Source of the DNA: Bryobacterales bacterium
GTDB taxonomy: Bacteria > Acidobacteriota > Terriglobia > Bryobacterales > Bryobacteraceae
DNA length: 64,000 nt
Assembly: GCA_009697505.1 (NCBI GenBank)
Contig: SHUD01000004.1
Location: 21,395 to 85,394, forward strand
Direction of reading: 5' to 3'
This document shows, in pieces, positions 1 through 64,000 of this stretch. The translations under genes were made by a program, and so were the position numbers. Each line of letters starts with the position of its first letter. The first letter of the stretch is position 1. The notes under the pieces were generated by a model. The model was not told where the DNA came from and did not search any database. It worked only from the letters and a program-made list of their open reading frames with translations.

Positions 1-687
1 TCGGGAGTGCAGGGTGTCAGTGCGCAGATCCTGCAGGCGGTTAAGCAGCAGTGCGCCCTCGGGCCGTTTACGGTTTTGTCGGCCGAAGTGGTCGGCCCCA
101 AGATCGGAAAAGATCTGCAGGGTCAGGCGATCCGGGCTACGTTGCTGGCTTTGGCCGGAATGCTGGTCTACATCGCCTTCCGTTTCGAATGGATTTACGG
201 CGTAGCCGCCGTGGTGGCCGTGTTTCATGACACCATCATCACCATCGGGCTGTTCTCGCTGTTCGACCGGCAGATTTCCTTGACGGTGGTGGCGGCGCTG
301 CTGACGCTGGTGGGTTATTCGATGAACGATACCATCGTGGTGTTCGACCGCATCCGCGAAAATCTGCGGCTGATGCGGCGGGAGTCGATGACCAATGTCA
401 TCAACATGAGCGTCAATCAAACGTTGAGCCGGACCATCCTGACCAGCGGCTTGACATTATTGACGGCACTATCGTTATTCTTATTTGGCGGGCAGGTCTT
501 GAACAACTTTGCTTTTGCCTTGGTGGTTGGCATTCTGGTGGGCACGTACTCGTCGGTTTTCATTGCCAGCCCAATCCTGGTATTCTGGCAGAACTTTATG
601 GATTCCAAAAAGTCGAGTGCGCCGGCTCCTCCGGTGAAAGAAGTTTCGTCGCGGCCGGCCAGTACTCGCAAAGCGGTGCGCGGATAG
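1..687 (+). CDS. secF: Protein translocase subunit SecF (5'-truncated by window edge)
   Basis: Inner-membrane SecDF component that uses the proton gradient to help Sec-dependent export. The reading frame is open to base 1, so the N-terminus lies outside the window; the codon at 7 is only the first possible GTG. About 228 residues are visible. They contain the SecF signatures VFHDTI (about residue 72 of the listed ORF) and NDTIVVFDRIREN (about 107-119), and four or five hydrophobic helices characteristic of the RND-like C-terminal half. The tail is short, charged and Pro/Ala-rich. It is followed after 27 bases by a tonB-like gene on the same strand; secD is probably just upstream. Confidence 0.95.
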   Translation, partial: SGVQGVSAQILQAVKQQCALGPFTVLSAEVVGPKIGKDLQGQAIRATLLALAGMLVYIAFRFEWIYGVAAVVAVFHDTIITIGLFSLFDRQISLTVVAALLTLVGYSMNDTIVVFDRIRENLRLMRRESMTNVINMSVNQTLSRTILTSGLTLLTALSLFLFGGQVLNNFAFALVVGILVGTYSSVFIASPILVFWQNFMDSKKSSAPAPPVKEVSSRPASTRKAVRG

Positions 688-714
688 GATCGCAGCGCGG
701 AAAGGATACAGCAT

Positions 715-1461
715 ATGAGTATGTTCGATCAAACCTTCGTGGACGGTGTGGGCAAGACCCACAAGAGCTGGACGGTGGCGCTGTCATTCGGATTCCAGTT
801 CCTGCTGACCGGGATCATGATCCTGATCCCGTTGATCTACACGGATATTCTGCCGCAGGCGCAGTTAACCAGCATGCTGACGGCGCCTCCGCCTCCGCCT
901 CCGCCTCCGCCTCCGCCTCCTCCAGCCCCCGTGAAGATCATCAAGGTCGCGCCGCGCCAGTTTGACGCCGGCCGCCTGATGGCCCCTCGTGAAATTCCGA
1001 AGAACGTCGCGATCATTCAGGAAGATGCTCTTCCGCCGAGCGCCAGCCAGTTGCAACTGGCGAGCGGAATTCCGGGCGGTATCCCGGGCCTGGGCGGGCT
1101 GGGAGGGTTAGCCGGGGCTCCGCCGCCGCCGCCTCCTCCTCCTCCGGTGAAAGTGGTCGAGACGCGCCGGGAGCCGTTGCGCGTCGGCGGCAACGTGCAG
1201 GCCGCGAACTTGCTCAAGCGCATTACGCCGCTGTATCCGCCGCTGGCCAAATCCGCGCGCATTCAGGGAACCGTGCGCTTCACGGCGATTATCGCCAAGG
1301 AAGGCAGCATTCAGAATCTTCAGTTAGTAAGTGGTCACCCGATGCTGGTTGCAAGTGCGACCGATGCGGTAAAGCAGTGGGTTTACAAGCCGACTTTGCT
1401 CAACGGCGAGCCGGTGGAAGTCATCACTCAGATTGACGTCAACTTCACTCTGAGTCAGTAG
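715..1461 (+). CDS. tonB: TonB-family energy transducer
   Basis: Periplasm-spanning protein that carries energy from an ExbB/ExbD motor to outer-membrane receptors. The 248 residues give a cytoplasmic N-terminus, one membrane helix (about 21-42), two polyproline stretches (about 58-72 and 137-147) that would span the periplasm, and a C-terminal TonB domain from about 168, with the typical YPPLAKSARIQGTV start and a VKQWVYKPTLLNG segment. The downstream neighbours are ExbB- and two ExbD-type genes, so the motor and transducer are co-encoded. TonB-dependent receptors at 22963-26463 and 62824-63785 are possible clients. A TonB-like transducer is clear; the precise client is not. Confidence 0.92.
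   Translation: MSMFDQTFVDGVGKTHKSWTVALSFGFQFLLTGIMILIPLIYTDILPQAQLTSMLTAPPPPPPPPPPPPPAPVKIIKVAPRQFDAGRLMAPREIPKNVAIIQEDALPPSASQLQLASGIPGGIPGLGGLGGLAGAPPPPPPPPPVKVVETRREPLRVGGNVQAANLLKRITPLYPPLAKSARIQGTVRFTAIIAKEGSIQNLQLVSGHPMLVASATDAVKQWVYKPTLLNGEPVEVITQIDVNFTLSQ
885..920 (+). repeat. Hexanucleotide tandem repeat GCCTCC x6 inside tonB
   Basis: Six uninterrupted copies of GCCTCC encode the first polyproline block of the TonB protein. Because the unit is six bases, gain or loss of copies would change the length of the periplasmic spacer without breaking the frame. Confidence 0.9.
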
Positions 1462-1518
1462 GTCCGAAGCGGGGCGTTTTAACTCTTCGCTTTTAAATTT
1501 CAACTCGCAGGAGAAAAT

Positions 1519-2256
1519 ATGGTTTTACAATTGCAAGTTTGGGCGTTGATGTTTCTTCAAGAGAGCGCTGGAGTCAGCTTCGATCCGCGCTCGATGTGGA
1601 ATCAGATGGGCTTTTTGGCCCGCTTTGTCGTGGTTCTGTTGTTTGTCATGTCGGCCTGGTCGATTGGGGTCATGATCGATCGCGCGCTCGCCTTTGGCGC
1701 GGCTCGCGGCCAGTCCCGGCAGTTCGCTCCGGCCGTGGCCGGCGCGTTGCGCGAAGGCAAGCTGGATGAAGCCATCAAGATCGCCGACCGTTTCCCCAAG
1801 AGCCACTTGGCCAAGGTCGTCGTGGCTGGGTTGCAGGAATTCCGCGCTCATCAGATGAGCTCGGATATCTCCGGTGAAGAGATCGCGGCATCCACCCGCG
1901 CCCTGGAACGCGCCGAAGCGATCGTCCACGCCGAACTGAAGCGTGGTGTCGCCGGTCTCGCCACGATTGGTTCCACCGGTCCGTTCGTGGGACTGTTCGG
2001 AACGGTCGTCGGCATCATCAACGCGTTCAAGGGAATTTCGAGCGAAAAGTCCACTGGTCTGGGCGCCGTCGCGGGCGGTATTTCCGAAGCGCTGGTGACC
2101 ACCGCCGTGGGTCTGTTCGTCGCGCTTCCCGCGGTGTGGGCCTACAACTACTTCGCGGGCCGCGTGGAAGCGTTCGACGTGGAGATGGGTAACTCCAGCT
2201 CCGAGCTGATCGACTACTTCATCAAGCGCACCCAGAAGGCTGGCGCGGGAAAGTAG
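1519..2256 (+). CDS. exbB: MotA/TolQ/ExbB proton channel family protein
   Basis: Inner-membrane channel subunit that, with ExbD/TolR, converts proton flow into mechanical work on TonB or TolA. The 245-residue protein has the family layout: a first helix at about 30-58, a long cytoplasmic loop, and two C-terminal helices. The conserved GSTGPFVGLFGTVVGI segment is at about 150-165, and an ALVTTAVGLFVALPAVWAYN helix follows. A GGAGAA sequence precedes the ATG at good spacing. It sits 57 bases after tonB and before two exbD genes. Family membership is certain; ExbB versus TolQ cannot be settled from sequence, though the adjacent tonB favours ExbB. Confidence 0.93.
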   Translation: MVLQLQVWALMFLQESAGVSFDPRSMWNQMGFLARFVVVLLFVMSAWSIGVMIDRALAFGAARGQSRQFAPAVAGALREGKLDEAIKIADRFPKSHLAKVVVAGLQEFRAHQMSSDISGEEIAASTRALERAEAIVHAELKRGVAGLATIGSTGPFVGLFGTVVGIINAFKGISSEKSTGLGAVAGGISEALVTTAVGLFVALPAVWAYNYFAGRVEAFDVEMGNSSSELIDYFIKRTQKAGAGK

Positions 2257-2398
2257 TTCGCCCCGCAGGTACGTTTTCCGCGAGTTGAAATTCTTCCGGT
2301 ATGCGCCGCCTGTCCATTTCCTGGCGGGCGGCGTCAACCGGGAGGGAGCAGCCCACGGGAGCGATCCCGGAAAGGGCAGAAGTTTAGAGGAGTCGTCT

Positions 2399-2851
2399 AT
2401 GAAAAAACCAAAGGCACCGGAAGTTACCGCCGATATTAATGTCACTCCCATGGTGGACGTGATGCTCGTGCTGTTGATCATCTTCATGGTGATCACGCCG
2501 ATGTTGACCAAGGGCGCCGCAGTGGAGCTGGTGAAAACCGCCCATCCCATCGCGATGAAGGATGCCGACAAGGAAGACGCGATTTTGGTCGCGATCACGC
2601 GCAATGGCGAACTCTTTCTCAGCCCCGGCAATAAGCGTCTGACCGTGGAAGAGCTGTCGGGAAAAGTCCGCGATCTGCTCACCAACCGGTTGGATAAGAC
2701 CATATATATTAAGTCCGATATGCGTGCGAAGTACGAGCGGGTGACCGACGTTGTGGACAACCTGCGCGCCGCCGGCGTGGATCAGTTGGGTCTGCTGACA
2801 GAGCAGGTTGCTGGCGAGAGGAAGCCCACCACCCCGGCCGCCGCGCAGTAA
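2399..2851 (+). CDS. exbD: ExbD/TolR biopolymer transport protein (first copy)
   Basis: Single-pass membrane partner of the ExbB channel. The ORF track begins at 2285, but the ATG at 2399 is preceded by AGAGGAG at normal spacing and begins exactly where ExbD homology starts, giving 150 residues. The N-terminus carries the family signature DINVTPMVDVMLVLLIIFMV, in which the Asp of the membrane helix is the proton-carrying residue; a periplasmic domain follows. It is the first of two ExbD genes in the operon. Paired ExbD proteins are known in several Gram-negative TonB systems. Confidence 0.93.
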   Translation: MKKPKAPEVTADINVTPMVDVMLVLLIIFMVITPMLTKGAAVELVKTAHPIAMKDADKEDAILVAITRNGELFLSPGNKRLTVEELSGKVRDLLTNRLDKTIYIKSDMRAKYERVTDVVDNLRAAGVDQLGLLTEQVAGERKPTTPAAAQ

Positions 2852-2891
2852 GGCAACCGGTATTATTTGTAGTAGTTAAGGAGATTTCTAT

Positions 2892-3323
2892 ATGTCAATG
2901 GCAGTGGGGGGGGCTAATCAAGGTCCCCGTGCAGATATTAATATGACGCCCCTGATTGATGTGCTGTTGGTGCTGCTGATCATCTTCATGGTGATTACGC
3001 CTCTGACACCGCACGGTTTGGAGGCTCTGGCGCCTCAGCCGCCGCCGCCCAATACGCCGCCGCCGCCGCCTGGGCAGGACCGTACGGTCGTGATCGTCAT
3101 TGATAAAGACAAGTCGATGCACCTCAACCAGGACCCTATCAACGTCGACCAGCTCGAAGCCCGTCTGACGGATGTCTTCAAGACCCGCGCCGAGCGCGTG
3201 GTCTTCGTCAAGGGCGATCCGGACTTGGATTTTCAGACGGTCGCTCACGCGATCGACATCGCCAAGGGTGCGGCTATCGACAAGGTCGGGCTGATGACTC
3301 CCAAGGCTGAACTCGGTCAGTAA
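2892..3323 (+). CDS. exbD: ExbD/TolR biopolymer transport protein (second copy)
   Basis: Second ExbD-type subunit, 143 residues. AAGGAGA precedes the ATG. The helix signature INMTPLIDVLLVLLIIFMV is nearly identical to that of the first copy, but the periplasmic part differs: a proline-rich linker (PPPPNTPPPPPG) follows directly after the helix, before a short ExbD domain ending in DKVGLMTPK. The difference suggests two specialised ExbD subunits rather than a recent duplication. It is co-transcribed with exbB and the first exbD. Confidence 0.93.
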   Translation: MSMAVGGANQGPRADINMTPLIDVLLVLLIIFMVITPLTPHGLEALAPQPPPPNTPPPPPGQDRTVVIVIDKDKSMHLNQDPINVDQLEARLTDVFKTRAERVVFVKGDPDLDFQTVAHAIDIAKGAAIDKVGLMTPKAELGQ

Positions 3324-3335
3324 CGCGGAGGGAGA

Positions 3336-4190
3336 ATGATGAACATGATGCGTAAAACGACGCTCCTCGGCGCCACGCTCGCGATTGGCGCCCTCACGCT
3401 GTTGGGCACCGGCTGTAACAAGCTGAAGTCCCGCGACGACCTCAACAAGGGCGTCACCGCGTATAAGAACGCGAAGTATTCCGTGGCCGTGGATCTGTTC
3501 CAGGCAGCCATTAATCTGGATCCGGAAAATCCCAACGCCCGCGTCTACCTGGCCACCGCCTATATGATGCAGTGGATTCCGGGCGCGGTGTCCCCTGAAA
3601 ATCTCCAGTTTTCCGCCAAGGCCAAAGACGAGTTCAACAAAGTTCTGGACAAGGATCCCAACAACGGCGTCGCGCTGGCTTCGCTGGCCTCGCTCGCGTT
3701 CAACGAGGCGGACCCGCTTCCGTTGGAACAAAAAATAGGCAAGCTCGATGAGGCGGCCAGCTGGTACACCAAGCTGGTCACCGCGGATCCCAAGAACCGC
3801 GATGGCTACTACAGCCTGGGCGCCATCGCCCAGAAGAAGTTCTATCCGGCTCTGATGACGGCTCGCGTCAATGGCAACATGAAACCGGATGAACCCGGAC
3901 CGCTCAAGGATAAAAAAACAAGAACGGAGCTCACCGCCAAGTATATGCCGACGATCGAGGACGGCATCAAGAACCTGGACAAGGCCCTGGAAATCGACAA
4001 GGAAAGTGACGACGCCATGGCTTACAAGAACCTCTTGATCCGCGAGCGTGCCGACCTCGCCGATGATAAGGACGCCTACAAGAAGCAGATCGAAGAGGCC
4101 GATTCCTGGCTCCAAAAGGCTCTGGACACCAAGAAACTCAAGCAGGAACGCGCCGAGAAGAAGACTTCGGGCGGCATCATCCAGGACTAG
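3336..4190 (+). CDS. TPR-repeat lipoprotein
   Basis: Exported lipoprotein of 284 residues. The N-terminus has Met/Arg/Lys, a hydrophobic stretch and a lipobox LGTGC near residue 27, so the mature protein should be lipid-anchored. The rest is tetratricopeptide-like, with pairs such as NKGVTAYKNAKYSVAVDLF and repeated helices ending in DP or D-x-N turns, about three to five repeats. Several in-frame ATGs lie close together (3336, 3339, 3345, 3348); GGAGGGAG favours one of the first two. As last gene of the TonB/ExbBD operon it may be an envelope partner of that system; this is inferred from position only. Confidence 0.85.
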   Translation: MMNMMRKTTLLGATLAIGALTLLGTGCNKLKSRDDLNKGVTAYKNAKYSVAVDLFQAAINLDPENPNARVYLATAYMMQWIPGAVSPENLQFSAKAKDEFNKVLDKDPNNGVALASLASLAFNEADPLPLEQKIGKLDEAASWYTKLVTADPKNRDGYYSLGAIAQKKFYPALMTARVNGNMKPDEPGPLKDKKTRTELTAKYMPTIEDGIKNLDKALEIDKESDDAMAYKNLLIRERADLADDKDAYKKQIEEADSWLQKALDTKKLKQERAEKKTSGGIIQD

Positions 4191-4211
4191 GTCTCAGTAC
4201 TTAAGGGCTTC

Positions 4212-4253
4212 AGGACAGTAGGCCAGAAATGGCGTACTGTCCTTTTCTATTTT
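4212..4253 (+). terminator. Rho-independent terminator of the tonB-exbBD-TPR operon
   Basis: AGGACAGTA pairs perfectly with TACTGTCCT, and the interior GCCA/TGGC arms close a GAAA tetraloop, with one G-G mismatch between the two stems. The stem is followed by TTTCTATTTT. It lies 21 bases after the TPR gene stop. Confidence 0.9.
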
Positions 4254-4274
4254 CATCGTCCGTTAAACTGCCGC

Positions 4275-4280
4275 TAAACT
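4275..4280 (+). promoter_or_regulatory. Putative -10 element of rel (leaderless start)
   Basis: TAAACT lies five bases before the rel ATG, and no Shine-Dalgarno sequence is present. If it is a -10 box, transcription would begin at or next to the ATG. A second TAAACT lies 11 bases upstream. No good -35 was found. Confidence 0.4.
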
Positions 4281-4285
4281 AATAG

Positions 4286-6538
4286 ATGAGTATGCCGGAA
4301 CCCCCTCAGGCCGCTGTCCTCCCCGCGTCCGTGACGGTAACGCCGGTCCTGGCGCCCGCGCCTGGGGAAGTGGAACTCCTATACCAGGAGCTGGAGGCGC
4401 GTATCGTCAAGCTTCGTCCCAGCGAAGATCTGGCGCCCCTTCGTAAGGCCTTCCAGTTCGCGGCCGAACGTCATCGCAATCAGCAACGCGTTTCCGGCGA
4501 GGCGTTCATGGTGCATCCGGTTCTGGTCACGCGCCAACTGGCGGACATGAACATGGATATGGTCTGCCTGCAGACCGGGCTGCTGCACGATGTGGTGGAG
4601 GACACCAGCGCGACCATTGCGGAGGTCAAGCGCGAATTTGGCGAGGACGTGGCCCGCTGCGTCGATGGCGTCACCAAGCTGAGCAAACTCAATCTTGCCA
4701 ACCGCGAGGAGCGCCAGGCGGAGAGTGTCCGCAAGATGCTGCTGGCCATGGTGAACGACATCCGCGTGGTCCTGGTGAAGCTGGCGGACCGTCTGCACAA
4801 CATGCGCACGCTAGGCTCCCTGCCGCGCGAAAAGCAGGAGCGCATCGCCACCGAAACCATGGAGATCTACGCACCCATCGCGCACCGCCTGGGAATGGGC
4901 AAGATCCGCGGCGAGCTGGAAGATCTCGCGTTCCACTACCTGGAACCGGAGGCCGCCGCCGGTCTGCTCAGAGACTTTGAATCGCAGCACGCCGCCAACG
5001 AGACTTTCCTCAAGGAAATCAGACACACCGTCGAGCTGCTGCTGGCCCGCGAAGGCATCCCCGCGCGGGTGGACGGGCGGCTGAAGCGGGCGTACTCGGT
5101 GTTCCAGAAATTGAAGCGGCAGAAGATCACGCTGGATCAGGTCTACGACCTGCTGGCCGTGCGCATCATTACGGATTCCGTCAAGAACTGCTACGCGGCG
5201 CTGGGCGTGATTCATAACGAATGGCATCCCATCCCCGGCCGCATCAAGGATTTTATCGCCATTCCGCGCCCCAATTTGTATCAGTCGCTCCACACTTCGG
5301 TGATGGGCCCTGGCGGGCGGCATTTTGAAGTGCAGATCCGCACCGACGAGATGCACCGCGTGGCCGAAGAAGGCATCGCCGCGCACTGGAAATACAAGGA
5401 GGGCCGCCGCGGCGCCGCCGAAGACGACCAGAGGATGGCCTGGCTCCGCCAGTTGGTGGAGTGGCAGCGCGAAATGCACGACCCCACGGAATTCATGTCC
5501 ACCCTCAAGGTGGACCTCTACCCCGAGGAAGTCTACACCTTCACGCCCAAAGGCCGCGTCATTATTCTGCCGCGCGACGCCACGCCGATCGACTTCGCCT
5601 ACGCCATCCACTCCGACGTTGGGAACACGTGCACGGGCGCCAAGGTCAATGGGCGCATGGTGCAGTTGAAATACGGGCTGCGCAACGGCGATGTGGTCGA
5701 AATTCTTACGCAACCTGGACACCTGCCCAGCAAAGATTGGCTGGCGCTGGTCAAGACGCCGCGCGCGCGCAACAAAATCAGGCACGTCATCAATACCACC
5801 GAGCGCGCCAAGTCCATCGAGATCGGGGAGAAATACCTGGAGCGCGAAGCCCGCCGGCTCGGCGTAGCCATGAGCCGCGTCTCCAAGGCTCAAATCGAAT
5901 CGGTCGCCGCCGAATACGGGTGCAGCAAGATGGAAGACTTGCACGCGGCGCTCGGATACGGGAAGTATTCCCCTCGTCAGGTTCTGCAGAAGTTGGCACC
6001 GGACCAGGTTGGACCCGAGGCACCCGAAGCAGTCCAGGTTCCCGCGTATGCGCCGGACCGTTCCGCTGCCCCGGCCGACCCGGACCTGGTGATCCGCGTC
6101 AAAGGGATGGACGAACTGCTGGTGTATCGCGCCAAGTGTTGCAACCCGATCCGCGGGGAGGCCATCGTGGGCTACGTGACGCGCGGCAAAGGTGTCGCCG
6201 TTCACTCGCGGAACTGTTCCAACGTGCAGAATCTGATGTACGAAGTGGAGCGCAAGATCGACGTTGAGTGGGCCCGCGCGGCCCAGGAAACGTTCCAGGT
6301 GAAACTGCTCATTCACACCGAGGACCGGCCCGGCATGCTGAGCCAGTTGACCGCCGCGCTGTTCAGCGAGCAGACCGACATCCGCAGCCTGGAAGCGCGC
6401 AGCGACGACGAGCGCGCCGCCGACGGAGCCATTATGGATGTGACCATTGAAGTAAAGGACAAGAAACAATTGGAGCGCGTGGTTTCCGCCATCCGCCGCA
6501 TCTCCGGCGTTCGTGACATTGAGAGAGTGAATCAGTGA
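4286..6538 (+). CDS. rel: Bifunctional (p)ppGpp synthetase/hydrolase (RelA/SpoT family)
   Basis: Makes and degrades the stringent-response alarmone. The 750 residues have the full long-RSH layout. The HD hydrolase has H101-D102 within LLHDVVEDT, so hydrolysis appears intact. The synthetase domain carries GRLKRAYSVFQKLKRQ and YQSLHTSVMGPGG. The TGS domain (VYTFTPKGRVIILP, about 410-470), a Cys-containing conserved region (CCNPIRGE) and a C-terminal ACT domain (TEDRPGMLSQLTAAL, about 670-748) follow. Intact HD and synthetase motifs point to a bifunctional Rel enzyme rather than synthetase-only RelA. Start could be ATG 4286 or 4292. It is coupled to the next gene by a GTGA overlap. Confidence 0.97.
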   Translation: MSMPEPPQAAVLPASVTVTPVLAPAPGEVELLYQELEARIVKLRPSEDLAPLRKAFQFAAERHRNQQRVSGEAFMVHPVLVTRQLADMNMDMVCLQTGLLHDVVEDTSATIAEVKREFGEDVARCVDGVTKLSKLNLANREERQAESVRKMLLAMVNDIRVVLVKLADRLHNMRTLGSLPREKQERIATETMEIYAPIAHRLGMGKIRGELEDLAFHYLEPEAAAGLLRDFESQHAANETFLKEIRHTVELLLAREGIPARVDGRLKRAYSVFQKLKRQKITLDQVYDLLAVRIITDSVKNCYAALGVIHNEWHPIPGRIKDFIAIPRPNLYQSLHTSVMGPGGRHFEVQIRTDEMHRVAEEGIAAHWKYKEGRRGAAEDDQRMAWLRQLVEWQREMHDPTEFMSTLKVDLYPEEVYTFTPKGRVIILPRDATPIDFAYAIHSDVGNTCTGAKVNGRMVQLKYGLRNGDVVEILTQPGHLPSKDWLALVKTPRARNKIRHVINTTERAKSIEIGEKYLEREARRLGVAMSRVSKAQIESVAAEYGCSKMEDLHAALGYGKYSPRQVLQKLAPDQVGPEAPEAVQVPAYAPDRSAAPADPDLVIRVKGMDELLVYRAKCCNPIRGEAIVGYVTRGKGVAVHSRNCSNVQNLMYEVERKIDVEWARAAQETFQVKLLIHTEDRPGMLSQLTAALFSEQTDIRSLEARSDDERAADGAIMDVTIEVKDKKQLERVVSAIRRISGVRDIERVNQ

Positions 6539-6909
6539 GTCTGCCGCCCCAGGAACCCGAACACATCGCCATTTCCAAGTCCAAGGGCATCAAGATCGAT
6601 TGGAAAGACCGTCACCACAGCGAGTACGGGCTCGCCTATTTGCGCGACGAATGCCCCTGCGCCACCTGCACGGGAGCGCACGGAACGGCGCCCCAGAAAT
6701 CCAGCTACGGAGCGAACGGGGGAGGGAGCGGCGGGAAGGAGCTGTTTCCCATGTACAAAGCCACGCTCAAAATGCTCAGCGTGGAGGCCGTGGGAGGCTA
6801 CGCGATCCGCATCGACTGGTCCGATGGCCACAACACCGGCATCTATTCGTTCGATCACCTGCGCCGCATCTGCCCGTGCGCGGAGTGCGGCGCCCAGCGG
6901 GAACCTTAG
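6535..6909 (+). CDS. DUF971 domain protein
   Basis: Small 124-residue protein of the DUF971 family, the fold also found as the N-terminal domain of gamma-butyrobetaine hydroxylase. Visible signatures are IDWKDRHHSEYGLAYLRDECPCATC, in two shorter blocks, and a C-terminal YSFDHLRRICPCAECG; the two CPCAxC motifs may bind a metal. The start is GTG, overlapping the rel stop by four bases, so translation is probably coupled to rel. Function is unknown; in other bacteria members sit near iron-sulfur and Mrp genes. Confidence 0.85.
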   Translation: MSLPPQEPEHIAISKSKGIKIDWKDRHHSEYGLAYLRDECPCATCTGAHGTAPQKSSYGANGGGSGGKELFPMYKATLKMLSVEAVGGYAIRIDWSDGHNTGIYSFDHLRRICPCAECGAQREP

Positions 6910-6916
6910 CTCTCCT

Positions 6917-7294
6917 TCACCACGACAAGCGCCGCAGCCCTTTGACGCGGTCGAAATGAGCATCGCGGCTCAGCACTGGGAGGCCATGCTGGCGGCCAAG
7001 AGCCGCGATCCAGACATCATTGGCGGGGATGGGTCTGCCTAGGTGGCGCAACTCGGAACGAACACCGACGTACCACGGGATAGTTTCCTCGGTGATTTCC
7101 AGAATCTGGCAAGTTTCGAGAAACGGTCGAAGCCATTGCTCGTAATTACGTGCCCGCCTGGAGTGGGCGATGCCATACCGGTACTCGCCCAATACCACGA
7201 CCGGGATCGCCACCAACCCCGCTGTGGAAACAGCCTTAACGGCACTGGGAATGTTGTCGGCAAACGCCGACAATGCATTCGTGTCCAGAATCAA
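6917..7294 (-). CDS. vapC: PIN-domain toxin, VapC-like
   Basis: Predicted metal-dependent ribonuclease toxin of 125 residues. The N-terminus MILDTNALSAF carries the first catalytic Asp, GEYRYGI provides the conserved Glu, and ANDVWIAALGRQHGLPVLSRDAHF gives the C-terminal acidic residues, so the four-acid active site looks intact. The start ATG overlaps the stop of the upstream antitoxin gene by four bases (ATGA), typical of coupled toxin-antitoxin operons. The cellular RNA target cannot be predicted. Confidence 0.9.
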   Translation of the reverse strand: MILDTNALSAFADNIPSAVKAVSTAGLVAIPVVVLGEYRYGIAHSRRARNYEQWLRPFLETCQILEITEETIPWYVGVRSELRHLGRPIPANDVWIAALGRQHGLPVLSRDAHFDRVKGLRRLSW

Positions 7295-7542
7295 AGCCGG
7301 TCCTCAGGCTCGATCTGCTCGAATTCCTCTTCCATCAGCTTATTGATACGAATCGTCTCATTGTGCAGATGGCGCAATCCGCCGGCAAACTTCATCCACG
7401 GTTTTTCGCCGGATACCGGTGCCGCCGCAAGCTTCTCCTCGACGGCCTCGGTTACGAATTGCCGCAGCGGGATTCCCCGCTCGGCGGCCTTCACTTTGGC
7501 TTTCCGGAAAATTGGGTCGGGGATTTCCAGCGTGGTCTTCAC
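7291..7542 (-). CDS. vapB: Antitoxin of the PIN-toxin pair, VapB-like
   Basis: 83-residue antitoxin. The N-terminus MKTTLEIPDPIFRKAKVKAA resembles a ribbon-helix-helix DNA-binding domain (strand then two helices). The acidic C-terminus (MEEEFEQIEPED) would occupy the toxin active site. The start is GTG, with GGGAAG a few bases upstream. It precedes vapC with a four-base overlap. Autoregulation is supported by a perfect palindrome directly upstream of the start. Confidence 0.85.
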   Translation of the reverse strand: MKTTLEIPDPIFRKAKVKAAERGIPLRQFVTEAVEEKLAAAPVSGEKPWMKFAGGLRHLHNETIRINKLMEEEFEQIEPEDRL

Positions 7543-7552
7543 AACTTCATCT

Positions 7553-7568
7553 TCCCATATTTATGGGA
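7553..7568. promoter_or_regulatory. Putative vapBC operator palindrome
   Basis: TCCCATATTTATGGGA is a perfect 7-base inverted repeat with a two-base centre, 11 bases upstream of the vapB start. Ribbon-helix-helix antitoxins bind such palindromes to repress their own operon; the binding itself is inferred. Confidence 0.55.
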
Positions 7569-7578
7569 TTGTGACCTT

Positions 7579-8862
7579 CTAGTCCTCGGCCCTCCAGACA
7601 ATCCTCCCACTGACAATCGTGGCCACCGGGCCGCCGCGGAATGTGGTTCCGTCGAACGGGGAGTTGCGGCTCTTGGAAAACGATTTATTCACGTCGTAAG
7701 TCCACTGGCGATCGGTCGAGAAGACCGTCACGTCGCCAGGAGCGCCCGGCGCGAGCGTCCCCCGGTTGATACCGAGAATACGCGCGGGATTCGTTGTGAA
7801 TAGCGGGATCAGTTGCGCGACGCCGATTTTCTGGGGGTGTACCAGACGCTCCAGAGCCAGTCCCAGCGCAGTCTCAAAGCCCAGGATGCCGAACGGGCAC
7901 CTCTCAAACTCCTGCATCTTCTCGCTGCCCGGATGCGGAGCGTGATCCGTCGCGATAGCGTCGATTGCGCCATTCACGATACCCTCGACGACCGCGTTGA
8001 CGTCGCTCGACGAGCGCAGCGGCGGCTTCATCTTGAAGTTGCTGTCGTAGGGGATCATGTCGCTATCGGCGATCGCCAGGTGGTGCGGCGTCGCTTCCGC
8101 CGTGACCGCAAGTTTCTGGAGTTTCGCGAACGCCACCATCGCCACCGAGTGCCGCGAGGAAATGTGCGCCACGTGATACCGCGCTCCTGTGACTTCCGCG
8201 AGCAGGATATCGCGCGCCACCATCACATCTTCCGAGCACCCGGGAATGCCGCGCAAGCCGAGCCGCACGGATTCGGCGCCCTCGTGCATGTCGCCGCCCG
8301 CGCTCAGATGCAGATCCTCGCAGTGGTTGATCACCGGCATCCCGAAGCTGCGGGCGCATTCCATGGCTCTGCGCATCAATCGCGCGTTCATCACTGGCCG
8401 CCCGTCATCGGAGATCGCTACGGCGCCCGCCTGCCGCATGGAGCCGATTGCCGCGAGTTCCTCGCCTTGACTACCCTTCGTGATCGCGCCGATGGGGAAA
8501 ACGTTCACGATCGCATGCCGCCGGGCTTTTTCGATGATGTAGGTGGTGACGGTCGGGCTGTCATTCACCGGCGCTGTGTTCGGCATCGGGCAGATGGAAG
8601 TAAAGCCTCCCGCGGCCGCGGCGCGCGCGCCCGTCTCAATGGTTTCGGCGTGCTCGAATCCGGGCTCGCGCAGGTGAACGTGCATGTCGATGAAGCCGGG
8701 GGCAACGACCAGGCCGGTCGCGTCGAATACTTCCGCGCCCGCGGCGGTGAGCCCCGCGCCGACACCCTTGATAAAGCCGTCTTCGATCCACACATCGGCC
8801 ACGCCATCGTGCCCCGAGGCCGGGTCAATCACTCTTCCGTTCTTAATAAGCAGCGCTGCCAT
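7579..8862 (-). CDS. pyrC: Dihydroorotase
   Basis: Third step of pyrimidine synthesis: cyclises carbamoyl-aspartate to dihydroorotate. The 427-residue length fits the class I (long) type. The metal-binding HVHLREPGFEH motif begins at residue 61, CPMPNTAPVNDSP follows, and the C-terminal catalytic Asp lies in AIATDHAPH. Both metal sites appear present, so it should be an active enzyme rather than the inactive PyrC' form. It lies three bases after pyrB in a pyrR-pyrB-pyrC operon. Confidence 0.95.
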   Translation of the reverse strand: MAALLIKNGRVIDPASGHDGVADVWIEDGFIKGVGAGLTAAGAEVFDATGLVVAPGFIDMHVHLREPGFEHAETIETGARAAAAGGFTSICPMPNTAPVNDSPTVTTYIIEKARRHAIVNVFPIGAITKGSQGEELAAIGSMRQAGAVAISDDGRPVMNARLMRRAMECARSFGMPVINHCEDLHLSAGGDMHEGAESVRLGLRGIPGCSEDVMVARDILLAEVTGARYHVAHISSRHSVAMVAFAKLQKLAVTAEATPHHLAIADSDMIPYDSNFKMKPPLRSSSDVNAVVEGIVNGAIDAIATDHAPHPGSEKMQEFERCPFGILGFETALGLALERLVHPQKIGVAQLIPLFTTNPARILGINRGTLAPGAPGDVTVFSTDRQWTYDVNKSFSKSRNSPFDGTTFRGGPVATIVSGRIVWRAED

Positions 8863-8865
8863 GAG

Positions 8866-9777
8866 CTATCCGTTCAAGACGCGTTCCAAGACCGCCATTC
8901 GTACCGAGATCCCGTTCTCCACCTGATTCAGAATGGCCGAGCGTTGCGAATCCGCCACTTCCGAGGAAATCTCGCGTCCGCGATTGATCGGGCCCGGGTG
9001 CATCACGATGGCATCCGGCTTGGCGAGCTTCATGTGCTCCGGCCGCAGACCGTAGAACGAGAAGTATTCACCGGCCGGGAACGCCGCCTCGTGCTGGCGT
9101 TCCAGTTGCACGCGCAACATCATCACTACGTCGGCGTCGCGAATCGCCTGGTTCATGTCCGTGGTCAGCGTGACGCCAGGCCCTAGCAGGCGCAACTCCG
9201 GAGGAAGCAGGGAAGCCGGTCCGCACAGCACGATATCGGCGCCGTACTTGGACAGCAGATATACGTTGGACCGCGCCACGCGGCTGTGCGCGATGTCGCC
9301 GATAATCGCAACGCGCAACTTCTCCAGGCTCTTGCCGCGATCCAAAATCGTACGCGCGTCGAGCAACGCCTGCGTCGGGTGTTCGTGCGTGCCGTCGCCC
9401 GCGTTGATGATCGGTATTCCCAGGTGCCGCTGCAGAAAATGCGGTGCGCCCGATGCCGCGTGCCGCATGATGATGGCGTCCGGCCGCATGGCGCCCAGTG
9501 TGTTCAGCGTGTCCACCAGGGATTCACCCTTGGATACGCTCGAAGCCTGCGCCGTAATCGACACCGCGTCCGCGCTCAGACGCTTCGCGGCGAGTTCAAA
9601 GCTGGTGCGCGTGCGCGTGGAGGCCTCAAAGAACAGGTTCACCACCATGCGCCCTTTCAAGAGTTCAAAGCGGCGGGGGCGCTCGCCCGTGGGTGTTTGA
9701 AAATCGCGCGCGCGGTCCAGAATCGCCTGCGCTTCCTCCCGCGTCAGGTCCTCAATGCCCAGCAGCCCTTTCATCAA
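8866..9777 (-). CDS. pyrB: Aspartate carbamoyltransferase catalytic subunit
   Basis: Condenses carbamoyl phosphate with aspartate in the first committed pyrimidine step. The 303 residues contain the carbamoyl-phosphate loop STRTRT (53-58), the HPTQALLD motif and the C-terminal HPGPINRG. There is no regulatory pyrI gene next to it, so it is probably a simple trimer or associates with PyrC. Two in-frame ATGs exist (9777 and 9774). It lies nine bases after pyrR. Confidence 0.96.
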   Translation of the reverse strand: MMKGLLGIEDLTREEAQAILDRARDFQTPTGERPRRFELLKGRMVVNLFFEASTRTRTSFELAAKRLSADAVSITAQASSVSKGESLVDTLNTLGAMRPDAIIMRHAASGAPHFLQRHLGIPIINAGDGTHEHPTQALLDARTILDRGKSLEKLRVAIIGDIAHSRVARSNVYLLSKYGADIVLCGPASLLPPELRLLGPGVTLTTDMNQAIRDADVVMMLRVQLERQHEAAFPAGEYFSFYGLRPEHMKLAKPDAIVMHPGPINRGREISSEVADSQRSAILNQVENGISVRMAVLERVLNG

Positions 9778-9786
9778 TGCGCTTCC

Positions 9787-10338
9787 CTATGCCACCTTCT
9801 CCACCAGCAGCACCTTTTCCATCCCGTCGATCTCCTGGAATTTCACTTCGATGATTTCGTTGGCATCGGTCTGCACCATGCGCCCCACGAAGCGGGCTTC
9901 AATCGGCAGTTCGCGCCACCCGCGGTCAATCAACACCAGCAGGTGCACGTTATCGGGACGGCCCTGATCGAACATCGCATCCATGGCGGCGCGCACCGTG
10001 CGGCCGGTATAGAGCACATCGTCCACCAGGATGATGTCTTTGCCGGTCACTGAAAACGGGATGTCTGTCGCATTGAGAACCGGCTGCTGCGCAACCGTCG
10101 ATAGATCGTCGCGATACAGGTTGATGTCCAGGATTCCAACCGGAATCTTGCGATGCTCCAAAGCGTCGAGTTTTTGCGCCAGGCGTTCGGCCAAAGGAAC
10201 GCCTCGGCGGCGGATACCGATCAAAGCCAGCTTGCCCAAGTCCTTGGTCTGTTCGAGGACTTCATGCGCCAAACGGACCAGGGTCCGGTCAATCTCGGAA
10301 GCGCTCATCAGTTGGGATTTTTCGCGGGTCACAGTCAT
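9787..10338 (-). CDS. pyrR: Bifunctional pyr operon regulator / uracil phosphoribosyltransferase
   Basis: PyrR binds pyr mRNA when UMP is abundant and also has uracil phosphoribosyltransferase activity. The PRPP-binding loop ILVDDVLYTGRT is at residues 103-114, and the RRRGVPLAERLA segment fits the family. The 183-residue frame begins at 10338; an internal ATG at 10308 is an alternative start that would give about 173 residues. No recognisable PyrR-binding anti-antiterminator was found in the short 5' region, so the regulatory mode here is open. Confidence 0.93.
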   Translation of the reverse strand: MTVTREKSQLMSASEIDRTLVRLAHEVLEQTKDLGKLALIGIRRRGVPLAERLAQKLDALEHRKIPVGILDINLYRDDLSTVAQQPVLNATDIPFSVTGKDIILVDDVLYTGRTVRAAMDAMFDQGRPDNVHLLVLIDRGWRELPIEARFVGRMVQTDANEIIEVKFQEIDGMEKVLLVEKVA

Positions 10339-10435
10339 AGTGGGGGCAAACGGTTTCAGCGTAACACGGCGCCTGTCCGCAGCGCTCGTGTGGTACCCAT
10401 CAGAAGTGTTTCAATAGAAGGAACCACCCTTCTTT

Positions 10436-11740
10436 ATGCAGCCAGTCAATATAGGAGTCATCGGGCTCGGCAATGTCGGCTCTGGCACGCTCGATATTCT
10501 CGCCGAAAACGCGGATCAGATCGCGCTCAAGTTGGGCTTCCCGTTGCGCGTCGCCGCCGTGTGCAGCCGCGGCGTGGTCCACAAGCAGATTCCCGCGGCG
10601 CTGGGCGCTCCTCTGCGCACCGCGGATTGGCGCGAAGTGGTCGATCACCCCGATATTCAAATTGTGGCCGAGCTGATCGGAGGCACCACGGTCGCGCGCG
10701 AGATCATCGAAGCCGCGGCGGCCAAGGGGAAGTCGGTGGTCACCGCCAACAAGGAGCTCATGGCGGCTTCGGGTGCGGACTTGTGGGATCAGGCCATCGC
10801 CTCGGGCATCAACCTGGCCATGGAAGCGAGCGTCGCGGGAGGCATTCCCATCCACACGGTGCTGCGCGAAGGAATTTCCGGCGACCGCGTCACGAACTTC
10901 TACGGCATCCTGAACGGCACCTGCAACTACATCCTTACGGAGATCGAGCGGCGCGGCGCCGGCTTCGAAGAAGTGCTGCAAGAGGCGCAGGCCGCCGGTT
11001 ACGCCGAAGCGGACCCCACCGCCGACGTGGACGGCTTCGACGCGCGCTCGAAACTGGTGATTCTTTCCGCGCTGGCTTTCGGCGAACGGATTTTCCCGGC
11101 CGATGTTTACACCGAGGGCATCCGCCGCATTTCGCCCATCGACTTTGGCTACGCCCACATTCTCAACCACACCATCCGGCTGGTGTGCATGGCGCGGCAA
11201 ACGCCGGAAGGGTTGCTGCTATCCGTGCGTCCGTCGCTGATTCCGCAGTCGACGATTTTGGCCGGCGTGCGCGGCGCTTACAATGCCATCTGGGTGCGTG
11301 GACGTTACGGCGCCGACACGTTCTACTACGGCCGCGGGGCCGGCGCGCATCCCACCGGTGTCGCGGTGGTGAGCGACTTGATGCGCGTGGCGCGCGAGAT
11401 CCGGTCGGGAAGCCCTGAACGAGTGTCGCCCTTTGCGCACGCCCGCCTCGGCGAATACTGCCCGATTCCGATTACGCTCAACCGCGCGGCGTATTATCTG
11501 CGCTTCCGCGTGAAGGATCGACCCGGCATCATTGCGCAATTGGCCGCTGCGCTAGCGGCGGAAAACATTTCCATCGAAGCCGTGCTGCAATTGCCCGAAG
11601 AGAACGCCAGTAACCTGCCGTTCGTGATCACGGTCGAGCCTACGACGGAAGCCTCCATCCGCGCGGCTTTGGCCCGCATGGAGAAGCTCGACTTCTTGAC
11701 GGAACCGCCACTCGCGATGCCCATGGAGGCATCGCTGTAA
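10436..11740 (+). CDS. hom: Homoserine dehydrogenase
   Basis: NAD(P)-dependent reduction of aspartate semialdehyde to homoserine, the branch point to threonine and methionine. The 434-residue enzyme has the nucleotide-binding GLGNVGSG at 9-16, a catalytic domain with GILNGTCNYILTE, and a C-terminal ACT domain (RFRVKDRPGIIAQLAAAL), the usual site for threonine feedback. It is a stand-alone monofunctional form with no fused aspartokinase. A small hairpin (AGAAGG/CCTTCT) lies three bases before the ATG. Confidence 0.96.
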   Translation: MQPVNIGVIGLGNVGSGTLDILAENADQIALKLGFPLRVAAVCSRGVVHKQIPAALGAPLRTADWREVVDHPDIQIVAELIGGTTVAREIIEAAAAKGKSVVTANKELMAASGADLWDQAIASGINLAMEASVAGGIPIHTVLREGISGDRVTNFYGILNGTCNYILTEIERRGAGFEEVLQEAQAAGYAEADPTADVDGFDARSKLVILSALAFGERIFPADVYTEGIRRISPIDFGYAHILNHTIRLVCMARQTPEGLLLSVRPSLIPQSTILAGVRGAYNAIWVRGRYGADTFYYGRGAGAHPTGVAVVSDLMRVAREIRSGSPERVSPFAHARLGEYCPIPITLNRAAYYLRFRVKDRPGIIAQLAAALAAENISIEAVLQLPEENASNLPFVITVEPTTEASIRAALARMEKLDFLTEPPLAMPMEASL

Positions 11741-11797
11741 GAAAATGGGCATGGTACCGTAGGGTCCTGATCGGTCGGGCATCGCAAGGAGGCTTCC

Positions 11798-13729
11798 GTG
11801 CCTTATCGCGTTTCACTCGTATTTGGGCTGACCTTTGCCTGGATTGCAGGCGGCGCTCTTGCTCAGCAGAACGCCCATGAGCCGCCGGCGGCGGATTCGT
11901 TGTTCCAGGCAATTCACAAAGCCGATGCTCGCGCCCTCAAGCTGGCACTGGATCGCGGAGTAAGTCCCAACGCCAAGGATGCTGAGGGCACGCCGGCCCT
12001 GATGGCGGCCGCGCTTTTCGCCGGGCTGGATTGCATGCGACTTCTGCTCGATCGCGGCGCGGACGCCAACGCCACTAATCCCGCCGGGGCCACGGTGCTG
12101 ATGTGGGCCATCCCCGATCTGGCGAAGGTCAAATTGCTGGTGGCGCGTGGGGCGAACGTGAACGCACGCTCGCGGAACTTGCAGCGGACGCCGTTGCTGA
12201 TTGCGGCGAGTTATCCGGGGACAGTGGAGTTGCTGAAGTTGCTGCTGGACAGAGGCGCCGATCTTCACGCCAAGGATGGGAGCGGCGCACACGCGCTGAG
12301 CCGGGCGGTGTTCTCCTCCGATGTCACGGTGGTGCGCTTTCTGGTGGAACACGGGTGCGATCCCGCGGAAGACTATCCGGGCAGGACGCGCATGGTGGCG
12401 CGCCATGATCCGCCGATCATCGAATATCTGCTTTCGATCGGCGCCAAAGTCCCGCCCGACGCGCTGACCATGGCGGTCAACTGGCACGATCCAAAACTGA
12501 TCGAGCGATGGATCGGGATGGGCGCCGATGTGAATGCCACCACCGGTGTGTACCGCAGGGCGCCGCTGATGACGGCGGCTGCCTCCGAGCAAGCGGGTGC
12601 GGCCACGTTGCAGGTGTTACTCGAGAAGGGCGCCAACCCGAACGCGCAGGATACGGATGGCGAACGGCCGCTCGACTGGGCCGTGTATCGCGCCGATCAG
12701 GCGAAGATCGATGTGCTGCGCGCGTTTGGCGCCAAACCGGGAAGCGGACCGCGTCACGAATCGTACCCGGCGCCGGAGCCGGGCGGGATCGCGGATGCCA
12801 AGACGTCGTTGAGCCGCAGTCTGGCGCTGCTGCTGCCCACGGGCCCGGTGATCTATGAGAAGCGGAAGTGTATCACTTGCCACAGCCACACGTTGCCGGT
12901 GGAAGCAGCGGCGGTTGCCCGCCGGAAGGGCATCGTAGTGAAGGAGGAGTTTGCGCAAAAGAATCTGGAACTGATTCTGGAGTCGTACCAAATCCAATCG
13001 GAAGCGGCATTGCAAGGGGACCAGCCGCCGGGCAATTTCGTCACGGTAGGGTACGTGATGGCGGCACTGAAGGCGGCGGGACACCCTCTGGACCGGATCA
13101 CGGCGGGAATTGTGCACATGACGGCAGGGCAGCAGATGCCGGACGGGCGCTGGGTGGGCAACGGCATTTCGCGGCCACCCTTGGAAGATAGCGTGGTCAG
13201 CCAGACGGCGTTGGCAGTCCGGGCGTTGACGCTGTATCCCATCGAAGGCGCACAAGCTGAATTGGGGGAAAAATTACGCCGCACGCGGCAGTGGCTGTTG
13301 GCGGTGAAGCCGGGTTCCGCGGAAGAGCGCAACATGCGGCTGATGGGACTGGTGTGGACCAAAGCCGCACGGACGGCGGTGGATGATGCAGTTCGCGAGG
13401 TGATGGCACGGCAGAAGGCGGACGGCGGATGGGCGCAGAGGCCACGGGATGCACCGGATGCGTACGCCACGGGGACGTCTCTGTATGCGTTGCACGAGGC
13501 AGGGGTTCCAGTGACCGCGGAAGCCTACCGCAAGGGCGTGGCGTTTCTGCTGGCGAATCAATATCAGAACGGCGCGTGGCTAGTGAAGACGCGGTCCTAT
13601 CCCACGCAGCCGTACTTCGAGAGTGGGTATCCGTTCGGGCACAATCAATGGATCTCGGCGGGAGGAGCCGGTTGGGCGTCGCTTGCGATCGCGTTGACGT
13701 TGCCGGAGCAGAAGCGGGCGGCGAAGTAA
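11798..13729 (+). CDS. Exported ankyrin-repeat / CxxCH / alpha-alpha toroid protein
   Basis: 643-residue multidomain protein of unknown role. A signal peptide ends near ALAQQ (about 24). Residues 30-320 form about eight ankyrin repeats, with motifs such as LLLDRGADANATN. A single haem-type CITCH motif lies at 358-362. The C-terminal 280 residues resemble the alpha-alpha toroid of squalene-hopene cyclases and prenyltransferases, with QW-like repeats QKADGGWAQ and QYQNGAW; no DXDD catalytic motif was seen, so cyclase activity is doubtful. AAGGAGG precedes a GTG start. I infer a periplasmic binding or electron-linked role from the signal peptide and haem motif; the fusion itself is directly visible. 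Confidence 0.75.
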   Translation: MPYRVSLVFGLTFAWIAGGALAQQNAHEPPAADSLFQAIHKADARALKLALDRGVSPNAKDAEGTPALMAAALFAGLDCMRLLLDRGADANATNPAGATVLMWAIPDLAKVKLLVARGANVNARSRNLQRTPLLIAASYPGTVELLKLLLDRGADLHAKDGSGAHALSRAVFSSDVTVVRFLVEHGCDPAEDYPGRTRMVARHDPPIIEYLLSIGAKVPPDALTMAVNWHDPKLIERWIGMGADVNATTGVYRRAPLMTAAASEQAGAATLQVLLEKGANPNAQDTDGERPLDWAVYRADQAKIDVLRAFGAKPGSGPRHESYPAPEPGGIADAKTSLSRSLALLLPTGPVIYEKRKCITCHSHTLPVEAAAVARRKGIVVKEEFAQKNLELILESYQIQSEAALQGDQPPGNFVTVGYVMAALKAAGHPLDRITAGIVHMTAGQQMPDGRWVGNGISRPPLEDSVVSQTALAVRALTLYPIEGAQAELGEKLRRTRQWLLAVKPGSAEERNMRLMGLVWTKAARTAVDDAVREVMARQKADGGWAQRPRDAPDAYATGTSLYALHEAGVPVTAEAYRKGVAFLLANQYQNGAWLVKTRSYPTQPYFESGYPFGHNQWISAGGAGWASLAIALTLPEQKRAAK

Positions 13730-13769
13730 GCGGATTAGCCGGCGTGACGGAGGCCAGCGGCCGCCCGCG

Positions 13770-14174
13770 TTAGTACTTAAAAAATTCCACCGGCTCGAAC
13801 GCGGTGATCTTCCACTGTTTCCCGCGACGCTCGATGCGGCATTTGACGATCCGCCGCCGCGTGATGCCGTTGCTGTGATTCGCGGCCTTTTCGGTGGTGA
13901 CCAGGACCCAATCGAGTTCGAGGGTCCGCCTCTGATTGTCGCCTTCGTGGTTGACGATCTCGATGGATGAGCCCACGTCGTGACCCGCGAGCAATCCCTG
14001 AACGTGGCCGCGCAGCGTGTCATATCCCGGCAGGCTGCGGTCAAACTTCGCCAGGAAGGCCGACGCATCGTCGTTCACCAACGCTTCGGCTGCCGTGCGG
14101 AAGAAGTCCCTCACATCCGCCGGCGGCTCGGCGAAAGCAAGGCTCGTGAACAGGAGTAACGCCGCTAGACGCAT
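13770..14174 (-). CDS. Small secreted NTF2/SnoaL-like protein
   Basis: 134-residue protein with a short signal peptide (MRLAALLLFTSLAFA). The ORF track begins at 14270, but the ATG at 14174 begins directly with the signal sequence and lies one base after the argJ stop. The mature part, with DVRDFFRTAAEALVNDDASAFLAKFD and a strand-rich end RRIVKCRIERRGKQWKITAFEPVEFF, has the length and pattern of the NTF2-like cone fold. Function unknown; co-transcribed with argJ by position. Confidence 0.7.
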   Translation of the reverse strand: MRLAALLLFTSLAFAEPPADVRDFFRTAAEALVNDDASAFLAKFDRSLPGYDTLRGHVQGLLAGHDVGSSIEIVNHEGDNQRRTLELDWVLVTTEKAANHSNGITRRRIVKCRIERRGKQWKITAFEPVEFFKY

Positions 14175-14175
14175 G

Positions 14176-15345
14176 TTAAGTCCGGTAACTGGCGTTGATC
14201 CGGATGTAGTCGTAGGTGAAATCGCAGGTCCAGAAGCGCGCGCGGCCGCGCCCACTGCCGCGCAGTGCAAAGCGGATGTGGCAGTCTTTTTCGTCGAGCT
14301 TGGCTTTCAATACGTCTTCGAAAAAGTCAGCGGCCAGGCCGCCCCGGCATACCGGGATGCCTTGCATGTCGATATCAACCTTCCGCGAATCGAAGGCCGC
14401 GCCCGAATAGCCGGCAGCGCAGATGATGCGGCCCCAGTTGGGATCGGAACCGGCAATCGCGGTCTTGACCAACGGCGAGTTCGCGATCGAACGCGCAATC
14501 TTCTCGGCGGCACGCTCGTTGGCCGCGCCTTCTACATCGATCGTCACCAGTTTGCTCGCGCCCTCGCCGTCGCGCGCGATCTGCCGCGCCAGAGATTCCA
14601 GGACGCTGGTGAGCGCCGCCTCGAACGCCTTCGCCGGCGGCTTCACGCCGGACGCTCCATTGGCCAGCACCGCCACCATGTCGTTGGTGGAAGTGTCGCC
14701 GTCCACGGAAACGCGGTTATAACTGTGGCCGATGGCCCGCTTCAGAGCCGAGCGCAACACGGCCGGAGACACTGCCGCGTCGGTGACCACGAATCCCAGC
14801 GTGGTCGCCATGTTGGGCTGGATCATGCCCGAACCCTTCGTCATTCCCGCCACGAACGCCACTTTGCGGCCGCTCTTGATTTCCGCGAAGGCCGTCTTCG
14901 GCACTGTGTCGGTGGTCATGATGGCCGCCGCGGCTGCATCGAAGCACGCCGCGTCGAGCCTGGCGACCAATTTCGGAAGAGTCTCCACGATCTTGCTCGC
15001 GTCCATCTCGACGCCGATCACGCCGGTGGATGCCGGCAGGACCTGCTCGGGCTTCACGCCGAGTGCTTTCGCCGCCGCGCGCACCGTTTCGAGAGCGACT
15101 TTATCTCCCGTGCGTGTCGCGCAGTTGGCGTTGCCCGCGTTGACCAGGATCGCGCAGGCCGTGCCGCGCGAAGCTTTCAAATTCTTCCGGGCCAGCGTCA
15201 CCGGCGCCGCTACCACGCGATTCCGTGTGAACACAGCGGCGGCTGCGGCGGGCGTGTCCGACACAATCAAGGCCAGGTCCGATTTGACGACCTTGCGAAT
15301 CCCCGCGTAAGTCGCCGCGTAGCGAAAGCCCCGCGGCAAGTTCAT
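14176..15345 (-). CDS. argJ: Bifunctional glutamate N-acetyltransferase / amino-acid acetyltransferase
   Basis: Arginine biosynthesis: transfers acetyl from N-acetylornithine to glutamate. The 389-residue precursor normally cleaves itself at an Ala-Thr bond; here the motif is PNMATTLG (about residue 180), with the nucleophilic Thr after Ala preserved. STGVIG, GDTSTNDM and SDPNWGRI are also diagnostic. The start overlaps the fmt stop by four bases (ATGA). Whether it is mono- or bifunctional cannot be decided from sequence. Confidence 0.95.
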   Translation of the reverse strand: MNLPRGFRYAATYAGIRKVVKSDLALIVSDTPAAAAAVFTRNRVVAAPVTLARKNLKASRGTACAILVNAGNANCATRTGDKVALETVRAAAKALGVKPEQVLPASTGVIGVEMDASKIVETLPKLVARLDAACFDAAAAAIMTTDTVPKTAFAEIKSGRKVAFVAGMTKGSGMIQPNMATTLGFVVTDAAVSPAVLRSALKRAIGHSYNRVSVDGDTSTNDMVAVLANGASGVKPPAKAFEAALTSVLESLARQIARDGEGASKLVTIDVEGAANERAAEKIARSIANSPLVKTAIAGSDPNWGRIICAAGYSGAAFDSRKVDIDMQGIPVCRGGLAADFFEDVLKAKLDEKDCHIRFALRGSGRGRARFWTCDFTYDYIRINASYRT

Positions 15346-16259
15346 GGCAGAACCTCGCCACCCGTCACCGAAAACCCGTTTAGAAACGCCGCCGCCGGCA
15401 TTCGCTTCTTACCCTCCAACTGAACCTCCCGTAGTTCGATCGATTCCCCGTCTCCGCAACCAGCGTACAGCTTTCGATTCACCACTCGCAGCGCCCCCGG
15501 CGGAAGTGCCGGATCGCCCAGCGCCGCCTTGCAGATCTGCAAGCGCTGCCCGCGCAGGAATCCGTAACCGCCCGGCCATGGCTCGAAACCACGAATGCGA
15601 TTCAAGATCTGGCGAGCTGGAAGCTGCCAGTCAATCTTGCCGTCTTCCTTTTTGAGAATAGGCGCGTACGTCGCCCGCGAGTCGTCTTGTGGCAGCGGCT
15701 GGATCGCAGCCAGTTCCGCGAGCGTTTGCACCAGGAGATCCGCGCCGGCCTGGGCCAGACGCGCGCCCAATTGGACGGCGTCTTCTTCCGGACCGATCTC
15801 CGTTTCCCACGCGCGCAGAATGCCGCCGGTGTCCAGGCCTTCATCGATGCGCATGATAGTCACGCCCGTGCGGGGCTCACCATTCGCGATGGCCCATTGA
15901 ATCGGCGCCGCGCCGCGATATTTCGGGAGCAGGGAAGCGTGCACGTTGAAGATCCCCAGCGGTGGAATGTCGAGGATCGCCTTGGGAATGATCTGCCCGT
16001 AGCCGACGACGATGATCGCCTCCGGAGCCATCGCGCGCAGTTGCTCGACGACCTCCGGCCTCCGCATCCGCTCGGGTTGATAGACAGGAAGCCCCAGCCG
16101 CAGTGCGGTTTCCTTCACCGGATGCAGGGCGTCTTTCTGTCCGCGCCCCTTGGGTCGGTCGGGTTGGGTGTAGACCGCGATGACCTGATGGCCCGCTTTC
16201 ACGATCCGCTCCAGGCTCCCAACCGCGAAGCCGGGCGTGCCCATGAACACGAGCTTCAT
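15342..16259 (-). CDS. fmt: Methionyl-tRNA formyltransferase
   Basis: Formylates initiator Met-tRNA. The ORF track extends to 16535, but the conserved N-terminus MKLVFMGTPGFAVGSLE begins at the ATG at 16259, giving 305 residues, the usual length. The formyl-transfer motif NVHASLLPKYRGAAPIQWAI and the following TGVTIMRIDEGLDTG are intact. It follows def, as in many bacteria, and couples to argJ through an ATGA overlap. Confidence 0.96.
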   Translation of the reverse strand: MKLVFMGTPGFAVGSLERIVKAGHQVIAVYTQPDRPKGRGQKDALHPVKETALRLGLPVYQPERMRRPEVVEQLRAMAPEAIIVVGYGQIIPKAILDIPPLGIFNVHASLLPKYRGAAPIQWAIANGEPRTGVTIMRIDEGLDTGGILRAWETEIGPEEDAVQLGARLAQAGADLLVQTLAELAAIQPLPQDDSRATYAPILKKEDGKIDWQLPARQILNRIRGFEPWPGGYGFLRGQRLQICKAALGDPALPPGALRVVNRKLYAGCGDGESIELREVQLEGKKRMPAAAFLNGFSVTGGEVLP

Positions 16260-16294
16260 CTTGGTTCTGGCTCCTGGCCTTTGGCCCTCGGTAT

Positions 16295-16810
16295 CTAATC
16301 CCACTCGCCGAGCTTTTGCAGCTTGCGAATTTTGCGCCGGATCAAGTCGCGCTTCAGCGCGCTCACGTGGCTGATGTAGAGCTTGCCATGCAGGTGATCC
16401 GTTTCGTGAAGAAAAGCCCGCGCCAGCAGATCCTCGCCGGTCATCTCGAATGGCTTGCCGGTGGCGTCCTGCGCCCGCACGGTGACTTTTTTCGGACGGT
16501 TCACCTGTTCGCGGAACGTCGGAATACTCAGGCACCCTTCCTCGCTTTTCTGCGAGCCTTCCATGTGAAGGATCTCGGGGTTGATCAGCAAGATCTTCGC
16601 TGCCGGGTCCTCGCCGATGGACGTGTCGATAACCGCCAGGCGTTGCCCGACGCCGATCTGCGGCGCCGCCAGTCCCACGCCCTTGGCCGCGTACATCGAC
16701 TCAAACATATCCTCGATGAGCTTGTGCAACTCCGGCGTATCGAATTCGGTGACGTCAGCGCCGCGCTGCTCCAGGACCGGATGTCCGTACTTCACGATCG
16801 GATAAATCAT
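16295..16810 (-). CDS. def: Peptide deformylase
   Basis: Removes the N-formyl group from new proteins. All three family motifs are present in the 171 residues: GVGLAAPQIG, EEGCLSIP with the metal-binding Cys, and HETDHLHGKL, an HExxH type. The start overlaps the aroC stop by one base (TGATG). Function matches that of the adjacent fmt. Confidence 0.97.
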   Translation of the reverse strand: MIYPIVKYGHPVLEQRGADVTEFDTPELHKLIEDMFESMYAAKGVGLAAPQIGVGQRLAVIDTSIGEDPAAKILLINPEILHMEGSQKSEEGCLSIPTFREQVNRPKKVTVRAQDATGKPFEMTGEDLLARAFLHETDHLHGKLYISHVSALKRDLIRRKIRKLQKLGEWD

Positions 16811-17982
16811 CAGAAGTTCTTCACCTGTTCGAGATAACCTGCGTAGTTCCGCTTGGCTTCCAGCATGGAGTCGCCGCCAAATTTCTCGATCATGGCCCCG
16901 GCCAGCACCAGCGCCACCATGGCCTCGCCGATCACGCCCGCCGCGGGCACCACCGCGACGTCGCTGCGCTCATAAGCGGCGGGGGAAGCTTCGTGGGTCA
17001 CCAGATCCGCGCTTTCCAGCGGCCTGCGCAATGTCGAGATCGGCTTCAGCATGCCGCGCACCAGGATGTCCTGGCCGTTGGTCATGCCACCTTCCACTCC
17101 TCCTGCGCGATTGGCGCCCCGCGTGAAGGCCTGCTGTTCGCGGCTGTAGTGGATCGTGTCCTGGACTTTCGAACCGAACGCCGCCGCACCCTCCGCGGCG
17201 AATCCCACTTCGACGCCCTTCACGGCCTGCATGGAGACGATGGCCTGTGCCAGTCTTCCATCCAGCCGCGTATCCCAGGCAATATGCGACCCCAGCCCCG
17301 GCGGAACCCCGCGCGCGATCACTTCGAAGACGCCGCCCACGGTGTCGCCGGTCTTGTAGGCCTCGTCGACCACGAGCTTCATCCGCTGCTCAGCCTCGGC
17401 ATCCACGCAACCGAGCAGGACCTCGTCGCGTTCACTGAGCGCCACCAGTTCTTCCCAGGTTGCGGACCGTTCCAGCCGCTCGCTGCCCACCGCGATGACG
17501 TGGCTGAGCACGCCGATCCCAAATTCCGCCAGATAGGCCTTGGCCAGAGCGCCCACGGCCACCCGCGAAGTCGTTTCGCGGGCGCTGGCGCGTTCCAGAA
17601 TGTAGCGGGCGTCATGGAAGTTGTACTTGAGCGCTCCCGCCAGGTCGGCATGGCCGGGACGAGGCCGGGTCAGCGGCTTGGTCTTGCCTTCGGCGCCCTC
17701 GAACGTCTCCACCGGCAGGGCTTCGGTCCAGTTCTTCCAGTCTTTGTTTTCCAGCAGAATCGCGATCGGCGAACCGATGCTCTGCGAGTGCCGTACCCCG
17801 CTGACGATATGGGCCTTATCGGTTTCGATCTTCATGCGCCCGCCGCGCCCGAAGCCTTGCTGGCGGCGCCACAACTCGCGATCGATCTTGGCCAAAGATA
17901 CGGGGACGCCGGCGGGCAGCCCCGTCAGCGTGGCGACAAGGCACTCCCCGTGCGATTCCCCTGCGGTTTCAAAGCGGAGCAT
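16810..17982 (-). CDS. aroC: Chorismate synthase
   Basis: Last step of the shikimate pathway: EPSP to chorismate with reduced FMN. The N-terminus MLRFETAGESHGECLVATLTG carries the first signature (GESHG), RPGHADLAG the second, and the C-terminal RRPLESADLVTHE is typical. The 390-residue length is normal. It is the second gene of a minus-strand operon headed by a 35-residue membrane protein and continuing to def, fmt and argJ. Confidence 0.97.
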   Translation of the reverse strand: MLRFETAGESHGECLVATLTGLPAGVPVSLAKIDRELWRRQQGFGRGGRMKIETDKAHIVSGVRHSQSIGSPIAILLENKDWKNWTEALPVETFEGAEGKTKPLTRPRPGHADLAGALKYNFHDARYILERASARETTSRVAVGALAKAYLAEFGIGVLSHVIAVGSERLERSATWEELVALSERDEVLLGCVDAEAEQRMKLVVDEAYKTGDTVGGVFEVIARGVPPGLGSHIAWDTRLDGRLAQAIVSMQAVKGVEVGFAAEGAAAFGSKVQDTIHYSREQQAFTRGANRAGGVEGGMTNGQDILVRGMLKPISTLRRPLESADLVTHEASPAAYERSDVAVVPAAGVIGEAMVALVLAGAMIEKFGGDSMLEAKRNYAGYLEQVKNF

Positions 17983-18021
17983 TGGAATATTTTATGGTAG
18001 CAACACTCGGAATGCGCGAGC

Positions 18022-18051
18022 GTGCCGAATTGTCACGTGCCGAATTGTCAC
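18022..18051. repeat. 15-bp perfect tandem duplication upstream of aroC
   Basis: GTGCCGAATTGTCAC occurs twice head to tail between the small membrane-protein gene and aroC. It lies in the aroC leader on the minus strand and may be a regulatory site or a replication slip. Confidence 0.85.
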
Positions 18052-18075
18052 GGAGATGCGTCGGATTGGGACGGC

Positions 18076-18183
18076 TTACTTCTCGACGGGGTGGGCGGTA
18101 TCGTCAGACTTAGGAGGCGACGAAATGGCTTCCAGTAACAGCGAAACGATCAACAACCCGGCGATGGCGGCTCCGATAATCAT
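18076..18183 (-). CDS. 35-residue single-pass membrane protein
   Basis: Too short for the ORF track. The ATG at 18183 is preceded by AAGGGAG at seven bases. The N-terminal 18 residues are a hydrophobic helix (IIGAAIAGLLIVSLLLEA), followed by a short polar tail rich in Ser, Pro, Lys and Asp ending in HPVEK. The strong ribosome site and clean helix favour a real small protein. No known family recognised. Confidence 0.6.
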   Translation of the reverse strand: MIIGAAIAGLLIVSLLLEAISSPPKSDDTAHPVEK

Positions 18184-18300
18184 GCGACTCCCTTGTCTGC
18201 AAACTTTATTCCTGCACGTCGACTTCCATCCGGAAAGAGGCGCTCTCTATTCCATTTGTTAGATGTATCGGCTGCCCGGACGATTCATGAGAGGGAAAAT

Positions 18301-19239
18301 TTACCGTTGGAGCTGCGCGCAAACTTCGCGAAGCTGGGACATTTTTTCCGCGACCAGAGTCTCAGCTCGCTCCACCAGCCGCTTCAGGTTGCCGGGATCG
18401 GCATTATCCATATCGTCCTCGCCGTCGGCCAAATCTGTCTGCAACCGGTAGTACCGTCGGACGCCCCGTACTGAAGGGAGCAACTGCTCCATCTGGTATT
18501 CCGTGGTCCGGCTGACGCCGTCGAACACCACGTCGAGAATCGGCTTGGCCCAACCCAGAAACCCCGGCCGGTAACGGATCGCCTCGGCATGGCGGCCGGT
18601 TCCAAGGGAAACCAGCAGGATCTCCGCATCCGGACGGCTCTGCCGCGCCTCGGCATAGGCGCACAGCGCCGGGTTGTTGGCGTAAGTTCCGCCGTCGATC
18701 AGCGTCCACTCCCCGTTGCCAAGCCGGGCCGGAGGGAAGTAGGTCGGCGCGGCAGAGGTCGCGCGCGCCACTTCCCACAGGGGAAAATCATAGCTTGCAT
18801 CCTTCGCCGCACGGTCTGAACGGAAAAACCAGGGCTGGCGCAGCCGGATCTCGTAGCTGGTAGCCAATACGCCGCACAGGGAGTCTTGGAGGCGGCTAGC
18901 GCCGAAGAACTTCTTGAGCACGTTTTCGATGCCGCTGGAGGAATACTTTTCCGCCAGCGGACGCCTCACTTTGCTCCAAAGCGATTGCGGGAAGATGGTT
19001 GACGCCTGCCGAAGATACAGTTCGCGCAAGTCCCCAGCGGCGTAGGCGGGCCGCCCGTTGTGGCCGGGCATCGCCAGCCCCGCCGCCAGAATGCCGCCCG
19101 TCGAAGTTCCGGCCACCAGGTCAAACAGATCCGCAACCCGCTTGCCAGTTTGCCGTTCGATTTCCATCAGCACAGTGGCCGGAATGATCCCGCGAATTCC
19201 CCCGCCGTCGATCGCCAGAATCTTGAACACGTGCGCCAT
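18301..19239 (-). CDS. Patatin-like phospholipase
   Basis: Predicted acyl hydrolase of 312 residues with the full Ser-Asp dyad. The oxyanion GGGIRG is at 12-17, nucleophile Ser46 lies in GTSTG, and the catalytic Asp182 in DGGTYANNP. AGGAGCGG precedes the start. No signal peptide, so it is probably cytoplasmic. The closely similar architecture of CapV-type effectors in CBASS immunity makes a defence role conceivable, but no nucleotide cyclase gene is next to it, so a housekeeping lipase is at least as likely. Confidence 0.88.
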   Translation of the reverse strand: MAHVFKILAIDGGGIRGIIPATVLMEIERQTGKRVADLFDLVAGTSTGGILAAGLAMPGHNGRPAYAAGDLRELYLRQASTIFPQSLWSKVRRPLAEKYSSSGIENVLKKFFGASRLQDSLCGVLATSYEIRLRQPWFFRSDRAAKDASYDFPLWEVARATSAAPTYFPPARLGNGEWTLIDGGTYANNPALCAYAEARQSRPDAEILLVSLGTGRHAEAIRYRPGFLGWAKPILDVVFDGVSRTTEYQMEQLLPSVRGVRRYYRLQTDLADGEDDMDNADPGNLKRLVERAETLVAEKMSQLREVCAQLQR

Positions 19240-19373
19240 CCGCTCCTGGCCTGTTTTTCGCAGATGGCCGGCGCGGATGGGATTCGTCCAGCTTCATGTC
19301 GCGGAGCCCAAAGGGACTTGATCCCCCGGGGGAGGAGTGACTTGCCGGCCCGCTATCGGGTCCGTCCGGAATC

Positions 19374-20186
19374 TCAGAGTTGCACCGTCACCCGCATGAA
19401 CGTCGCGGCGATCGACGTGCCGCCATCGGCGCTCTGATTCTGCGCCTTCGCGAGTTCCACCAGTTGGCTGTTCAACTCGTCCTCTTTTCCGTTCTTCTGA
19501 GCGGCTTCGAAAGCGTTCATCGTGGGACCGTAGAATTGCCTGAACAATGCGATGACCTCCGCGGGACCCTTGCTCGGCGAGATGAAGCGGAATGTGTCCC
19601 GGACCGTGGATATCTTCTCGGCGGGCACGCCGGCCTGGCCAAAGCGCTCGACGATGTTCGCTTCCACGCCCCAGGTCATGGGACTGATGAAGCCTTCCGG
19701 GGGCGGCGGAGTAAACGCCGCACTGACCTTCAGTACCTGCGACACGAACGTCGGGTCATTGGGAATCCAGTTGCCCATGATAATCCGCCCGCCCGGCTTG
19801 GTTACCCGGACCATCTCCTTGGCGACGTCAAAAGGCTTCGGCGCGAACATGGCTCCGAATACACTGAGCGTCATGTCAAAGCTATCGTCCGCGACTCCTT
19901 GCAAGCTGCACGCGTCTCCTTCTTGAAACGTCAGATTGCGCAGCCCCGCTTCCGCCGCGCGCTGGTTCCCGGCGGCCACCAGGTTCTGGGCGATGTCGAT
20001 GCCCGTCACGTCCGCCCCCAAGCGGGCCAGCGGCAGCGCAGTCGTCCCGTCTCCGCAGCCCAGGTCCAGGACCCGCAACGGCGGCGCAATGCCCAGGGAT
20101 TGTACCAGCGCCTCTCCCGATTCGCGCATAAACGCGGCGATCGCGGTGAAATCGCCTTTCTCCCACAACGCTTTATTTGGATTCAT
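19374..20186 (-). CDS. Class I SAM-dependent methyltransferase
   Basis: 270 residues with the Rossmann methyltransferase motif VLDLGCGDGTTALPLA (about 40-55), a following acidic GADVTGIDIA strand and motif III at GGRIIMGNW. AAGGAG precedes the ATG. It resembles the UbiE/ubiquinone-type group; substrate unknown. It lies in a minus-strand cluster with an uncharacterised gene and a methanethiol methyltransferase-like gene. Substrate cannot be read from sequence. Confidence 0.85.
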   Translation of the reverse strand: MNPNKALWEKGDFTAIAAFMRESGEALVQSLGIAPPLRVLDLGCGDGTTALPLARLGADVTGIDIAQNLVAAGNQRAAEAGLRNLTFQEGDACSLQGVADDSFDMTLSVFGAMFAPKPFDVAKEMVRVTKPGGRIIMGNWIPNDPTFVSQVLKVSAAFTPPPPEGFISPMTWGVEANIVERFGQAGVPAEKISTVRDTFRFISPSKGPAEVIALFRQFYGPTMNAFEAAQKNGKEDELNSQLVELAKAQNQSADGGTSIAATFMRVTVQL

Positions 20187-20197
20187 AATGTCTCCTT

Positions 20198-20223
20198 GTG
20201 TGTTGTCTATGTGTGTTGTCTAT
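20198..20223. repeat. 13-bp tandem direct repeat upstream of the methyltransferase
   Basis: GTGTGTTGTCTAT occurs twice perfectly, at 20198-20210 and 20211-20223, just upstream of the methyltransferase ribosome site. It is a candidate operator. Confidence 0.8.
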
Positions 20224-20255
20224 TTTATGCGCATTCGGTACGCCGAGCGCGCGCA

Positions 20256-20951
20256 CTAGGTTTGGTGGCGCGGGCGCAGGAACGCGCGCGCTACCGCGAA
20301 GAGTCCCTTTTGAGGAATCAGAAAGTCGTTCAAACGAGCCTGCTGGGCGAGCGCGCCCACTGGTCCCAGATCCTGGCCCTTTACGGTGGCTTGACTTGAT
20401 TCTATTAGCCACAGACGACGCGGATTGGCGATGAACTCCTGGCCGTTGGGTGTTTCTCCGGCAAGATTCAGCTTCCCGGTTCCCAGCGCGAACCGCGCCG
20501 CGGCGCCCATCGCCTTCAATATGAAAGGCTCTTGCCACCAGGAGTCCGGCGCCAGCCTCGCCGCCGCATTCAGTAGCCGTGTTGACCAGGACGCCCGGAG
20601 CCTCACGTTCCAGCGCAGCGCGCTCTCAATATTTACCGTGAACTGCGCCGGCGCCGTCCATTCGATTTCGATCGGGCCGACGACGTTGCGCGTGACCTCT
20701 CCGCCGAAGTAACGCGAACATCCGAGGTCCGGATTCACCGTCGAGTAGAACGTCCAGGCGCCGCGCGGGTCGCGATGCCACACGGAAGTGTAGCCGGGTC
20801 CCACCGAGGAGGCCGGAAACCGGCGCAAGGCCAGCACGTGCCCGGAACGGAAGGGAAGCCCCAGGACCGCATATCCCGCGAACCGGTCGCCATGGCCGGT
20901 GGGCAAGGCGGGGTTCGTTTCTATTTGCTCCACGATCTCTCTGGGTTTCAT
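20256..20951 (-). CDS. Uncharacterised protein
   Basis: 231 residues, no family recognised. The central part reads as beta-rich soluble sequence (YTSVWHRDPRGAWTFYSTV, CSRYFGG) and the C-terminal third is more helical. No clear signal peptide or membrane helix. It lies 19 bases after the MddA-like gene on the same strand, so co-expression with it is likely. Confidence 0.65.
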   Translation of the reverse strand: MKPREIVEQIETNPALPTGHGDRFAGYAVLGLPFRSGHVLALRRFPASSVGPGYTSVWHRDPRGAWTFYSTVNPDLGCSRYFGGEVTRNVVGPIEIEWTAPAQFTVNIESALRWNVRLRASWSTRLLNAAARLAPDSWWQEPFILKAMGAAARFALGTGKLNLAGETPNGQEFIANPRRLWLIESSQATVKGQDLGPVGALAQQARLNDFLIPQKGLFAVARAFLRPRHQT

Positions 20952-20970
20952 GTCTGGCTCCGTTTGCAGG

Positions 20971-21756
20971 CTAGCGGGCGGCTTTTACACGCATCTCCGC
21001 CGCTGCCACCACCGGCTGCGGGATTTCGATTTGCCGGGGCAGTCCGGGGACGATCATCGGAACTTGCTTGCGGTACTCGGCGTACTCCGGATGCACCGCC
21101 ATCAGGTCACGCTCTTCGAGTTGAATCGCCAACAGAATGTAAGCCGTGGTTACCAGCGCGAAGAGCAGGTGGGTGGCGGTCATGACCGGCGTGGACCAAA
21201 AAACGCACAGCCAGCCTACATACAGGGGGTGGCGTACGATGCGATACAGAAATGGCGTGCGAAACTCCACGTTGGCCTGCGGTTGCTTTAACAGATGGCG
21301 CCAGACCTGGCGTAGTCCGAACAGATCGAAGTGGTTAATGATGAACGTGGCGAACAGGACCAGCGTCCAGCCAAACGCGTAGCCGCCGAAAAGCAGCACC
21401 CTTCCCAGGTCATCTTGAACCTCCCAGACGGTACCGCCCAGGGGCTGCCACTGCCAGAACAGAAACAGAAGCGCGAGGCTGCTCGCCAATACGTAGGTAC
21501 TGCGCTCGATGGCCACTGGTACCACTTTCGTCAGGACGCGCTTGAAGGCCGGGCGGGCCATGACGCTGTGTTGCACCGCGAACAGCGACAATAGCCCCAA
21601 GTCGATCCACAATGCGGTCTGCCAGGGGCCGGAGGCGGGAGTATCCATGGACTTGGGCACGCCGAAGTTGCCGATAAACCCGATGGCGTACAGGAACGTC
21701 GCGAGGAACACGATATAGCTCGCGGCTCCGTAGAGAAAAGTGAAAATCCGATTCAT
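20971..21756 (-). CDS. mddA: Methanethiol S-methyltransferase-like membrane protein (MddA)
   Basis: Polytopic membrane protein of 261 residues and about six helices, related to NnrU/isoprenylcysteine methyltransferases. The N-terminus FLYGAASYIVFLATFLYAIGFIGNF and VPKSMD resemble MddA, which methylates methanethiol to volatile dimethyl sulfide. The C-terminal RIVRHPLYVGWL and QLEERDLMAVHPEYAEYRK are the SAM-binding signature of the family. AAAGGAGC precedes the ATG. It faces a divergent AraC regulator. Family assignment is firm, MddA substrate moderately so. Confidence 0.75.
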   Translation of the reverse strand: MNRIFTFLYGAASYIVFLATFLYAIGFIGNFGVPKSMDTPASGPWQTALWIDLGLLSLFAVQHSVMARPAFKRVLTKVVPVAIERSTYVLASSLALLFLFWQWQPLGGTVWEVQDDLGRVLLFGGYAFGWTLVLFATFIINHFDLFGLRQVWRHLLKQPQANVEFRTPFLYRIVRHPLYVGWLCVFWSTPVMTATHLLFALVTTAYILLAIQLEERDLMAVHPEYAEYRKQVPMIVPGLPRQIEIPQPVVAAAEMRVKAAR

Positions 21757-21795
21757 GTTCTTGCTCCTTTATGTGATCCCAGCTACTCACCGACT

Positions 21796-21824
21796 TTGCG
21801 AGCGGACTGCTTCAGGTCTACAAT
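21796..21824 (+). promoter_or_regulatory. Sigma70-type promoter of the AraC gene
   Basis: TTGCGA and TACAAT are separated by 17 bases and lie 27 bases before the AraC ATG, in the divergent intergenic region with mddA. Confidence 0.5.
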
Positions 21825-21850
21825 TGTGCAGTGCGTCTGCTGGATAGGCC

Positions 21851-23020
21851 ATGCCCGAGCGTCGCCATGACTTGCTCGAACGGCTGGAGGAAATAGATAC
21901 CTTTGCGCGGGGACCGGGCAACTTCGCAGAGAGTCCACGGAACGATATGGATGCCTTTTCCGAAATCTTGAGCGGCGTCAAGCTGAACGGGGCGGTGTTT
22001 TTCAGCGCCGAGTTTTCCGCTCCCTGGGGGTTTTCCGCATCCGCATCCGATAAGATGGCGACCGAGCTTGCCCCGGGAGCCGAACACCTGGTCCTCTACC
22101 ATTTCCTTGTCGACGGCAGTGCTCTTGTGCAAATGCCGGATGGGCGATCGCTGGAGCTTCATTCCGGGGATATCGTGATCTTTCCTCACGGAGATCCACA
22201 CCACCTGATGAGCGATCGGGCGACCAAGCCACCCTTTCCTTCCTACGGGATTAGCGCCAAGATCAAGGCGCGCGATTTGCGTCCTTTACAGGCGGGCGGC
22301 GGTGGCGATACCGCCCGTTTTGTGTGCGGCTACATGACCTGCGACCCCTACCTGAGCCGGCCGATCCTGAGCGGACTGCCCCCGGTCTTCAAGGTCAACA
22401 TCCGTACGGATCGCTCCGGGCACTGGCTGAGAATTCCATTCTGCACCCGGTGGAAGAAGCTGCTTCGGGAAGCGTCGGCAGCGAAGCCATGCTGGCCAAC
22501 TTTCGGAAGCCTTGTTCGTCGACACCCTGAGGCGCTACGTGGCCGCTTTGCCGGAACAGCAAATGGGCTGGCTGGCGGGCACCGCGACCCCATCGTGGGG
22601 AAAAGCCTGGGATTGCTGCATGGCCGTGTTGCCTATCCGTGGACCATCGCGGATCTTGCCGACGAGGTGGGGATTTCGCGGTCGGCTCTGGTAGAGCGCT
22701 TCACCAAGTATCTCTCCGAGCCCCCCATGACGTATTTGACCCGCTGGAGACTGCAATTAGCCGCCCGGTCGCTCGAAAAGACGTCACGGGGCTTCGCGGA
22801 AATTGCCGCCGGCGTCGGCTACGAATCGGAAGCGGCCTTCAATCGCGCATTTAAGCGCGAGTATGGACAGCCTCCGGGCCGCTACCGCAGCGAGCATAAG
22901 AGTGCATCGGCCAGAGCCCTCGGTGAGCCGAATGCGGAAGCGGCCGGATCACTGGCGCCGCGTCAAAAACTCAAGCGGAGAGAGAACTGCAATTCTCTCG
23001 GTCCCGGACCGGTGAGCTGA
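21851..23020 (+). CDS. AraC-family regulator with cupin domain, internally frame-scrambled
   Basis: Transcription regulator: an N-terminal AraC-type cupin (VLYHFLVDGSALVQMPDGR, about 82-100) and a C-terminal double helix-turn-helix with DEVGISRSALVERFTKYL and AAGVGYESEAAFNRAFKREY. The frame is open throughout, but the stretch from about 22428 to 22583 reads as nonsense. The expected family sequence appears there in two other frames (NSILHPVEEAASGSVGSEAML, then LFVDTLRRYVAALPEQQMGW). Three one-base losses, at about 22429, 22499 and 22582, cancel out. The real protein is probably one residue longer. It probably controls the divergent methyltransferase cluster. Confidence 0.85.
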   Translation: MPERRHDLLERLEEIDTFARGPGNFAESPRNDMDAFSEILSGVKLNGAVFFSAEFSAPWGFSASASDKMATELAPGAEHLVLYHFLVDGSALVQMPDGRSLELHSGDIVIFPHGDPHHLMSDRATKPPFPSYGISAKIKARDLRPLQAGGGGDTARFVCGYMTCDPYLSRPILSGLPPVFKVNIRTDRSGHWLRIPFCTRWKKLLREASAAKPCWPTFGSLVRRHPEALRGRFAGTANGLAGGHRDPIVGKSLGLLHGRVAYPWTIADLADEVGISRSALVERFTKYLSEPPMTYLTRWRLQLAARSLEKTSRGFAEIAAGVGYESEAAFNRAFKREYGQPPGRYRSEHKSASARALGEPNAEAAGSLAPRQKLKRRENCNSLGPGPVS

Positions 23021-26000
23021 GAGGATACGACGCCGAAGCTCGCCGTATTCACGTCGCGTCCGGGAACGTCAAAGAGCGGAGTATTGAACAAATTAAACGC
23101 TTCGCCACGGAACTGCAGTTTAAAGCGCTCGCGAATTGAGAAATCCTTAAAAATGGAGCAGTCAATATTTTGAATACCAGGCCCGCTCACGTTCGGGATG
23201 GTGCGGGAAGCATTCCCATACGTAAAGGGTGCTACCACGGAGTATGCCGCGGTGTTGAACCAACGGGTTAACGTTTGTTCTCCAGACGCCGGGTTCTGTC
23301 CCGATACTACATTAGGACGGTTGGTGTTTCCCGACTGAATCGCGATCGGAAGGCCGCCTTGCAAGGTGCTGATCGCGTTCAGGTGCCAGCCGTAGGCGAT
23401 CAACCTCTGCACTCCCTTCAAATTTTTTCCGAAAGGCACTTCCCACATTCCTGTCAGGACTATGCGCTGCGGAACGTCTTCAATACTGCGGGACCGCTCG
23501 GCCCGCAAGTTATACCAATTCAAGATAGGCGTGTTGGGATCAGTCGCGGAGATGGCGCCGGCCGCTCCGCGCGTCGAGCCGGCAGCGCCCACCGCGCCGT
23601 CAATCAGCTTGCTCTTGGTATAGGCAAGCAGGAGGGAAAACCCGTGATCAAACCGCTTTTCGACTTTGAGCGTACCCGCGTGATAGATCGAGTCTCCTAG
23701 ATACGCAAAGGTTCCATTGATGCTGTTGAAGTGGGGGTACGGCCGCAACAGTTGCTGGCGGGCAACTGTGGGATTGCTCAGGGGGCCGGTCTTGATGATC
23801 CCGTAAAACGGATTGGAAACCGATTGATTGAGCTGATTTCCCAGCGCCAGGTACTGGGGGTCGATCTGATTGTAGTTTATGGGTTGCGAAGTCAGCAAGT
23901 GCTCGCCGCGATTTCCAAGGTATGCTACCTCAATCAACCAATTTCTCCAGGGCTGGTACTGCACAGTTAAATTCCACTGCTGCGAAAAGCCCGGGGAGAT
24001 ACCGCGATTCCATCCCTGGAGGTCACTGCCCACGGCGGTCATCGCTCCCAACCCTTCATTGGCCGGCTTTTCCAATCCACTCGGGAAGGGATTCGCCATC
24101 GTGTTAAACGGAGTAAGCCCGTTGTCGAGCGAAGTGACCATCGGATTATTGGTGCGGAAACCAGAGAACGAGGGAAGCGCGTATCCTTTTGTGGGAATGA
24201 AGGTGATTCCGTACCCTCCACGCGCCACCAGTTTGTCGGTCACCTGGTAAGCGAAGCCACCGCGGGGTTGAAAATGCCGGTAGCTGGCGTTCCAGCCTCC
24301 CTGCGTATTCGGGAATGTGGCTCCTCCCTTCAAGCTCATGCCCGGAACCTGCAAGGGTGAGGGAATGTTGAGATCGATATTCGTAACCACGCCCGACCGG
24401 TCGGTGATGGGCTGTTCGCTTTCCCAGCGCATGCCTAGGTTCAGAGTCAGCTTGCGGGCCACTTTCCAGTCATCCTGCACGAAGAGTGCGTGAAATCGAG
24501 ATGCGTTGGTATTGTAGTGCTGAAGCGGAGAATTGGATTGTTGCGTGCCCGAGGGCGTGCCCAAAAGGAAGGAAGCCATGCCGAAGCCGGCAGTGGCGCT
24601 GGCCCTGTTCGGATCCGGCCCCTGGGTAAAGCCCCGGTCGAAGGCAAAGAGCCCCCGCGAAGGCCCGTTGCCGGTGTTAAAGCCGTAGAGAACGTAGAGG
24701 TAGCCCACCTTCACGTTGTGCGAACCCTTGACCTTGGTGATCGAAATACTTGCGGCGGGATCATATCCGACACGGTAGTTTTCCGACGATCCCATGAGGA
24801 CGTTGACGAAACCGTTCGCGGTCACAAGATCCGAGATATTCAGGTTAGGAATGTTCCCTTTCGGCGTGAATCTTCCGGTCGGTAGTTCCGCCGCGTAGTT
24901 GGCCGGGTAACCCAGATCCGTGAGCTTATAGCCATCGCCGTATTTTTGTGACAAAACACCGACTCCCGTTTCCCAATCACGGTTGTATCCCAGCTTCGCA
25001 TCCAACAGCAGCGTGGGGCTCAGCGTATTGGTATAAACCATCGAAAAGCTGTTGCGCGGAATGTGGGTATATCTTCCTTCGCTCTCCAGCAGCCCGGACA
25101 TGGGAACATTCGGGTTGTACCAGAAATTGGCGTAATTCCAGCTCACAACATCTCTGGTATAGCGAACCGCAATCCGCTGCCGGTCGGAAATGTTGTAATC
25201 TACCTTCAACCCCGTGTCGTAACGGTTTGACGGCTGCGACCCTCTCTGGAAGAGATTGTTGATGCCCGTGACCGGCGCACCCTGAGTATTGGGCCGGGGA
25301 TAGATCGAAAAAATCTTTTGCGCGAGCGCGCCCTGACGGTTGAGTGGAATCTTGTTTCCCGGAAATGGAGTGCGGACGTATCCGCCCGGAACGGCTGGAT
25401 TCGGCCGCGTGGTGGATGGATCGTAAATTAAGATCAACCCGCCGTTGGCGGCGAAGGTCTGGGAAAAGTCGCCGCTCCTTTGCAGGTCCGTGGGCGCCGT
25501 ATTCACACGGCCGAAGCCGCGACGTTCCTTGTAGCCCTCATAGTTGTAAAAGAAAAAGATCTTGTCTTTCTTGAGGGGTCCTCCGAAGGTGCCGCCATAC
25601 TGATTGACATTCAACTGCGTCCGCGGAAAGCCCGACCGGTTGGAAAAAAAGTCGTTGGCCTTCATCTCCGTGTTGCGCAAGTATTCAAAAAGCAGGCCAT
25701 GGTACTCATTCGTCCCGCCTTTGCTGATGATGCTGATGATCCCGCCGCCGGTGCGCCCGTATTCGGCGGATGGCGTATTCGTGATTACCTTGAACTCCTG
25801 GGTCGCGTCCACCGTGAGAAACGTGATCCCGCCGGCGGCGTCGCCGATCTTATCGTCCGGCAGTCCATCAATCAGCCAACCCTGCGAAATGGGAGTCCCG
25901 CCGCCAATGTTGACCGCCCCGGAGCGGAAGGTTTCCAGAACCGGCCCGCCGAAGGCGCTGAGTCCTCTCACGGTGGGGATCAGATTGGCGAGACCCATCG

Positions 26001-26463
26001 GATTGCGTCCGCTGAGGGGCAGGTTGTCGATTTTGGCCCGGTCCATCACCGTGCCGACTTCCGATGTATTGGCCTCCAGTAGCACGGCCCCAGACTGCAC
26101 TTCAACGGTTTCCGTGACCTGACCAATGGTGAGAGCGATGGGAACTGCTTGGGAACGGTCCGCTTCCACGACGATTCCTTCACGGCGGAACGACTTAAAA
26201 CCTTGCGCCCCTGCCGTCAGCGCATAGTTGCCGGGCGGAACTAACAGGAACTGGAAATTACCCTGCCCGTCAGAGGTCGCGGTCAGGTTAAGGCCCGTGG
26301 CGGCGCTGGTCAGCTTGACCTCGGCCCCCACGACAGGGGCACTAGAGGGGTCTACAATCGCGCCTGTGACCGCGCCGGTCGTCTGGCCAAACAAGGCCAA
26401 ACTGGAGAAGAAGAAGATCAGAACTCCCATGTACCGCGTGACCGAATATCTACTCGACGGCAT
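22963..26463 (-). CDS. TonB-dependent receptor with carboxypeptidase-regulatory domain (Oar-like)
   Basis: Outer-membrane receptor of 1166 residues. A signal peptide (MGVLIFFFSSLALFGQ) precedes a beta-sandwich carboxypeptidase-regulatory domain (about 30-115), then a plug with RNPMGLANLIPTVRG and GGIISIISKGGTNEYHG. DFFSNRSGFPRTQLNVNQYGGTFGGP opens the barrel, and the C-terminus ends in the aromatic RELQFSLRLSF. Acidobacterial genomes carry many of these for uptake of large substrates. It would need the TonB/ExbBD system near position 1000 or another. The 3' end overlaps the AraC gene by 58 bases in convergent direction. Confidence 0.93.
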   Translation of the reverse strand: MPSSRYSVTRYMGVLIFFFSSLALFGQTTGAVTGAIVDPSSAPVVGAEVKLTSAATGLNLTATSDGQGNFQFLLVPPGNYALTAGAQGFKSFRREGIVVEADRSQAVPIALTIGQVTETVEVQSGAVLLEANTSEVGTVMDRAKIDNLPLSGRNPMGLANLIPTVRGLSAFGGPVLETFRSGAVNIGGGTPISQGWLIDGLPDDKIGDAAGGITFLTVDATQEFKVITNTPSAEYGRTGGGIISIISKGGTNEYHGLLFEYLRNTEMKANDFFSNRSGFPRTQLNVNQYGGTFGGPLKKDKIFFFYNYEGYKERRGFGRVNTAPTDLQRSGDFSQTFAANGGLILIYDPSTTRPNPAVPGGYVRTPFPGNKIPLNRQGALAQKIFSIYPRPNTQGAPVTGINNLFQRGSQPSNRYDTGLKVDYNISDRQRIAVRYTRDVVSWNYANFWYNPNVPMSGLLESEGRYTHIPRNSFSMVYTNTLSPTLLLDAKLGYNRDWETGVGVLSQKYGDGYKLTDLGYPANYAAELPTGRFTPKGNIPNLNISDLVTANGFVNVLMGSSENYRVGYDPAASISITKVKGSHNVKVGYLYVLYGFNTGNGPSRGLFAFDRGFTQGPDPNRASATAGFGMASFLLGTPSGTQQSNSPLQHYNTNASRFHALFVQDDWKVARKLTLNLGMRWESEQPITDRSGVVTNIDLNIPSPLQVPGMSLKGGATFPNTQGGWNASYRHFQPRGGFAYQVTDKLVARGGYGITFIPTKGYALPSFSGFRTNNPMVTSLDNGLTPFNTMANPFPSGLEKPANEGLGAMTAVGSDLQGWNRGISPGFSQQWNLTVQYQPWRNWLIEVAYLGNRGEHLLTSQPINYNQIDPQYLALGNQLNQSVSNPFYGIIKTGPLSNPTVARQQLLRPYPHFNSINGTFAYLGDSIYHAGTLKVEKRFDHGFSLLLAYTKSKLIDGAVGAAGSTRGAAGAISATDPNTPILNWYNLRAERSRSIEDVPQRIVLTGMWEVPFGKNLKGVQRLIAYGWHLNAISTLQGGLPIAIQSGNTNRPNVVSGQNPASGEQTLTRWFNTAAYSVVAPFTYGNASRTIPNVSGPGIQNIDCSIFKDFSIRERFKLQFRGEAFNLFNTPLFDVPGRDVNTASFGVVSSQLTGPGPRELQFSLRLSF

Positions 26464-26636
26464 CTAACCAACCCCCTTGAGCAACCGCTGATGTGTGGAA
26501 CGGCTGCGGTGCACGAGTATATACCCGGCCATGAATCGAGCACCATCGCCAAAAGGCATACCCAGAAGGGTACAGTGACGCGAGCCGCCCACCACACGGA
26601 CCCAATGCCGAAGCGGCCGTCTCCTGCCTCGCTTGC

Positions 26637-26642
26637 TACACT
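26637..26642 (+). promoter_or_regulatory. Putative -10 element of lpdA
   Basis: TACACT lies 11 bases before the lpdA ATG with only CTAAAAGAAATCC between, giving a leader of about four bases if functional. No clear -35 hexamer. Confidence 0.35.
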
Positions 26643-26653
26643 AAAAGAAATCC

Positions 26654-28048
26654 ATGACATATGATGTGATCGTGGTCGGGAGCGGTCCCGGCGGATACTC
26701 GGCGGCCGTTCGGGCGGGGCAGTACGGCCTGAAAACAGCCATTATTGAGAAAGACAGCAAGCTGGGCGGCTGCTGCCTTCATGTGGGTTGCATCCCGACC
26801 AAAGCCTTCCTGCATACCGCCGATGTGTGGGAGCGTTTCCAGCATTCCGTTGACGAAGGGATTCACTGCGAAAACCCGCGCTTGGACTTTCCGCTGGTGC
26901 TGAACCGTAAGAACAACATCGTCTCCAAGCACGCCAAAGGCGTCGAGTTCCTGATGAAGAAGCACAAGGTGGATGTCATCCAGGGCTACGGGCGTTTGGC
27001 TGGTCCGGGGAAAGTCGAAGTTACCTCGGAGAACGCCAAACAGACGGTGGAGGCCAAGAGCATCGTGCTGGCGACGGGTTCGGAAGCCCGCGTGCTGCCC
27101 GGCTTGCAGCCTGATGCCAGGCGCATCCTGACCAATATTGAAATCCTGAACCTGACTCACGTACCCAGCTCGCTGGCGATCCTGGGCGCGGGCGCCGTGG
27201 GCGTTGAGTTTGCTTCGTGCTTCCATCGCTTCGGCGCCAAAGTCTCGCTTTTCGAGATGCTGCCGCGCATTGTTCCGGTGGAAGACGAAGAAGTTTCCAA
27301 AGAGCTGGAGCGTGTGTTCAAAAAGAGCGGCATTCGCGTGGAAACCGGAGCCCGTACCGGCAACATTCAGGTCACTGATAGCGGGGTGCGCTTGACTGCC
27401 ACACTCGCCAACGGCAAGGAAGAGACGGTGGAAGCCGAGTGCCTCTTGGTAGCCATCGGCCGCAAGCCGAACACGGAGAACCTTGGTCTGGAGGGCACGC
27501 GCGTGGAACTCGACCGCGGTTTCATCAAGGTCGACCCTTACCAGCGCACGGGCGAGCCCGGTGTCTACGCCATCGGCGACATTGTTGCGGGCACGCCGCA
27601 GTTGGCGCACGTGGCGACGGCAGAGGGTATGGTGGCGATGGCGCACATCGCGGGCCAGCCGGTGACGCCGGTCAACAAGGGCCGCATCCCGGGAGCCACT
27701 TATACCGAGCCCGGCATTGGCAGCGTGGGACTCACCGAGGCCCAGGCGCGCGTGCAGGGCTACGACGTCAAGACCGGCAAGTTCCCCTTCGTGGCCAACA
27801 GCAAGGCCAGCATTCTGGGGCGCCACGACGGCTTCGTCAAGATTGTCAGCGACCAGAAATACGGCGAGATTCTCGGCGTACACATTATCGGACCGGAAGC
27901 GTTTGAGCTGATCGGCGAAGGCGTGCTGGCCATGGAAGCGGAAGCGACGGTGGAAACTTTGCGCCACACCATTCACGCCCACCCCACCATTTACGAAGCC
28001 GTCGGCGAGGCCTTCCACGCCGTTTACGGGCAAGCCATCAATGCCTAG
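26654..28048 (+). CDS. lpdA: Dihydrolipoyl dehydrogenase (E3)
   Basis: Flavoprotein that reoxidises lipoyl groups of 2-oxoacid dehydrogenase complexes. The 464 residues start with FAD motif VVGSGPGGYSAA. The redox disulfide is in CLHVGC (41-46), with an extra Cys at 40; GAGAVGVEFA is the NAD motif and the C-terminal HAHPTIYEAVGEA contains the catalytic His-Glu. It overlaps lipB by eight bases, and the third gene is the E2 subunit, so E3, lipoyl attachment and E2 are made together. Confidence 0.95.
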   Translation: MTYDVIVVGSGPGGYSAAVRAGQYGLKTAIIEKDSKLGGCCLHVGCIPTKAFLHTADVWERFQHSVDEGIHCENPRLDFPLVLNRKNNIVSKHAKGVEFLMKKHKVDVIQGYGRLAGPGKVEVTSENAKQTVEAKSIVLATGSEARVLPGLQPDARRILTNIEILNLTHVPSSLAILGAGAVGVEFASCFHRFGAKVSLFEMLPRIVPVEDEEVSKELERVFKKSGIRVETGARTGNIQVTDSGVRLTATLANGKEETVEAECLLVAIGRKPNTENLGLEGTRVELDRGFIKVDPYQRTGEPGVYAIGDIVAGTPQLAHVATAEGMVAMAHIAGQPVTPVNKGRIPGATYTEPGIGSVGLTEAQARVQGYDVKTGKFPFVANSKASILGRHDGFVKIVSDQKYGEILGVHIIGPEAFELIGEGVLAMEAEATVETLRHTIHAHPTIYEAVGEAFHAVYGQAINA

Positions 28049-28706
28049 CAGCACACTCGCACCCGCCGTCTGCGAACTGCGCGACCTCGGCCGCATGGGC
28101 TACGCCGAGGCCTTCGCGCTGCAACAGCAGTTGGTCGAGCGGCGCAAGCGCGGCGAGATTCCGGATCAACTCTTGATCGTGGAGCATCCGCATGTGGTGA
28201 CCATGGGGCGGAACGGGCATGAGGAAAATCTTCTGGCGCGGCCCGAATTGCTGGCGCGAGCCGGCATCGCGTTCCATCACACCGATCGCGGCGGGGATGT
28301 CACTTACCACGGACCGGGGCAGATCGTGGGTTACCCGATCCTCGACTTGAAGGAATGGAAACGCGACGTGACGGCGTACGTCCGCGCGTTGGAGCAGATT
28401 CTCATCGATGTTCTGGCTGAGTTTGGAATCGCCGCCGGACGGGAGCCGGGCGCCACCGGCGTGTGGACTTCGCGGGGCAAGATCGCCGCGATTGGAGTGC
28501 ATATCAGCCGCTGGGTCACCTCGCACGGTTTCGCGCTGAACCTGGATACCGATCTGAGTTATTTTCAGTACATCGTCCCCTGTGGTTTGACCAAGCCCGT
28601 GACTTCGCTGCGGGCCCTGGGATGCCAGGCGAGTCGCGGCCAGGTCGTCGCGGCCCTGGGACGCAGGGTTGCCCAAGCATTTGCCTTACAAATGGAGAGT
28701 ATATGA
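28041..28706 (+). CDS. lipB: Lipoyl(octanoyl) transferase
   Basis: Moves octanoyl from acyl carrier protein to lipoyl domains. RGGDVTYHGPGQ is at 83-94, the catalytic Lys lies in GKIAAIGVHISRWVTSHG, and the nucleophile Cys in PCG near the end. The 221 residues match the family. It sits between the genes for E3 and E2 and overlaps both, which is a neat functional arrangement, since its substrate is the lipoyl domain encoded immediately downstream. lipA is not in the window. Confidence 0.96.
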   Translation: MPSSTLAPAVCELRDLGRMGYAEAFALQQQLVERRKRGEIPDQLLIVEHPHVVTMGRNGHEENLLARPELLARAGIAFHHTDRGGDVTYHGPGQIVGYPILDLKEWKRDVTAYVRALEQILIDVLAEFGIAAGREPGATGVWTSRGKIAAIGVHISRWVTSHGFALNLDTDLSYFQYIVPCGLTKPVTSLRALGCQASRGQVVAALGRRVAQAFALQMESI

Positions 28707-30025
28707 TCGACGTCGTTATGCCCCAAATGGGCGAGAGCATTGTGGAAGGTACTCTGACCAAGTGGCTGAAGCAGCCTGGCGATCGCGTGGAACGCGACGA
28801 GCCGCTGTTTGAGATCTCCACCGACAAAGTGGACACCGAGATTCCTTCGCCCGTGGCCGGCGTCATGGGTGAAATTCTGATTCAGGAAGGCACCACGGTT
28901 GGCGTGAATACCGTGGTTGGACGAATCGACGCTGGCGGCGGAGCGGTTGGCGCTGCTCCCAGTGTTATCGCCGCCGCGGTGGCGTCTCCGGTGGCCCCCG
29001 CACCCGCTCCTGCTTCCGTGGTGGTTTCCTCAGCCGCCGCCCCGGTCCTCGAAGAGGCGGGGCCTCTGTCGCCCCTGGTGCGCAAGATGGCGCGCGAAAA
29101 CCATGTTGACCTCAATCAGGTGCGCGGCACGGGCGCCGGTGGGCGCATTACCAAACACGATGTGGAAGCCTTTCTGGGGGCGCGGGGCACTGCAACCGCG
29201 CCCGCGCAGCCGGTGTACGCACCCGCTCCGCCACCTCCTCCGGCACAGGTAATCCAGCAGGCTTCGCCGGCTCCGGGCACGCAGACCATGGCTCCCGTTG
29301 TGCAGGAGCAGGCCCACTTCCGCGGCGAGGCTCCCGGAGCCCGCGTGGAACCCATGAGCGTGATGCGGCAGAAGATCGCCGAGCACATGGTGTTCAGCAA
29401 ACATACTTCGGTGCATGTGACCACGGTGCATAAGGTGGATATGACGCGCATTGCCAAGATGCGCGACCGCGTGAAGGGCGAATTCCAGGCCCGTCACGGC
29501 TTCAGCCTCACCTTCCTGCCGTTCGTGTTGCGCGCCACTACCACCGCGCTGCAGGCTTTTCCGCTGCTGAATTCCTCGATTGACGGCAGCAACATCATTT
29601 TCCATCGCGATATCAACATCGGCATCGCCGTTGCGCTGGAGAATGGCCTGATCGTGCCGGTGATCCGCAACGCCGATGAAAAGAACGTGGTCGGCCTGCA
29701 GCGGTCCGTCGCCGACCTGGCCACGCGCGCGCGTTCCCGCCAACTGCGTCCCGAGGAAGTCCAAGCCGGCACGTTTTCCGTTACCAATTTCGGCAGCTTC
29801 GGCAGCGTCTTTGCAACGCCGGTAATCAATCAACCGCAAGTGGCGATCCTGGGCGTGGGGGCCGTGGAGAAGGTTCCGGTGGTGGTGGACGATGCGATTG
29901 CGATCCGCTCGGTGGCGTACTTGGCCCTGACCTTCGATCACCGCCTGATCGATGGCGCGCTGGCCGACCAGTTCACGCAAAAGGTGAAGTCGGTGCTCGA
30001 AAATTGGAGCGAGGAAATTCTCTAG
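28703..30025 (+). CDS. 2-oxoacid dehydrogenase dihydrolipoyl acyltransferase (E2)
   Basis: The ORF track starts at 28463, but the ATG at 28703 (GGAGAG before it, ATGA overlap with lipB) begins the lipoyl domain MPQMGESIVEGTL. The lipoyl Lys is in EISTDKVDTE. A peripheral subunit-binding domain follows (LSPLVRKMARENHVDL...GRITKHDV), joined by Ala/Pro linkers, then the catalytic domain with the HxxxD active site DHRLIDG. 440 residues with one lipoyl domain. Whether it serves 2-oxoglutarate or branched-chain substrates is not visible, and no E1 gene is adjacent. Confidence 0.93.
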   Translation: MIDVVMPQMGESIVEGTLTKWLKQPGDRVERDEPLFEISTDKVDTEIPSPVAGVMGEILIQEGTTVGVNTVVGRIDAGGGAVGAAPSVIAAAVASPVAPAPAPASVVVSSAAAPVLEEAGPLSPLVRKMARENHVDLNQVRGTGAGGRITKHDVEAFLGARGTATAPAQPVYAPAPPPPPAQVIQQASPAPGTQTMAPVVQEQAHFRGEAPGARVEPMSVMRQKIAEHMVFSKHTSVHVTTVHKVDMTRIAKMRDRVKGEFQARHGFSLTFLPFVLRATTTALQAFPLLNSSIDGSNIIFHRDINIGIAVALENGLIVPVIRNADEKNVVGLQRSVADLATRARSRQLRPEEVQAGTFSVTNFGSFGSVFATPVINQPQVAILGVGAVEKVPVVVDDAIAIRSVAYLALTFDHRLIDGALADQFTQKVKSVLENWSEEIL

Positions 30026-30220
30026 CCTGCATTTCTCACAAGGTCCCAAGGTAGATCAGAAAGAGTCATACCGGGGCCCAGCGTGGAGCGGGCTTTAGCC
30101 TCCGCAGCGGTATAACCACACTTCGAACCGGGGACTCAAGTCCCCGTCGCAGGCTAAAGCCCGCTCCACGTTGGGATCTGCTCCTCCGTAAGCAATCTCG
30201 TGTGAGAAATGCAGGCTAGA
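30021..30220. repeat. 200-bp nested palindromic element (MITE/REP-like)
   Basis: Three inverted repeats are nested. Outer arms of 20 bases (30021-30040 and 30201-30220) are perfect complements. Middle arms of 25 bases (30077-30101 and 30151-30175) differ at one base. An inner hairpin CGGGGACT/AGTCCCCG lies at 129-146 of the same hundred. The left outer arm contains the stop codon of E2. It has no ORF and lies between convergent genes. A non-autonomous element is inferred; occurrence elsewhere cannot be seen. Confidence 0.8.
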
Positions 30221-30226
30221 GCGGAA

Positions 30227-30264
30227 ATGAAAATCGCGCCGGGGCCCACACCCTGGCGCGATTT
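30227..30264 (-). terminator. Terminator of the skp-like gene (and possibly bidirectional)
   Basis: AAATCGCGCC and GGCGCGATTT are perfect complements at 30231-30240 and 30255-30264 with a 14-base loop. Read on the minus strand, the stem ends in ATTTTCATTT, 18 bases after the stop of the Skp-like gene. Confidence 0.8.
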
Positions 30265-30281
30265 GCCGAATCAGGAAGCCG

Positions 30282-30968
30282 CTATTGCTTCTTCACCGGC
30301 GCGCTCAGCGGAGCCACGATGGGCTTGGGCGCCGCGGCCGGAGCAGGGGCCGCCGGACGCGCTGCCGCCGGTCTGGCCGTCGTGGTGGCGGGCGCTGCCG
30401 CCGGGGCCGGCGTGAACACCGTCTTATCGTACAAATCGATCACTTCCTTGGTGATATCCACCGAGTTGGAAGCGTACAGCACCGGCGTGTTCTGGCTGCT
30501 CACGTCGATGACCAGCGCGTAGCCGTTCTGCTGCGCGTACTTGTCGATGACCGCCATCATCTTCTGACCCAGCCCGCCGATCACCTTCTGTTGTTCCTGT
30601 TCGAGTTCCGCCTGCGCGTCTTCCACCTGGCGGTTGAAGCTCTTGGTCTTGGTGTCAATGCCGCGAGTCAAGTCTTCTTTGGCGCTATCGGAAAGGGTAT
30701 TGCCGCCGCGCTGTAGACGCTCCTGCAAGTCCTTGATTTCCGCCTGCCGGCCATCCAATTCCTTCTTGCGCGGACCCATCCTGGCCTCTAATTCCGCGGC
30801 GGCCTTCTGGCCTTCCTTGGTGGCCGTGAGAGCGGCCTGGACCTGAATCACGGCAATCTTGGTCGGCGCGGCGGAGGCTGCGGCCGCGGCCGCAGCAGGC
30901 GCTTGCGCCAGGGCCTGGCCGGCCATGACGCCGCCCAACAACGTGAACGTTAATAAATTCTTGGTCAC
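30282..30968 (-). CDS. skp: Skp/OmpH-family periplasmic chaperone
   Basis: Periplasmic chaperone for outer-membrane proteins. AGGAG lies seven bases before the GTG at 30968, and that start gives a canonical signal peptide ending GQALAQA; the upstream ATGs at 30992 and 30983 lack this. The 228 residues have KIAVIQVQAALTATKEGQKAAAELEA, a long helical coiled coil with many Lys, Glu and Gln, and a final strand GYALVIDVSSQNTPVLYASNSVDITKEVI. The C-terminus is Ala/Pro-rich. It follows bamA, the usual partner, in the same direction. Confidence 0.9.
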   Translation of the reverse strand: MTKNLLTFTLLGGVMAGQALAQAPAAAAAAASAAPTKIAVIQVQAALTATKEGQKAAAELEARMGPRKKELDGRQAEIKDLQERLQRGGNTLSDSAKEDLTRGIDTKTKSFNRQVEDAQAELEQEQQKVIGGLGQKMMAVIDKYAQQNGYALVIDVSSQNTPVLYASNSVDITKEVIDLYDKTVFTPAPAAAPATTTARPAAARPAAPAPAAAPKPIVAPLSAPVKKQ

Positions 30969-31033
30969 GACAAAACTCCTCATTTCCTTCATGTTAGCAC
31001 GTACCACTGGGGTGCCGGAACGTCCGCCCGGCT

Positions 31034-33964
31034 CTAGAACGTCCGGCCCACCGAGAACCGGAACATGGAGCGCTGCTCGCGGAAGGGGAAGATGGCTCCC
31101 ACTTGCGACAACGCGTTCAGGAACGACGCTTGATTCGGGAAAAAGCTGCGGTCGGTCACAATGGGCGCCTGAATAAACTGTTGCACGATCCACGGATTGT
31201 AGGCCCAGTAGACGCGGAACGGGGCGTTCACCACGGGCATCAGCACCTGCAGCTCAATTCCGGTGGAGGCGCGAATCTTCTGCGTGCCTCCGGCGATCAC
31301 GGCTTTATCGGAGAAATTCGCTTCCGGGAATTGCTGGTTCAACTCTTTGATACGGCCCGGATTGATCTTCAACTGGCTGGTATTGACCAGCCGGTTCATG
31401 CCCGCGTCGAAGAAGGCGGCCAGCGTCAGCGGTCCGAAGATCGGAATGCGATATTCAAAATTGGCGACCAAAGACGTGTCGCCGCCCGGTGTGACCACCT
31501 GGTAGGACGGAATCTTTGTGGCGACAGTGGTGAAAATCGAGTTGCCGTTGGCGTCGGTGGTACGCTGTTGCTTGGGCGAACCGTCCGCGTTGAGCACCAG
31601 CGCGCTGCCCTCGATGGGCACGAACACGATCGGGCTGATTCCCCAGATCTGGAAGCCGCGCACATCGTATTCTCCGCCCATGAAGAACCGGTTGAAGGGG
31701 GGCGCGGTCTTGCCGCCGAACCCGGTCAGGTAGCGGCCCAGGAAGTGGGCGCCCACCACATGCGTGCGTCCGAATCCACGATGGAAGTACTTGGCGTCGA
31801 TAACCGGCTGGATCTGGTTCACATTGCCGCCCAGGAAGGATCCGGCGAACTGCAAGGACATCGAAAGGCTCTTGCCGGCGGTAGGTGTAATGGGATGGTT
31901 CACCGTGTTGTAGGTGAAGCTGGGAATCAGCGTCGAGGACTGGATACCCTCCAATTGGTTCGGCCCGTTGATATTGAGGAAATTGAGATACGTGTAATAC
32001 GACTTCGCGGCCTCCGTAACCGTGCGCACATTCTGCACGGTGTATCCGTAGCTCAGGCCCAGGCGCGCAAAGCTGCGCCGCATCGGGTAACTGGTGAAGA
32101 TCGTGAACCCCTTCGAATTGTTTACGTAATTCAGCAGGTTCTGTTGCCCCAGCGAGTTATAGAGGTTGCTCAAATCACGGCCCGCCAGCACCGACGCCTG
32201 CCGCGCCTGGTCGTAGTCGTAGCGCGACATGAAAATCGAGAAACCCATTTGCAGAGGACGGTCCAGGAAATAGGGCTCGGTGAAACTAAGATTGATGTCG
32301 CGCATCACCGTGCCCATGGTCGTCGAAAGGCTCAACGTTTCGCCCAACCCGATCAGGTTATTGGTCGAATAAGAGAATCCCAGAAAGCTGCCCGAGATGC
32401 CGGAGACGCCCCCATTCAGGTTGACCGCATTCTTGCCGCGCTCCTTGACCTTCAGCGTGAGATCCACGGTGCTGGTTCTGCTGTCGCGCTTGACGTCGGC
32501 GGCGTTTTCCGCCTTCAGGGCTTCGAAATAGCCCAACTGGTTCAAGCGCAGAATGCTCATTTCCCACAACTGGGTGTTGTAGACGTCGCCTTCATCGATC
32601 AGCAATTCGCGGCGGATGACTTTGTCGCGCGTGGTGGTGTTGCCGGAAAAATCGATGCGCCTCACGAAGAACTGCTTACCTTCGTCGAAATTGAGAGTCA
32701 GGTTGATCTTGTCGCTGCCCGGCTGCGGCTCGATGTTGGGTTCGGAAACGAAGTCGATATAACCGAAACGGCCGTACAGTTTGCGCAGGTCCTCAAATCC
32801 CTTGCGCAGCTTGGCGGTGGAGAAAACGTCGCCTTCCTGCATCTGGAAGATGGGGCGCATCAGCGTGTCGGGCGTGCGGAATAATTTCACGCCGGAGAAG
32901 TTGATGGCGTTGAGCCGGAACAGGCGGCCCTCTTCCAGAGTGATGCCCAGGTTGGCCTTTTTTCCCGGGCGGTTGGGATGCAGCAGCGGCACTTTGAATT
33001 TCCCGCCGCCCACATCGATAATGTCGACGGTGTGCTCGGTGGTGCGCGCCTGGAAATAACCGTTGTCGCGGTAGAACATCTCCACGCGTTCCTGGTCTTC
33101 CTCGAGCTTGGTGGAGTCGTAGGTCTTGGCGAACAGGTCTTCCAGCAAAACCGACCGGGGCACCCCGACGGGCCGCAGGTTTTTCATCGCGCGGCGGATT
33201 ATGAGCGGTTTAAAGATGCTATTCCCTTCAAACCCGATGGAGCCCACTTTGACTTTGGGGCCCTCGTTCACTTTGAATACGACTTCGAGCGAGGAAGGAG
33301 GAACCTGGCGCAACTGGGGTTCCACGGTGGCAAACTGGCGGCCGCGTTCGGACAGATACTCCTGCAAGACGTTCTTGGCGCGCTGGACTCGATTGGGATC
33401 GTACTGCGACTCGACGCTGAGTCCGACCTTGCGCTCCTTGAAGCGGTCCAGAATCTCGGAGTTGGTCACCGACTTGTTGCCGTCGTACTTGATGGAGCGG
33501 ATCACCCGGCGCTCCGCCATGTTGTAGCGGATGATCCATCCCGCCCGCCCGGCTTCCTTCTCCACGCGAATGTCGTCGAACCGTCCCGTGTTCCACAAGG
33601 CCATGAAGTCGCGGTGAATGGAATCCTCGTCGTACTTATCGCCGCGCTTGGTAAATATCATGGCGCGCAGAGTGTCCTGCGGGACGCGGCGCACGCCGCG
33701 AAACTCGATGGAGTCGATCACTTCCTCGAAAGTGGTCGCGGCGTTGGGCGACGGGGCCGCCGCGGGGTTCGTTCCGGGCGTTGGCGCAGCCGGACCTCCC
33801 GGCGGCGCGGGCTTCGGGGCCTCGGTTTGCGGACCTACGGGTATCGCCTCAAAGGGATTGTTCTTGGGCGGTGGGGGCTTGGGCGGCTGGGCCGCGGGTT
33901 GCTGGGCGAATGCCGGAAGCGCGAACAGCAATATGCGCGGGCATACCAGCCTGAACCAAGTCAT
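31034..33964 (-). CDS. bamA: Outer-membrane protein assembly factor BamA
   Basis: Inserts beta-barrel proteins into the outer membrane. 976 residues: signal peptide, a proline-rich linker, then five POTRA-like repeats from about 90 (VIDSIEFRGVRRVPQDTLR; VIRSIKYDGNKSVTNSEI), followed by the 16-strand Omp85 barrel ending in FRFSVGRTF with terminal Phe. The barrel contains the conserved VRGF sequence as DVRGFQIWGISP. Length exceeds that of Proteobacterial BamA by about 170 residues, part of it the N-terminal proline-rich linker. Confidence 0.95.
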   Translation of the reverse strand: MTWFRLVCPRILLFALPAFAQQPAAQPPKPPPPKNNPFEAIPVGPQTEAPKPAPPGGPAAPTPGTNPAAAPSPNAATTFEEVIDSIEFRGVRRVPQDTLRAMIFTKRGDKYDEDSIHRDFMALWNTGRFDDIRVEKEAGRAGWIIRYNMAERRVIRSIKYDGNKSVTNSEILDRFKERKVGLSVESQYDPNRVQRAKNVLQEYLSERGRQFATVEPQLRQVPPSSLEVVFKVNEGPKVKVGSIGFEGNSIFKPLIIRRAMKNLRPVGVPRSVLLEDLFAKTYDSTKLEEDQERVEMFYRDNGYFQARTTEHTVDIIDVGGGKFKVPLLHPNRPGKKANLGITLEEGRLFRLNAINFSGVKLFRTPDTLMRPIFQMQEGDVFSTAKLRKGFEDLRKLYGRFGYIDFVSEPNIEPQPGSDKINLTLNFDEGKQFFVRRIDFSGNTTTRDKVIRRELLIDEGDVYNTQLWEMSILRLNQLGYFEALKAENAADVKRDSRTSTVDLTLKVKERGKNAVNLNGGVSGISGSFLGFSYSTNNLIGLGETLSLSTTMGTVMRDINLSFTEPYFLDRPLQMGFSIFMSRYDYDQARQASVLAGRDLSNLYNSLGQQNLLNYVNNSKGFTIFTSYPMRRSFARLGLSYGYTVQNVRTVTEAAKSYYTYLNFLNINGPNQLEGIQSSTLIPSFTYNTVNHPITPTAGKSLSMSLQFAGSFLGGNVNQIQPVIDAKYFHRGFGRTHVVGAHFLGRYLTGFGGKTAPPFNRFFMGGEYDVRGFQIWGISPIVFVPIEGSALVLNADGSPKQQRTTDANGNSIFTTVATKIPSYQVVTPGGDTSLVANFEYRIPIFGPLTLAAFFDAGMNRLVNTSQLKINPGRIKELNQQFPEANFSDKAVIAGGTQKIRASTGIELQVLMPVVNAPFRVYWAYNPWIVQQFIQAPIVTDRSFFPNQASFLNALSQVGAIFPFREQRSMFRFSVGRTF

Positions 33965-34000
33965 CGAATTCGGATTCCTTTCGCCACTGCGCTTATCTTG

Positions 34001-34035
34001 TGCGTTTACCCTTACGACTGCGTTTACCCTTCGAC
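34001..34035. repeat. Imperfect tandem 17-18 bp repeat upstream of bamA
   Basis: TGCGTTTACCCTTACGAC is followed directly by TGCGTTTACCCTTCGAC. It lies in the 234-base gene-free stretch between bamA and the BY-kinase gene, about 40 bases before the bamA start on the minus strand. I see nothing else there. Confidence 0.75.
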
Positions 34036-34198
34036 GCTGCCTGGGTCACTGGGGTTTCATCGAGCTGGTGTCGCTTGCAGGTGCACAAGGTCTACCCCAT
34101 GGGCCAGTGCATTTGCAGATTCCCCATTCTAGCAAAACGCGGCGCGTCCCACCGGGCTGGGCCGCGCGGTCCGGTGAAAATTGAGTAACCAGATTGAC

Positions 34199-35125
34199 TT
34201 ACGAACGGTCCGGCTCGCCCGCGGGTTCGCCGGTGTCGTCTTCGACGTCCACTCTGGCGTGCCGCTGCCCGTCTTCCTTGGGCGTGTAATAGGAGTGATA
34301 GTAAGTGTACTTGCTATACAGTTCACCCCGGCGCGCGCCGTTGACCACGATTCCCATGACGTTGTTGTTGCACAGCGATTGCATCGCGCGCGTGACCGAA
34401 TCGATGGTGGTATGGCCGATGCGCACCACCAGCAGAGTGCCGTGACACAGCGTTCCCAACAGCGCGGCGTCGGCGGCGAACAGCAGCGGCGGACTATCCA
34501 GCACAATCCAGGGGAACAGGGAGGGCAGCCGGTCCAGCATTTGCTTGACTTCCCGCAGGTTCAACAGCTCCAGGGGATTAATCACGGCTTCGCCGGCGGG
34601 CATGATGTACAGATTGGTACCGCTAATCTTGCGCAGCGCCTGGTGCAAGGGGATCTTGCCCAGCAGGTAGTCCGTGATGCCTGGGCTGCGGTCCACGCCA
34701 AACAAAGTGTGCACGATGGGACGGCGGAAATCGAAGTCGGCGAGCAGGGTCATGTTGCCCGCCAGATGCGCCTGCGCCAACGCCAGGTTCGCGGCGGAGA
34801 GGGACTTGCCTTCCGCCGGCGAGGCGCTGGTCACCACGATCGTGTGGATGGGCTGCAGCGTCTTCATGTGATTGAGACGCGTCCGCAGTGTCCGGAACTC
34901 TTCCATCGGCGCTTCGTGCGGGCGGGAAACGTCGATCAGCAGCGAATCCGTGGCCGCGCGAAAGGGGACTTCCTGGACCTGGCCGAGAAGGTCCGTCAGA
35001 TTCAGTTCCATTTCCGCGACTGGGGCAGCGGTTCCGCCTCCCGCTGGCGCCGCCGGCCGGCTTCCCGGTGGGGGCACCGCGCCGGTCTGTTCGGCCCGGC
35101 GCAGCGCATCGTGGACTCGGCTCAT
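34199..35125 (-). CDS. BY-kinase (CpsD/CapB type tyrosine autokinase)
   Basis: Cytoplasmic tyrosine kinase that controls polysaccharide chain growth. 308 residues: Walker A SASPAEGKSLSA, Walker A' LLADFDFRRP, and Walker B IVLDSPP. The C-terminal tail is tyrosine-rich (YSKYTYYHSYYTPKE), the typical autophosphorylation cluster. It is encoded separately from its membrane activator, which is the preceding Wzz-like gene, as in Firmicutes-type systems. Confidence 0.93.
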   Translation of the reverse strand: MSRVHDALRRAEQTGAVPPPGSRPAAPAGGGTAAPVAEMELNLTDLLGQVQEVPFRAATDSLLIDVSRPHEAPMEEFRTLRTRLNHMKTLQPIHTIVVTSASPAEGKSLSAANLALAQAHLAGNMTLLADFDFRRPIVHTLFGVDRSPGITDYLLGKIPLHQALRKISGTNLYIMPAGEAVINPLELLNLREVKQMLDRLPSLFPWIVLDSPPLLFAADAALLGTLCHGTLLVVRIGHTTIDSVTRAMQSLCNNNVMGIVVNGARRGELYSKYTYYHSYYTPKEDGQRHARVDVEDDTGEPAGEPDRS

Positions 35126-35162
35126 TTGCGATTCTCCGGAGCGGTCTGGATTTTGGATCTCA

Positions 35163-36836
35163 TCAGACTTTCGTGACGTAGTAATACACGATGGATCCCG
35201 ACATGACCACCGCCGCGGCCAGGCATGCCGTGGTCCATCCCAACCACGCCAGACGGCGCCGGCGGCGCACCACGAAATCGTTTTCCAGCAGCGGGATGCT
35301 GCCCAGGATCGCCATCTGCGTGTAGGCCCGGACGTCTTTCAAATTCTTGAGCGAGGTATCCTTCATCTCGCGGGCGCCGGCGATCACAACCCCCAGCAAT
35401 AAGCCCAGGACGGCGCCGGCCGCGATCACCAGCGGGCGCTTGGGCTCGGTGGGAGTGGTGGGCAGAGAGGCGGGGTCCAGCAGTTCCAAGGTCTCGCCTT
35501 GCTTGCGCCCTTCCATTTCCTGAGCGATTTCCGCTTTCCCCAGTTTCCCGCTCAGGTCGATATATTTGTCCTTGGCGAGGTCGCGATCCCGCATTAGATC
35601 CATATACTGCTTTTCGCCCAGCGGAACGGTTTCCAGACGCCCCTGATAGGCTTTGATGCTCTCGCTGGAACGCTTCATTTGCTTGCTGTACTCCTCGACT
35701 TCCAGTTCGCGCCCCTCCACGGCGGTCTGCAGCCTGCGAATGTTGCCGTCCAGTTCGCGGGCCTCGCGGGTGGCCGCGCGGTCTTCGGCCTTGGCGGCCG
35801 GTGTTTCGGATTTTTTCGCGGCATCCTCAGCCACCACTTCGTCGCGCTTCTGGCGTGCCAGTTTCAACCGGCCCACCGCGGCCTGCACATCCGGATAGTT
35901 TTCCTTATAGTGCTGCCGCAGCGCGCTGAGCTGGTTGTCGGCGGATTGCACTTCGCGCTCGGTCTCCACCAGCCGTTCGCTCTTGCGTTCCGCGCCGGTG
36001 GCGGCGGCCGGATCGCGCGTCAGCGCGTTCAACTGGTCTTTCATGATGCGGATGTTGGATTCGAGTTGCAGCTTTTCCTGGTTGGCGCGACTGATCTGGC
36101 TGTTCAGGAAAGTGGCTTCCGATTGCAGTCCCGACAACGACCGCATGTTTGAGTCCACCTGATCCGGCAACCGGCCGTTGTTCTGCATGCGGAAGTTCGC
36201 GACCTTATTTTCCGTATCGTCCAGAAGCTTCTTGGCGTCATCCATCTGATCCCGGATGAACTGCGTGGTCTGGAACGTCGCGTTGGAGCGGTTGCGGATA
36301 TTTTCGTCGATAAACCGGCTGACCAGATCCTGCACCACCCGCTGCGCCAGCAGGCGGTTCCCATAGGAAAACGTAACCGCGAAGGCGGGAAGGCGGTCGC
36401 TGCTGGCCGTGACGGACGATACCGGCAGAATCTGGACATTCTTCTTCATCCGCTCGATTACGTCTTCAATCGGCATCCGGCTCCGCTCCTGGGTATACAG
36501 GCCGAAGGTATTGATGATGGTGGTCAGCACGGTACGGCTCAGGATGGTCTGGGCCATGGAGTTGATGCGGTCGCTCATCTGCTGATTGATGGCGGACTGC
36601 ACCATGTTCTGCGGAACCTGCTGGGGAACGATCTTCACCACGGCTTGCGAAGTGTAGCTATCCGGATAGAGATAGGCTCCCACCACGCTGGCCACCACGG
36701 TGAATAGGAAAGGGCCGAAAATCCACCCCCTGTGACGGCGGACAACGTCAATATAATCCTCTACATCCAGTGCCCTGCGGGGTACGCTGTAGTTGTCGCT
36801 AGGCTGCATCAGTTCCGGTTGATTGCCGTAGTTCAC
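35163..36836 (-). CDS. Polysaccharide co-polymerase (Wzz/GumC family)
   Basis: 557 residues with two membrane helices (about 37-57 and near 530) around a long periplasmic coiled coil. The N-terminus DVEDYIDVVRRHRGWIFGPFLFTV and PDSYTSQAVVKI match chain-length determinants. A proline motif LPTTPTEPKRP precedes the last helix. The start is GTG, overlapping the Wza-like stop by one base. It probably activates the downstream BY-kinase. No polysaccharide polymerase or glycosyltransferases are in the window. Confidence 0.9.
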   Translation of the reverse strand: MNYGNQPELMQPSDNYSVPRRALDVEDYIDVVRRHRGWIFGPFLFTVVASVVGAYLYPDSYTSQAVVKIVPQQVPQNMVQSAINQQMSDRINSMAQTILSRTVLTTIINTFGLYTQERSRMPIEDVIERMKKNVQILPVSSVTASSDRLPAFAVTFSYGNRLLAQRVVQDLVSRFIDENIRNRSNATFQTTQFIRDQMDDAKKLLDDTENKVANFRMQNNGRLPDQVDSNMRSLSGLQSEATFLNSQISRANQEKLQLESNIRIMKDQLNALTRDPAAATGAERKSERLVETEREVQSADNQLSALRQHYKENYPDVQAAVGRLKLARQKRDEVVAEDAAKKSETPAAKAEDRAATREARELDGNIRRLQTAVEGRELEVEEYSKQMKRSSESIKAYQGRLETVPLGEKQYMDLMRDRDLAKDKYIDLSGKLGKAEIAQEMEGRKQGETLELLDPASLPTTPTEPKRPLVIAAGAVLGLLLGVVIAGAREMKDTSLKNLKDVRAYTQMAILGSIPLLENDFVVRRRRRLAWLGWTTACLAAAVVMSGSIVYYYVTKV

Positions 36837-37462
36837 TACGGAACTATTATGGTTTCGCCATTTTCGAGGAAAATGTTTTGCTCCAGGTTTTTGCCTTTGA
36901 GGACATCCAGGTAGTTGAACCGGATGCGCTCGGCTCCGCGGACGATGACGATCTTCTTCTTGCTGGCGAAATCGCGGAATCCGGAGGCGTTGGACAACGC
37001 GTCAAACACGCGCGTCGGCTGTAGCAGAACATATTCTCCCGGCCGCGCCACTTCACCCGTGATAAAGAACTTCTTGCTGTTGACCTGCTGCAAGCTCACG
37101 GTCACATCGGGGCTGTTGATAAATTCGGAAAGCGCCTGTTTGAGCTGTTCGCTGAGACGGTCCGGAGTTAATCCCGCGGCCTGGACATCGCCCACCAAAG
37201 GCATCGTGATCTTGCCATCCGGGCGCACCGGGTAGGGGCCGGTGAAGTCGTTTTCCCGCCACACGCGAATGTTCAGTATGTCGCCGACGCCGATCGAGTA
37301 GGTCTTGGGATCGACGACAGGCGGGGCGGTATCCAGCTTGGCCGGACCTTCCGGCGCTGGCGCCTGCGCTCCTCGGGCCGCTGCCGTGGGCGGATTCTGG
37401 GCCCACACCGGATTCAATGCGCACAGTATGCTCAGTACGATCAAAATTCCGTTTCGCACCAC
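36836..37462 (-). CDS. Polysaccharide export lipoprotein-like (Wza/OtnA family)
   Basis: Outer-membrane or periplasmic part of a capsule/EPS export channel. AAAGGAG lies at eight bases from the GTG at 37462; the ORF track uses an earlier GTG at 37483. About 208 residues with signal peptide ending VWAQ. The Poly_export domain (YSIGVGDILNIRVWRENDFTG) and a SLBB-like repeat (FFITGEVARPGEYVL) are present. Shorter than E. coli Wza, with no lipobox seen. First gene of wza-wzz-BY-kinase operon. Confidence 0.88.
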   Translation of the reverse strand: MVRNGILIVLSILCALNPVWAQNPPTAAARGAQAPAPEGPAKLDTAPPVVDPKTYSIGVGDILNIRVWRENDFTGPYPVRPDGKITMPLVGDVQAAGLTPDRLSEQLKQALSEFINSPDVTVSLQQVNSKKFFITGEVARPGEYVLLQPTRVFDALSNASGFRDFASKKKIVIVRGAERIRFNYLDVLKGKNLEQNIFLENGETIIVP

Positions 37463-37599
37463 GTCTGCTGCTCCTTTTACCACAACTGCTTCGTCAGTAT
37501 AACTTGATATAACAGCAAGTTGAGCGTGTCAATCCAGTTACTTCAGTACCGAAACTCTGGTCCTATGTGTACTGCCTGCACGCCGTGAAGGAGACTGCA

Positions 37600-38010
37600 G
37601 TGGCGTACTTTTTGGCTAAGACCGACCCGGACACCTATTCTATCGGCCGCTTCGAACAGGAAAAACAGACCCTCTGGGACGGAGTCACCAACCCCCAGGC
37701 CGTGAAAGCCATTCTGGAAATGCGCCCCGGGGACCGCGTGTTCGTTTACCACAGCGGGGGAAACTCGGGCGTGGTGGGCATGGCCGACGTGGTCGGGGTG
37801 GGGCGTCCGGATCCCAAAAATCCCAAGTCGGCTGTAGCGGATCTGCGCTTTGCCGGGACGCTGGAGCCTCCCGCGACGCTGGCCGAGATCAAGGAAACGG
37901 GACAATTCGCGGATTGGGCGCTGGTCCGCCAGGGGCGGCTCTCCACCATGCGCGCCCCGGAATCGTTCGTGGCGTGGATGCGGAAACGGTATCCCAAAGC
38001 CAAGATTTAG
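37600..38010 (+). CDS. EVE-domain protein
   Basis: 136 residues. The GTG at 37600 has AAGGAG six bases before; the ORF track start at 37567 is unsupported. The sequence AYFLAKTDPDTYSIGRFE, GDRVFVYHSGGNSGVVGMADVV and the LVRQGRLSTMRAPESF end match EVE (thymocyte nuclear protein 1-like) domains, which read modified bases. No nuclease is fused here. Cellular role unknown. Confidence 0.88.
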   Translation: MAYFLAKTDPDTYSIGRFEQEKQTLWDGVTNPQAVKAILEMRPGDRVFVYHSGGNSGVVGMADVVGVGRPDPKNPKSAVADLRFAGTLEPPATLAEIKETGQFADWALVRQGRLSTMRAPESFVAWMRKRYPKAKI

Positions 38011-38034
38011 GCGCGGCTTGCGAATAAAACTTGT

Positions 38035-38122
38035 GCCCGCGGATAAACGCTGATGAACGCGGATAGGAGCGCGCCAACTCGCGGATTGTTGTATCGGCGT
38101 CCATTTGCGTCCATCCGCGGGC
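38035..38122. repeat. 88-bp palindromic repeat unit (REP-like)
   Basis: GCCCGCGGAT at 38035-38044 is complemented exactly by ATCCGCGGGC at 38113-38122, and the next 20 bases on each side match at about 14 positions. The left arm includes the repeating words AACGCTGATGAACGCGGAT. This is the form of interspersed palindromic repeats in many genomes; copies elsewhere cannot be checked here. Confidence 0.6.
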
Positions 38123-38201
38123 CTATTTTTGGATGCGGTTTCCCGTCCCCCAGTCGTTGGCACACGATTCCAAGTGCGAGCAAGCAGTGGGCACGTTCTG
38201 C

Positions 38202-38207
38202 TATACT
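38202..38207 (+). promoter_or_regulatory. Putative -10 of the his operon leader
   Basis: TATACT is eight bases before the ATG of the leader peptide. No Shine-Dalgarno sequence is seen, so a leaderless transcript is likely if this is the -10. Confidence 0.45.
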
Positions 38208-38215
38208 CGAACTTC

Positions 38216-38293
38216 ATGTTCGTCGTCAGGCATCGTCATCACGGACCCCATCACCACCACGGGCATCCCATGCCGCGACGGGCTCATTACTAA
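38216..38293 (+). CDS. his operon histidine-rich leader peptide
   Basis: Too short for the ORF track as such. A 25-residue peptide beginning MFVVRHRHHG and rich in His (nine of 25 codons, four of them consecutive) ends in TAA at 38293. Low charged tRNA-His would stall the ribosome here. It lies 71 bases before hisI, with a terminator between. Confidence 0.85.
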   Translation: MFVVRHRHHGPHHHHGHPMPRRAHY

Positions 38294-38352
38294 CACAAAC
38301 CGATTTTCGTTTTTAGAGAGCCCGCCGATTTCCCCTGGCGGGCTTTCTTTTT
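38279..38352 (+). promoter_or_regulatory. his attenuator: antiterminator/terminator switch
   Basis: Terminator: AGCCCGCC (38319-38326) pairs with GGCGGGCT (38337-38344), then TTTCTTTTT. Antiterminator: CGGGCTC (38279-38285), near the end of the leader peptide, pairs with GAGCCCG (38318-38324), the first terminator arm. A ribosome reaching the TAA would cover CGGGCTC and let the terminator form; stalling at His codons would free it. A small GGCAT/ATGCC hairpin (38262-38274) may pause polymerase. Confidence 0.8.
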
Positions 38353-38364
38353 GGGTAGACAAAT

Positions 38365-38745
38365 ATGCAACTCGATTTCACAAAACTCGATGGACTGCTG
38401 CCGGCGGTGATCCAGGATCACCAGACCGGCCGCGTCCTGATGGTCGGCTTCATGAACGAAGAGGCCTTCCGCAAGACAGTGGAGACCGGCTTCGCCACCT
38501 TCTATAGCCGCTCGCGCAACAAGCTGTGGCTCAAGGGCGAGAGCTCCGGCCATCGCCTGGTCGTCAAGGAAATCTCGACCGACTGCGATGTGGATACGGT
38601 TCTGGTCAAGGTCGAAGCCCTGGGGCCGGGCGTGTGCCACGAAGGCTATCAGAGTTGCTTTTTCCGGCGCCTGGAAGACGGCGAGTGGAAAATCGGCGAA
38701 GAGCGCACCTACGATCCGAATGCGGTCTATGGGAACCAGGGGTGA
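38365..38745 (+). CDS. hisI: Phosphoribosyl-AMP cyclohydrolase
   Basis: Opens the purine ring of phosphoribosyl-AMP. The 126-residue monofunctional HisI has the metal motif STDCDVDT and the CHEGYQSCFFR sequence. No HisE (phosphoribosyl-ATP pyrophosphatase) domain is fused and no separate hisE is in the window, so that step must be encoded elsewhere. First structural gene after the attenuator. Confidence 0.97.
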   Translation: MQLDFTKLDGLLPAVIQDHQTGRVLMVGFMNEEAFRKTVETGFATFYSRSRNKLWLKGESSGHRLVVKEISTDCDVDTVLVKVEALGPGVCHEGYQSCFFRRLEDGEWKIGEERTYDPNAVYGNQG

Positions 38746-38757
38746 TCGAGAAAAGCC

Positions 38758-39627
38758 ATGAAACTAAAACTGGGAATTCCGAAAGGGAGCCTCGAAAACG
38801 CCACGGTGGACCTGTTCCGCCGCGCCGGGTTCCAGATCTCCACCAGCAGCCGCTCCTACTTTCCGGCGATCGACGATCCGGAAATCGAGTGCATGCTGAT
38901 CCGCGCGCAGGAGATGGCGCGCTACGTGGAAGACGGCGTGCTCGACGCGGGCCTCACCGGCCGCGATTGGGTGGAAGAGAACGAGGCCAAGGTTGAGAAC
39001 GTCGCCGATCTCATCTACGCCAAGCAGAGCTTCGGCAAAGTGCGCTGGGTGTTGGCCGTCCCGGAAGGTTCACCGTTCCAATCGGTGAAGGATCTGGAAG
39101 GCAAGATCATTGCCACCGAACTGGTGGCCGCGACCAAGCGTTATCTGCAGCGCAACGGTGTCAACGCCAAAGTCGAATTCAGTTGGGGCGCGACCGAGGT
39201 CAAGCCACCGGAACTGGCCGACGCCATCGTCGAAGTGACGGAGACGGGCTCTTCGCTACGTGCTAACAAACTGCGCATCATCGAAACGGTGCTCGAATCG
39301 AACACGCAGTTGATCGCCAATACGAAATCCTGGCAGGATCCGGACAAGCGCAAGAAACTCGAAGACATTAAGATGCTGCTGGATGGCGCGATCGCCGCGC
39401 TCGGCAAAGTCGGGCTGATGCTCAACGTGGAGAAGTGCAATCTCGACGCCGTGCTGAGCGTGCTGCCCGCGCTCAAGCGCCCGACCATTTCGACGCTCAG
39501 CGAAGACGGGTGGCTGGCGGTCAACACAATCCTCGAAGAATTCACGGTGCGCACAATCATTCCGCGTTTGAAAAGCGCCGGCGCGCAGGGGATCGTCGAA
39601 TATCCGCTCAACAAAATCATAATGTGA
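38758..39627 (+). CDS. hisG: ATP phosphoribosyltransferase, long form
   Basis: Committed step of histidine synthesis. 289 residues with [22 protein letters not shown], and [10 protein letters not shown] and [14 protein letters not shown] of the catalytic part, plus a C-terminal regulatory ACT-like domain (about 210-289) that normally senses histidine. Because this domain is present, no hisZ is needed. A GAGAAAAGCC sequence precedes the ATG. Confidence 0.97.
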
Positions 39628-39628
39628 T

Positions 39629-39678
39629 GTGCATAAAGAGAAGTGCATAAAGCAAAGCAAGAGAAGTGCATAAAGCAA
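39629..39678. repeat. Direct repeats in the hisG-hisD junction
   Basis: GTGCATAAAG occurs three times (39629, 39643, 39666). The last two belong to a longer copy AGAGAAGTGCATAAAGCAA repeated 23 bases apart, ending at the hisD ATG. Could be a slippage product or site affecting hisD translation. Confidence 0.8.
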
Positions 39679-40901
39679 TGATCCGCATTCTCACAGATAA
39701 AGATGCGCCCACGCTTATCCGGCGTAAAGCCGTGCGCCTGGAAGAGGCCGAGCGCATCGTGGCTCCGATTCTGGCCGCTGTCCGCGAGCGCGGCGACGCG
39801 GCTCTGCTCGAATACGCGCGCAAGTTCGACGGCTTCGATGGGGCGAGCGTCCGCATGGAGGTCAGTGGATCGCTGGAGCCGGCCTTTGAGCGTGCCGTCG
39901 CGGTCGCGGCAAACAACATTCGCCAGTACGCCGAGACCCAATTGCCGCCGGAATGGTTCACTGACTATCCCGATGGCCGCAGGCTGGGCCAGATCGTGCG
40001 GCCTCTCGATGCCATGGGCGCGTACGTTCCGGCGGGGCGTTATCCGTTGCCTTCGACGCTGCTGATGACGGTGATCCCGGCGCAAGTGGCCGGCGTCCGA
40101 ACGATCTGCGTGGCATGTCCGAATCCGAGTCGGGAAATCTTGGGTATCGCGCAGTGGCTTGGACTGCCGCATCTCTACCGCATGGGTGGGGCGCAAGCGA
40201 TTGCGGCTTTGGCGTATGGAACCGAGACCGTGCCCAAGGTGGATCGCATCGTGGGGCCGGGGAACATCTACGTCGCCGCGGCCAAGAAGTTGATTGCCGG
40301 AGAAACGGGGATCGACTTCGTTGCGGGACCCACGGAGATCGTGATCATTGCCGCCGATGGCGACCCGCGCTGGATCGCGGCGGATCTGCTGGCGCAGGCC
40401 GAGCATGACGTGGACGCATCGGCGATCTTGCTGACTACGTCGAAGTCGCTGGCCGAAGCTGTCGCCAAAGAGGTGGAAGTGCAACTCGCAACGCTGCTGA
40501 CCGCTGCTGTCGCGCGGCCGTCGATTGAGAACAACGGCGCGATCGTCGTTCTCGAGACGCTGGAACAGGCCATGGAGATCTCGAACGCTCTAGCGCCGGA
40601 GCACTTGGCGCTGCATGACGAAACCCTGCTCGAGAAAGTGCGGCATGCGGGAGCGGTGTTCGTCGGCGCGTCGAGTCCCGAATCAGCAGGCGATTATGCC
40701 TCCGGCCCTAATCACGTTCTGCCCACCTCGGGAGCCGCCCGGTTGCGCGGAGGCCTGTCCGCCGCGGATTTCGTCAAGGTCATCGCCGTGCAGCAATTGA
40801 GCCCGGAGGGGCTCGCGAAACTCACGCCGGCAATTACGGCGCTGGCGCGCGCCGAAGGCTTAGAGGCACACGCCCGCTCGGCGGAGGTACGCGGTGAATA
40901 G
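39678..40901 (+). CDS. hisD: Histidinol dehydrogenase
   Basis: Two-step NAD-linked oxidation of histidinol to histidine. ATG at 39678 begins MIRILTDKDAPTLIRRKAV; a GTG at 39666 lies inside the repeat and is less likely. The 407-residue enzyme has GPGNIYVAAAKKLI, the QAEHD zinc ligands and the ALAPEHLALH Glu-His pair. It overlaps hisC by eight bases. Confidence 0.97.
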   Translation: MIRILTDKDAPTLIRRKAVRLEEAERIVAPILAAVRERGDAALLEYARKFDGFDGASVRMEVSGSLEPAFERAVAVAANNIRQYAETQLPPEWFTDYPDGRRLGQIVRPLDAMGAYVPAGRYPLPSTLLMTVIPAQVAGVRTICVACPNPSREILGIAQWLGLPHLYRMGGAQAIAALAYGTETVPKVDRIVGPGNIYVAAAKKLIAGETGIDFVAGPTEIVIIAADGDPRWIAADLLAQAEHDVDASAILLTTSKSLAEAVAKEVEVQLATLLTAAVARPSIENNGAIVVLETLEQAMEISNALAPEHLALHDETLLEKVRHAGAVFVGASSPESAGDYASGPNHVLPTSGAARLRGGLSAADFVKVIAVQQLSPEGLAKLTPAITALARAEGLEAHARSAEVRGE

Positions 40902-41955
40902 TCCACTGAAGCCGCGCGCGGCGGTGGAACGCATGGCCCCGTATCATCCGCCCACCGGTGGACGTGCGGGCAAGCTGCGTCTGGACTTCAACGAGAACAC
41001 AGTCGGCTGCTCGCCCAAAGTGATCGCGTATTTGAAAGAAAAACTGACGGCCGACGCGCTCACGGTGTATCCCGAGTACGTCGACGCCATGCGCGAGCTA
41101 GCGGCGTTCTTCGCGGTGGCTCCGGGCGAGTTGCTGCTGTCCAATGGCACCGACGAAGCGATTCAGGTGTTGATCAACACGTTTATTGAAGACGGCGCGG
41201 ATGTCTTGCTGCTCAAACCGTCGTATGCGATGTATCGCTTCTATGCGGAACTCGCCGGAGCCAGCGTTCGCGAGATCGGCTATCTGCCCGAGGATCTGGC
41301 GTTCCCGCTCGAAGAATTTCTCGCTGTGATCCGGCCCGAGACGCGCGCGATCTTGATTGCCAATCCCAACAATCCGACGGGGACTGGCATTCCGGTGGAC
41401 GGCGTCCGCCGGATTTTGGATGCTGCACCGCATGCCGCCGTCCTCATCGATGAAGCGTACTTCGAATTTTACGGCGTGACCGCGCTGCCTCTGCTGCGCC
41501 TGTATCCGAATCTCTTCGTCAGCCGGACATTTTCCAAGGTTTACGGCATGGCCGCGATGCGCTGCGGTTGCCTGTTTTCAAACGTGGCGAACGTACGCTG
41601 GATGCACAAGGCCCAGTCGCCCTACAGCGTGAACATGCTGGCCGCAATGGCCGCGCGCGCCGCCGTGCAGGACACGGAATACGTTGCGAATTACGTGAAA
41701 GAGGTCCTGGCCGCGCGGGAGTTGGTATATCAGGGACTCGAAAAACTGGGCATCCAGTTCTATCGCAGCCAGGCAAACTTCGTGTTGTTTCGCGCCGGGG
41801 AGCGTGCGATTCCCATTCGCGACGCTCTGCGCGAACGCGGCGTTCTGATTCGCGACCGCAGCTACGAAATCCCCGGCTGTGTCCGTGTGACCATCGGCAA
41901 CCGGACGCAGATCGAGCGCTTCCTCGCTGAACTGGAGGCGCTGTGGACACGGTAA
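40894..41955 (+). CDS. hisC: Histidinol-phosphate aminotransferase
   Basis: PLP-dependent transaminase, 353 residues. LDFNENTVGCSP, the ILIANPNNPTGTGI strand, and the PLP Lys motif VSRTFSKVYGMAAMRCGC are intact. GTG start inside hisD. Class I/II aminotransferase; the his context fixes its function. It overlaps the following HAD gene by 13 bases. Confidence 0.96.
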   Translation: MNSPLKPRAAVERMAPYHPPTGGRAGKLRLDFNENTVGCSPKVIAYLKEKLTADALTVYPEYVDAMRELAAFFAVAPGELLLSNGTDEAIQVLINTFIEDGADVLLLKPSYAMYRFYAELAGASVREIGYLPEDLAFPLEEFLAVIRPETRAILIANPNNPTGTGIPVDGVRRILDAAPHAAVLIDEAYFEFYGVTALPLLRLYPNLFVSRTFSKVYGMAAMRCGCLFSNVANVRWMHKAQSPYSVNMLAAMAARAAVQDTEYVANYVKEVLAARELVYQGLEKLGIQFYRSQANFVLFRAGERAIPIRDALRERGVLIRDRSYEIPGCVRVTIGNRTQIERFLAELEALWTR

Positions 41956-42614
41956 TCGTTTTCGACATGGATGGCGTTCTGGTGGAGGTAACCGAGTCCT
42001 ACCGCGAAGCCATTGTGCAGACCGTGAAGTTTTTCACCGGCACGACGATCGGGCGCGACACCATTCAGGACTACAAGAATCAGGGCGGCTGGAACAATGA
42101 CTGGACCTTGTCGCAGAAGATCGCGGCGGATCTGGGCACGCAGATTGACTACGACACCATCGTCGAGAAATTCAACGAGTCCTTTCTCGGCGAAGACGGC
42201 AACGGCTTGATCCAGCGCGAGAGCTGGTTTCCGCAAAATGGTTTACTGGAAAGGCTCGGCCAGTGCTATGAGCTGTCGATTTTCACGGGCCGCCTGCGCT
42301 ATGAAGCCGACATCACGCTGCGGCGTTTTGCCTCTGGCGTTGAGTTTGACCCGATGGTCTGTGCCGATGACGTGACCGCGGCCAAGCCCGCGCCCGAAGG
42401 ACTGCTCGCGATTCAACAGAAGAGGCCGGGCAAGAAGCTGTGGTACGTCGGCGATACCGTGGACGACGCGCGCTGCGCCCGCGCCGCAGGAGTGCCTTTC
42501 ATTGGCATCGCGGCCCACACGCACACAAAACGCGGCGAACTGATTGGATTGTTTCAACGCGAGAACGCCGTCGCGATTCTGGAAAACATCAACGAGATTG
42601 AGAGTGCCCTATGA
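41943..42614 (+). CDS. HAD-family phosphatase, probable histidinol-phosphatase
   Basis: 223 residues, start GTG. Motif [15 protein letters not shown], motif II SIFTGRL and motif [13 protein letters not shown] are intact, so it should be a phosphatase. In the operon, hisB is monofunctional (dehydratase only) and no PHP-type HisK is present, so this HAD is the best candidate for histidinol-phosphate dephosphorylation. That role is inferred from gene order and a missing step. It overlaps hisB by four bases (ATGA). Confidence 0.75.
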
Positions 42615-43204
42615 AAATCCGCAAGGCTTCGGTCCACCGTAATACCAAAGAGACCCAGATCCGCGGCAGCCTGGTCATCGATGGCAAGGGCACCTATCAG
42701 ATCTCGACCGGCATCCGGTTCTTCGATCACATGCTGGAGTTGTTCGCCAAGCACGGCGGCTTCGACCTGAAGCTCGCAGTGAAGGGCGATCTGGATGTCG
42801 ATCAACACCACACCGTGGAAGATGCCGGCATCGCGCTGGGGCAGTTGTTCGCGCAGGCGCTCGGCGACCGCAAGGGCATCAATCGCGCCGGCTACTTTGT
42901 CCTGCCCATGGATGAGACGCTCGCCGTCGTGGCCGTGGATCTCGGCGGCCGGCCGGCGCTGGTATACAAGGACGGCGTCCGCGTGCGGCTGGTGGGCGAC
43001 CTGCAAACGGAATTAGTCGAGGACTTCTTCGGCGGGTTCGTCAATCATGCGGGGGCCAATCTGCACGCGAAGATTCTCTACGGCCGGTCGAGCCATCACA
43101 AGATCGAAGCCATCTTCAAGTGCTTTGCGCGGGCCATGCGCTACGCCTGCTCCACCGACGAGCGGCTGAAAGACCAGTTGCCGTCGACCAAAGGGTTGTT
43201 GTGA
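42611..43204 (+). CDS. hisB: Imidazoleglycerol-phosphate dehydratase
   Basis: 197 residues, monofunctional: no N-terminal phosphatase. The two manganese sites are visible as FFDHMLELF and [13 protein letters not shown], with [28 protein letters not shown] at the C-terminal half. Typical length. The TGA overlaps the GTG of hisH. Confidence 0.97.
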
Positions 43205-43794
43205 TATCCATTTTCGATTACGGCGCCGGCAATCTTCGCTCGGTCGAAAACACGCTGGGCGCGATCGGCGCGGAATACAAACTGATCCGCGACGCCGCGA
43301 GCATCCGCGGCGCGACGAAGCTCATCCTGCCCGGTGTCGGGCATTTTGGCCAGATGATGCGGGCTCTCGATGAGATGAAGGTACGCGAGGCTCTGATCGA
43401 GACGATTCAATCCGGCGTCCCGTTCCTGGGCATCTGCCTCGGCATGCAAGCTCTGTTCACCAGCAGCGAAGAAGCTCCGGAGGAACGCGGCTTCGGGATT
43501 TACGAAGGACAGGTCAAGCGCTTTCAGGGCGACATGCGCATCCCGCACATGGGTTGGAACAATTTAGCGCCGCTGCGGGAATCGAAACTGCTGCGCGGGA
43601 CCGGCGATAAACCGTACGTTTACTTCGCGCACAGTTATTATGCGCCGGTGGTTGCCGCGACGGCGGCGGTGTGCGAGTACTCGCTTCCGTATACGGCGGT
43701 GCTGGAGCAAGGCAATGTCAGCGGCGTTCAGTTCCATCCCGAGAAATCCGGCGATCTCGGATTGATGATCGTGCGCAATTTTGTGGAGTCCTGA
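43201..43794 (+). CDS. hisH: Imidazole glycerol-phosphate synthase, glutaminase subunit
   Basis: Gives ammonia to HisF. The ORF track starts at 43120 inside hisB, but the GTG at 43201 begins the conserved [18 protein letters not shown]; 197 residues result. Cys nucleophile in [12 protein letters not shown], and [14 protein letters not shown] supplies the catalytic His-Glu. Overlaps the hisB stop (GTGA). Confidence 0.96.
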
Positions 43795-43797
43795 GAC

Positions 43798-44556
43798 GTG
43801 TTAGCAAAGCGCATTATCCCTTGTCTTGATGTCACCGGCGGCCGCGTGGTCAAGGGCGTCAACTTCGTGAACCTGCGTGACGCCGGCGATCCCGTGGAGC
43901 TCGCCGCGCGCTACAACGAGCAGGGCGCCGACGAACTGGTGTTCCTCGACATCACGGCGTCGAGCGACGACCGCGACACCATGGTGGACGTAGTCGCGGG
44001 CACGGCTCGCGAGGTTTTCATCCCACTCACTGTCGGCGGCGGCATTCGTTCGGTCGACGATGCCCGCCGCATCCTGCATGCCGGAGCCGATAAGGTCAGC
44101 GTCAATACCGCCGCCGTCCGCAATCCGGATCTGATCACGGCGTTGAGCGAAGAATTCGGGGCACAGGCAGTGGTGCTCGCCATCGACGCGAGGCGCAGGC
44201 CAGACGGGGGTTGGAACGTTTACACCAAGGGCGGCCGCCACGACGAGGGCATCGACGCGGTCCAGTGGGCCGCGCGCGGAGAGCAACTCGGGGCGGGGGA
44301 AATTCTGCTCACGTCCATGGATACCGACGGCGTCCAGACCGGTTTCGATTGCCCGCTCACGACTGCCGTTCGCAATGCCACGCACATTCCGGTGATTGCG
44401 TCCGGCGGCGCGGGGAAGCCGGAAGATTTTTTCGAAGTGCTGGAGAACGCCGGGGCCGACGCGGCTCTCGCGGCATCCATCTTTCATTACGGGACATATA
44501 CAGTGGGCGATCTGAAGAAGTTTTTGAGTGCGCGTGGGGTTGAAGTAAGACCATGA
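43798..44556 (+). CDS. hisF: Imidazole glycerol-phosphate synthase, cyclase subunit
   Basis: TIM-barrel cyclase, 252 residues, GTG start three bases after hisH. N-terminal [19 protein letters not shown] with the catalytic Asp, and the two phosphate loops [11 protein letters not shown] and [11 protein letters not shown]. Overlaps hisA by four bases. Confidence 0.97.
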
Positions 44557-45242
44557 TTCTTCCGTGCATCGATTTGATGGACGGCAAGGTTGTCCAGTTA
44601 GTCCAGGGCCGCGATAAGGCGCTGGAAGGCGACGCGCCGCTCGAGATGCTGCGCAAGTTTTCCGCGTTCCCGGAAATCCAGGTGATCGATCTCGACGCGG
44701 CGCTGGGGAAGGGTGAAAATTCCGCGCTGGTCGAACTGCTCGCCTCGCGCGCGAAATGCCGCGTGGGTGGAGGGGTCCGCACGCCGGAACGCGCCCGTCG
44801 TCTGATCGAGCAAGGGGCCCATCGTGTTGTGGTTGGAACCGCTGCGTTCACGCCGGTTATCGAGGACATCGCGGCGGCTGTGGGTCCCGAGCGCATCATT
44901 ATCGCGCTCGATTCCAAGCACGGCAAGATCGTCGTCAAGGGCTGGCAAGAGGCGACCGATTTCACCGCCGAAGAAGTCATCCAGCGCCTGGAACCGTTTT
45001 GCGGCGGATTCCTGTGTACTTACGTGGATAAAGAGGGAATGCTGCAGGGGACGGATCTCGACTGGTTCCGCCGGCTACGCGGGGCGACCGGGCACGAGAT
45101 CACGGCGGCGGGTGGGATTACGACGCTGGACGACGTCCGCGCGCTACTGGAGATGAACGTGCACGCGGCACTGGGGATGGCGATCTACACGGGCCGCTTG
45201 GACCTCGCCGAACTCGCGGCGATGTCCGAAGCAGCCCGTTGA
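44553..45242 (+). CDS. hisA: ProFAR isomerase (HisA)
   Basis: TIM-barrel isomerase, 229 residues. [18 protein letters not shown] carries Asp of the first strand, and [17 protein letters not shown] the second Asp. The phosphate loops are [10 protein letters not shown] and [11 protein letters not shown]. Slightly short against the usual 240 residues. Last gene of the his operon; the next gene is convergent. Confidence 0.94.
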
Positions 45243-45265
45243 ACGGTAGGCGTTCGAATTTCGGC

Positions 45266-45697
45266 CTACTTAATCACTTTCACCACGTAATAGCTCACCG
45301 ACTTGGGAACTTCCTTGAACCAGTGCGGAGTTCCCGCCGGAACCACAACCACGTCGCCCTTGACCAGGCGCCGTTCCTGACCGCCGGTCACGCCGGTGCC
45401 GCGAATCTGGCCGGCCTTGGTGGTCTTGCCGCCGACCACGGTTCCGCCGGTCACCAGCGTCGCCTCGCCGTCGATGATGTGCATGACGTCGGTTTCCCTC
45501 TCATGCACTTCCACTTCACCGGGCTTTTCGCGATGGCTGCACGAGACCGTAAGGTCGGAGGCCGTCACCAGAGAGCCACCCTTATCGAGAGCCATTTGCA
45601 CTTTGGCGTGATCGACAAATGTAACGTCAGACGCCCCGCCCGCCGCGCACAACACGACGGCAGTGGCTAGCACCGTCAGCGCCAAGAAAAACTTCAT
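45266..45697 (-). CDS. Secreted cupin-domain protein
   Basis: 143 residues. GAGGAG precedes the ATG at 45697; the ORF track start is too early. A signal peptide (MKFFLALTVLATAVVLCAAGG) is followed by a cupin: HERETDVMHIIDGEATLVTGG and KGDVVVVPAGTPHWFKEV. Metal-binding His and Glu are visible. Function unknown; the mature protein would be periplasmic. Confidence 0.8.
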   Translation of the reverse strand: MKFFLALTVLATAVVLCAAGGASDVTFVDHAKVQMALDKGGSLVTASDLTVSCSHREKPGEVEVHERETDVMHIIDGEATLVTGGTVVGGKTTKAGQIRGTGVTGGQERRLVKGDVVVVPAGTPHWFKEVPKSVSYYVVKVIK

Positions 45698-45803
45698 TTG
45701 AATCTCCTCATTCTTTCCGATTTGAAATGGGCGCTCGCCCGGGAACTCCATCATGATACGACAGGTCGGCGATTTTCCGTGCGCCGCCAGGGGACCCCTG
45801 CGG

Positions 45804-45809
45804 TAGACT
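45804..45809 (+). promoter_or_regulatory. Putative -10 of M20 peptidase gene
   Basis: TAGACT lies five bases before a TTG at 45815 that is a candidate start. Same spacing as at rel. Confidence 0.3.
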
Positions 45810-45814
45810 GTAGC

Positions 45815-47035
45815 TTGTCCCCTGTCGCCCAATCGATCTCCGAACTGCTCCACGCCCCGGCGGTTGCCGGGTGTCTGGACTGGTTTCGCCGCGAGCGCAA
45901 TTGGATCAATCTTCAGCACTTAGCTCTATGCCGGATTCCCGCACCCACGTTCTTTGAGGAACAGCGGGCGGTGTGGATGGCGGACCGCTTCCACGACCTC
46001 GGGTGGGAAGTCACAACGGATCGGGCGGGCAATGTCGTGGCCACGCTTCCCGATTCCGGCGGCGCTCCGGTAGTGGCGGTCACGGCTCACCTGGATACTG
46101 TGCTCGCGCCGCGTACGCCCGAGGACATCAAGATTTTGGAAGACGGCCGCATGGCCGGACCCGGAGTCGCCGATAACGGAGCTGGCTTGGCCGGGCTGCT
46201 GGCGATCGCCGCGGCTTGGAGCGCGGGCCCTCCGCTGGAGGACCCTCCGGCCGCGCCCATGCTGGTTGCCAATGTCGGCGAAGAGGGTGAAGGCAATCTC
46301 AGCGGCATGCGCTACTTGTGCCGCCACGCCGGGGACAAATTGCGCGCCGTTCTGGTGCTGGATGGCCCTGGAACCGAGCACATCACTTCGCGGGCGCTGG
46401 CCAGCCGGCGGTTCGAGCTTACCGTGACGGGGCCGGGCGGCCACAGTTGGCGCGATGCGGGTACCGGCCATCCGATTCACGCCCTGAGCCGGGCCGTCAC
46501 GTGGTTCGACGCGCAGGTGCCGCTGCTGGATCAGGCCGGCGCCGCGAATCCGCGCAGTAGTTTCAGCTTCGGCATTTTCGAAGGCGGGTCGAGTATCAAT
46601 TCCATCCCCACCGGCGCGCTCGCCAAGATCGACCTGAGGTCGGAGAGCCCGGAGCGCATCGACAAGATGGCGGCATTGCTGACACAAGCGCTCGAAAGAG
46701 CGGTGGAGACGGAGAACGCCCGCGCCACCGCTGGCCGGGTCGCTGGGCGCATTAAGGAAATCGGCTCGCGGCCCAGCGGGGAGTTGGCCGACGACGCGCC
46801 GCTACTCGAAACGTTGCGGGCCGTCGACGCGCACCTGGGGATTCGTAGCCGCCTGGATTGTTCCTCGACCGACGCCAATATTCCGTTGTCGCTCGGTTTG
46901 CAAGCGGTAGCGATCGGCGCGGGAGGGCAGGGCGGTGGAGCGCATACGGCCGCGGAATGGTATCTGCCGGAGGGGCGCGATCTGGGATTGCGCCGCGTGC
47001 TGCTGGCGCTGTGCCTGTTGCTAACACAAGAGTAA
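45815..47035 (+). CDS. M20-family metallopeptidase
   Basis: Di-zinc peptidase or aminoacylase of 406 residues if TTG 45815 is the start; the ORF track start (45698) would overlap the 5' end of the divergent cupin gene. Motifs: AVTAHLDTVLAPR (metal and catalytic), PGVADNGAGLAGLLAI (bridging Asp), NVGEEGEGNLSG (general base and metal), GPGGHSWRDAG dimerisation lid, and the final GGQGGGAHTAAEWY. Substrate unresolved; PepT-like M20B is a fair guess. No signal peptide. Confidence 0.85.
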   Translation: MSPVAQSISELLHAPAVAGCLDWFRRERNWINLQHLALCRIPAPTFFEEQRAVWMADRFHDLGWEVTTDRAGNVVATLPDSGGAPVVAVTAHLDTVLAPRTPEDIKILEDGRMAGPGVADNGAGLAGLLAIAAAWSAGPPLEDPPAAPMLVANVGEEGEGNLSGMRYLCRHAGDKLRAVLVLDGPGTEHITSRALASRRFELTVTGPGGHSWRDAGTGHPIHALSRAVTWFDAQVPLLDQAGAANPRSSFSFGIFEGGSSINSIPTGALAKIDLRSESPERIDKMAALLTQALERAVETENARATAGRVAGRIKEIGSRPSGELADDAPLLETLRAVDAHLGIRSRLDCSSTDANIPLSLGLQAVAIGAGGQGGGAHTAAEWYLPEGRDLGLRRVLLALCLLLTQE

Positions 47036-47071
47036 CCGCCAGCGCGCGTGCCCGTCTAAGAAAGTAGTGCG

Positions 47072-47077
47072 TATAAT
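47072..47077 (+). promoter_or_regulatory. -10 element of htrA gene
   Basis: TATAAT, a perfect consensus, lies 61 bases before the htrA ATG. A -35 was not clear. Confidence 0.45.
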
Positions 47078-47138
47078 GATAATGAACCGGAGGCTGCCTG
47101 CCGAAGAAGAGATTATCCCCTCCCGGTGAGGTTTGAAC

Positions 47139-48746
47139 ATGAAGCTGCCTAACTCAAGACTGCTTGTCAAAATGCGGGAGCAAAAACTGCTTTCCACCAC
47201 TTTGCTGCTGCTTACGCTTTCCATTGGTATCGTGATCGGAACGCTCATCAACACCGGCGTCAATGCGCAAAGGGCGGGCACGGCGGCGCCTGACGCGACT
47301 CCGTTGAGCATCCCCAAAGCCGTCCAGATCGGCAACGAGTTCAGCAAGCTGGCCAAACAACTCGACCCCAGCGTGGTGAACATCACCGCCGACTACGTGC
47401 CTAAACTCCAGGAAGGCAAGAACAAGCAGAAGGGTGGAGACGACGGCGACGACGATTCCAACGACCTATTCCGCCGCTTTTTCGGCGGTCCGGGCGGGGG
47501 TGGCGACGGTTCTCCCCAGGCCCAGCGGCGCGAGCAGTCCGGAACCGGCTTCATTGTGGATAAGAACGGCTACATCGTGACCAACCATCACGTGGTGGAT
47601 GGCGTGGATCGCATCAAAGTGAAGCTGCACGGCGATGAAACCGAATACCGCGCGCGTCTGATCGGCATGGACCGCGAAACGGACCTGGCCGTCATCAAGA
47701 TCGACGCGAAGCGGGCCTTGGCCCCGGTCACGATCGCCAACTCCGAGGGCGTGCAGGTGGGCGATTGGGTAGTGGCGATCGGATCGCCGTTCGGTTTGGA
47801 AGCATCGGTGACCGCGGGCATCGTCAGCGCCATTGACCGTCCGGGTATCGGGCAGCAGTTCCAGCGCTTTATTCAGACCGACGCGGCCATCAATCCGGGC
47901 AATAGTGGCGGACCGCTGCTGAACATCAAGGGCGAAGTGGTTGGAGTCAACACCATGATCGCCACGCAGAGTGGCGGCTCGCAGGGCATTGGCTTCGCGC
48001 TGCCGGTCAACACCGTGGTGCGCGTCTACAACGACATCATCAAAGACGGCCGCGTGACCCGCGGTTCGATTGGAATTTCCTGGGCCCCGGGAACCAAGCC
48101 GGAAACCTTGAAGGCACTGGGCGTGGATCACGGCGTGATTGTCAGTGAGGTCACCAAGGGCGGCCCAGCGGAAAAGGCCGGCATGAAAGGGGAAGACATC
48201 GTGCTGGGGATCAACGGCCAGTCCATTCGCAACGGCGACGACCTGGTGGGCCGCGTTGCCGATCTGCCCGTGGGATCGACGGCGACCCTCAACGTGGATC
48301 GCGACGGCAAGAAGATGGACTTCACGCTGACCATCATGGATCGCACCAAGGTGTTCGCGAGCGATCCGCGCGTAGTGGGCGAGAAAGCCGTCCCGGATAC
48401 CAACAACGGGAAGGAAGAAGCCACCCAGGTCAAATTCGGAATCAGCATCCGGCAGGCCAGCGAAGAAGAGAAAGAGCTCACGCCGGACAAGCACGGGATT
48501 ACGGTGAGCAAGGTTGAGTCCGGGTCCTTCGCCGATGACATTGGATTGCTGGAGAAGGACATCATCGTCGGCATCAACCGCACGCCGATCGCGTCGGTGG
48601 AAGACATCCGCGGCGTCCAGTCTAAGCTGAAGCCCGGTGACGCCGTGGCGTTCCGTGTGGTGCGCCGCCTGCCCGGCGGGCCTCGTGGCAAGGGCGCGCC
48701 GCGCACAACCACCATGTTCCTGAGCGGAACCCTGCCCCAGAACTAA
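47139..48746 (+). CDS. degP: HtrA/Deg-family periplasmic serine protease
   Basis: Protein quality-control protease, 535 residues. A membrane anchor or signal at about 17-44 ends NAQRA. The triad is His151 (TNHHVVDG), Asp182 (RETDLAVIKID) and Ser256 (INPGNSGGPL). Two PDZ domains follow (about 330-400 and 440-525). A glycine- and aspartate-rich linker lies at 95-130. Starts at ATG 47139, with GGTGAGG upstream; an earlier TTG at 47133 is less likely. Confidence 0.95.
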   Translation: MKLPNSRLLVKMREQKLLSTTLLLLTLSIGIVIGTLINTGVNAQRAGTAAPDATPLSIPKAVQIGNEFSKLAKQLDPSVVNITADYVPKLQEGKNKQKGGDDGDDDSNDLFRRFFGGPGGGGDGSPQAQRREQSGTGFIVDKNGYIVTNHHVVDGVDRIKVKLHGDETEYRARLIGMDRETDLAVIKIDAKRALAPVTIANSEGVQVGDWVVAIGSPFGLEASVTAGIVSAIDRPGIGQQFQRFIQTDAAINPGNSGGPLLNIKGEVVGVNTMIATQSGGSQGIGFALPVNTVVRVYNDIIKDGRVTRGSIGISWAPGTKPETLKALGVDHGVIVSEVTKGGPAEKAGMKGEDIVLGINGQSIRNGDDLVGRVADLPVGSTATLNVDRDGKKMDFTLTIMDRTKVFASDPRVVGEKAVPDTNNGKEEATQVKFGISIRQASEEEKELTPDKHGITVSKVESGSFADDIGLLEKDIIVGINRTPIASVEDIRGVQSKLKPGDAVAFRVVRRLPGGPRGKGAPRTTTMFLSGTLPQN

Positions 48747-48755
48747 AAGGGCTGC

Positions 48756-49214
48756 GTGCGATTCTTAGCCGTCTTCGCGGCGATGGTGTGCATTGCCCTG
48801 GGGCAAACGACGCCTCGTAAGGCAGCTCCGAAAGCTGCAGCAGGCAAATCCACTACGAAAGGTAAACGCCCCGTCGTTGTGCGGAGGCCCGTCCAGCAAC
48901 AGCCGGCCGTGGATCGCTACAAGGAAATCCAGCAGGCGCTGGCCGACAAGGGCTATTTCCCGGGAACCGTGGACGGCACCTGGGGGCCGGAGTCCGTCGA
49001 TGCGCTGAAGCGATTCCAGAAGGACCAGAATCTGGACAGCGACGGCAAGATCGGCGCGCTCTCCTTGATGGCTCTCGGCCTGGGGCCGAAGCGAGGGGCG
49101 GCCTCGGCCGAAAACCTGGCCGCGCCGGGAGCGAAGCCCGAGCCCGTCGACCCGCCGCCGGTGGCGCAGCCGAAAACTCCGGAACTGCCTCCGGGCGTGC
49201 AGCCAGCGAAGTAG
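48756..49214 (+). CDS. Secreted peptidoglycan-binding domain protein
   Basis: 152 residues, GTG start ten bases after the protease stop. Signal peptide ending ALGQ, basic linker, then a PG_binding_1 domain (IQQALADKGYFPGTVDGTWGP, ESVDALKRFQ), and a proline-rich tail. No catalytic domain, so it probably binds cell wall only. Co-transcribed with the protease. Confidence 0.85.
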   Translation: MRFLAVFAAMVCIALGQTTPRKAAPKAAAGKSTTKGKRPVVVRRPVQQQPAVDRYKEIQQALADKGYFPGTVDGTWGPESVDALKRFQKDQNLDSDGKIGALSLMALGLGPKRGAASAENLAAPGAKPEPVDPPPVAQPKTPELPPGVQPAK

Positions 49215-49466
49215 CTGCCGTACTTTTTCAAACCCGCTTGCCAGTTCTGGACCACCGTAACGGCTGGGGTCGAAGTCTGTGATTGAGCCCGCCGATGGCT
49301 CGGGCTTCGCGGGCAAAGCGCTCGCTGAACTGGGCGCCCGAGACTTTGATCGCAACATCGCGTTCACCCTGGAGTCATGCGCGCGATACACTTCGCCCAT
49401 ACCGCCTTTGCCGATTAACGCAAGGAGGCGATAGGGTCCGAGTTGGTCGCCTGGAGAGAGCGGCAT
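49215..49466 (-). pseudogene. Ser/Thr kinase remnant (N-lobe joined to C-terminal tail)
   Basis: The ATG at 49466 starts MPLSPGDQLGPYRLLALIG, the glycine-rich loop GKGGMGEVYRA of a bacterial Ser/Thr kinase. After DSRVN one base is missing (about 49362) and homology continues in another frame as VAIKVSGAQFSERFAREARAI, including the ATP-binding Lys. After LNH the rest of the kinase is gone. A third frame gives AVTVVQNWQAGLKK, which resembles the end of acidobacterial kinase-TolB proteins. A dead gene, internally deleted. Confidence 0.7.
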
Positions 49467-49741
49467 GGCTCTTCCGTTTAGCTGATTCCCCAGCGGTACG
49501 GTGCCGCTCCGTGACCGTCGCGGTTCATTTCGGGGCCCCTTGCCGCCACTAACGGAAGGCGGCGTCCGGCTGCTGTTTCGCCAGCAGCGGTCGACTGAAA
49601 TCGCCCAATTCCTCCTTGCGGGAGGCCTTACGATGCCCTGGCCTTGCCTAGGATGCCCGAGCCCTGGTGACATGGAATGAGAGGGCCGGTACTCCGTCAG
49701 AGAGCACCCGGTCTGCTTGGCTTGAGGATAGAGAGGAGGGG
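49467..49741. other. Gene-free 275-bp stretch
   Basis: Holds no supported gene. Read on minus, a short open run EELGDFSRPLLAKQQPDAAF ends at a stop and may be a leftover of a gene. No repeat or RNA seen. Confidence 0.35.
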
Positions 49742-50997
49742 CTAGCCCTTGGCGAAGTACAACGCCGTCGCGCGTTCCAGCTCCGATTTGGTCATCATCG
49801 GCGGACGGCCCTCATAACGCCCGATCGAATTCAGAATCGTGCAGATATCGGAAGGGTAGCAGGCGCGAAGTTCAGTGCGGCCCTCGCGCAGGCACAACTT
49901 GCGGAGATATTCCGCGCTATCCGGTTCGGCTTCCATGTTGCGCCCTTTCACCACGCGCTCAAAGATCTGATCGAAGGAGTGGCTATCCACCGCCTCCACC
50001 AGAATCTTGTTGTGAATACGGCGCAGGAAGGCTTCGTCGGCGAGATCCGACGGTTCCAGGTTGGTGGAAAACACGACCATGGTCTCAAAGGGAATCTGGA
50101 ATTTGACGCCGTAGCGCAGGGTCAGGTAATCCACGCGGCGGTCCAGGGGCACGATCCAGCGGTTCAGTAAGTCGCGGGGAGACATGAGCTGGCGGCCAAA
50201 GTCGTCGATCAGCAGGATGCCGTTGTTGGCCTTCATCTGCAGGGGCGCGGCGTAGATACTGGAGCTTTCGTCCAGGCGCATGTCGAGCATGCTGGGGATG
50301 AGTTCGCCGCCCACCACGATGCAGGGCCGCTTGCAGACCACCCAGCGCGGGTCGAGGTCTTCTTCGTCGTGATCGATGGCGTGGTGCACCACGGGTCATA
50401 GAGACTGATGATCTGGTTGTCGACTTCGACGGCGTAGGGGATCAGGATCGAGTCCTTGTAAACGCGCAGCATGCGCTCGGCAAGGCTGGTTTTTCCGTTG
50501 CCGGTCGGGCCGTAGATAAAGATGGAATTCTGTGAAATGATGGCGGGGCCAAGCTGATCCAGCATGCGATCGGGAACGATCAGGTCGGAAAACGCGTTGC
50601 GCAGGATTTCGCGATCCACGTTGACCTTGGCGGCCTGCGCTTTGACCGCCGCGTAGTATTCGTTGAGCGACACCGGGCAGGCGCCCGCATATTGGGAAAC
50701 TTGAAAACGTTCCGTGGCGTACTGCTTTCCTGCGGCCGACAGCACAAAGTTGTAGTCGTTGCCGCTCATGCCTTTGACTTCGACGAGATGGAGCTGGCGC
50801 ATGTGCTTGAAGGCCTGGTCCACGATGGGAACCGATATCCGCAGGGCGCGGCTCAGGCTGTTCAGATTGCAATAGCCCTCGATCATCATGCGGCGGACGA
50901 CCAGATCCAATATCAGGTTTTCGGAAATGCCTAGCTCGGCGAAATTCTGCGGGATGGCCGGCGCAAAGGCGGTCCTGACGGGGGCATAAGTGATCAT
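49742..50997 (-). CDS. AAA+ ATPase with winged-helix N-terminus, frameshifted
   Basis: About 418 residues when joined. ATG 50997 begins MITYAPVRTAF. Walker A GPTGNGKTS is at 163-171 and Walker B ILLIDDFGRQ further on; AVVRRMMIEGYC and LSRALRISVPIV look like a DNA-binding winged helix. The frame is broken at about 50392, where a missing base in CCACCGGG leaves two ORFs (50233-51060 and 49742-50392). Divergent from the secretin gene, a possible regulator or motor of it. Family function unknown. Confidence 0.75.
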
Positions 50998-51103
50998 GGT
51001 AAGCGGTCCTCTACGGATGTATCGGCGGGAACCGCCAGGGAGTTTACGGGTGCATTGCACGCCCGGGCCGCGGGGAACGTCTATCGTATGATTGGTCTAA
51101 CCA

Positions 51104-52666
51104 GTGTTGAAGTGCGTCCAAATTCTGGCCCTTGCGGTACTGGGGGCGGCAACGTGCCTGGCCGCGGAGGCCGCGCAGCGCCTGTTTGAGGCCGGCGAGA
51201 GAGCCGCGCGGGCCGGTGACAGCCTGCGGGCCCTGCTGCTGATTTCGCAGGCGGCGCAACTTGAGCCTGCCAATGCGGTGTACGCGCAGAGGTGCGCCAC
51301 GCTACAGAAGTCGCCGCTGGCGAGGCCGGTTCAACTGGCCTCCGACCCTGCCCAGGAGACCGTGGAATCCCAATTGCGGGCCGAAGGCATTCTCAACACG
51401 CCCGATTTGCCCAGTGCGCCGCCACCGCGCCTGGAGCCGGATCCAGGCACGAAGGCTTTTGATCTGCGGACCGCTCCGCAGGCTCTGTTTGAGCAAGTCG
51501 CGGGAGCGTACGGCATCAAAGTCGTGTTTGATGGCGCTTACCAGGCTGCCGCGCCGTCGATTCGCTTCCGCATTGCCGGCGCGACCGGCGCGGAGGCTTT
51601 ACGGGCTCTGTCGGCGGCCACGGACTCCTTTCTGGTGCCGGTAACCGGACACGTTGCGCTGGTGGCGCGTGACAGCACGCAGAAGCGTGCTGAACTGACG
51701 CCGACCATGGCGGTGGCCGTGCCCATTCCCGAGCGGCTTTCGGTGCAGGAGGCACAGGAGATCGTCACCGCGGTGCAACAGATGCTGGAGTTGCGCCGCA
51801 TCAGTTTGGACGCGGCCAAGCGCGTGGTCTACTTCCGCGACTCGGCGCCGAAAGCCATCGCCGCGCGGCAGATCTTCACGAACCTTTCGCGAGGGCGCGC
51901 ACAAGTGGAAATCGACGTCGAGTTCATCTCGGTGGCCCGGAACTCGAGCCTCCGCTACGGGCTGAGCCTTCCGACGTCTTCGTCCATTGTTAATTTTGGC
52001 AAAGCGTTGGGGAATGCCGTCCAGAATACAGGACGTGCGTATTACGCCTTTGGCGGCGGCGCGAGCCTGTTGGGGTTGGGAATCGCCGATGCGGCGGCGT
52101 TTGCCACGCTGACAAAAAGCTCCTCGGATACCGTGCTGCGTTCGGAAATTGTGGCCGTGGACGGGCAATTGGCTTCGCTCCACGTGGGAAACCGCCACCC
52201 GGTGCTCTCGTCGAGCTTCAGCGGCGTCAGTGGAGCGCCCGCGCAGAATGCGGGCCAGTTCTCCTCGGTTCAATTCGTGGATCTAGGTCTGCTGTTGAAG
52301 GTGACTCCGGTGGTGCATGAGAACAACGAGGTGACGCTGGATGTAGACGCGGAGTTTAAGACCATCGGCAGCCGCAGCTCGAATGGCATTCCGGAAATTG
52401 CCAGCCGGCAGTATCAAGGAAAAGTGCGGCTCACCAACGGCCAGTGGGCCGTGATCGCCGGGTTGCTCACGGCGTCCGAGGCCCAAAATACCAGCGGGCT
52501 GCCGGGTTTGACCAGCGTTCCCGGGCTGAGCAATCGCTCGCGCGATCGGGATGCTAGCGAGACCTGGATTGTCCTGAAGCCGCGGGTGGTTTCGCTGCCG
52601 CCTTGGGAGCGGCCCACGCCACCGCTGTGGACCGGCACGGAGACCCGCCCTCTCACGGGATTCTAG
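51104..52666 (+). CDS. Secretin-family protein (type II/III/IV pilus)
   Basis: 520 residues with signal peptide, TPR-like N-terminal segment, and a C-terminal secretin domain. VEIDVEFISVARNSSLRYGLSLP, LHVGNRHPVLSSSF and VQFVDLGLLLKVTPVVHENNEVTLDV fit the Secretin family. FDLRTAPQALFEQVAGAYGIKVVFDG is an N0/STN-like domain. GTG start. No pilus or secretion genes are next to it except the divergent AAA ATPase. Outer-membrane pore assumed. Confidence 0.87.
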   Translation: MLKCVQILALAVLGAATCLAAEAAQRLFEAGERAARAGDSLRALLLISQAAQLEPANAVYAQRCATLQKSPLARPVQLASDPAQETVESQLRAEGILNTPDLPSAPPPRLEPDPGTKAFDLRTAPQALFEQVAGAYGIKVVFDGAYQAAAPSIRFRIAGATGAEALRALSAATDSFLVPVTGHVALVARDSTQKRAELTPTMAVAVPIPERLSVQEAQEIVTAVQQMLELRRISLDAAKRVVYFRDSAPKAIAARQIFTNLSRGRAQVEIDVEFISVARNSSLRYGLSLPTSSSIVNFGKALGNAVQNTGRAYYAFGGGASLLGLGIADAAAFATLTKSSSDTVLRSEIVAVDGQLASLHVGNRHPVLSSSFSGVSGAPAQNAGQFSSVQFVDLGLLLKVTPVVHENNEVTLDVDAEFKTIGSRSSNGIPEIASRQYQGKVRLTNGQWAVIAGLLTASEAQNTSGLPGLTSVPGLSNRSRDRDASETWIVLKPRVVSLPPWERPTPPLWTGTETRPLTGF

Positions 52667-52677
52667 GCAGGATCTCT

Positions 52678-53349
52678 CTAGACAGGACCCTGGGGCCGGA
52701 CCCCGAACAGCGCCGTGCCGACGCGGATGTGCGTGGCGCCTTCTTCAATCGCCGCCTCGAGGTCATGCGACATGCCCATGGAGAGTTTTTCCATGCCGTG
52801 CGTGCGGCCCAGCGCGGCCAGCCGGCGGAAGTAGGGGCGGGATTTTTCCGCGTCATCGCTCCACGGCGGCATGGTCATCAGGCCCGTCAGGAGCAGGTTG
52901 GGGCACGCGCGAATGGCGTCAATCAATGCCGGGAGTTCTTCCGGCGCGGCTCCCGCCTTGGACTCTTCTTCGGATAACTTCACCTCGATCATCACTTCCA
53001 GGGGCGTGCCGATGTCGTTCAAGCGCCGCGCGAGTTTCGCGGAGTCCACGGTTTCGATGACGTGGAAGATCTGGGCGGCGGCGCGGGCTTTGTTGCCCTG
53101 GAGGTGGCCGATGAAGTGGAACGTGGCATCAGTCAAATCCTTTACAGCCGCGTGCTTCGTCTCAAATTCCTGGACGTAATTCTCACCGAAGTGGCGCAAG
53201 CCGAGGCCATGGGCTTCGCGAATAACGCCGGCGGAAAACTTCTTGGTGACGGCGGCCAGGGTGACATCGCAGCGCTTTCGTCCCGCGCGGGCCACGGCCG
53301 CTTGGATACGTTGTTCTACTTGATTTAGGCGTTCGGAAAGAGATGGCAC
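52678..53349 (-). CDS. YggS-family pyridoxal phosphate-binding protein
   Basis: PLP homeostasis protein, 223 residues, one TIM-barrel domain. PLP Lys is in AAVTKKFS (K36), and FHFIGHLQGNK, LTGLMTMPPW and LSMGMSHDLEAAIEEGATHIRVGTALFG follow. GTKKF in place of the usual SKTK is a mild variant. Overlaps the end of the hydrolase gene by 25 bases. Confidence 0.94.
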   Translation of the reverse strand: MPSLSERLNQVEQRIQAAVARAGRKRCDVTLAAVTKKFSAGVIREAHGLGLRHFGENYVQEFETKHAAVKDLTDATFHFIGHLQGNKARAAAQIFHVIETVDSAKLARRLNDIGTPLEVMIEVKLSEEESKAGAAPEELPALIDAIRACPNLLLTGLMTMPPWSDDAEKSRPYFRRLAALGRTHGMEKLSMGMSHDLEAAIEEGATHIRVGTALFGVRPQGPV

Positions 53350-53930
53350 GCTGTCTCTCGCAGTATAGCCGGGGCCGCCGCGGGGCTCAATTGGTGACCC
53401 ATTTTCTCCAGAAGAAACAGATGATGGCGCGCGGGGATGGCCGCGAGAGCCACCTGCATTTCTTCGCCGCTTCCGAACGGATCGCGAGTGCCGTGGACAA
53501 ACAGCGCCGGCGTGCGCAGCTCCGGAAAATGCCGCGTGCGGAGCTGTTCCGGTTTGCGCGGGGGGTGCAATGGATAAGAAAGCAGGAGCAGGCCGTTCAC
53601 CAGATCCGGGAACTCCGCCGCGAGCAGCGTCGATTGCCGCCCGCCGTAGGAGTGGCCCCCCAGCAGGATAAATTCGGGCGTGATTTCGCGCATCGCGTCA
53701 ACGGCGCGGCGAAGCCCGTCGCGGTCGCGCTCGGTGGAGCCTGCGCGAGGTGGTCCCGCAGAATGCTCCTGGCGATACGGCAGATCGCAGCGCAGCACGG
53801 GAAAGCCCGCGCCAGTGAAAACCTCCGCTAGGGCCACGAGCAATGGCGACTGGCAGTTGGACCCCGCGCCGTGCGTGATCACCAGTCCCGCGCCGAGCGC
53901 TTTTACCGGTTCGTAAAGCCACCCCCGCAC
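53325..53930 (-). CDS. Alpha/beta hydrolase (KANL3/Tex30-like)
   Basis: 201 residues. HGAGSN oxyanion region, nucleophile in GGHSYGGRQ (about 93), Asp in VHGTRDPFGS and the final His in EKMGHQLSP. The family is common beside YggS genes only by chance; substrate unknown. No signal peptide. The Cas6-like gene lies ten bases upstream. Confidence 0.85.
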   Translation of the reverse strand: MRGWLYEPVKALGAGLVITHGAGSNCQSPLLVALAEVFTGAGFPVLRCDLPYRQEHSAGPPRAGSTERDRDGLRRAVDAMREITPEFILLGGHSYGGRQSTLLAAEFPDLVNGLLLLSYPLHPPRKPEQLRTRHFPELRTPALFVHGTRDPFGSGEEMQVALAAIPARHHLFLLEKMGHQLSPAAAPAILRETACHLFPNA

Positions 53931-53940
53931 CAGTTCCCGC

Positions 53941-54702
53941 TCAAAGCGTTTCGTAGGCGATCTCTCCTTTGCCCCACACGGTCTGGCGGCCCACTCCGGT
54001 CCAGCGGGCGATTTCCAGATAGGGAACGAACTCGGCCAGGTCGCCCTCGTATTCAGCGATGCCAGTGAATCCTCCCAGAGAGTGACGCTGGCCCGTGGCG
54101 CGGCTGGTGCGCCCGGTTGCGACGTGTGTAAGCACGCAGCGGGTCATGGTTACACGCGCGGCGCGCTCGCCGAACGCAGTGAAGTCGAGGTTCAGAGCGC
54201 CGGGTCCGTAGAGTTGGCGCAGGGTGCTGATGCGGTCGCGGATGCGCGCCAGCAAGGTTCCAAATTCCGGTTGATCGGCGCCCTTCAACTCCGTCGGAGT
54301 CAAAAAGTGAACGCGCAGCCGGTTCACGGGGTTCGAGTTCGCCGTGAGAGGCAGCCGCAGAAGCTCAATCCCCTCGACGGCTTCGATAGCGAAGGCAGCG
54401 ATGTGCCCCATGGCGCGAATGAAGAGCGCGGTGGTGGGCGCAAACACGTTCATGCCGATATTCCGCGCTCCGATCCCGTGGGCTTCGCGCAGACGAAATA
54501 CGAAGGGGCGCGGAGGGTCGGCCAGTCCGCTGGGTCCACCGCCCGGCGGCACCGACGGCGCGAAGAAACGTTGGTAGTCGTCCTCACTTAGCTGCTTCAG
54601 CGCACTGCCAAAAGCCCCGCGCAGGAGATTGGGCGTGAAGGAAGCCGCGCCTCGAGGCGTGACGCGAAAACGCAGCGGGTAAAGGTCGAAAGTGGGGTTC
54701 AT
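53941..54702 (-). CDS. Cas6-like RAMP protein (CRISPR pre-crRNA endonuclease family)
   Basis: ATG 54702 begins MNPTFDLYPLRFRVTPRG; the track start 54996 is unsupported. 253 residues. An N-terminal ferredoxin-like part and the C-terminal G-rich loop VGRQTVWGKGEI with an LGGFTGIAEYEGDL segment fit the Cas6 family of PF10040 type. No other cas gene or repeat array is nearby. Whether it acts on crRNA is unknown; it borders a HicAB toxin system. Confidence 0.7.
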   Translation of the reverse strand: MNPTFDLYPLRFRVTPRGAASFTPNLLRGAFGSALKQLSEDDYQRFFAPSVPPGGGPSGLADPPRPFVFRLREAHGIGARNIGMNVFAPTTALFIRAMGHIAAFAIEAVEGIELLRLPLTANSNPVNRLRVHFLTPTELKGADQPEFGTLLARIRDRISTLRQLYGPGALNLDFTAFGERAARVTMTRCVLTHVATGRTSRATGQRHSLGGFTGIAEYEGDLAEFVPYLEIARWTGVGRQTVWGKGEIAYETL

Positions 54703-54761
54703 TCCTCGGGACAGCCCAGCAAGAGCATTATAAAGGAGCCCCACCTCGCACAGAACTGTGC

Positions 54762-54767
54762 GATACT
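54762..54767 (+). promoter_or_regulatory. Putative -10 of hicA
   Basis: GATACT lies six bases before GTG 54774, without a Shine-Dalgarno sequence. Confidence 0.3.
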
Positions 54768-54773
54768 GTGGCC

Positions 54774-54986
54774 GTGAAGGGCAGTGAATTCCTGCGCAGG
54801 ATTCACGATCTGGCCCGGCGGAAAAACATGCCGTACGCTTTCGTTCCAGCAAGAGGAAAAGGGAGCCACGGGACACTCTATTTCGGTTCCGCCTCGACGA
54901 TCGTGAAGGACCGCAAGAAGGAACTGGGCGCAGGGTTGCTGCGCGCCATGTGTAAGGATCTGGGCATCGATCCGCGGGAGATTTGA
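54774..54986 (+). CDS. hicA: HicA-type toxin
   Basis: 70 residues if the GTG at 54774 is used (KGSEFLRRIHDLARR); the track starts one GTG earlier (54768). It has the dsRBD-like HicA fold with catalytic His in GKGSHGTLYFG and a C-terminal helix LLRAMCKDLGIDP. Probably an mRNA interferase. Followed by hicB. The HicA Lys-rich start KGSEFL fits the family. Confidence 0.87.
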   Translation: MKGSEFLRRIHDLARRKNMPYAFVPARGKGSHGTLYFGSASTIVKDRKKELGAGLLRAMCKDLGIDPREI

Positions 54987-54994
54987 GGAACGTC

Positions 54995-55429
54995 ATGTTC
55001 GCATTTGCTTATCCGGCCACGTTCCGGCGTGATGAAAACGGACGGCCTGTAGTTTCGTTTCCGGACTTTCCCGCCTGTCACACCGACGGCAAGGACATCC
55101 GCGAGGCGACAGGAGAGGCAATCGATTGCTTGGGCAGTGTGCTGGCATCGAGGATCGCCGCTCGGGATACGATCCCAATTCCCTCGCCGCTGAAGCGCGG
55201 GCAGCGACTGGTTCCCGCGCCGTTGTGGATCGCCGGGAAGCTCGCTTTGTATCTGGCGATGAAAGAGCGCGGGATCAGTAATTCCGCGTTGGCCCGCCAG
55301 TTGGGAGTCCGCGAGACGGTGGTGCGCCGCATGCTTGATCCCGGCCACGAAACGAAAGCCGAGAAATTGCAGGCGGCGCTCGAAATTTTAGGGAAGAGAA
55401 TCGTGATGGCCGTGGACGACGCCGCCTAG
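54995..55429 (+). CDS. hicB: HicB-type antitoxin
   Basis: ATG 54995 (GAGGAA before it) gives 144 residues; the track uses a TTG upstream. N-terminal RNase H-like HicB fold ([27 protein letters not shown]) and a C-terminal helix-turn-helix ([21 protein letters not shown]), which suggests autoregulation. Lies eight bases after hicA. HicB long enough to bind both toxin and DNA. Confidence 0.87.
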
Positions 55430-55453
55430 ACCGCTCCTGCTTGCGGCGCAGTG

Positions 55454-55459
55454 CATACT
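55454..55459 (+). promoter_or_regulatory. Putative -10 of uvrB
   Basis: CATACT is seven bases before the uvrB ATG, with TAAAAGTA between. No Shine-Dalgarno sequence. Confidence 0.35.
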
Positions 55460-55466
55460 AAAAGTA

Positions 55467-57473
55467 ATGGCCTTTCGGCTTGGAATTGACTATCAGCCGC
55501 GGGGCGATCAAGCCACTGCTATCGACGCGCTGCTGCGCGGGCTCAAAGACGGCGAGCAGCACCAGGTGCTGTTGGGCGTGACCGGCTCCGGCAAGACCTT
55601 CACCATGGCCAAGGTGATCGAGGCCAGTGGGCGTCCGGCGCTGGTAATGGCGCACAACAAGACGCTCGCCGCGCAGTTGTACCAGGAGTTCAAGAGTTAT
55701 TTCCCCAGCAACGCCGTCGAGTACTTTGTCAGCTACTACGACTACTATCAGCCGGAGGCCTACATTCCCGCCGGCGACGTTTATATCGAGAAAGAAGCCA
55801 CCATCAACGACGAGCTGGACAAGCTACGGCTCTCCGCCACGCGCTCTCTGTTTGAGCGCCGCGACTGCGTAATCATCGCCAGCGTGAGCTGCATCTACGG
55901 CATCGGGTCGCCCGAGGCGTATTACGGGATGCTGCTGATGCTCGAAAAAGGGCAGAAGATCACGCGCGAGGAGATCACCGCGCGGTTGGTCGAGATTCTG
56001 TATGAACGTAACGAGGGCGATTTCCGGCGTGGAACTTTTCGTGTGCGTGGAGACGTCGTCGAGCTCTATCCCACCTATGACGATTACGCGTACCGCATTT
56101 CCATGTGGGGTGATGAAATCGAATCCCTGGAGCAGGTCGACCCGCTGACCGGCCAGGTGCAGCAGACCTATCTGCGTTTGCCGATCTATCCCAAGACCCA
56201 CTACGTCATGCAGCCGGCGGCGAAGGAAGCGGCCATGCGCGGCATTGAGAATGAACTGCAGTGGTGGAAGGGCGAGCTCGAAAAAGAAGGCAAGCGAATC
56301 GAGGCGCAGCGGCTCTGGCAGCGCACCAGGTTCGATCTGGAAATGATTAAGCAAATCGGCTACTGCCACGGGATCGAAAATTATTCGCGGCATTTTTCCG
56401 GGCGTTTGCCGGGGCAGGCTCCGCCGACGCTGCTGGATTATCTTCCGCACGACGCGCTGCTGTTCATTGACGAGAGCCACCAGACCGTCCCGCAGATCGG
56501 CGGCATGTTTCACGGCGACCGCTCGCGCAAGGAGCAACTGGTCAAGTACGGTTTCCGGCTGCCCAGCGCGCTCGACAACCGGCCTTTGACGTTTGAGGAA
56601 TTTGAGAATCGCGTGAATCAGGCGATTTACGTTTCCGCCACTCCCGGTCCCTACGAACTGACGAAAACAGGAGGCGCTGTCATTGAGCAGATCATCCGCC
56701 CCACCGGGCTGGTGGACCCGGAAGTGGACATCCGGCCGATTCGCGGGCAGGTGGACGATCTGCTGCATGAGATCCGGCTGCGCGCCGAGCAGGACCAGCG
56801 CGTGCTGGTGACCACGCTCACCAAACGCATGGCGGAGGATCTGGCCGAGCACTACGCGGAAGCGGGCGTGAAGTGCGCCTACCTGCATTCGGAAGTGTCG
56901 ACGCTCGATCGCGTCAAGATCCTGCGCGATTTGCGGCGCGGCACCTACGATGTTCTGATCGGCGTCAATCTTTTGCGCGAAGGCCTGGATTTGCCGGAAG
57001 TGTCTCTGGTGGCGATCCTCGATGCCGATAAAGAGGGCTTCCTGCGCTCGGCGGGGTCATTGATTCAGACCATGGGCCGGGCGGCGCGCCATCTCAACGG
57101 CCGCGCGATCCTTTATGCGGATGTGATGACGGATTCGATGCGGCGGGCCATCCTCGAAACCAATCGCCGCAGAACAGTACAAACGGCACATAATAAATTA
57201 CATGGAATTGTGCCACAATCCATCATTAAACCGATTGATTCGAATCTGGTGGCCATCGCCGAAGGCGATTACGTGACCGTGCCGTTGGAATTGGAACTGG
57301 AAGACGATGCCGGAGTGGCGGTGGCCCCGGAGCAGAGGGAGCAATATCTGATGGAACTGGAAGGAAAAATGCGCGAGGCGGCCCGGAAATTCGATTTTAA
57401 ACATGCTGCCGCGTTTCGCGACCGGATCAAGGAACTGAAGAACCGTGCGGTAACCGATATATCGTTGACATGA
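55467..57473 (+). CDS. uvrB: Excinuclease ABC subunit B
   Basis: Damage-recognition helicase of nucleotide excision repair. 668 residues: Walker [10 protein letters not shown] at 37-45, the beta-hairpin [16 protein letters not shown] box as [11 protein letters not shown], and the C-terminal UVR domain ([20 protein letters not shown]). Full-length enzyme. No SD; see -10 motif. Overlaps the DUF2520 gene by four bases. Confidence 0.97.
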
Positions 57474-58315
57474 AAGTTTGTAAGACGGTGGGACTGGTCG
57501 GCGCGGGTGGTGTCAACCAGTCATTCGTGGCCCGGATGCCCGCGTTGCTCGGGCGGCTGGGTCCCGTAAAGGGTTCCTCTCTTCGCGTCGCGCGGCGGAT
57601 TTCCAATGAATTCCGCGCGGGTGAGGCTATTGCGGGTTATGCGGATCTGAAATCTTGCGAATGCATCTGGATTTCAGTTCCTGAAGAGATTCTGGATCGC
57701 GTAACCGGCGAAATCGCCAGGGAAGTCTGCTTGCGGGGCAAGATGGTGGTGGTGTGCGGCGTCTTAAGGGACAGTCCGCGAATTGGCCCGCTGCGATCCG
57801 CCGGTGCTGCCGTCGCGACGCTCAACTGCGTGCCCGAGTCGGGCGAACGGGTATTCGTGTCGGAAGGGCAGCGGGCGGTGCTCACGGAGTTGCGCAAACA
57901 ACTCGCGCTCGATGGCCGGAAGCTGATTGAATTGGGGCCGGCGAGAAAGGCTCTCTACCTTTCCGGCATTCACATCGGAGCGCATCTGTTGATCCCGTGG
58001 ATCGCGGGCGCCGCGGAGAGTTTTCGCGCGGCCGGCCTATCCCGTGCCGAGGCGACCCGTTTGGTGCAGGCCCTGGGAACGAAGGCTCTCCGCAGTTACG
58101 GAACCGCCGGAGAAAGAGCTTGGAAGCAGGCCGAGTCCGAAGCCATCGCCCGGGCCATCGATGCGGCGATGGAAGTGATTCGTTCGGTGGACCCCTGGCT
58201 GGCGGCGCTGCACTTGGAAGGCGCTGGAGTACTGCAAGGTCTGGCGCGCAAACGGCGGTCGCCCGCCAGAGCCGCTAGATTGCCGGCGAAACTGGTGGCG
58301 CGCAAGGCTTCCTGA
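57470..58315 (+). CDS. Rossmann-fold DUF2520 protein
   Basis: 281 residues. The N-terminus [22 protein letters not shown] is a dinucleotide-binding Rossmann motif; the C-terminal helical DUF2520 domain ([25 protein letters not shown]) is similar to that of ketopantoate reductase-like dehydrogenases. ATGA overlap with uvrB. Redox substrate unknown. The basic tail ([11 protein letters not shown]) is unusual. Confidence 0.82.
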
Positions 58316-58328
58316 AAGCTGCCCCGCG

Positions 58329-59207
58329 CTAATTCTTTTTGACGTCGCGGTGGGTTTCCTTGGCGCGGAAACCGGCGGCGGCCAGACGTTTGCGGATTTC
58401 CGCGGCGATCAGCACGCTGCGGTGGTGCCCGCCCGTGCAGCCGAACGAAATCGTCAGATAGCTCTTGCCTTCGGCAATGTAGTGCGGGAGCAGGTAAATC
58501 AGCAGGTCCGAAATTCTTTGGATAAACTCCACGGTTTGTGGGAACGAACGGATGTAGCGGGCTACGCTCGGATGCTTACCGCTCAGGTGTTTGAAGGCTG
58601 GGACGTAATTCGGATTGGGCAGGAAGCGTACGTCAAAAACCAGATCGCTGTCCGCGGGAACGCCATGCCGGTAGCCAAAACTGGTGACCTGCACCAGGAT
58701 TTCCGGCGACCCTTGTTTCTCTCCAAACGTACGGTGAATGGTCTCCCGCAATTCGTGCACGTTGAACTTGGTGGTGTCGATGACGGGATCGGCGAGGGCG
58801 CGAATGGGAGCCAGCCTGTCCCGTTCCCGGCGTATGCTGGCCGTTACGCTCTGTCCGGTGCCGAGCGGATGGGGTCTGCGCGTTTCGCTGAAGCGGCGAA
58901 TGAGCGAAGATTCGTCGGCTTCGAGGAAAATCAGGCGCACCGGAACCTCGCGCCGGATGCGTTTGAACAGGGCGGGGAAGCGCTCCAGCGCGGCGCCTTC
59001 GCGAATATCCACCACCAGCGCGGCGCGCCGGATGCTGGGGGCATTCTTGGCCAGCTCCGCGAATTTGGGAATGAGATCGAGGGGCAGGTTGTCGACGGAA
59101 TAGTAGCCCAGATCCTCCAGCGCCTTGAGGACCGTACCTTTGCCCGAACCGCTCAACCCGGTGATGACCACCAGTTCGGTATTGGCCGGGCCCGATGCCT
59201 TTGCCAT
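58329..59207 (-). CDS. rapZ: RNase adapter RapZ / nucleotide-binding protein
   Basis: 292 residues. Walker A GLSGSGKGT at 17-24, then LGYYSVDNLPLDLIPKF, VTSFGYRHGVPADSDLVFDVRFLPNPNY and the C-terminal FGCTGGHHRSVLIA. Controls GlmS mRNA decay in E. coli; in Gram-negatives next to rpoN it may bind ppGpp or GlcN6P. Lies five bases after hpf. Confidence 0.95.
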   Translation of the reverse strand: MAKASGPANTELVVITGLSGSGKGTVLKALEDLGYYSVDNLPLDLIPKFAELAKNAPSIRRAALVVDIREGAALERFPALFKRIRREVPVRLIFLEADESSLIRRFSETRRPHPLGTGQSVTASIRRERDRLAPIRALADPVIDTTKFNVHELRETIHRTFGEKQGSPEILVQVTSFGYRHGVPADSDLVFDVRFLPNPNYVPAFKHLSGKHPSVARYIRSFPQTVEFIQRISDLLIYLLPHYIAEGKSYLTISFGCTGGHHRSVLIAAEIRKRLAAAGFRAKETHRDVKKN

Positions 59208-59211
59208 GATC

Positions 59212-59643
59212 TCAGGATTCTATCAAGTCGAAGTGGCCGTCGCGCCGGCGAACCAGCACATGGACCGATTCTTTATCGGTATCGCGATAGACCAGATAGT
59301 CGCGGCCATCTTCCATTTGCAGCACAGCTTCTTCAAGGGTGATGGGCTTGCGGCGCTGATGCTGGTTGGCCTGGAAAATGCGCGGCGCGGCGGCGGAGTC
59401 CTTGCCGGCCGCGGTTTTGCGGGAGGTCTTGCCGTTGGGCGGAGCCGCGCCTTCGGCTCTGGCCGCCGCCGTTTTCATGGATTCGGACCGGCGCGTGGTG
59501 GCCCGCCATTTCTCCGTTTGATGGAGGACCTGTTTCTCGCCCCGTCCGTCCACCCGCTTGGAAAGTGTTGCGAACCTCGCATCCAACTTTGTTTGTAAAT
59601 TGGCGGGCAGCTGCTTTTGGATTCCCCGGTAGCTGACTTTCAT
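59212..59643 (-). CDS. hpf: Ribosome hibernation factor HPF, internally deleted
   Basis: 143 residues against about 190 expected. The start MKVSYRGIQKQLPANLQTKLDARF is normal, as is the C-terminal HPF domain (RIFQANQHQRRKPITLEEAVLQM...RRDGHFDLIES). Between RGEKQ and VLHQTEKWRATTRR, the middle of the N-terminal ribosome-binding domain is missing. The frame stays open. The join may lie at a repeated EKQ (GAGAAACAG). The gene stands between rpoN and rapZ as usual. Function probably lost or altered. Confidence 0.75.
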   Translation of the reverse strand: MKVSYRGIQKQLPANLQTKLDARFATLSKRVDGRGEKQVLHQTEKWRATTRRSESMKTAAARAEGAAPPNGKTSRKTAAGKDSAAAPRIFQANQHQRRKPITLEEAVLQMEDGRDYLVYRDTDKESVHVLVRRRDGHFDLIES

Positions 59644-59663
59644 TGTGCTTTCTGTTTCTCCGT

Positions 59664-61268
59664 TTACCTGCGAGTCCGGCGCTGATGCGTGGACGGGATG
59701 CGCATGTCTTCGCGATATTTGGCGACGGTGCGGCGCGTCACCTGAATGCCTTCCGATTGCAGCCGCTCGGTGATGTGCTCGTCGGTGAGAGGGTGCGCAG
59801 CGTCCTCCTCTTCGATCATCTTTTTCACCCGGCGTTTCAAAATCAGGAGCGGAGTCGCGCCACCGGAGGGTCCCTGTACCGCCTCCGAGAAAAAGTAGCG
59901 CAGCTCGAAGACGCCCTGCGGCGTGTGCGCGTATTTGCCCGAAACAGCCCGGCTGACCGTCGAAGGATGCACGCCGATTTCCTCGGCGATCTCCTTGATC
60001 ATCATGGGCTTCAAACAGTCAATGCCGTCTTCGAGAAATTCCATCTGCCGGCGGACAATCGACTGGCACACCTTCAGGATGGTCTGCCGGCGCTGCTCGA
60101 TGTTTTTCATGAGCTGGATGGCGCTGGCATAGCGTTCCTTCACGTAATTGCGGACATCCTTGTCGGGTTCCTGAGTGCGGTCCAGCATGTGCCGGTACTG
60201 CGAGTTGAGGCGCAACTGCGGCACATCGTCATCGTTGAGCTGGATCAGGTAGTCGTCGCCATCCTTGGAGATGTAGACGTCCGGTTCCACCGCCCGCGCG
60301 CCGGGGCCCGAATAGCGCAGGCCAGGCCGGGGGTCCAGATGCCGGATCACGTCCACGGCGATCTCGATGTGCTCCAGCGGGCGGCGCAAGACTTTGGCCA
60401 ATTCGCGATATTGCCGGTTCTCCAGGAGCTTGAGGTGGTTGGCCACGATGTTCCACGCCACTCCGCCCCTGCCGTTCCGGCTTTCGATTTGCAGCAACAG
60501 GCACTCGCGCAGGTCGGCGCAGCCTACGCCCGCCGGATCCAACGTGTGGACCACGCGCAGGGCCTCGGCGACGTCCGCCGCGCTGTGCTCCTCCGCGGCC
60601 GCGATCTCCGCCGGCGTGGAAGTCAGGTAACCGTTCTCATCCAGGTTGCCCAGGATTGCTTCGGCGGCGTCGCGCACGGTTTCGCTGAGGACCACCAGCG
60701 CCAATTGGGAATGCAAGTGATCGCTGAGCGTTACCGGCGAGGAGAGAAACGTTTCAAACGAAGGTTTTTCGCTGACCTCCGAGGCCGGGCTCTTAAAACC
60801 AGGGTCCAGATAATCGTCGAAATAAGACCCGAAATCGATCTCGTCGAACGGATCGGTGGCCGCCTTTACTTCGGGATTTTCAACCCCGTCGGCGGCGGCA
60901 ATTCCAGCCCCGGCATCGCCGGTGGAATCTCCCAAAGCCAGTCCGCCGGCCATCGCAACAGGCTCGAACTCGGCTTCCGTGCCCTCGATTTCCACAGGGC
61001 CGGCGGTTACCTCCAGGATGGACAGGTCTGCTGGATTAACGTTGCGTTCTTCTTCCGCTTCGAGCAGCGGGCTCAGCTCCTCCGGGCTCAGCTCCTCACT
61101 GCCGTCAGCGCCTTCTTCGAGCACGGGATTCTGGGCGACTTCGGCGGAAATCATCTCCTTGAGTTCCAGCCGGTTCAGTTGCAGCAGGCTGACCATCTGA
61201 ACCAGCCCCGGCGTGAGGATCTGCTTCTGCGTGATCCTAACCTGAAGCCGCTGCGACAACGAGCCCAT
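59664..61268 (-). CDS. rpoN: RNA polymerase sigma-54 factor
   Basis: 534 residues from ATG 61268 (an ATG at 61280 also fits). N-terminal activator-interacting region QKQILTPGLVQMVSLLQLNRLELKEMI, an acidic region II rich in Glu, core-binding domain, helix-turn-helix EIAEEIGVHPSTVSRAVSGKY, and RpoN box RRTVAKYRED at the C-terminus. Enhancer-dependent; no activator gene is in the window. Followed by hpf and rapZ. Confidence 0.95.
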   Translation of the reverse strand: MGSLSQRLQVRITQKQILTPGLVQMVSLLQLNRLELKEMISAEVAQNPVLEEGADGSEELSPEELSPLLEAEEERNVNPADLSILEVTAGPVEIEGTEAEFEPVAMAGGLALGDSTGDAGAGIAAADGVENPEVKAATDPFDEIDFGSYFDDYLDPGFKSPASEVSEKPSFETFLSSPVTLSDHLHSQLALVVLSETVRDAAEAILGNLDENGYLTSTPAEIAAAEEHSAADVAEALRVVHTLDPAGVGCADLRECLLLQIESRNGRGGVAWNIVANHLKLLENRQYRELAKVLRRPLEHIEIAVDVIRHLDPRPGLRYSGPGARAVEPDVYISKDGDDYLIQLNDDDVPQLRLNSQYRHMLDRTQEPDKDVRNYVKERYASAIQLMKNIEQRRQTILKVCQSIVRRQMEFLEDGIDCLKPMMIKEIAEEIGVHPSTVSRAVSGKYAHTPQGVFELRYFFSEAVQGPSGGATPLLILKRRVKKMIEEEDAAHPLTDEHITERLQSEGIQVTRRTVAKYREDMRIPSTHQRRTRR

Positions 61269-61353
61269 AACTAGTCCCATCCTAACACCGGCAAGGTTTG
61301 CAGCGGCCAAAAGATATACCCTATACGGGCGCAATTCCGCCGGCGGGACGCGT

Positions 61354-61359
61354 TATAAT
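61354..61359 (+). promoter_or_regulatory. -10 element of the PP2C gene
   Basis: TATAAT, 11 bases before ATG 61371; the leader would be about four bases. Lies in the divergent rpoN-PP2C region. Confidence 0.45.
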
Positions 61360-61370
61360 AACCGTTTCCG

Positions 61371-62284
61371 ATGCGTTATCTTCCTGCCCATGCGCAACAC
61401 ATCGGATCGCGCCGCTACCAACAGGATTCGTATGGTTTTGCGGACTCCGGCGACCACGTTTTTCTGGCCCACGGGGGCTTCCTCGCCGTACTCTGCGACG
61501 GCATGGGGGGATGGAGCACGGCGACGTGGCCAGCGAGACCGCGGTGCGGGCCATGCTCGACGCCTACGCTCGCAAGACGCCCGCGGAAAGCATTCCGGCG
61601 GCGCTCGAAAGAAGCGCTCGCGAGGCTAATCAGAGTGTCATCCAAGCCGCTCTAAAGCTCGGGTTGCGGGAGGGCGTCGGTACGACCTTGGTGGCGGCGG
61701 TGACCCACGAACAATCCCTCTATTTTATTTCCGTCGGGGATAGTGCCGTGTTCCAGGTCCACGAGGGCGCGGCGCGGATGGTGAACCGGCCGCACGTCTT
61801 TGCCAACCTTCTGGATCAGGCGCTGGCGAGCGGCAAGATCTCCCAGGAGGAGGCCGAGCGGCACCCGGAGCGCGAGGCACTCACCAGCTATATTGGGCTT
61901 CGCAATTTGGAGGAAATTGACCGCAATACCGAGCCATGGCCGCTGGCGGAAGGGGACTCGATCCTGCTCGCCAGCGACGGCATGTTCAAGACACTGGATG
62001 CCGGTGAAATCTCGTCGTGTCTCACCGGGCATCCCCACTCCTGGCCGCAGGCCCTGGTGGAGCGGACGTTGGCGCGGCGGAGTCCCGGCCAGGACAACGT
62101 TACCGTCGTGGCGATCACCCCGGATTCCGGGACGCTCGGAAAGTGGGAGCCCGCGTTGCGCGAAAGCTCCTTGCCTGAGCCCGCGCCGGAGGCTCCCGGG
62201 AGTCAGGGCTGGTGGATTGCCGCGATTTTCTTGCTATTGGTCGTAATCGGGGTGGGCGGATTCTGGTATTTTTCCAGCCACTGA
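61371..62284 (+). CDS. PP2C-type Ser/Thr phosphatase, frameshifted
   Basis: About 304 residues when joined. ATG 61371 begins MRYLPAHAQHIGSRRYQQDSYGF, the metal-binding N-terminus, up to VLCDGMGG; after this the frame changes. The second half EHGDVASETAVRAML ... GDSILLASDGMF ... GQDNVTVVAITP continues in the frame of the ORF 61298-62284. A base is missing in the run GGGGGG at 61505-61510. C-terminal membrane helix at the end (WWIAAIFLLLVVIGVGGFWY). A kinase partner may be elsewhere. Confidence 0.85.
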
Positions 62285-62287
62285 GGT

Positions 62288-62704
62288 TTACTCGCCGCGT
62301 GGTTCGCCGCGCTTCACCTGCACGCGCCGGCGGCCTTGTTCCAGGTTTCCCGCGGCAGCCTGCTTGGCGTCGTCGCTGACCTTGATGTTGTTGACCACAC
62401 GCTTGGCGCCCGCGGTCTTGGCCATGCGGGTTGCCGAGCCCTTGTGCTGCACGACTCCGGTGGCGCCTTCCCAATAAGCCACGCCACCCTGCACGCGGAC
62501 GGTAAAACCGTCCTTGCCGATCTTCGATTTGAGCAGCTTGGCGCGAATCGCGTTCTCGATCTCCTTGTCCTGTGAGGCGGTACTTTGGACGTTGACGGCG
62601 GGCGCCGGCGCGGGCTTGGGAGGCGGGGCTTTGGTTTGCGCGGCGGGCGTCTGCGCGCTCGCGGCTGCCATGAAAAAGAAAAAGGCCAAGATCAGCGGAC
62701 TCAT
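62288..62704 (-). CDS. Secreted BON-domain protein
   Basis: 138 residues. Signal peptide (MSPLILAFFFFMAAASAQT), a Pro/Ala-rich linker, and a BON domain DKEIENAIRAKLLKSKIGKDGFTVRVQGGVAYWEG ending in AKRVVNNIKV. BON domains bind phospholipid. Basic tail rich in Arg. Convergent with the PP2C gene. Confidence 0.85.
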   Translation of the reverse strand: MSPLILAFFFFMAAASAQTPAAQTKAPPPKPAPAPAVNVQSTASQDKEIENAIRAKLLKSKIGKDGFTVRVQGGVAYWEGATGVVQHKGSATRMAKTAGAKRVVNNIKVSDDAKQAAAGNLEQGRRRVQVKRGEPRGE

Positions 62705-62744
62705 GCAGCATTAGTCCGCGATCCTGGCCGAAATTCTCAGTCTT

Positions 62745-62816
62745 AAAAGCGCAAAGGGTGCGGCGCGCACCACCAAGGGAGTCAGGAACATGCTCGCGCC
62801 GCACTCCGTTTTGCGC
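62745..62816 (-). terminator. Terminator of the truncated receptor gene
   Basis: On the minus strand, GCGCAAAACGGAGTGCGGCGCG pairs with CGCGCCGCACCCTTTGCGC as two linked stems, followed by TTTTAAG. It is eight bases beyond the receptor stop. Confidence 0.7.
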
Positions 62817-62823
62817 GTGTTCC

Positions 62824-63785
62824 TCAAAAGTTGTAGCGCAGCGAGAACTGGATCTGGCGCTGGGCGCCCAGGCCTACATCCTTGCTTACCGTGGAGTTGG
62901 CGATCCCAAACGCGCTCCCCGCAGCCGCGGAGCTAAACGAGCCGCCGAACTGATTCAGCCGGAGCGGCGATCTCGAGGCCCCGTCAAAGAAGTTGCGGGC
63001 ATCGAGTGCATTGTTGCGAATATACTCGAAAATGCCGCCATGGAACGCATTGCCGCCGGACTTGGTCACAATGCTGATCTGTCCGCCGGTGCCGGTGCCG
63101 TATTCGGCCGGGTAATTGCTGGACTCCACGCGGAATTCGGCCACCGTTTCCAGCCTCGACTGGAGACGAAAGCCGGTTGAGATTTCGCCGTTCAAGTTGC
63201 CGGGGGAAGAGTCAATCACGGAGTTGCCCTCGATTCCGTCGAAACGAATGGCATTTTGCTGGTTGGCACGGCCGCTGAAGCGAATGTTGTCGAACGATCC
63301 GCCGCCGGCGGTCTGCGCGCCGGGCGTCAAGAGATAGAGTTGCGAAAGTTGGCGGCCGTTGAGCGGCAAAGTGCCGACTTCCCGGGCGTTGACATTGGCG
63401 CCCATCGACGCCGATGAGGTTTCCACCTCGGTCAGTTCGCCGGCCACCACGTTGATTTCCGTGGCGACCGTGCCCGGCCCAAGGACATGTTCAGGGTCCT
63501 TTCCTGGCCCGCGCTCAAGGTGTATTCGCGCACTTCCGACGGCGCGAAGTTGGTCGTAGTGGCGGTCAGCGTGTAGGTGGACGGGGAGAGACTCAACAGG
63601 ATGTAGTATCCTTTTTCGTCGACCGATACTTCGCGCTTCGCCCCGGTTTTGGCGTCCGTGGCCGCGATCAACGCTTTGGGAAGCAGGGCGCCGGAAGAGT
63701 CCGTGACCGTGCCGGAAATGCGTCCCTGGCCGGATTGCGCCCACGCAGAGAGCGAAAGCATGACAAAGAGGAAGAATGTTTTCAT
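62824..63785 (-). pseudogene. TonB-dependent receptor remnant, frameshifted and internally deleted
   Basis: Signal peptide (MKTFFLFVMLSLSAWAQ), a carboxypeptidase-regulatory domain (RISGTVTDSSGALLPKALI), then at about 63478 one base is missing in a C run and the plug continues in another frame: NGRQLSQLYLLTPGAQTAGG, GGQISIVTKSGGNAFHG and RLNQFGG. At this point the barrel (several hundred residues) is absent, and the sequence jumps to a receptor end QRQIQFSLRYNF. About 318 residues joined, against 1000 or more. No barrel can form. Confidence 0.8.
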
Positions 63786-64000
63786 CGCACCTCACGATAA
63801 CCAGCGAGCGGTTACGGTAACGATGACGTTTCCGTGAATCTTGCGCGAAAGGTTGTCGGTAGTAAGTCAATCTGTCCGGTTTTGTTCACACGTGATCTGT
63901 CCGGTTTCGTCTATTCACCCCGTTGCACCTCTACGGCTGGCCGAAGGAGGTTTTCTGGTTTTGGTTCGCAAGAAAGGAACAGTCGTCGGAGCGGTGGGAA
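63786..64000 (+). other. Intergenic, with a possible gene start at the window end
   Basis: TCTGTCCGGTTT occurs twice (63871 and 63896) in an imperfect direct repeat. Near the end AAGGAGG (63944) precedes TTG GTT CGC AAG AAA, so a gene may start here and leave the window. Too little is visible for identification. Confidence 0.3.

What the first reader, a model, noticed from the sequence alone, without database searches (positions are those of the whole stretch)
22428..22584. Three compensating one-base losses in the AraC regulator
The frames move 2-1-0-2 across 155 bases, with the expected family sequence visible in the other two frames. Each site is a short run (GG, AAA, CCC). Net loss is three bases, so the ORF stays open and automatic annotation would not notice it.
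Basis: seen in the sequence. Interest (0 to 1): 0.5.

Follow-up and report, generated by a model that had tools for sequence, protein, structure and literature searches.

The report
Masked triple frameshift in AraC regulator
A regulator gene in a soil bacterium's draft genome is missing three single bases within 155 bases, which garbles 51 amino acids but leaves the gene looking intact; most likely it is a local sequencing or assembly error, and it is ordinary.

Summary
ORF 21851-23020 (+) is an AraC-type regulator (Cupin_6 + HTH_18). Against homologues the window alone has three one-base gaps, at about 22429, 22498-22499 and 22582-22583. Residues between them are read in the wrong frames; the original frame resumes after 22583, one codon short. 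All 76 distinct homologues that could be measured have 52 residues there; the window has 51 and loses three residues invariant in 36 homologues. No homologue in the searches shares the scramble. Under the family frame, substitutions in the stretch are still mostly at third positions, and there is no excess of changes at conserved columns, so the losses are very recent or not real. In 84 kb of conserved coding sequence from this draft genome (65% complete, 87 contigs) the only other frame break is one more one-base loss, at ~50393. Three independent losses falling within 155 bases is very unlikely (expected 4e-5). AlphaFold2 confidence in the affected helices drops from 80-91 to 47-68. Best reading: a local consensus error (about 0.6); next, a real, very recent inactivation (about 0.33). 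A working remodelled linker or programmed frameshifting is very unlikely. Reads are needed to decide. Low interest.

The parts
21851..23020 (+). AraC-type regulator ORF, 389 codons: Cupin_6 (residues 34-194), linker helices, HTH_18 (residues 269-347)
22429..22429 (+). first one-base loss (GG/CG in relatives, single G here)
   Evidence: 7 of 7 relatives
22498..22499 (+). second one-base loss (AAA/AAG in relatives, AA here)
   Evidence: 7 of 7 relatives; 22496 in that alignment
22582..22583 (+). third one-base loss; which base of the CC/CG stretch is lost cannot be told
   Evidence: 7 of 7 relatives
22430..22582 (+). 51 codons read out of the family frame; would-be linker helices (family consensus ENSILHLVEEAASG..GSEAMLAKLSEALFVDTLRRY..LPEQQTGWLAG)
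50391..50395 (-). another one-base loss, in a conserved AAA-type ATPase-like gene (49745-51003, -); the only other frame break found
   Evidence: (5 of 5 relatives)

Best explanation
The gene is an ordinary AraC-type regulator with an N-terminal cupin (Cupin_6) sensor domain. The three losses are a local error of the consensus sequence in a fragmentary draft genome, for example a short stretch carried by one poor read or a badly resolved assembly path. In the living cell the gene is then intact and the 51 scrambled residues do not exist. Shown: the three gaps, their absence in all relatives examined, the lack of any decay by substitution, and their clustering. Inferred: that the cause is technical.
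For: Three one-base losses lie in 155 bases while 84 kb of conserved coding sequence from the same genome holds only one other frame break, again a one-base loss; expected triples if independent, 4e-5. In the family frame, 17-20 of 25-28 differences from the nearest relatives fall at third codon positions (p 1.5e-3 to 4e-5). At 423 conserved columns the window differs at 7, and intact close relatives L002-L005 at 5-7; there is no excess inside the shifted stretch (2). So the gene was under selection in the family frame until now, and three indels came without the substitutions that separate neutral mutations would have brought. The genome is a draft, 65% complete in 87 contigs. A published survey shows that low-coverage or low-quality assemblies produce many false frameshifts in bacterial genomes (PMC11017572).
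Against: No reads or coverage are available. The losses are in runs of only 2-3 bases, not long homopolymers, and the rest of the sampled genome is clean, so the assembly is not generally poor. Other family members are also broken: L053/L119 has four frame breaks in its own mddA-AraC pair, L026/L084 a 31-base deletion, L095 is a decayed paralogue. Real loss of this regulator is therefore plausible, although those genomes are drafts too.
Confidence: 0.6

Rival explanations
1. Real and very recent inactivation: one complex mutational event (for instance a patch copied by an error-prone polymerase) removed three single bases, leaving an open ORF whose product has a destroyed linker. The gene is a hidden pseudogene.
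For: Clustered, deletion-only pattern with no other damage fits one event. Broken copies of this regulator occur in other members of the family. The scrambled product loses residues invariant in 36 homologues (G, L, E at L083 positions 210, 215, 220), and model confidence for residues 191-240 falls to 47-68 against 80-91 in an intact homologue.
Against: A single event making three separated one-base losses is rare; there are no other recent changes; no second genome carries it.
Confidence: 0.33
2. Compensated evolution: one real loss followed by two further losses selected because they restored the frame; the remodelled linker works.
For: The downstream HTH is in frame and well conserved.
Against: The 52-residue spacing is kept in 76 of 76 distinct homologues, the linker carries invariant residues, and the substitution record leaves no time for three successive steps.
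Confidence: 0.04
3. Programmed frameshifting or transcriptional slippage at three sites makes the normal protein from the genomic sequence.
For: Sites are short runs; reading across them would give the family protein.
Against: Runs are only 1-2 bases in the window, too short for known slippage; three sites in one gene; no homologue has such sites.
Confidence: 0.02

Closest known systems
AraC-family regulators with N-terminal Cupin_6 domain (Pfam PF12852 + PF12833); nearest named NCBIfam model RclR (NF040475), well below its cut-off
   Same: Domain order and length; HTH part 80-92% identical to most of the nearest Acidobacteriota homologues; cupin part intact
   Different: 51 linker residues are out of frame; RclR membership not met (90 bits against a cut-off of 400)
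Spurious pseudogenes / frameshift errors in draft bacterial assemblies (PMC11017572)
   Same: One-base indels in a draft genome, gene otherwise under selection
   Different: The net change is a multiple of three, so the ORF stays open and no pseudogene would be flagged by ORF length or stops

Membership tests
AraC-type regulator with Cupin_6 sensor | Cupin_6 domain above Pfam cut-off | tested here: met
   102.3 bits vs 26.7, residues 34-194
AraC-type regulator with Cupin_6 sensor | AraC HTH above Pfam cut-off | tested here: met
   HTH_18 74.4 bits vs 33.6, residues 269-347
AraC-type regulator with Cupin_6 sensor | conserved 52-residue linker with invariant residues (a feature of the close homologues, not of the Pfam definition) | tested here: not met
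   51 residues, other sequence, invariant G/L/E absent; present in the DNA only in the other frames
RclR (reactive chlorine regulator) | NCBIfam equivalog score | tested here: not met
   90.2 bits vs cut-off 400
Decayed pseudogene | frame-breaking changes against intact homologues | tested here: met
   three one-base losses
Decayed pseudogene | relaxed constraint (excess non-synonymous or conserved-site changes) | tested here: not met
   7 of 423 conserved columns, like intact relatives; third-position bias kept
Sequencing/assembly error | reads disagree with the consensus | not testable with these tools
   no reads held

The most novel reading that the evidence does not exclude
A single real mutational event made three one-base deletions within 155 bases, producing a frame-preserving, ORF-open hidden pseudogene (or a remodelled linker) in an otherwise intact regulator next to mddA, a locus that is broken, apparently independently, in other Acidobacteriota drafts.
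Probability: 0.15. Interest if true: 0.35.

Novelty: already known. Interest (0 to 1): 0.12.

Why it matters
Compensated one-base losses leave an ORF open, so pipelines that look for stops or shortened ORFs do not flag them, and scrambled stretches enter protein databases as if real. Comparing gap lengths and spacing with relatives detects them. If the losses were real, this would be a clean case of a clustered-deletion event and a hidden pseudogene of a regulator beside a dimethylsulfide-forming gene.

Tried and rejected
Homologues with the same scramble: none in 237 family genomes or in the 80 best GTDB loci. Origin of the stretch from another copy in the same genome: only one match. A locally degraded sequence with many wrong bases: no excess of substitutions. 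A generally poor assembly: only one other frame break in 84 kb of conserved coding sequence. The candidate break at 38714 was two neighbouring genes (the first stops before the next starts), and that at 40892 is a junction of two genes that run together in one relative; many +1/-1 pairs were alignment noise. Papers on error-prone polymerases gave no direct parallel.

Full report
What was checked. The window is bases 21395-85394 of contig 84 of a draft genome of 2.56 Mb in 87 contigs, 65% complete. Its nearest matches are Bryobacterales/Terriglobia (Acidobacteriota) draft genomes. The ORF 21851-23020 on the + strand codes for 389 residues and carries Cupin_6 (residues 34-194) and an AraC HTH (residues 269-347), both well above the Pfam cut-offs. 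The nearest named NCBIfam model is RclR, far below its cut-off.

The three-frame translation shows family sequence in frame 0 up to 22429, in a second frame to about 22498, in a third to about 22581, and in frame 0 again from 22583. A multiple alignment with more than 20 homologous loci places exactly three one-base gaps, all in the window and in no homologue. A separate blastn scan against relative genomes finds the same three gaps against 7 of 7. All 76 distinct homologous stretches that could be measured have 52 residues between the cupin end and the RDPIVGKSL block; the window has 51.

The scramble is not shared. A search of 237 genomes of the family found intact relatives but no copy of the scrambled stretch, and none was seen among the 80 best loci of the GTDB contig collection. 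Some homologues are broken in other ways. L053/L119 has a one-base loss in the linker and a later insertion, plus two frame breaks in the neighbouring mddA gene. L026/L084 has a 31-base deletion in the cupin part. L095 is a decayed paralogue at a contig end.

The stretch has not decayed. Compared with its nearest relatives in the family frame, 17-20 of 25-28 differences in the stretch are at third codon positions, 15-18 codon changes are synonymous and 5-8 are not (binomial p 1.5e-3 to 4e-5). At 423 columns conserved among 20 relatives the window departs at 7, two of them inside the stretch; close intact relatives depart at 5-7. Inference from general knowledge, not tested here (indels are a small minority of neutral mutations in bacteria): three separate real indels should have come with many substitutions, and these are missing. 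So either the losses are not real, or they arose very recently and together.

How clean is the rest. Proteins from relatives were compared with the window and three further 20-kb stretches of the same genome. In 84 kb of coding sequence covered at 60% identity or more, the only breaks supported by several relatives in the true frame were this cluster and one more one-base loss at about 50391-50395, in a conserved ATPase-like gene on the minus strand. With four losses in 84 kb the expected number of triples within 155 bases is 4e-5, so the three very probably share one cause.

What it would do if real. The linker forms two helices in a model of an intact homologue (L083), with mean confidence 80-91 per ten residues over residues 191-240; in the model of the window's own protein the same blocks fall to 57, 47, 68, 61 and 49 while the cupin and HTH parts stay high. 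Residues invariant in 36 homologues (G210, L215, E220 of L083) are lost. The protein would probably fold its two domains but lose the helices that join them, and most likely not work (inference).

Verdict. A local consensus error is the best reading (0.6): one cause, one-base losses only, no decay, draft genome; false frameshifts of this sort are well documented (PMC11017572). A real, very recent inactivation is second (0.33). A working remodelled linker (0.04) and programmed slippage (0.02) are very unlikely. Only reads or an independent sequence can decide. The point of general use is that a net loss of three bases keeps the ORF open, so ORF-based annotation stays silent.

Noticed in passing
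50391-50395 (gene 49745-51003, -): A one-base loss splits a conserved AAA-type ATPase-like gene; 5 of 5 relatives have it intact. The ORF list shows only a truncated 275-residue ORF (50233-51060).
   Followed up: partly
20971-21756 (-) beside 21851-23020 (+): mddA (methanethiol S-methyltransferase, NF045656, 335 bits vs 270) lies divergently next to the AraC regulator; in G224 contig 87 a single match spans both, which suggests the regulator controls it.
   Followed up: partly
19374-20186 (-): A SAM methyltransferase whose homologue lies directly next to the AraC homologue in G013, G224, G016 and G020; in the window two genes sit between them.
   Followed up: no
20256-20951 (-): A 231-residue protein between the methyltransferase and mddA with no Pfam or NCBIfam match.
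   Followed up: no
L053 600-2520 and L119 (G091): In another genus the mddA-AraC pair has four frame breaks within about 1.9 kb, while about 22 kb (not de-duplicated) of other covered sequence of that genome shows none: either another local error cluster or real loss of this locus.
   Followed up: partly
L026/L084 (G016) and L095 (G013 contig 96): A 31-base deletion inside the cupin part, and a decayed paralogue with deletions and a stop: copies of this regulator are lost in several genomes.
   Followed up: partly
22963-23020: The 3' end of the AraC ORF runs past its homologues and overlaps the end of the convergent outer-membrane beta-barrel gene (22963-26463, -).
   Followed up: no

Follow-up and report, generated by a model that had tools for sequence, protein, structure and literature searches.

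A putative leaderless transcription attenuator with a His-rich leader peptide upstream of hisI in a Bryobacterales bacterium and its acidobacterial relatives

The his operon of this soil-dwelling Bryobacterales bacterium is preceded by a short ORF rich in His codons, which raises the question of whether the operon is controlled by attenuation and, if so, how a ribosome would come to engage with the leader. In the window (the whole 64-kb stretch of DNA that was analysed), the leader ORF occupies positions 38216..38293 of the forward strand and encodes the 25-codon peptide MFVVRHRHHGPHHHHGHPMPRRAHY, followed by a stop codon. It is thus a short ORF enriched in codons for the amino acid of its own operon, with nine of its 25 codons being His, eight of which (codons 6, 8, 9, 12-15 and 17, read directly from the sequence at 38231..38266, +) would be regulatory. 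Twelve nucleotides separate the end of a terminator and its U-rich tail (at 38352) from the start of hisI (phosphoribosyl-AMP cyclohydrolase, 38365..38745, +; NF000768, 154 bits against a cut-off of 126), the first gene under the predicted control. The remaining genes of the operon, hisG, hisD, hisC, a HAD hydrolase gene, hisB, hisH, hisF and hisA, follow on the same strand (38758..45242), giving the gene order hisI-G-D-C-HAD-B-H-F-A. An imperfect inverted repeat of the type CGCGGATAAACGCTGATGAACGCGGAT was also identified between an EVE-domain gene and the his promoter, with copies at 38038-38064 (+) and 38093-38119 (-).

The RNA between the start codon and hisI can be divided into four segments, all on the forward strand. 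Segment 1 (38218..38233) lies in the 5' part of the ORF and forms one strand of the 1:2 protector hairpin, an assignment resting on the predicted fold together with the synonymous-codon and cognate-partner tests described below. Segment 2 (38270..38289) spans the final codons of the ORF (...PRRAH here, often ...RRA in the family), mimics the 3' arm of the terminator and is able to pair alternatively with segment 1 or, as the 5' strand of the antiterminator, with segment 3. Its core CGGGCTC (38279-38285) is complementary to GAGCCCG (38318-38324) in segment 3 (38315..38327), which serves both as the antiterminator 3' strand and as the terminator 5' arm, and in which GCCCGCC is nearly invariant among 63 aligned leaders. 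Segment 4 with its U-rich tail (38336..38352) supplies the 3' arm of the terminator, the hairpin of which has arms at 38315-38327 and 38336-38348; a terminator hairpin is present in every one of the 96 non-redundant leaders of the Bryobacterales type. The earlier note on this DNA had described a 25-codon peptide with nine His codons, a terminator and a CGGGCTC/GAGCCCG antiterminator just before hisI, all of which are confirmed in the sequence.

In silico folding shows that the 159-nt region has a predicted energy of -51.6 kcal/mol, with a z-score of -3.8 against dinucleotide shuffles. The 1:2 hairpin is predicted at -22.2 kcal/mol before segment 3 has been made and the terminator alone at -24.0 kcal/mol. 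With no ribosome in the model, 1:2 and 3:4 form in the window RNA; with a ribosome at the stop codon, the terminator is the only hairpin possible; and with a ribosome on the His run and segment 4 not yet made, the antiterminator 2:3 prevails (-17.4 kcal/mol). In the complete window RNA at equilibrium, the terminator is more stable than the antiterminator even when segment 2 is free, and antitermination must therefore be kinetic. The two hairpins of the switch are similarly stable across the family (medians of -17.2 and -19.2 kcal/mol), and when a ribosome is placed on the His run in the model, the minimum free energy fold of the free RNA contains the antiterminator in 88 of the 96 leaders, the other eight having no clear antiterminator in this simple fold model. 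The claim that the antiterminator excludes the terminator is borne out by this 2:3 versus 3:4 switch, seen on folding with and without the ribosome, and by the presence of the antiterminator in those 88 leaders.

Short ORFs are common, and a His-rich one might occur by chance. However, the leader is the sole ATG-started ORF of 10-40 amino acids with at least six His residues in the 64-kb window, and such ORFs are expected at a mean of 0.09 per random 64-kb sequence. Chance is ruled out by conservation of the leader at the same place across the phylum, and its probability is negligible. The nearest relatives of the window genome are MAGs of the Bryobacteraceae and Bryobacterales ('Candidatus Solibacter', Paludibaculum and Sulfopaludibacter). 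A His-rich leader lies 5' of hisI in 77 of 80 relatives in one set and at 35 of the 50 hisI loci of another, including nearly all of those from the window's own family; the examined genomes of genus g17 (family f3) lack it. Nearly all Bryobacteraceae examined have the His-rich leader, the antiterminator strand and the terminator before hisI. A covariance model trained on 63 leaders finds matches in 220 of the 299 genomes of the class, and all 20 of the matches sampled in other families encode leaders with at least four His residues, nearly all directly before hisI. The top matches in other classes of the phylum likewise include His leaders, these lying before hisI, hisD (L165, L178) and hisG (L177); the phylum count of 84 of 297 is an upper bound and too high, because it takes in matches, such as L176 and L187, that do not represent his leaders. 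In Bryobacterales, in other families of the class and in other classes alike, the leader thus keeps its His run, all three pairings (1:2, 2:3 and 3:4) and its place before hisI. Loss of the His run or of the pairing in related genomes had been named beforehand as evidence against an attenuator; both were found to be conserved, and the idea survived. Two further loci are worth mentioning. In L021 the -10 box is followed almost at once by the terminator and the leader ORF is gone, an apparent natural deletion variant, and CALQCC020000041.1 (L089), titled Bordetella parapertussis, holds an acidobacterial his locus and is apparently a mislabelled MAG.

The alternative pairings were also examined for signs of selection. 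When codons were shuffled synonymously, with the peptide kept and codons drawn from the usage of the family, the real leaders (n=96) paired more strongly than their shuffles, both for 1:2 (mean z -0.98, Wilcoxon p about 1e-12) and for 2:3 (mean z -0.89, p about 1e-13). Comparison of cognate with foreign partners in 63 diverse leaders gave the leader's own partner an advantage of 3.5 kcal/mol for 1:2 (p=2e-7), 1.7 kcal/mol for 2:3 (p=0.004) and 1.9 kcal/mol for 3:4 (p=5e-9), with no gain for the control pairing 1:3; the p-values of all these pairing tests are optimistic, as the sequences are related but were treated as independent. Column-wise covariation in a fixed 8-pair 1:2 helix gave a count not above that of shuffles, a result probably due to register shifts of the helix and to its nearly invariant cores. 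The register itself stands out, with 71% of cells paired compared with 37-51% after sliding, and U-A and C-G each occur 18 times at one pair of the helix. Synonymous codon choice, on the shuffle test, favours both leader helices, 1:2 and 2:3 (p about 1e-12). This has a bearing on a different reading, in which the ORF would encode a functional poly-His micropeptide, for example a metal-binding one, and the terminator would be incidental. His-rich peptides can bind metals, and the His-rich character is kept in the family. However, the residues flanking the His codons vary widely while the RNA pairings are under selection at the synonymous level, the ORF sits before his genes, and relatives carry leaders of the same layout in which aromatic codons precede DAHP synthase and Ile/Val codons precede ilvB, all of which makes a micropeptide highly improbable.

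Control of the terminator by another sensor, with the His ORF being secondary, would be a further possibility, as T-boxes govern his genes in Firmicutes and one has been proposed for Corynebacterium (PMC9413887, PMC3896937). The earlier note had pointed to a T-box as the usual alternative. This finds no support here, as searches of the window and of 13 related loci matched no T-box or other Rfam family at gathering score, RF00514 (His_leader) included, and sub-threshold Rfam matches in the leader region are at chance level. Moreover, the RNA from the start codon to the terminator consists almost wholly of the ORF and a short linker. A T-box or riboswitch at this site hardly deserves credence.

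The leader promoter is predicted to have an extended -10 element, TGCTATACT (38199..38207, +), made up of the -10 box TATACT (38202-38207) with TGC directly 5' of it; the coordinate 38202 at which the earlier note began its feature is the first base of this box. The gap from the box to the leader ATG is 8 nt, and this spacing is kept in related leaders. Of the 96 Bryobacterales-type leaders, 92 have the -10 box 8-9 nt from the start codon and 84 have the TGn extension, although this gap is partly conditioned, since for part of the set the search accepted only gaps of 6-11. An independent set, picked for His content with the gap left unconditioned, comprised 64 distinct leaders in other families and classes, and in these TANNNT was found 47 times at gaps of 8-10 and hardly at other distances. 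Across the phylum the -10 box stands 8-10 nt before the start codon, frequently in the extended form TGnTATACT, and Shine-Dalgarno (SD)-like motifs are scarce (7/64 independent and 7/96 Bryobacterales-type leaders). TA-like signals about 10-12 bp 5' of the start have been described as marking leaderless genes, a class averaging 13% of genes across three Acidobacteria genomes (PMC3160421). The his leaders have the same features, with a -10 spacing that would leave a 5' UTR of about 0-3 nt and with few SD-like motifs. From this spacing the his leader mRNA is probably leaderless, its 5' end falling at the AUG or within about 3 nt of it, which supports the earlier note's remark on a possible leaderless start. 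No sharp leaderless-start peak was seen among the long ORFs of one relative (400 kb scanned), in which start sites are uncertain. Alternatively, the attenuator could be real and the leader not leaderless, with transcription starting further upstream and TATACT not being the promoter. In line with this, no conserved -35 box was found in the 96 Bryobacterales leaders, but the fixing of a -10-like box at 8-10 nt throughout the phylum, with a near-zero background at other distances, and the paucity of SD-like motifs argue against it, and an upstream start is considered unlikely.

Taken together, the his leader is very probably a ribosome-mediated transcription attenuator on a leaderless message, with charged tRNA-His as the signal sensed, and the earlier reading of classic ribosome-mediated attenuation gains support from the conserved His run, the pairings and the place before hisI. 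In the proposed mechanism, in which the start site, stalling of the ribosome and a histidine response are inferred, RNA polymerase would start at or just 5' of the leader AUG, and the ribosome must therefore load on a leaderless message. With ample His-tRNA, the ribosome would reach the stop codon and cover segment 2, whereupon segment 3 would pair with segment 4 and transcription would stop at the U-tract before hisI. With scarce His-tRNA, it would stall in the His run, masking segment 1 and leaving segment 2 free, so that 2:3 would form before segment 4 exists, the terminator would be blocked and the his operon transcribed. Were there no translation whatever, 1:2 would pair and the terminator would form.

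The design of the his leader is not confined to the his operon. A scan of the bacterium's own genome for TGNTATACT-N8-ATG gave one exact match besides the his leader, located before a gene for DAHP synthase (L287; G000:C18:37776-37795, minus strand). The predicted leaderless peptide is aromatic-rich, MLSAASSFRFSYWYFTV followed by a stop codon, and downstream of it come the antiterminator strand GAGTGGGCT, the terminator ACCCACTCGAAAGAGTGGGTTTTTT and then the gene. By its sequence this is a second predicted attenuator of the his-leader design in the genome. In most of 30 relatives (loci from the series L304-L332), Phe, Tyr and Trp codons are mixed in a leader before DAHP synthase, together with a similar terminator, and the leader is possibly a multi-amino-acid attenuator. 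On balance, and with modest confidence, we favour a general and hitherto undescribed scheme of leaderless attenuation in the Acidobacteriota, with the message beginning at the start codon of the leader, comprising his across the phylum and DAHP synthase in the window's genus and family, where a Phe/Tyr/Trp leader would sense all three amino acids. In one DAHP synthase locus (L319) the -10 box nearly abuts the terminator and the leader ORF is missing, an apparent natural deletion variant. In the window's genus, ilvB (L261-L265, L267) is preceded by a conserved Ile/Val-rich leader ending like ...VVLIIGVGVTGPA (...IIGVGVTGPA), with a terminator GGCCACTG...CAGTGGCC and a T-tract, for which no Rfam match was found. 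These ilvB leaders are not leaderless and have a longer 5' UTR, and the short -10-to-start pattern is therefore not general, a further point against an upstream start for the his leaders. A leader MSHAGSTLIIAAIAIIPSREGA, met via the his leader model, was observed 5' of a threonine dehydratase-like gene (ilvA) in another class of the phylum (L185), while no consistent leader was found before trpE or leuA in the relatives scanned.

The Acidobacteriota thus gain a clear and widely conserved his attenuator. As the leader is apparently leaderless, a ribosome would have to engage once the 5' end of the RNA emerges, making it a useful natural case for early transcription-translation coupling, and relatives with degenerate or absent leaders offer natural tests. 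No his attenuation or leader peptide described for Acidobacteria/Acidobacteriota was found in open-licence papers. His attenuators on record belong to the Gammaproteobacteria and to three lineages of Firmicutes (PMC9413887, PMC2965389). The enteric his attenuator of Salmonella and E. coli (RF00514) resembles that of the window in its His-rich leader peptide before the his operon, its mutually exclusive antiterminator and terminator and its inferred sensing of charged tRNA-His. It differs in that the acidobacterial leader has no match to the covariance model and is apparently leaderless, that hisI is the first gene of the window operon, and that the window has a simpler arrangement of 1:2, 2:3 and 3:4 only, an extra hairpin being described for the his attenuator in PMC1183508. 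The Firmicutes his attenuators (Bacillus cereus group, Peptostreptococcaceae and others) share a His-codon leader, a terminator and an antiterminator 5' of his genes outside the Proteobacteria, but are from another phylum and are described with three to five consecutive His codons, whereas those of the window are dispersed (9/25); a leaderless layout is not noted in the portions consulted of either paper (PMC9413887, PMC2965389). A precedent for that layout is Sinorhizobium meliloti trpL (PMC7298713), where the 5' end of the attenuator RNA coincides with the AUG of the leader ORF, although that system concerns tryptophan in an alphaproteobacterium and its 5' end was reported, whereas here it is deduced from promoter spacing. 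The mechanism is a textbook one, while the lineage, the sequence and the leaderless layout are new.
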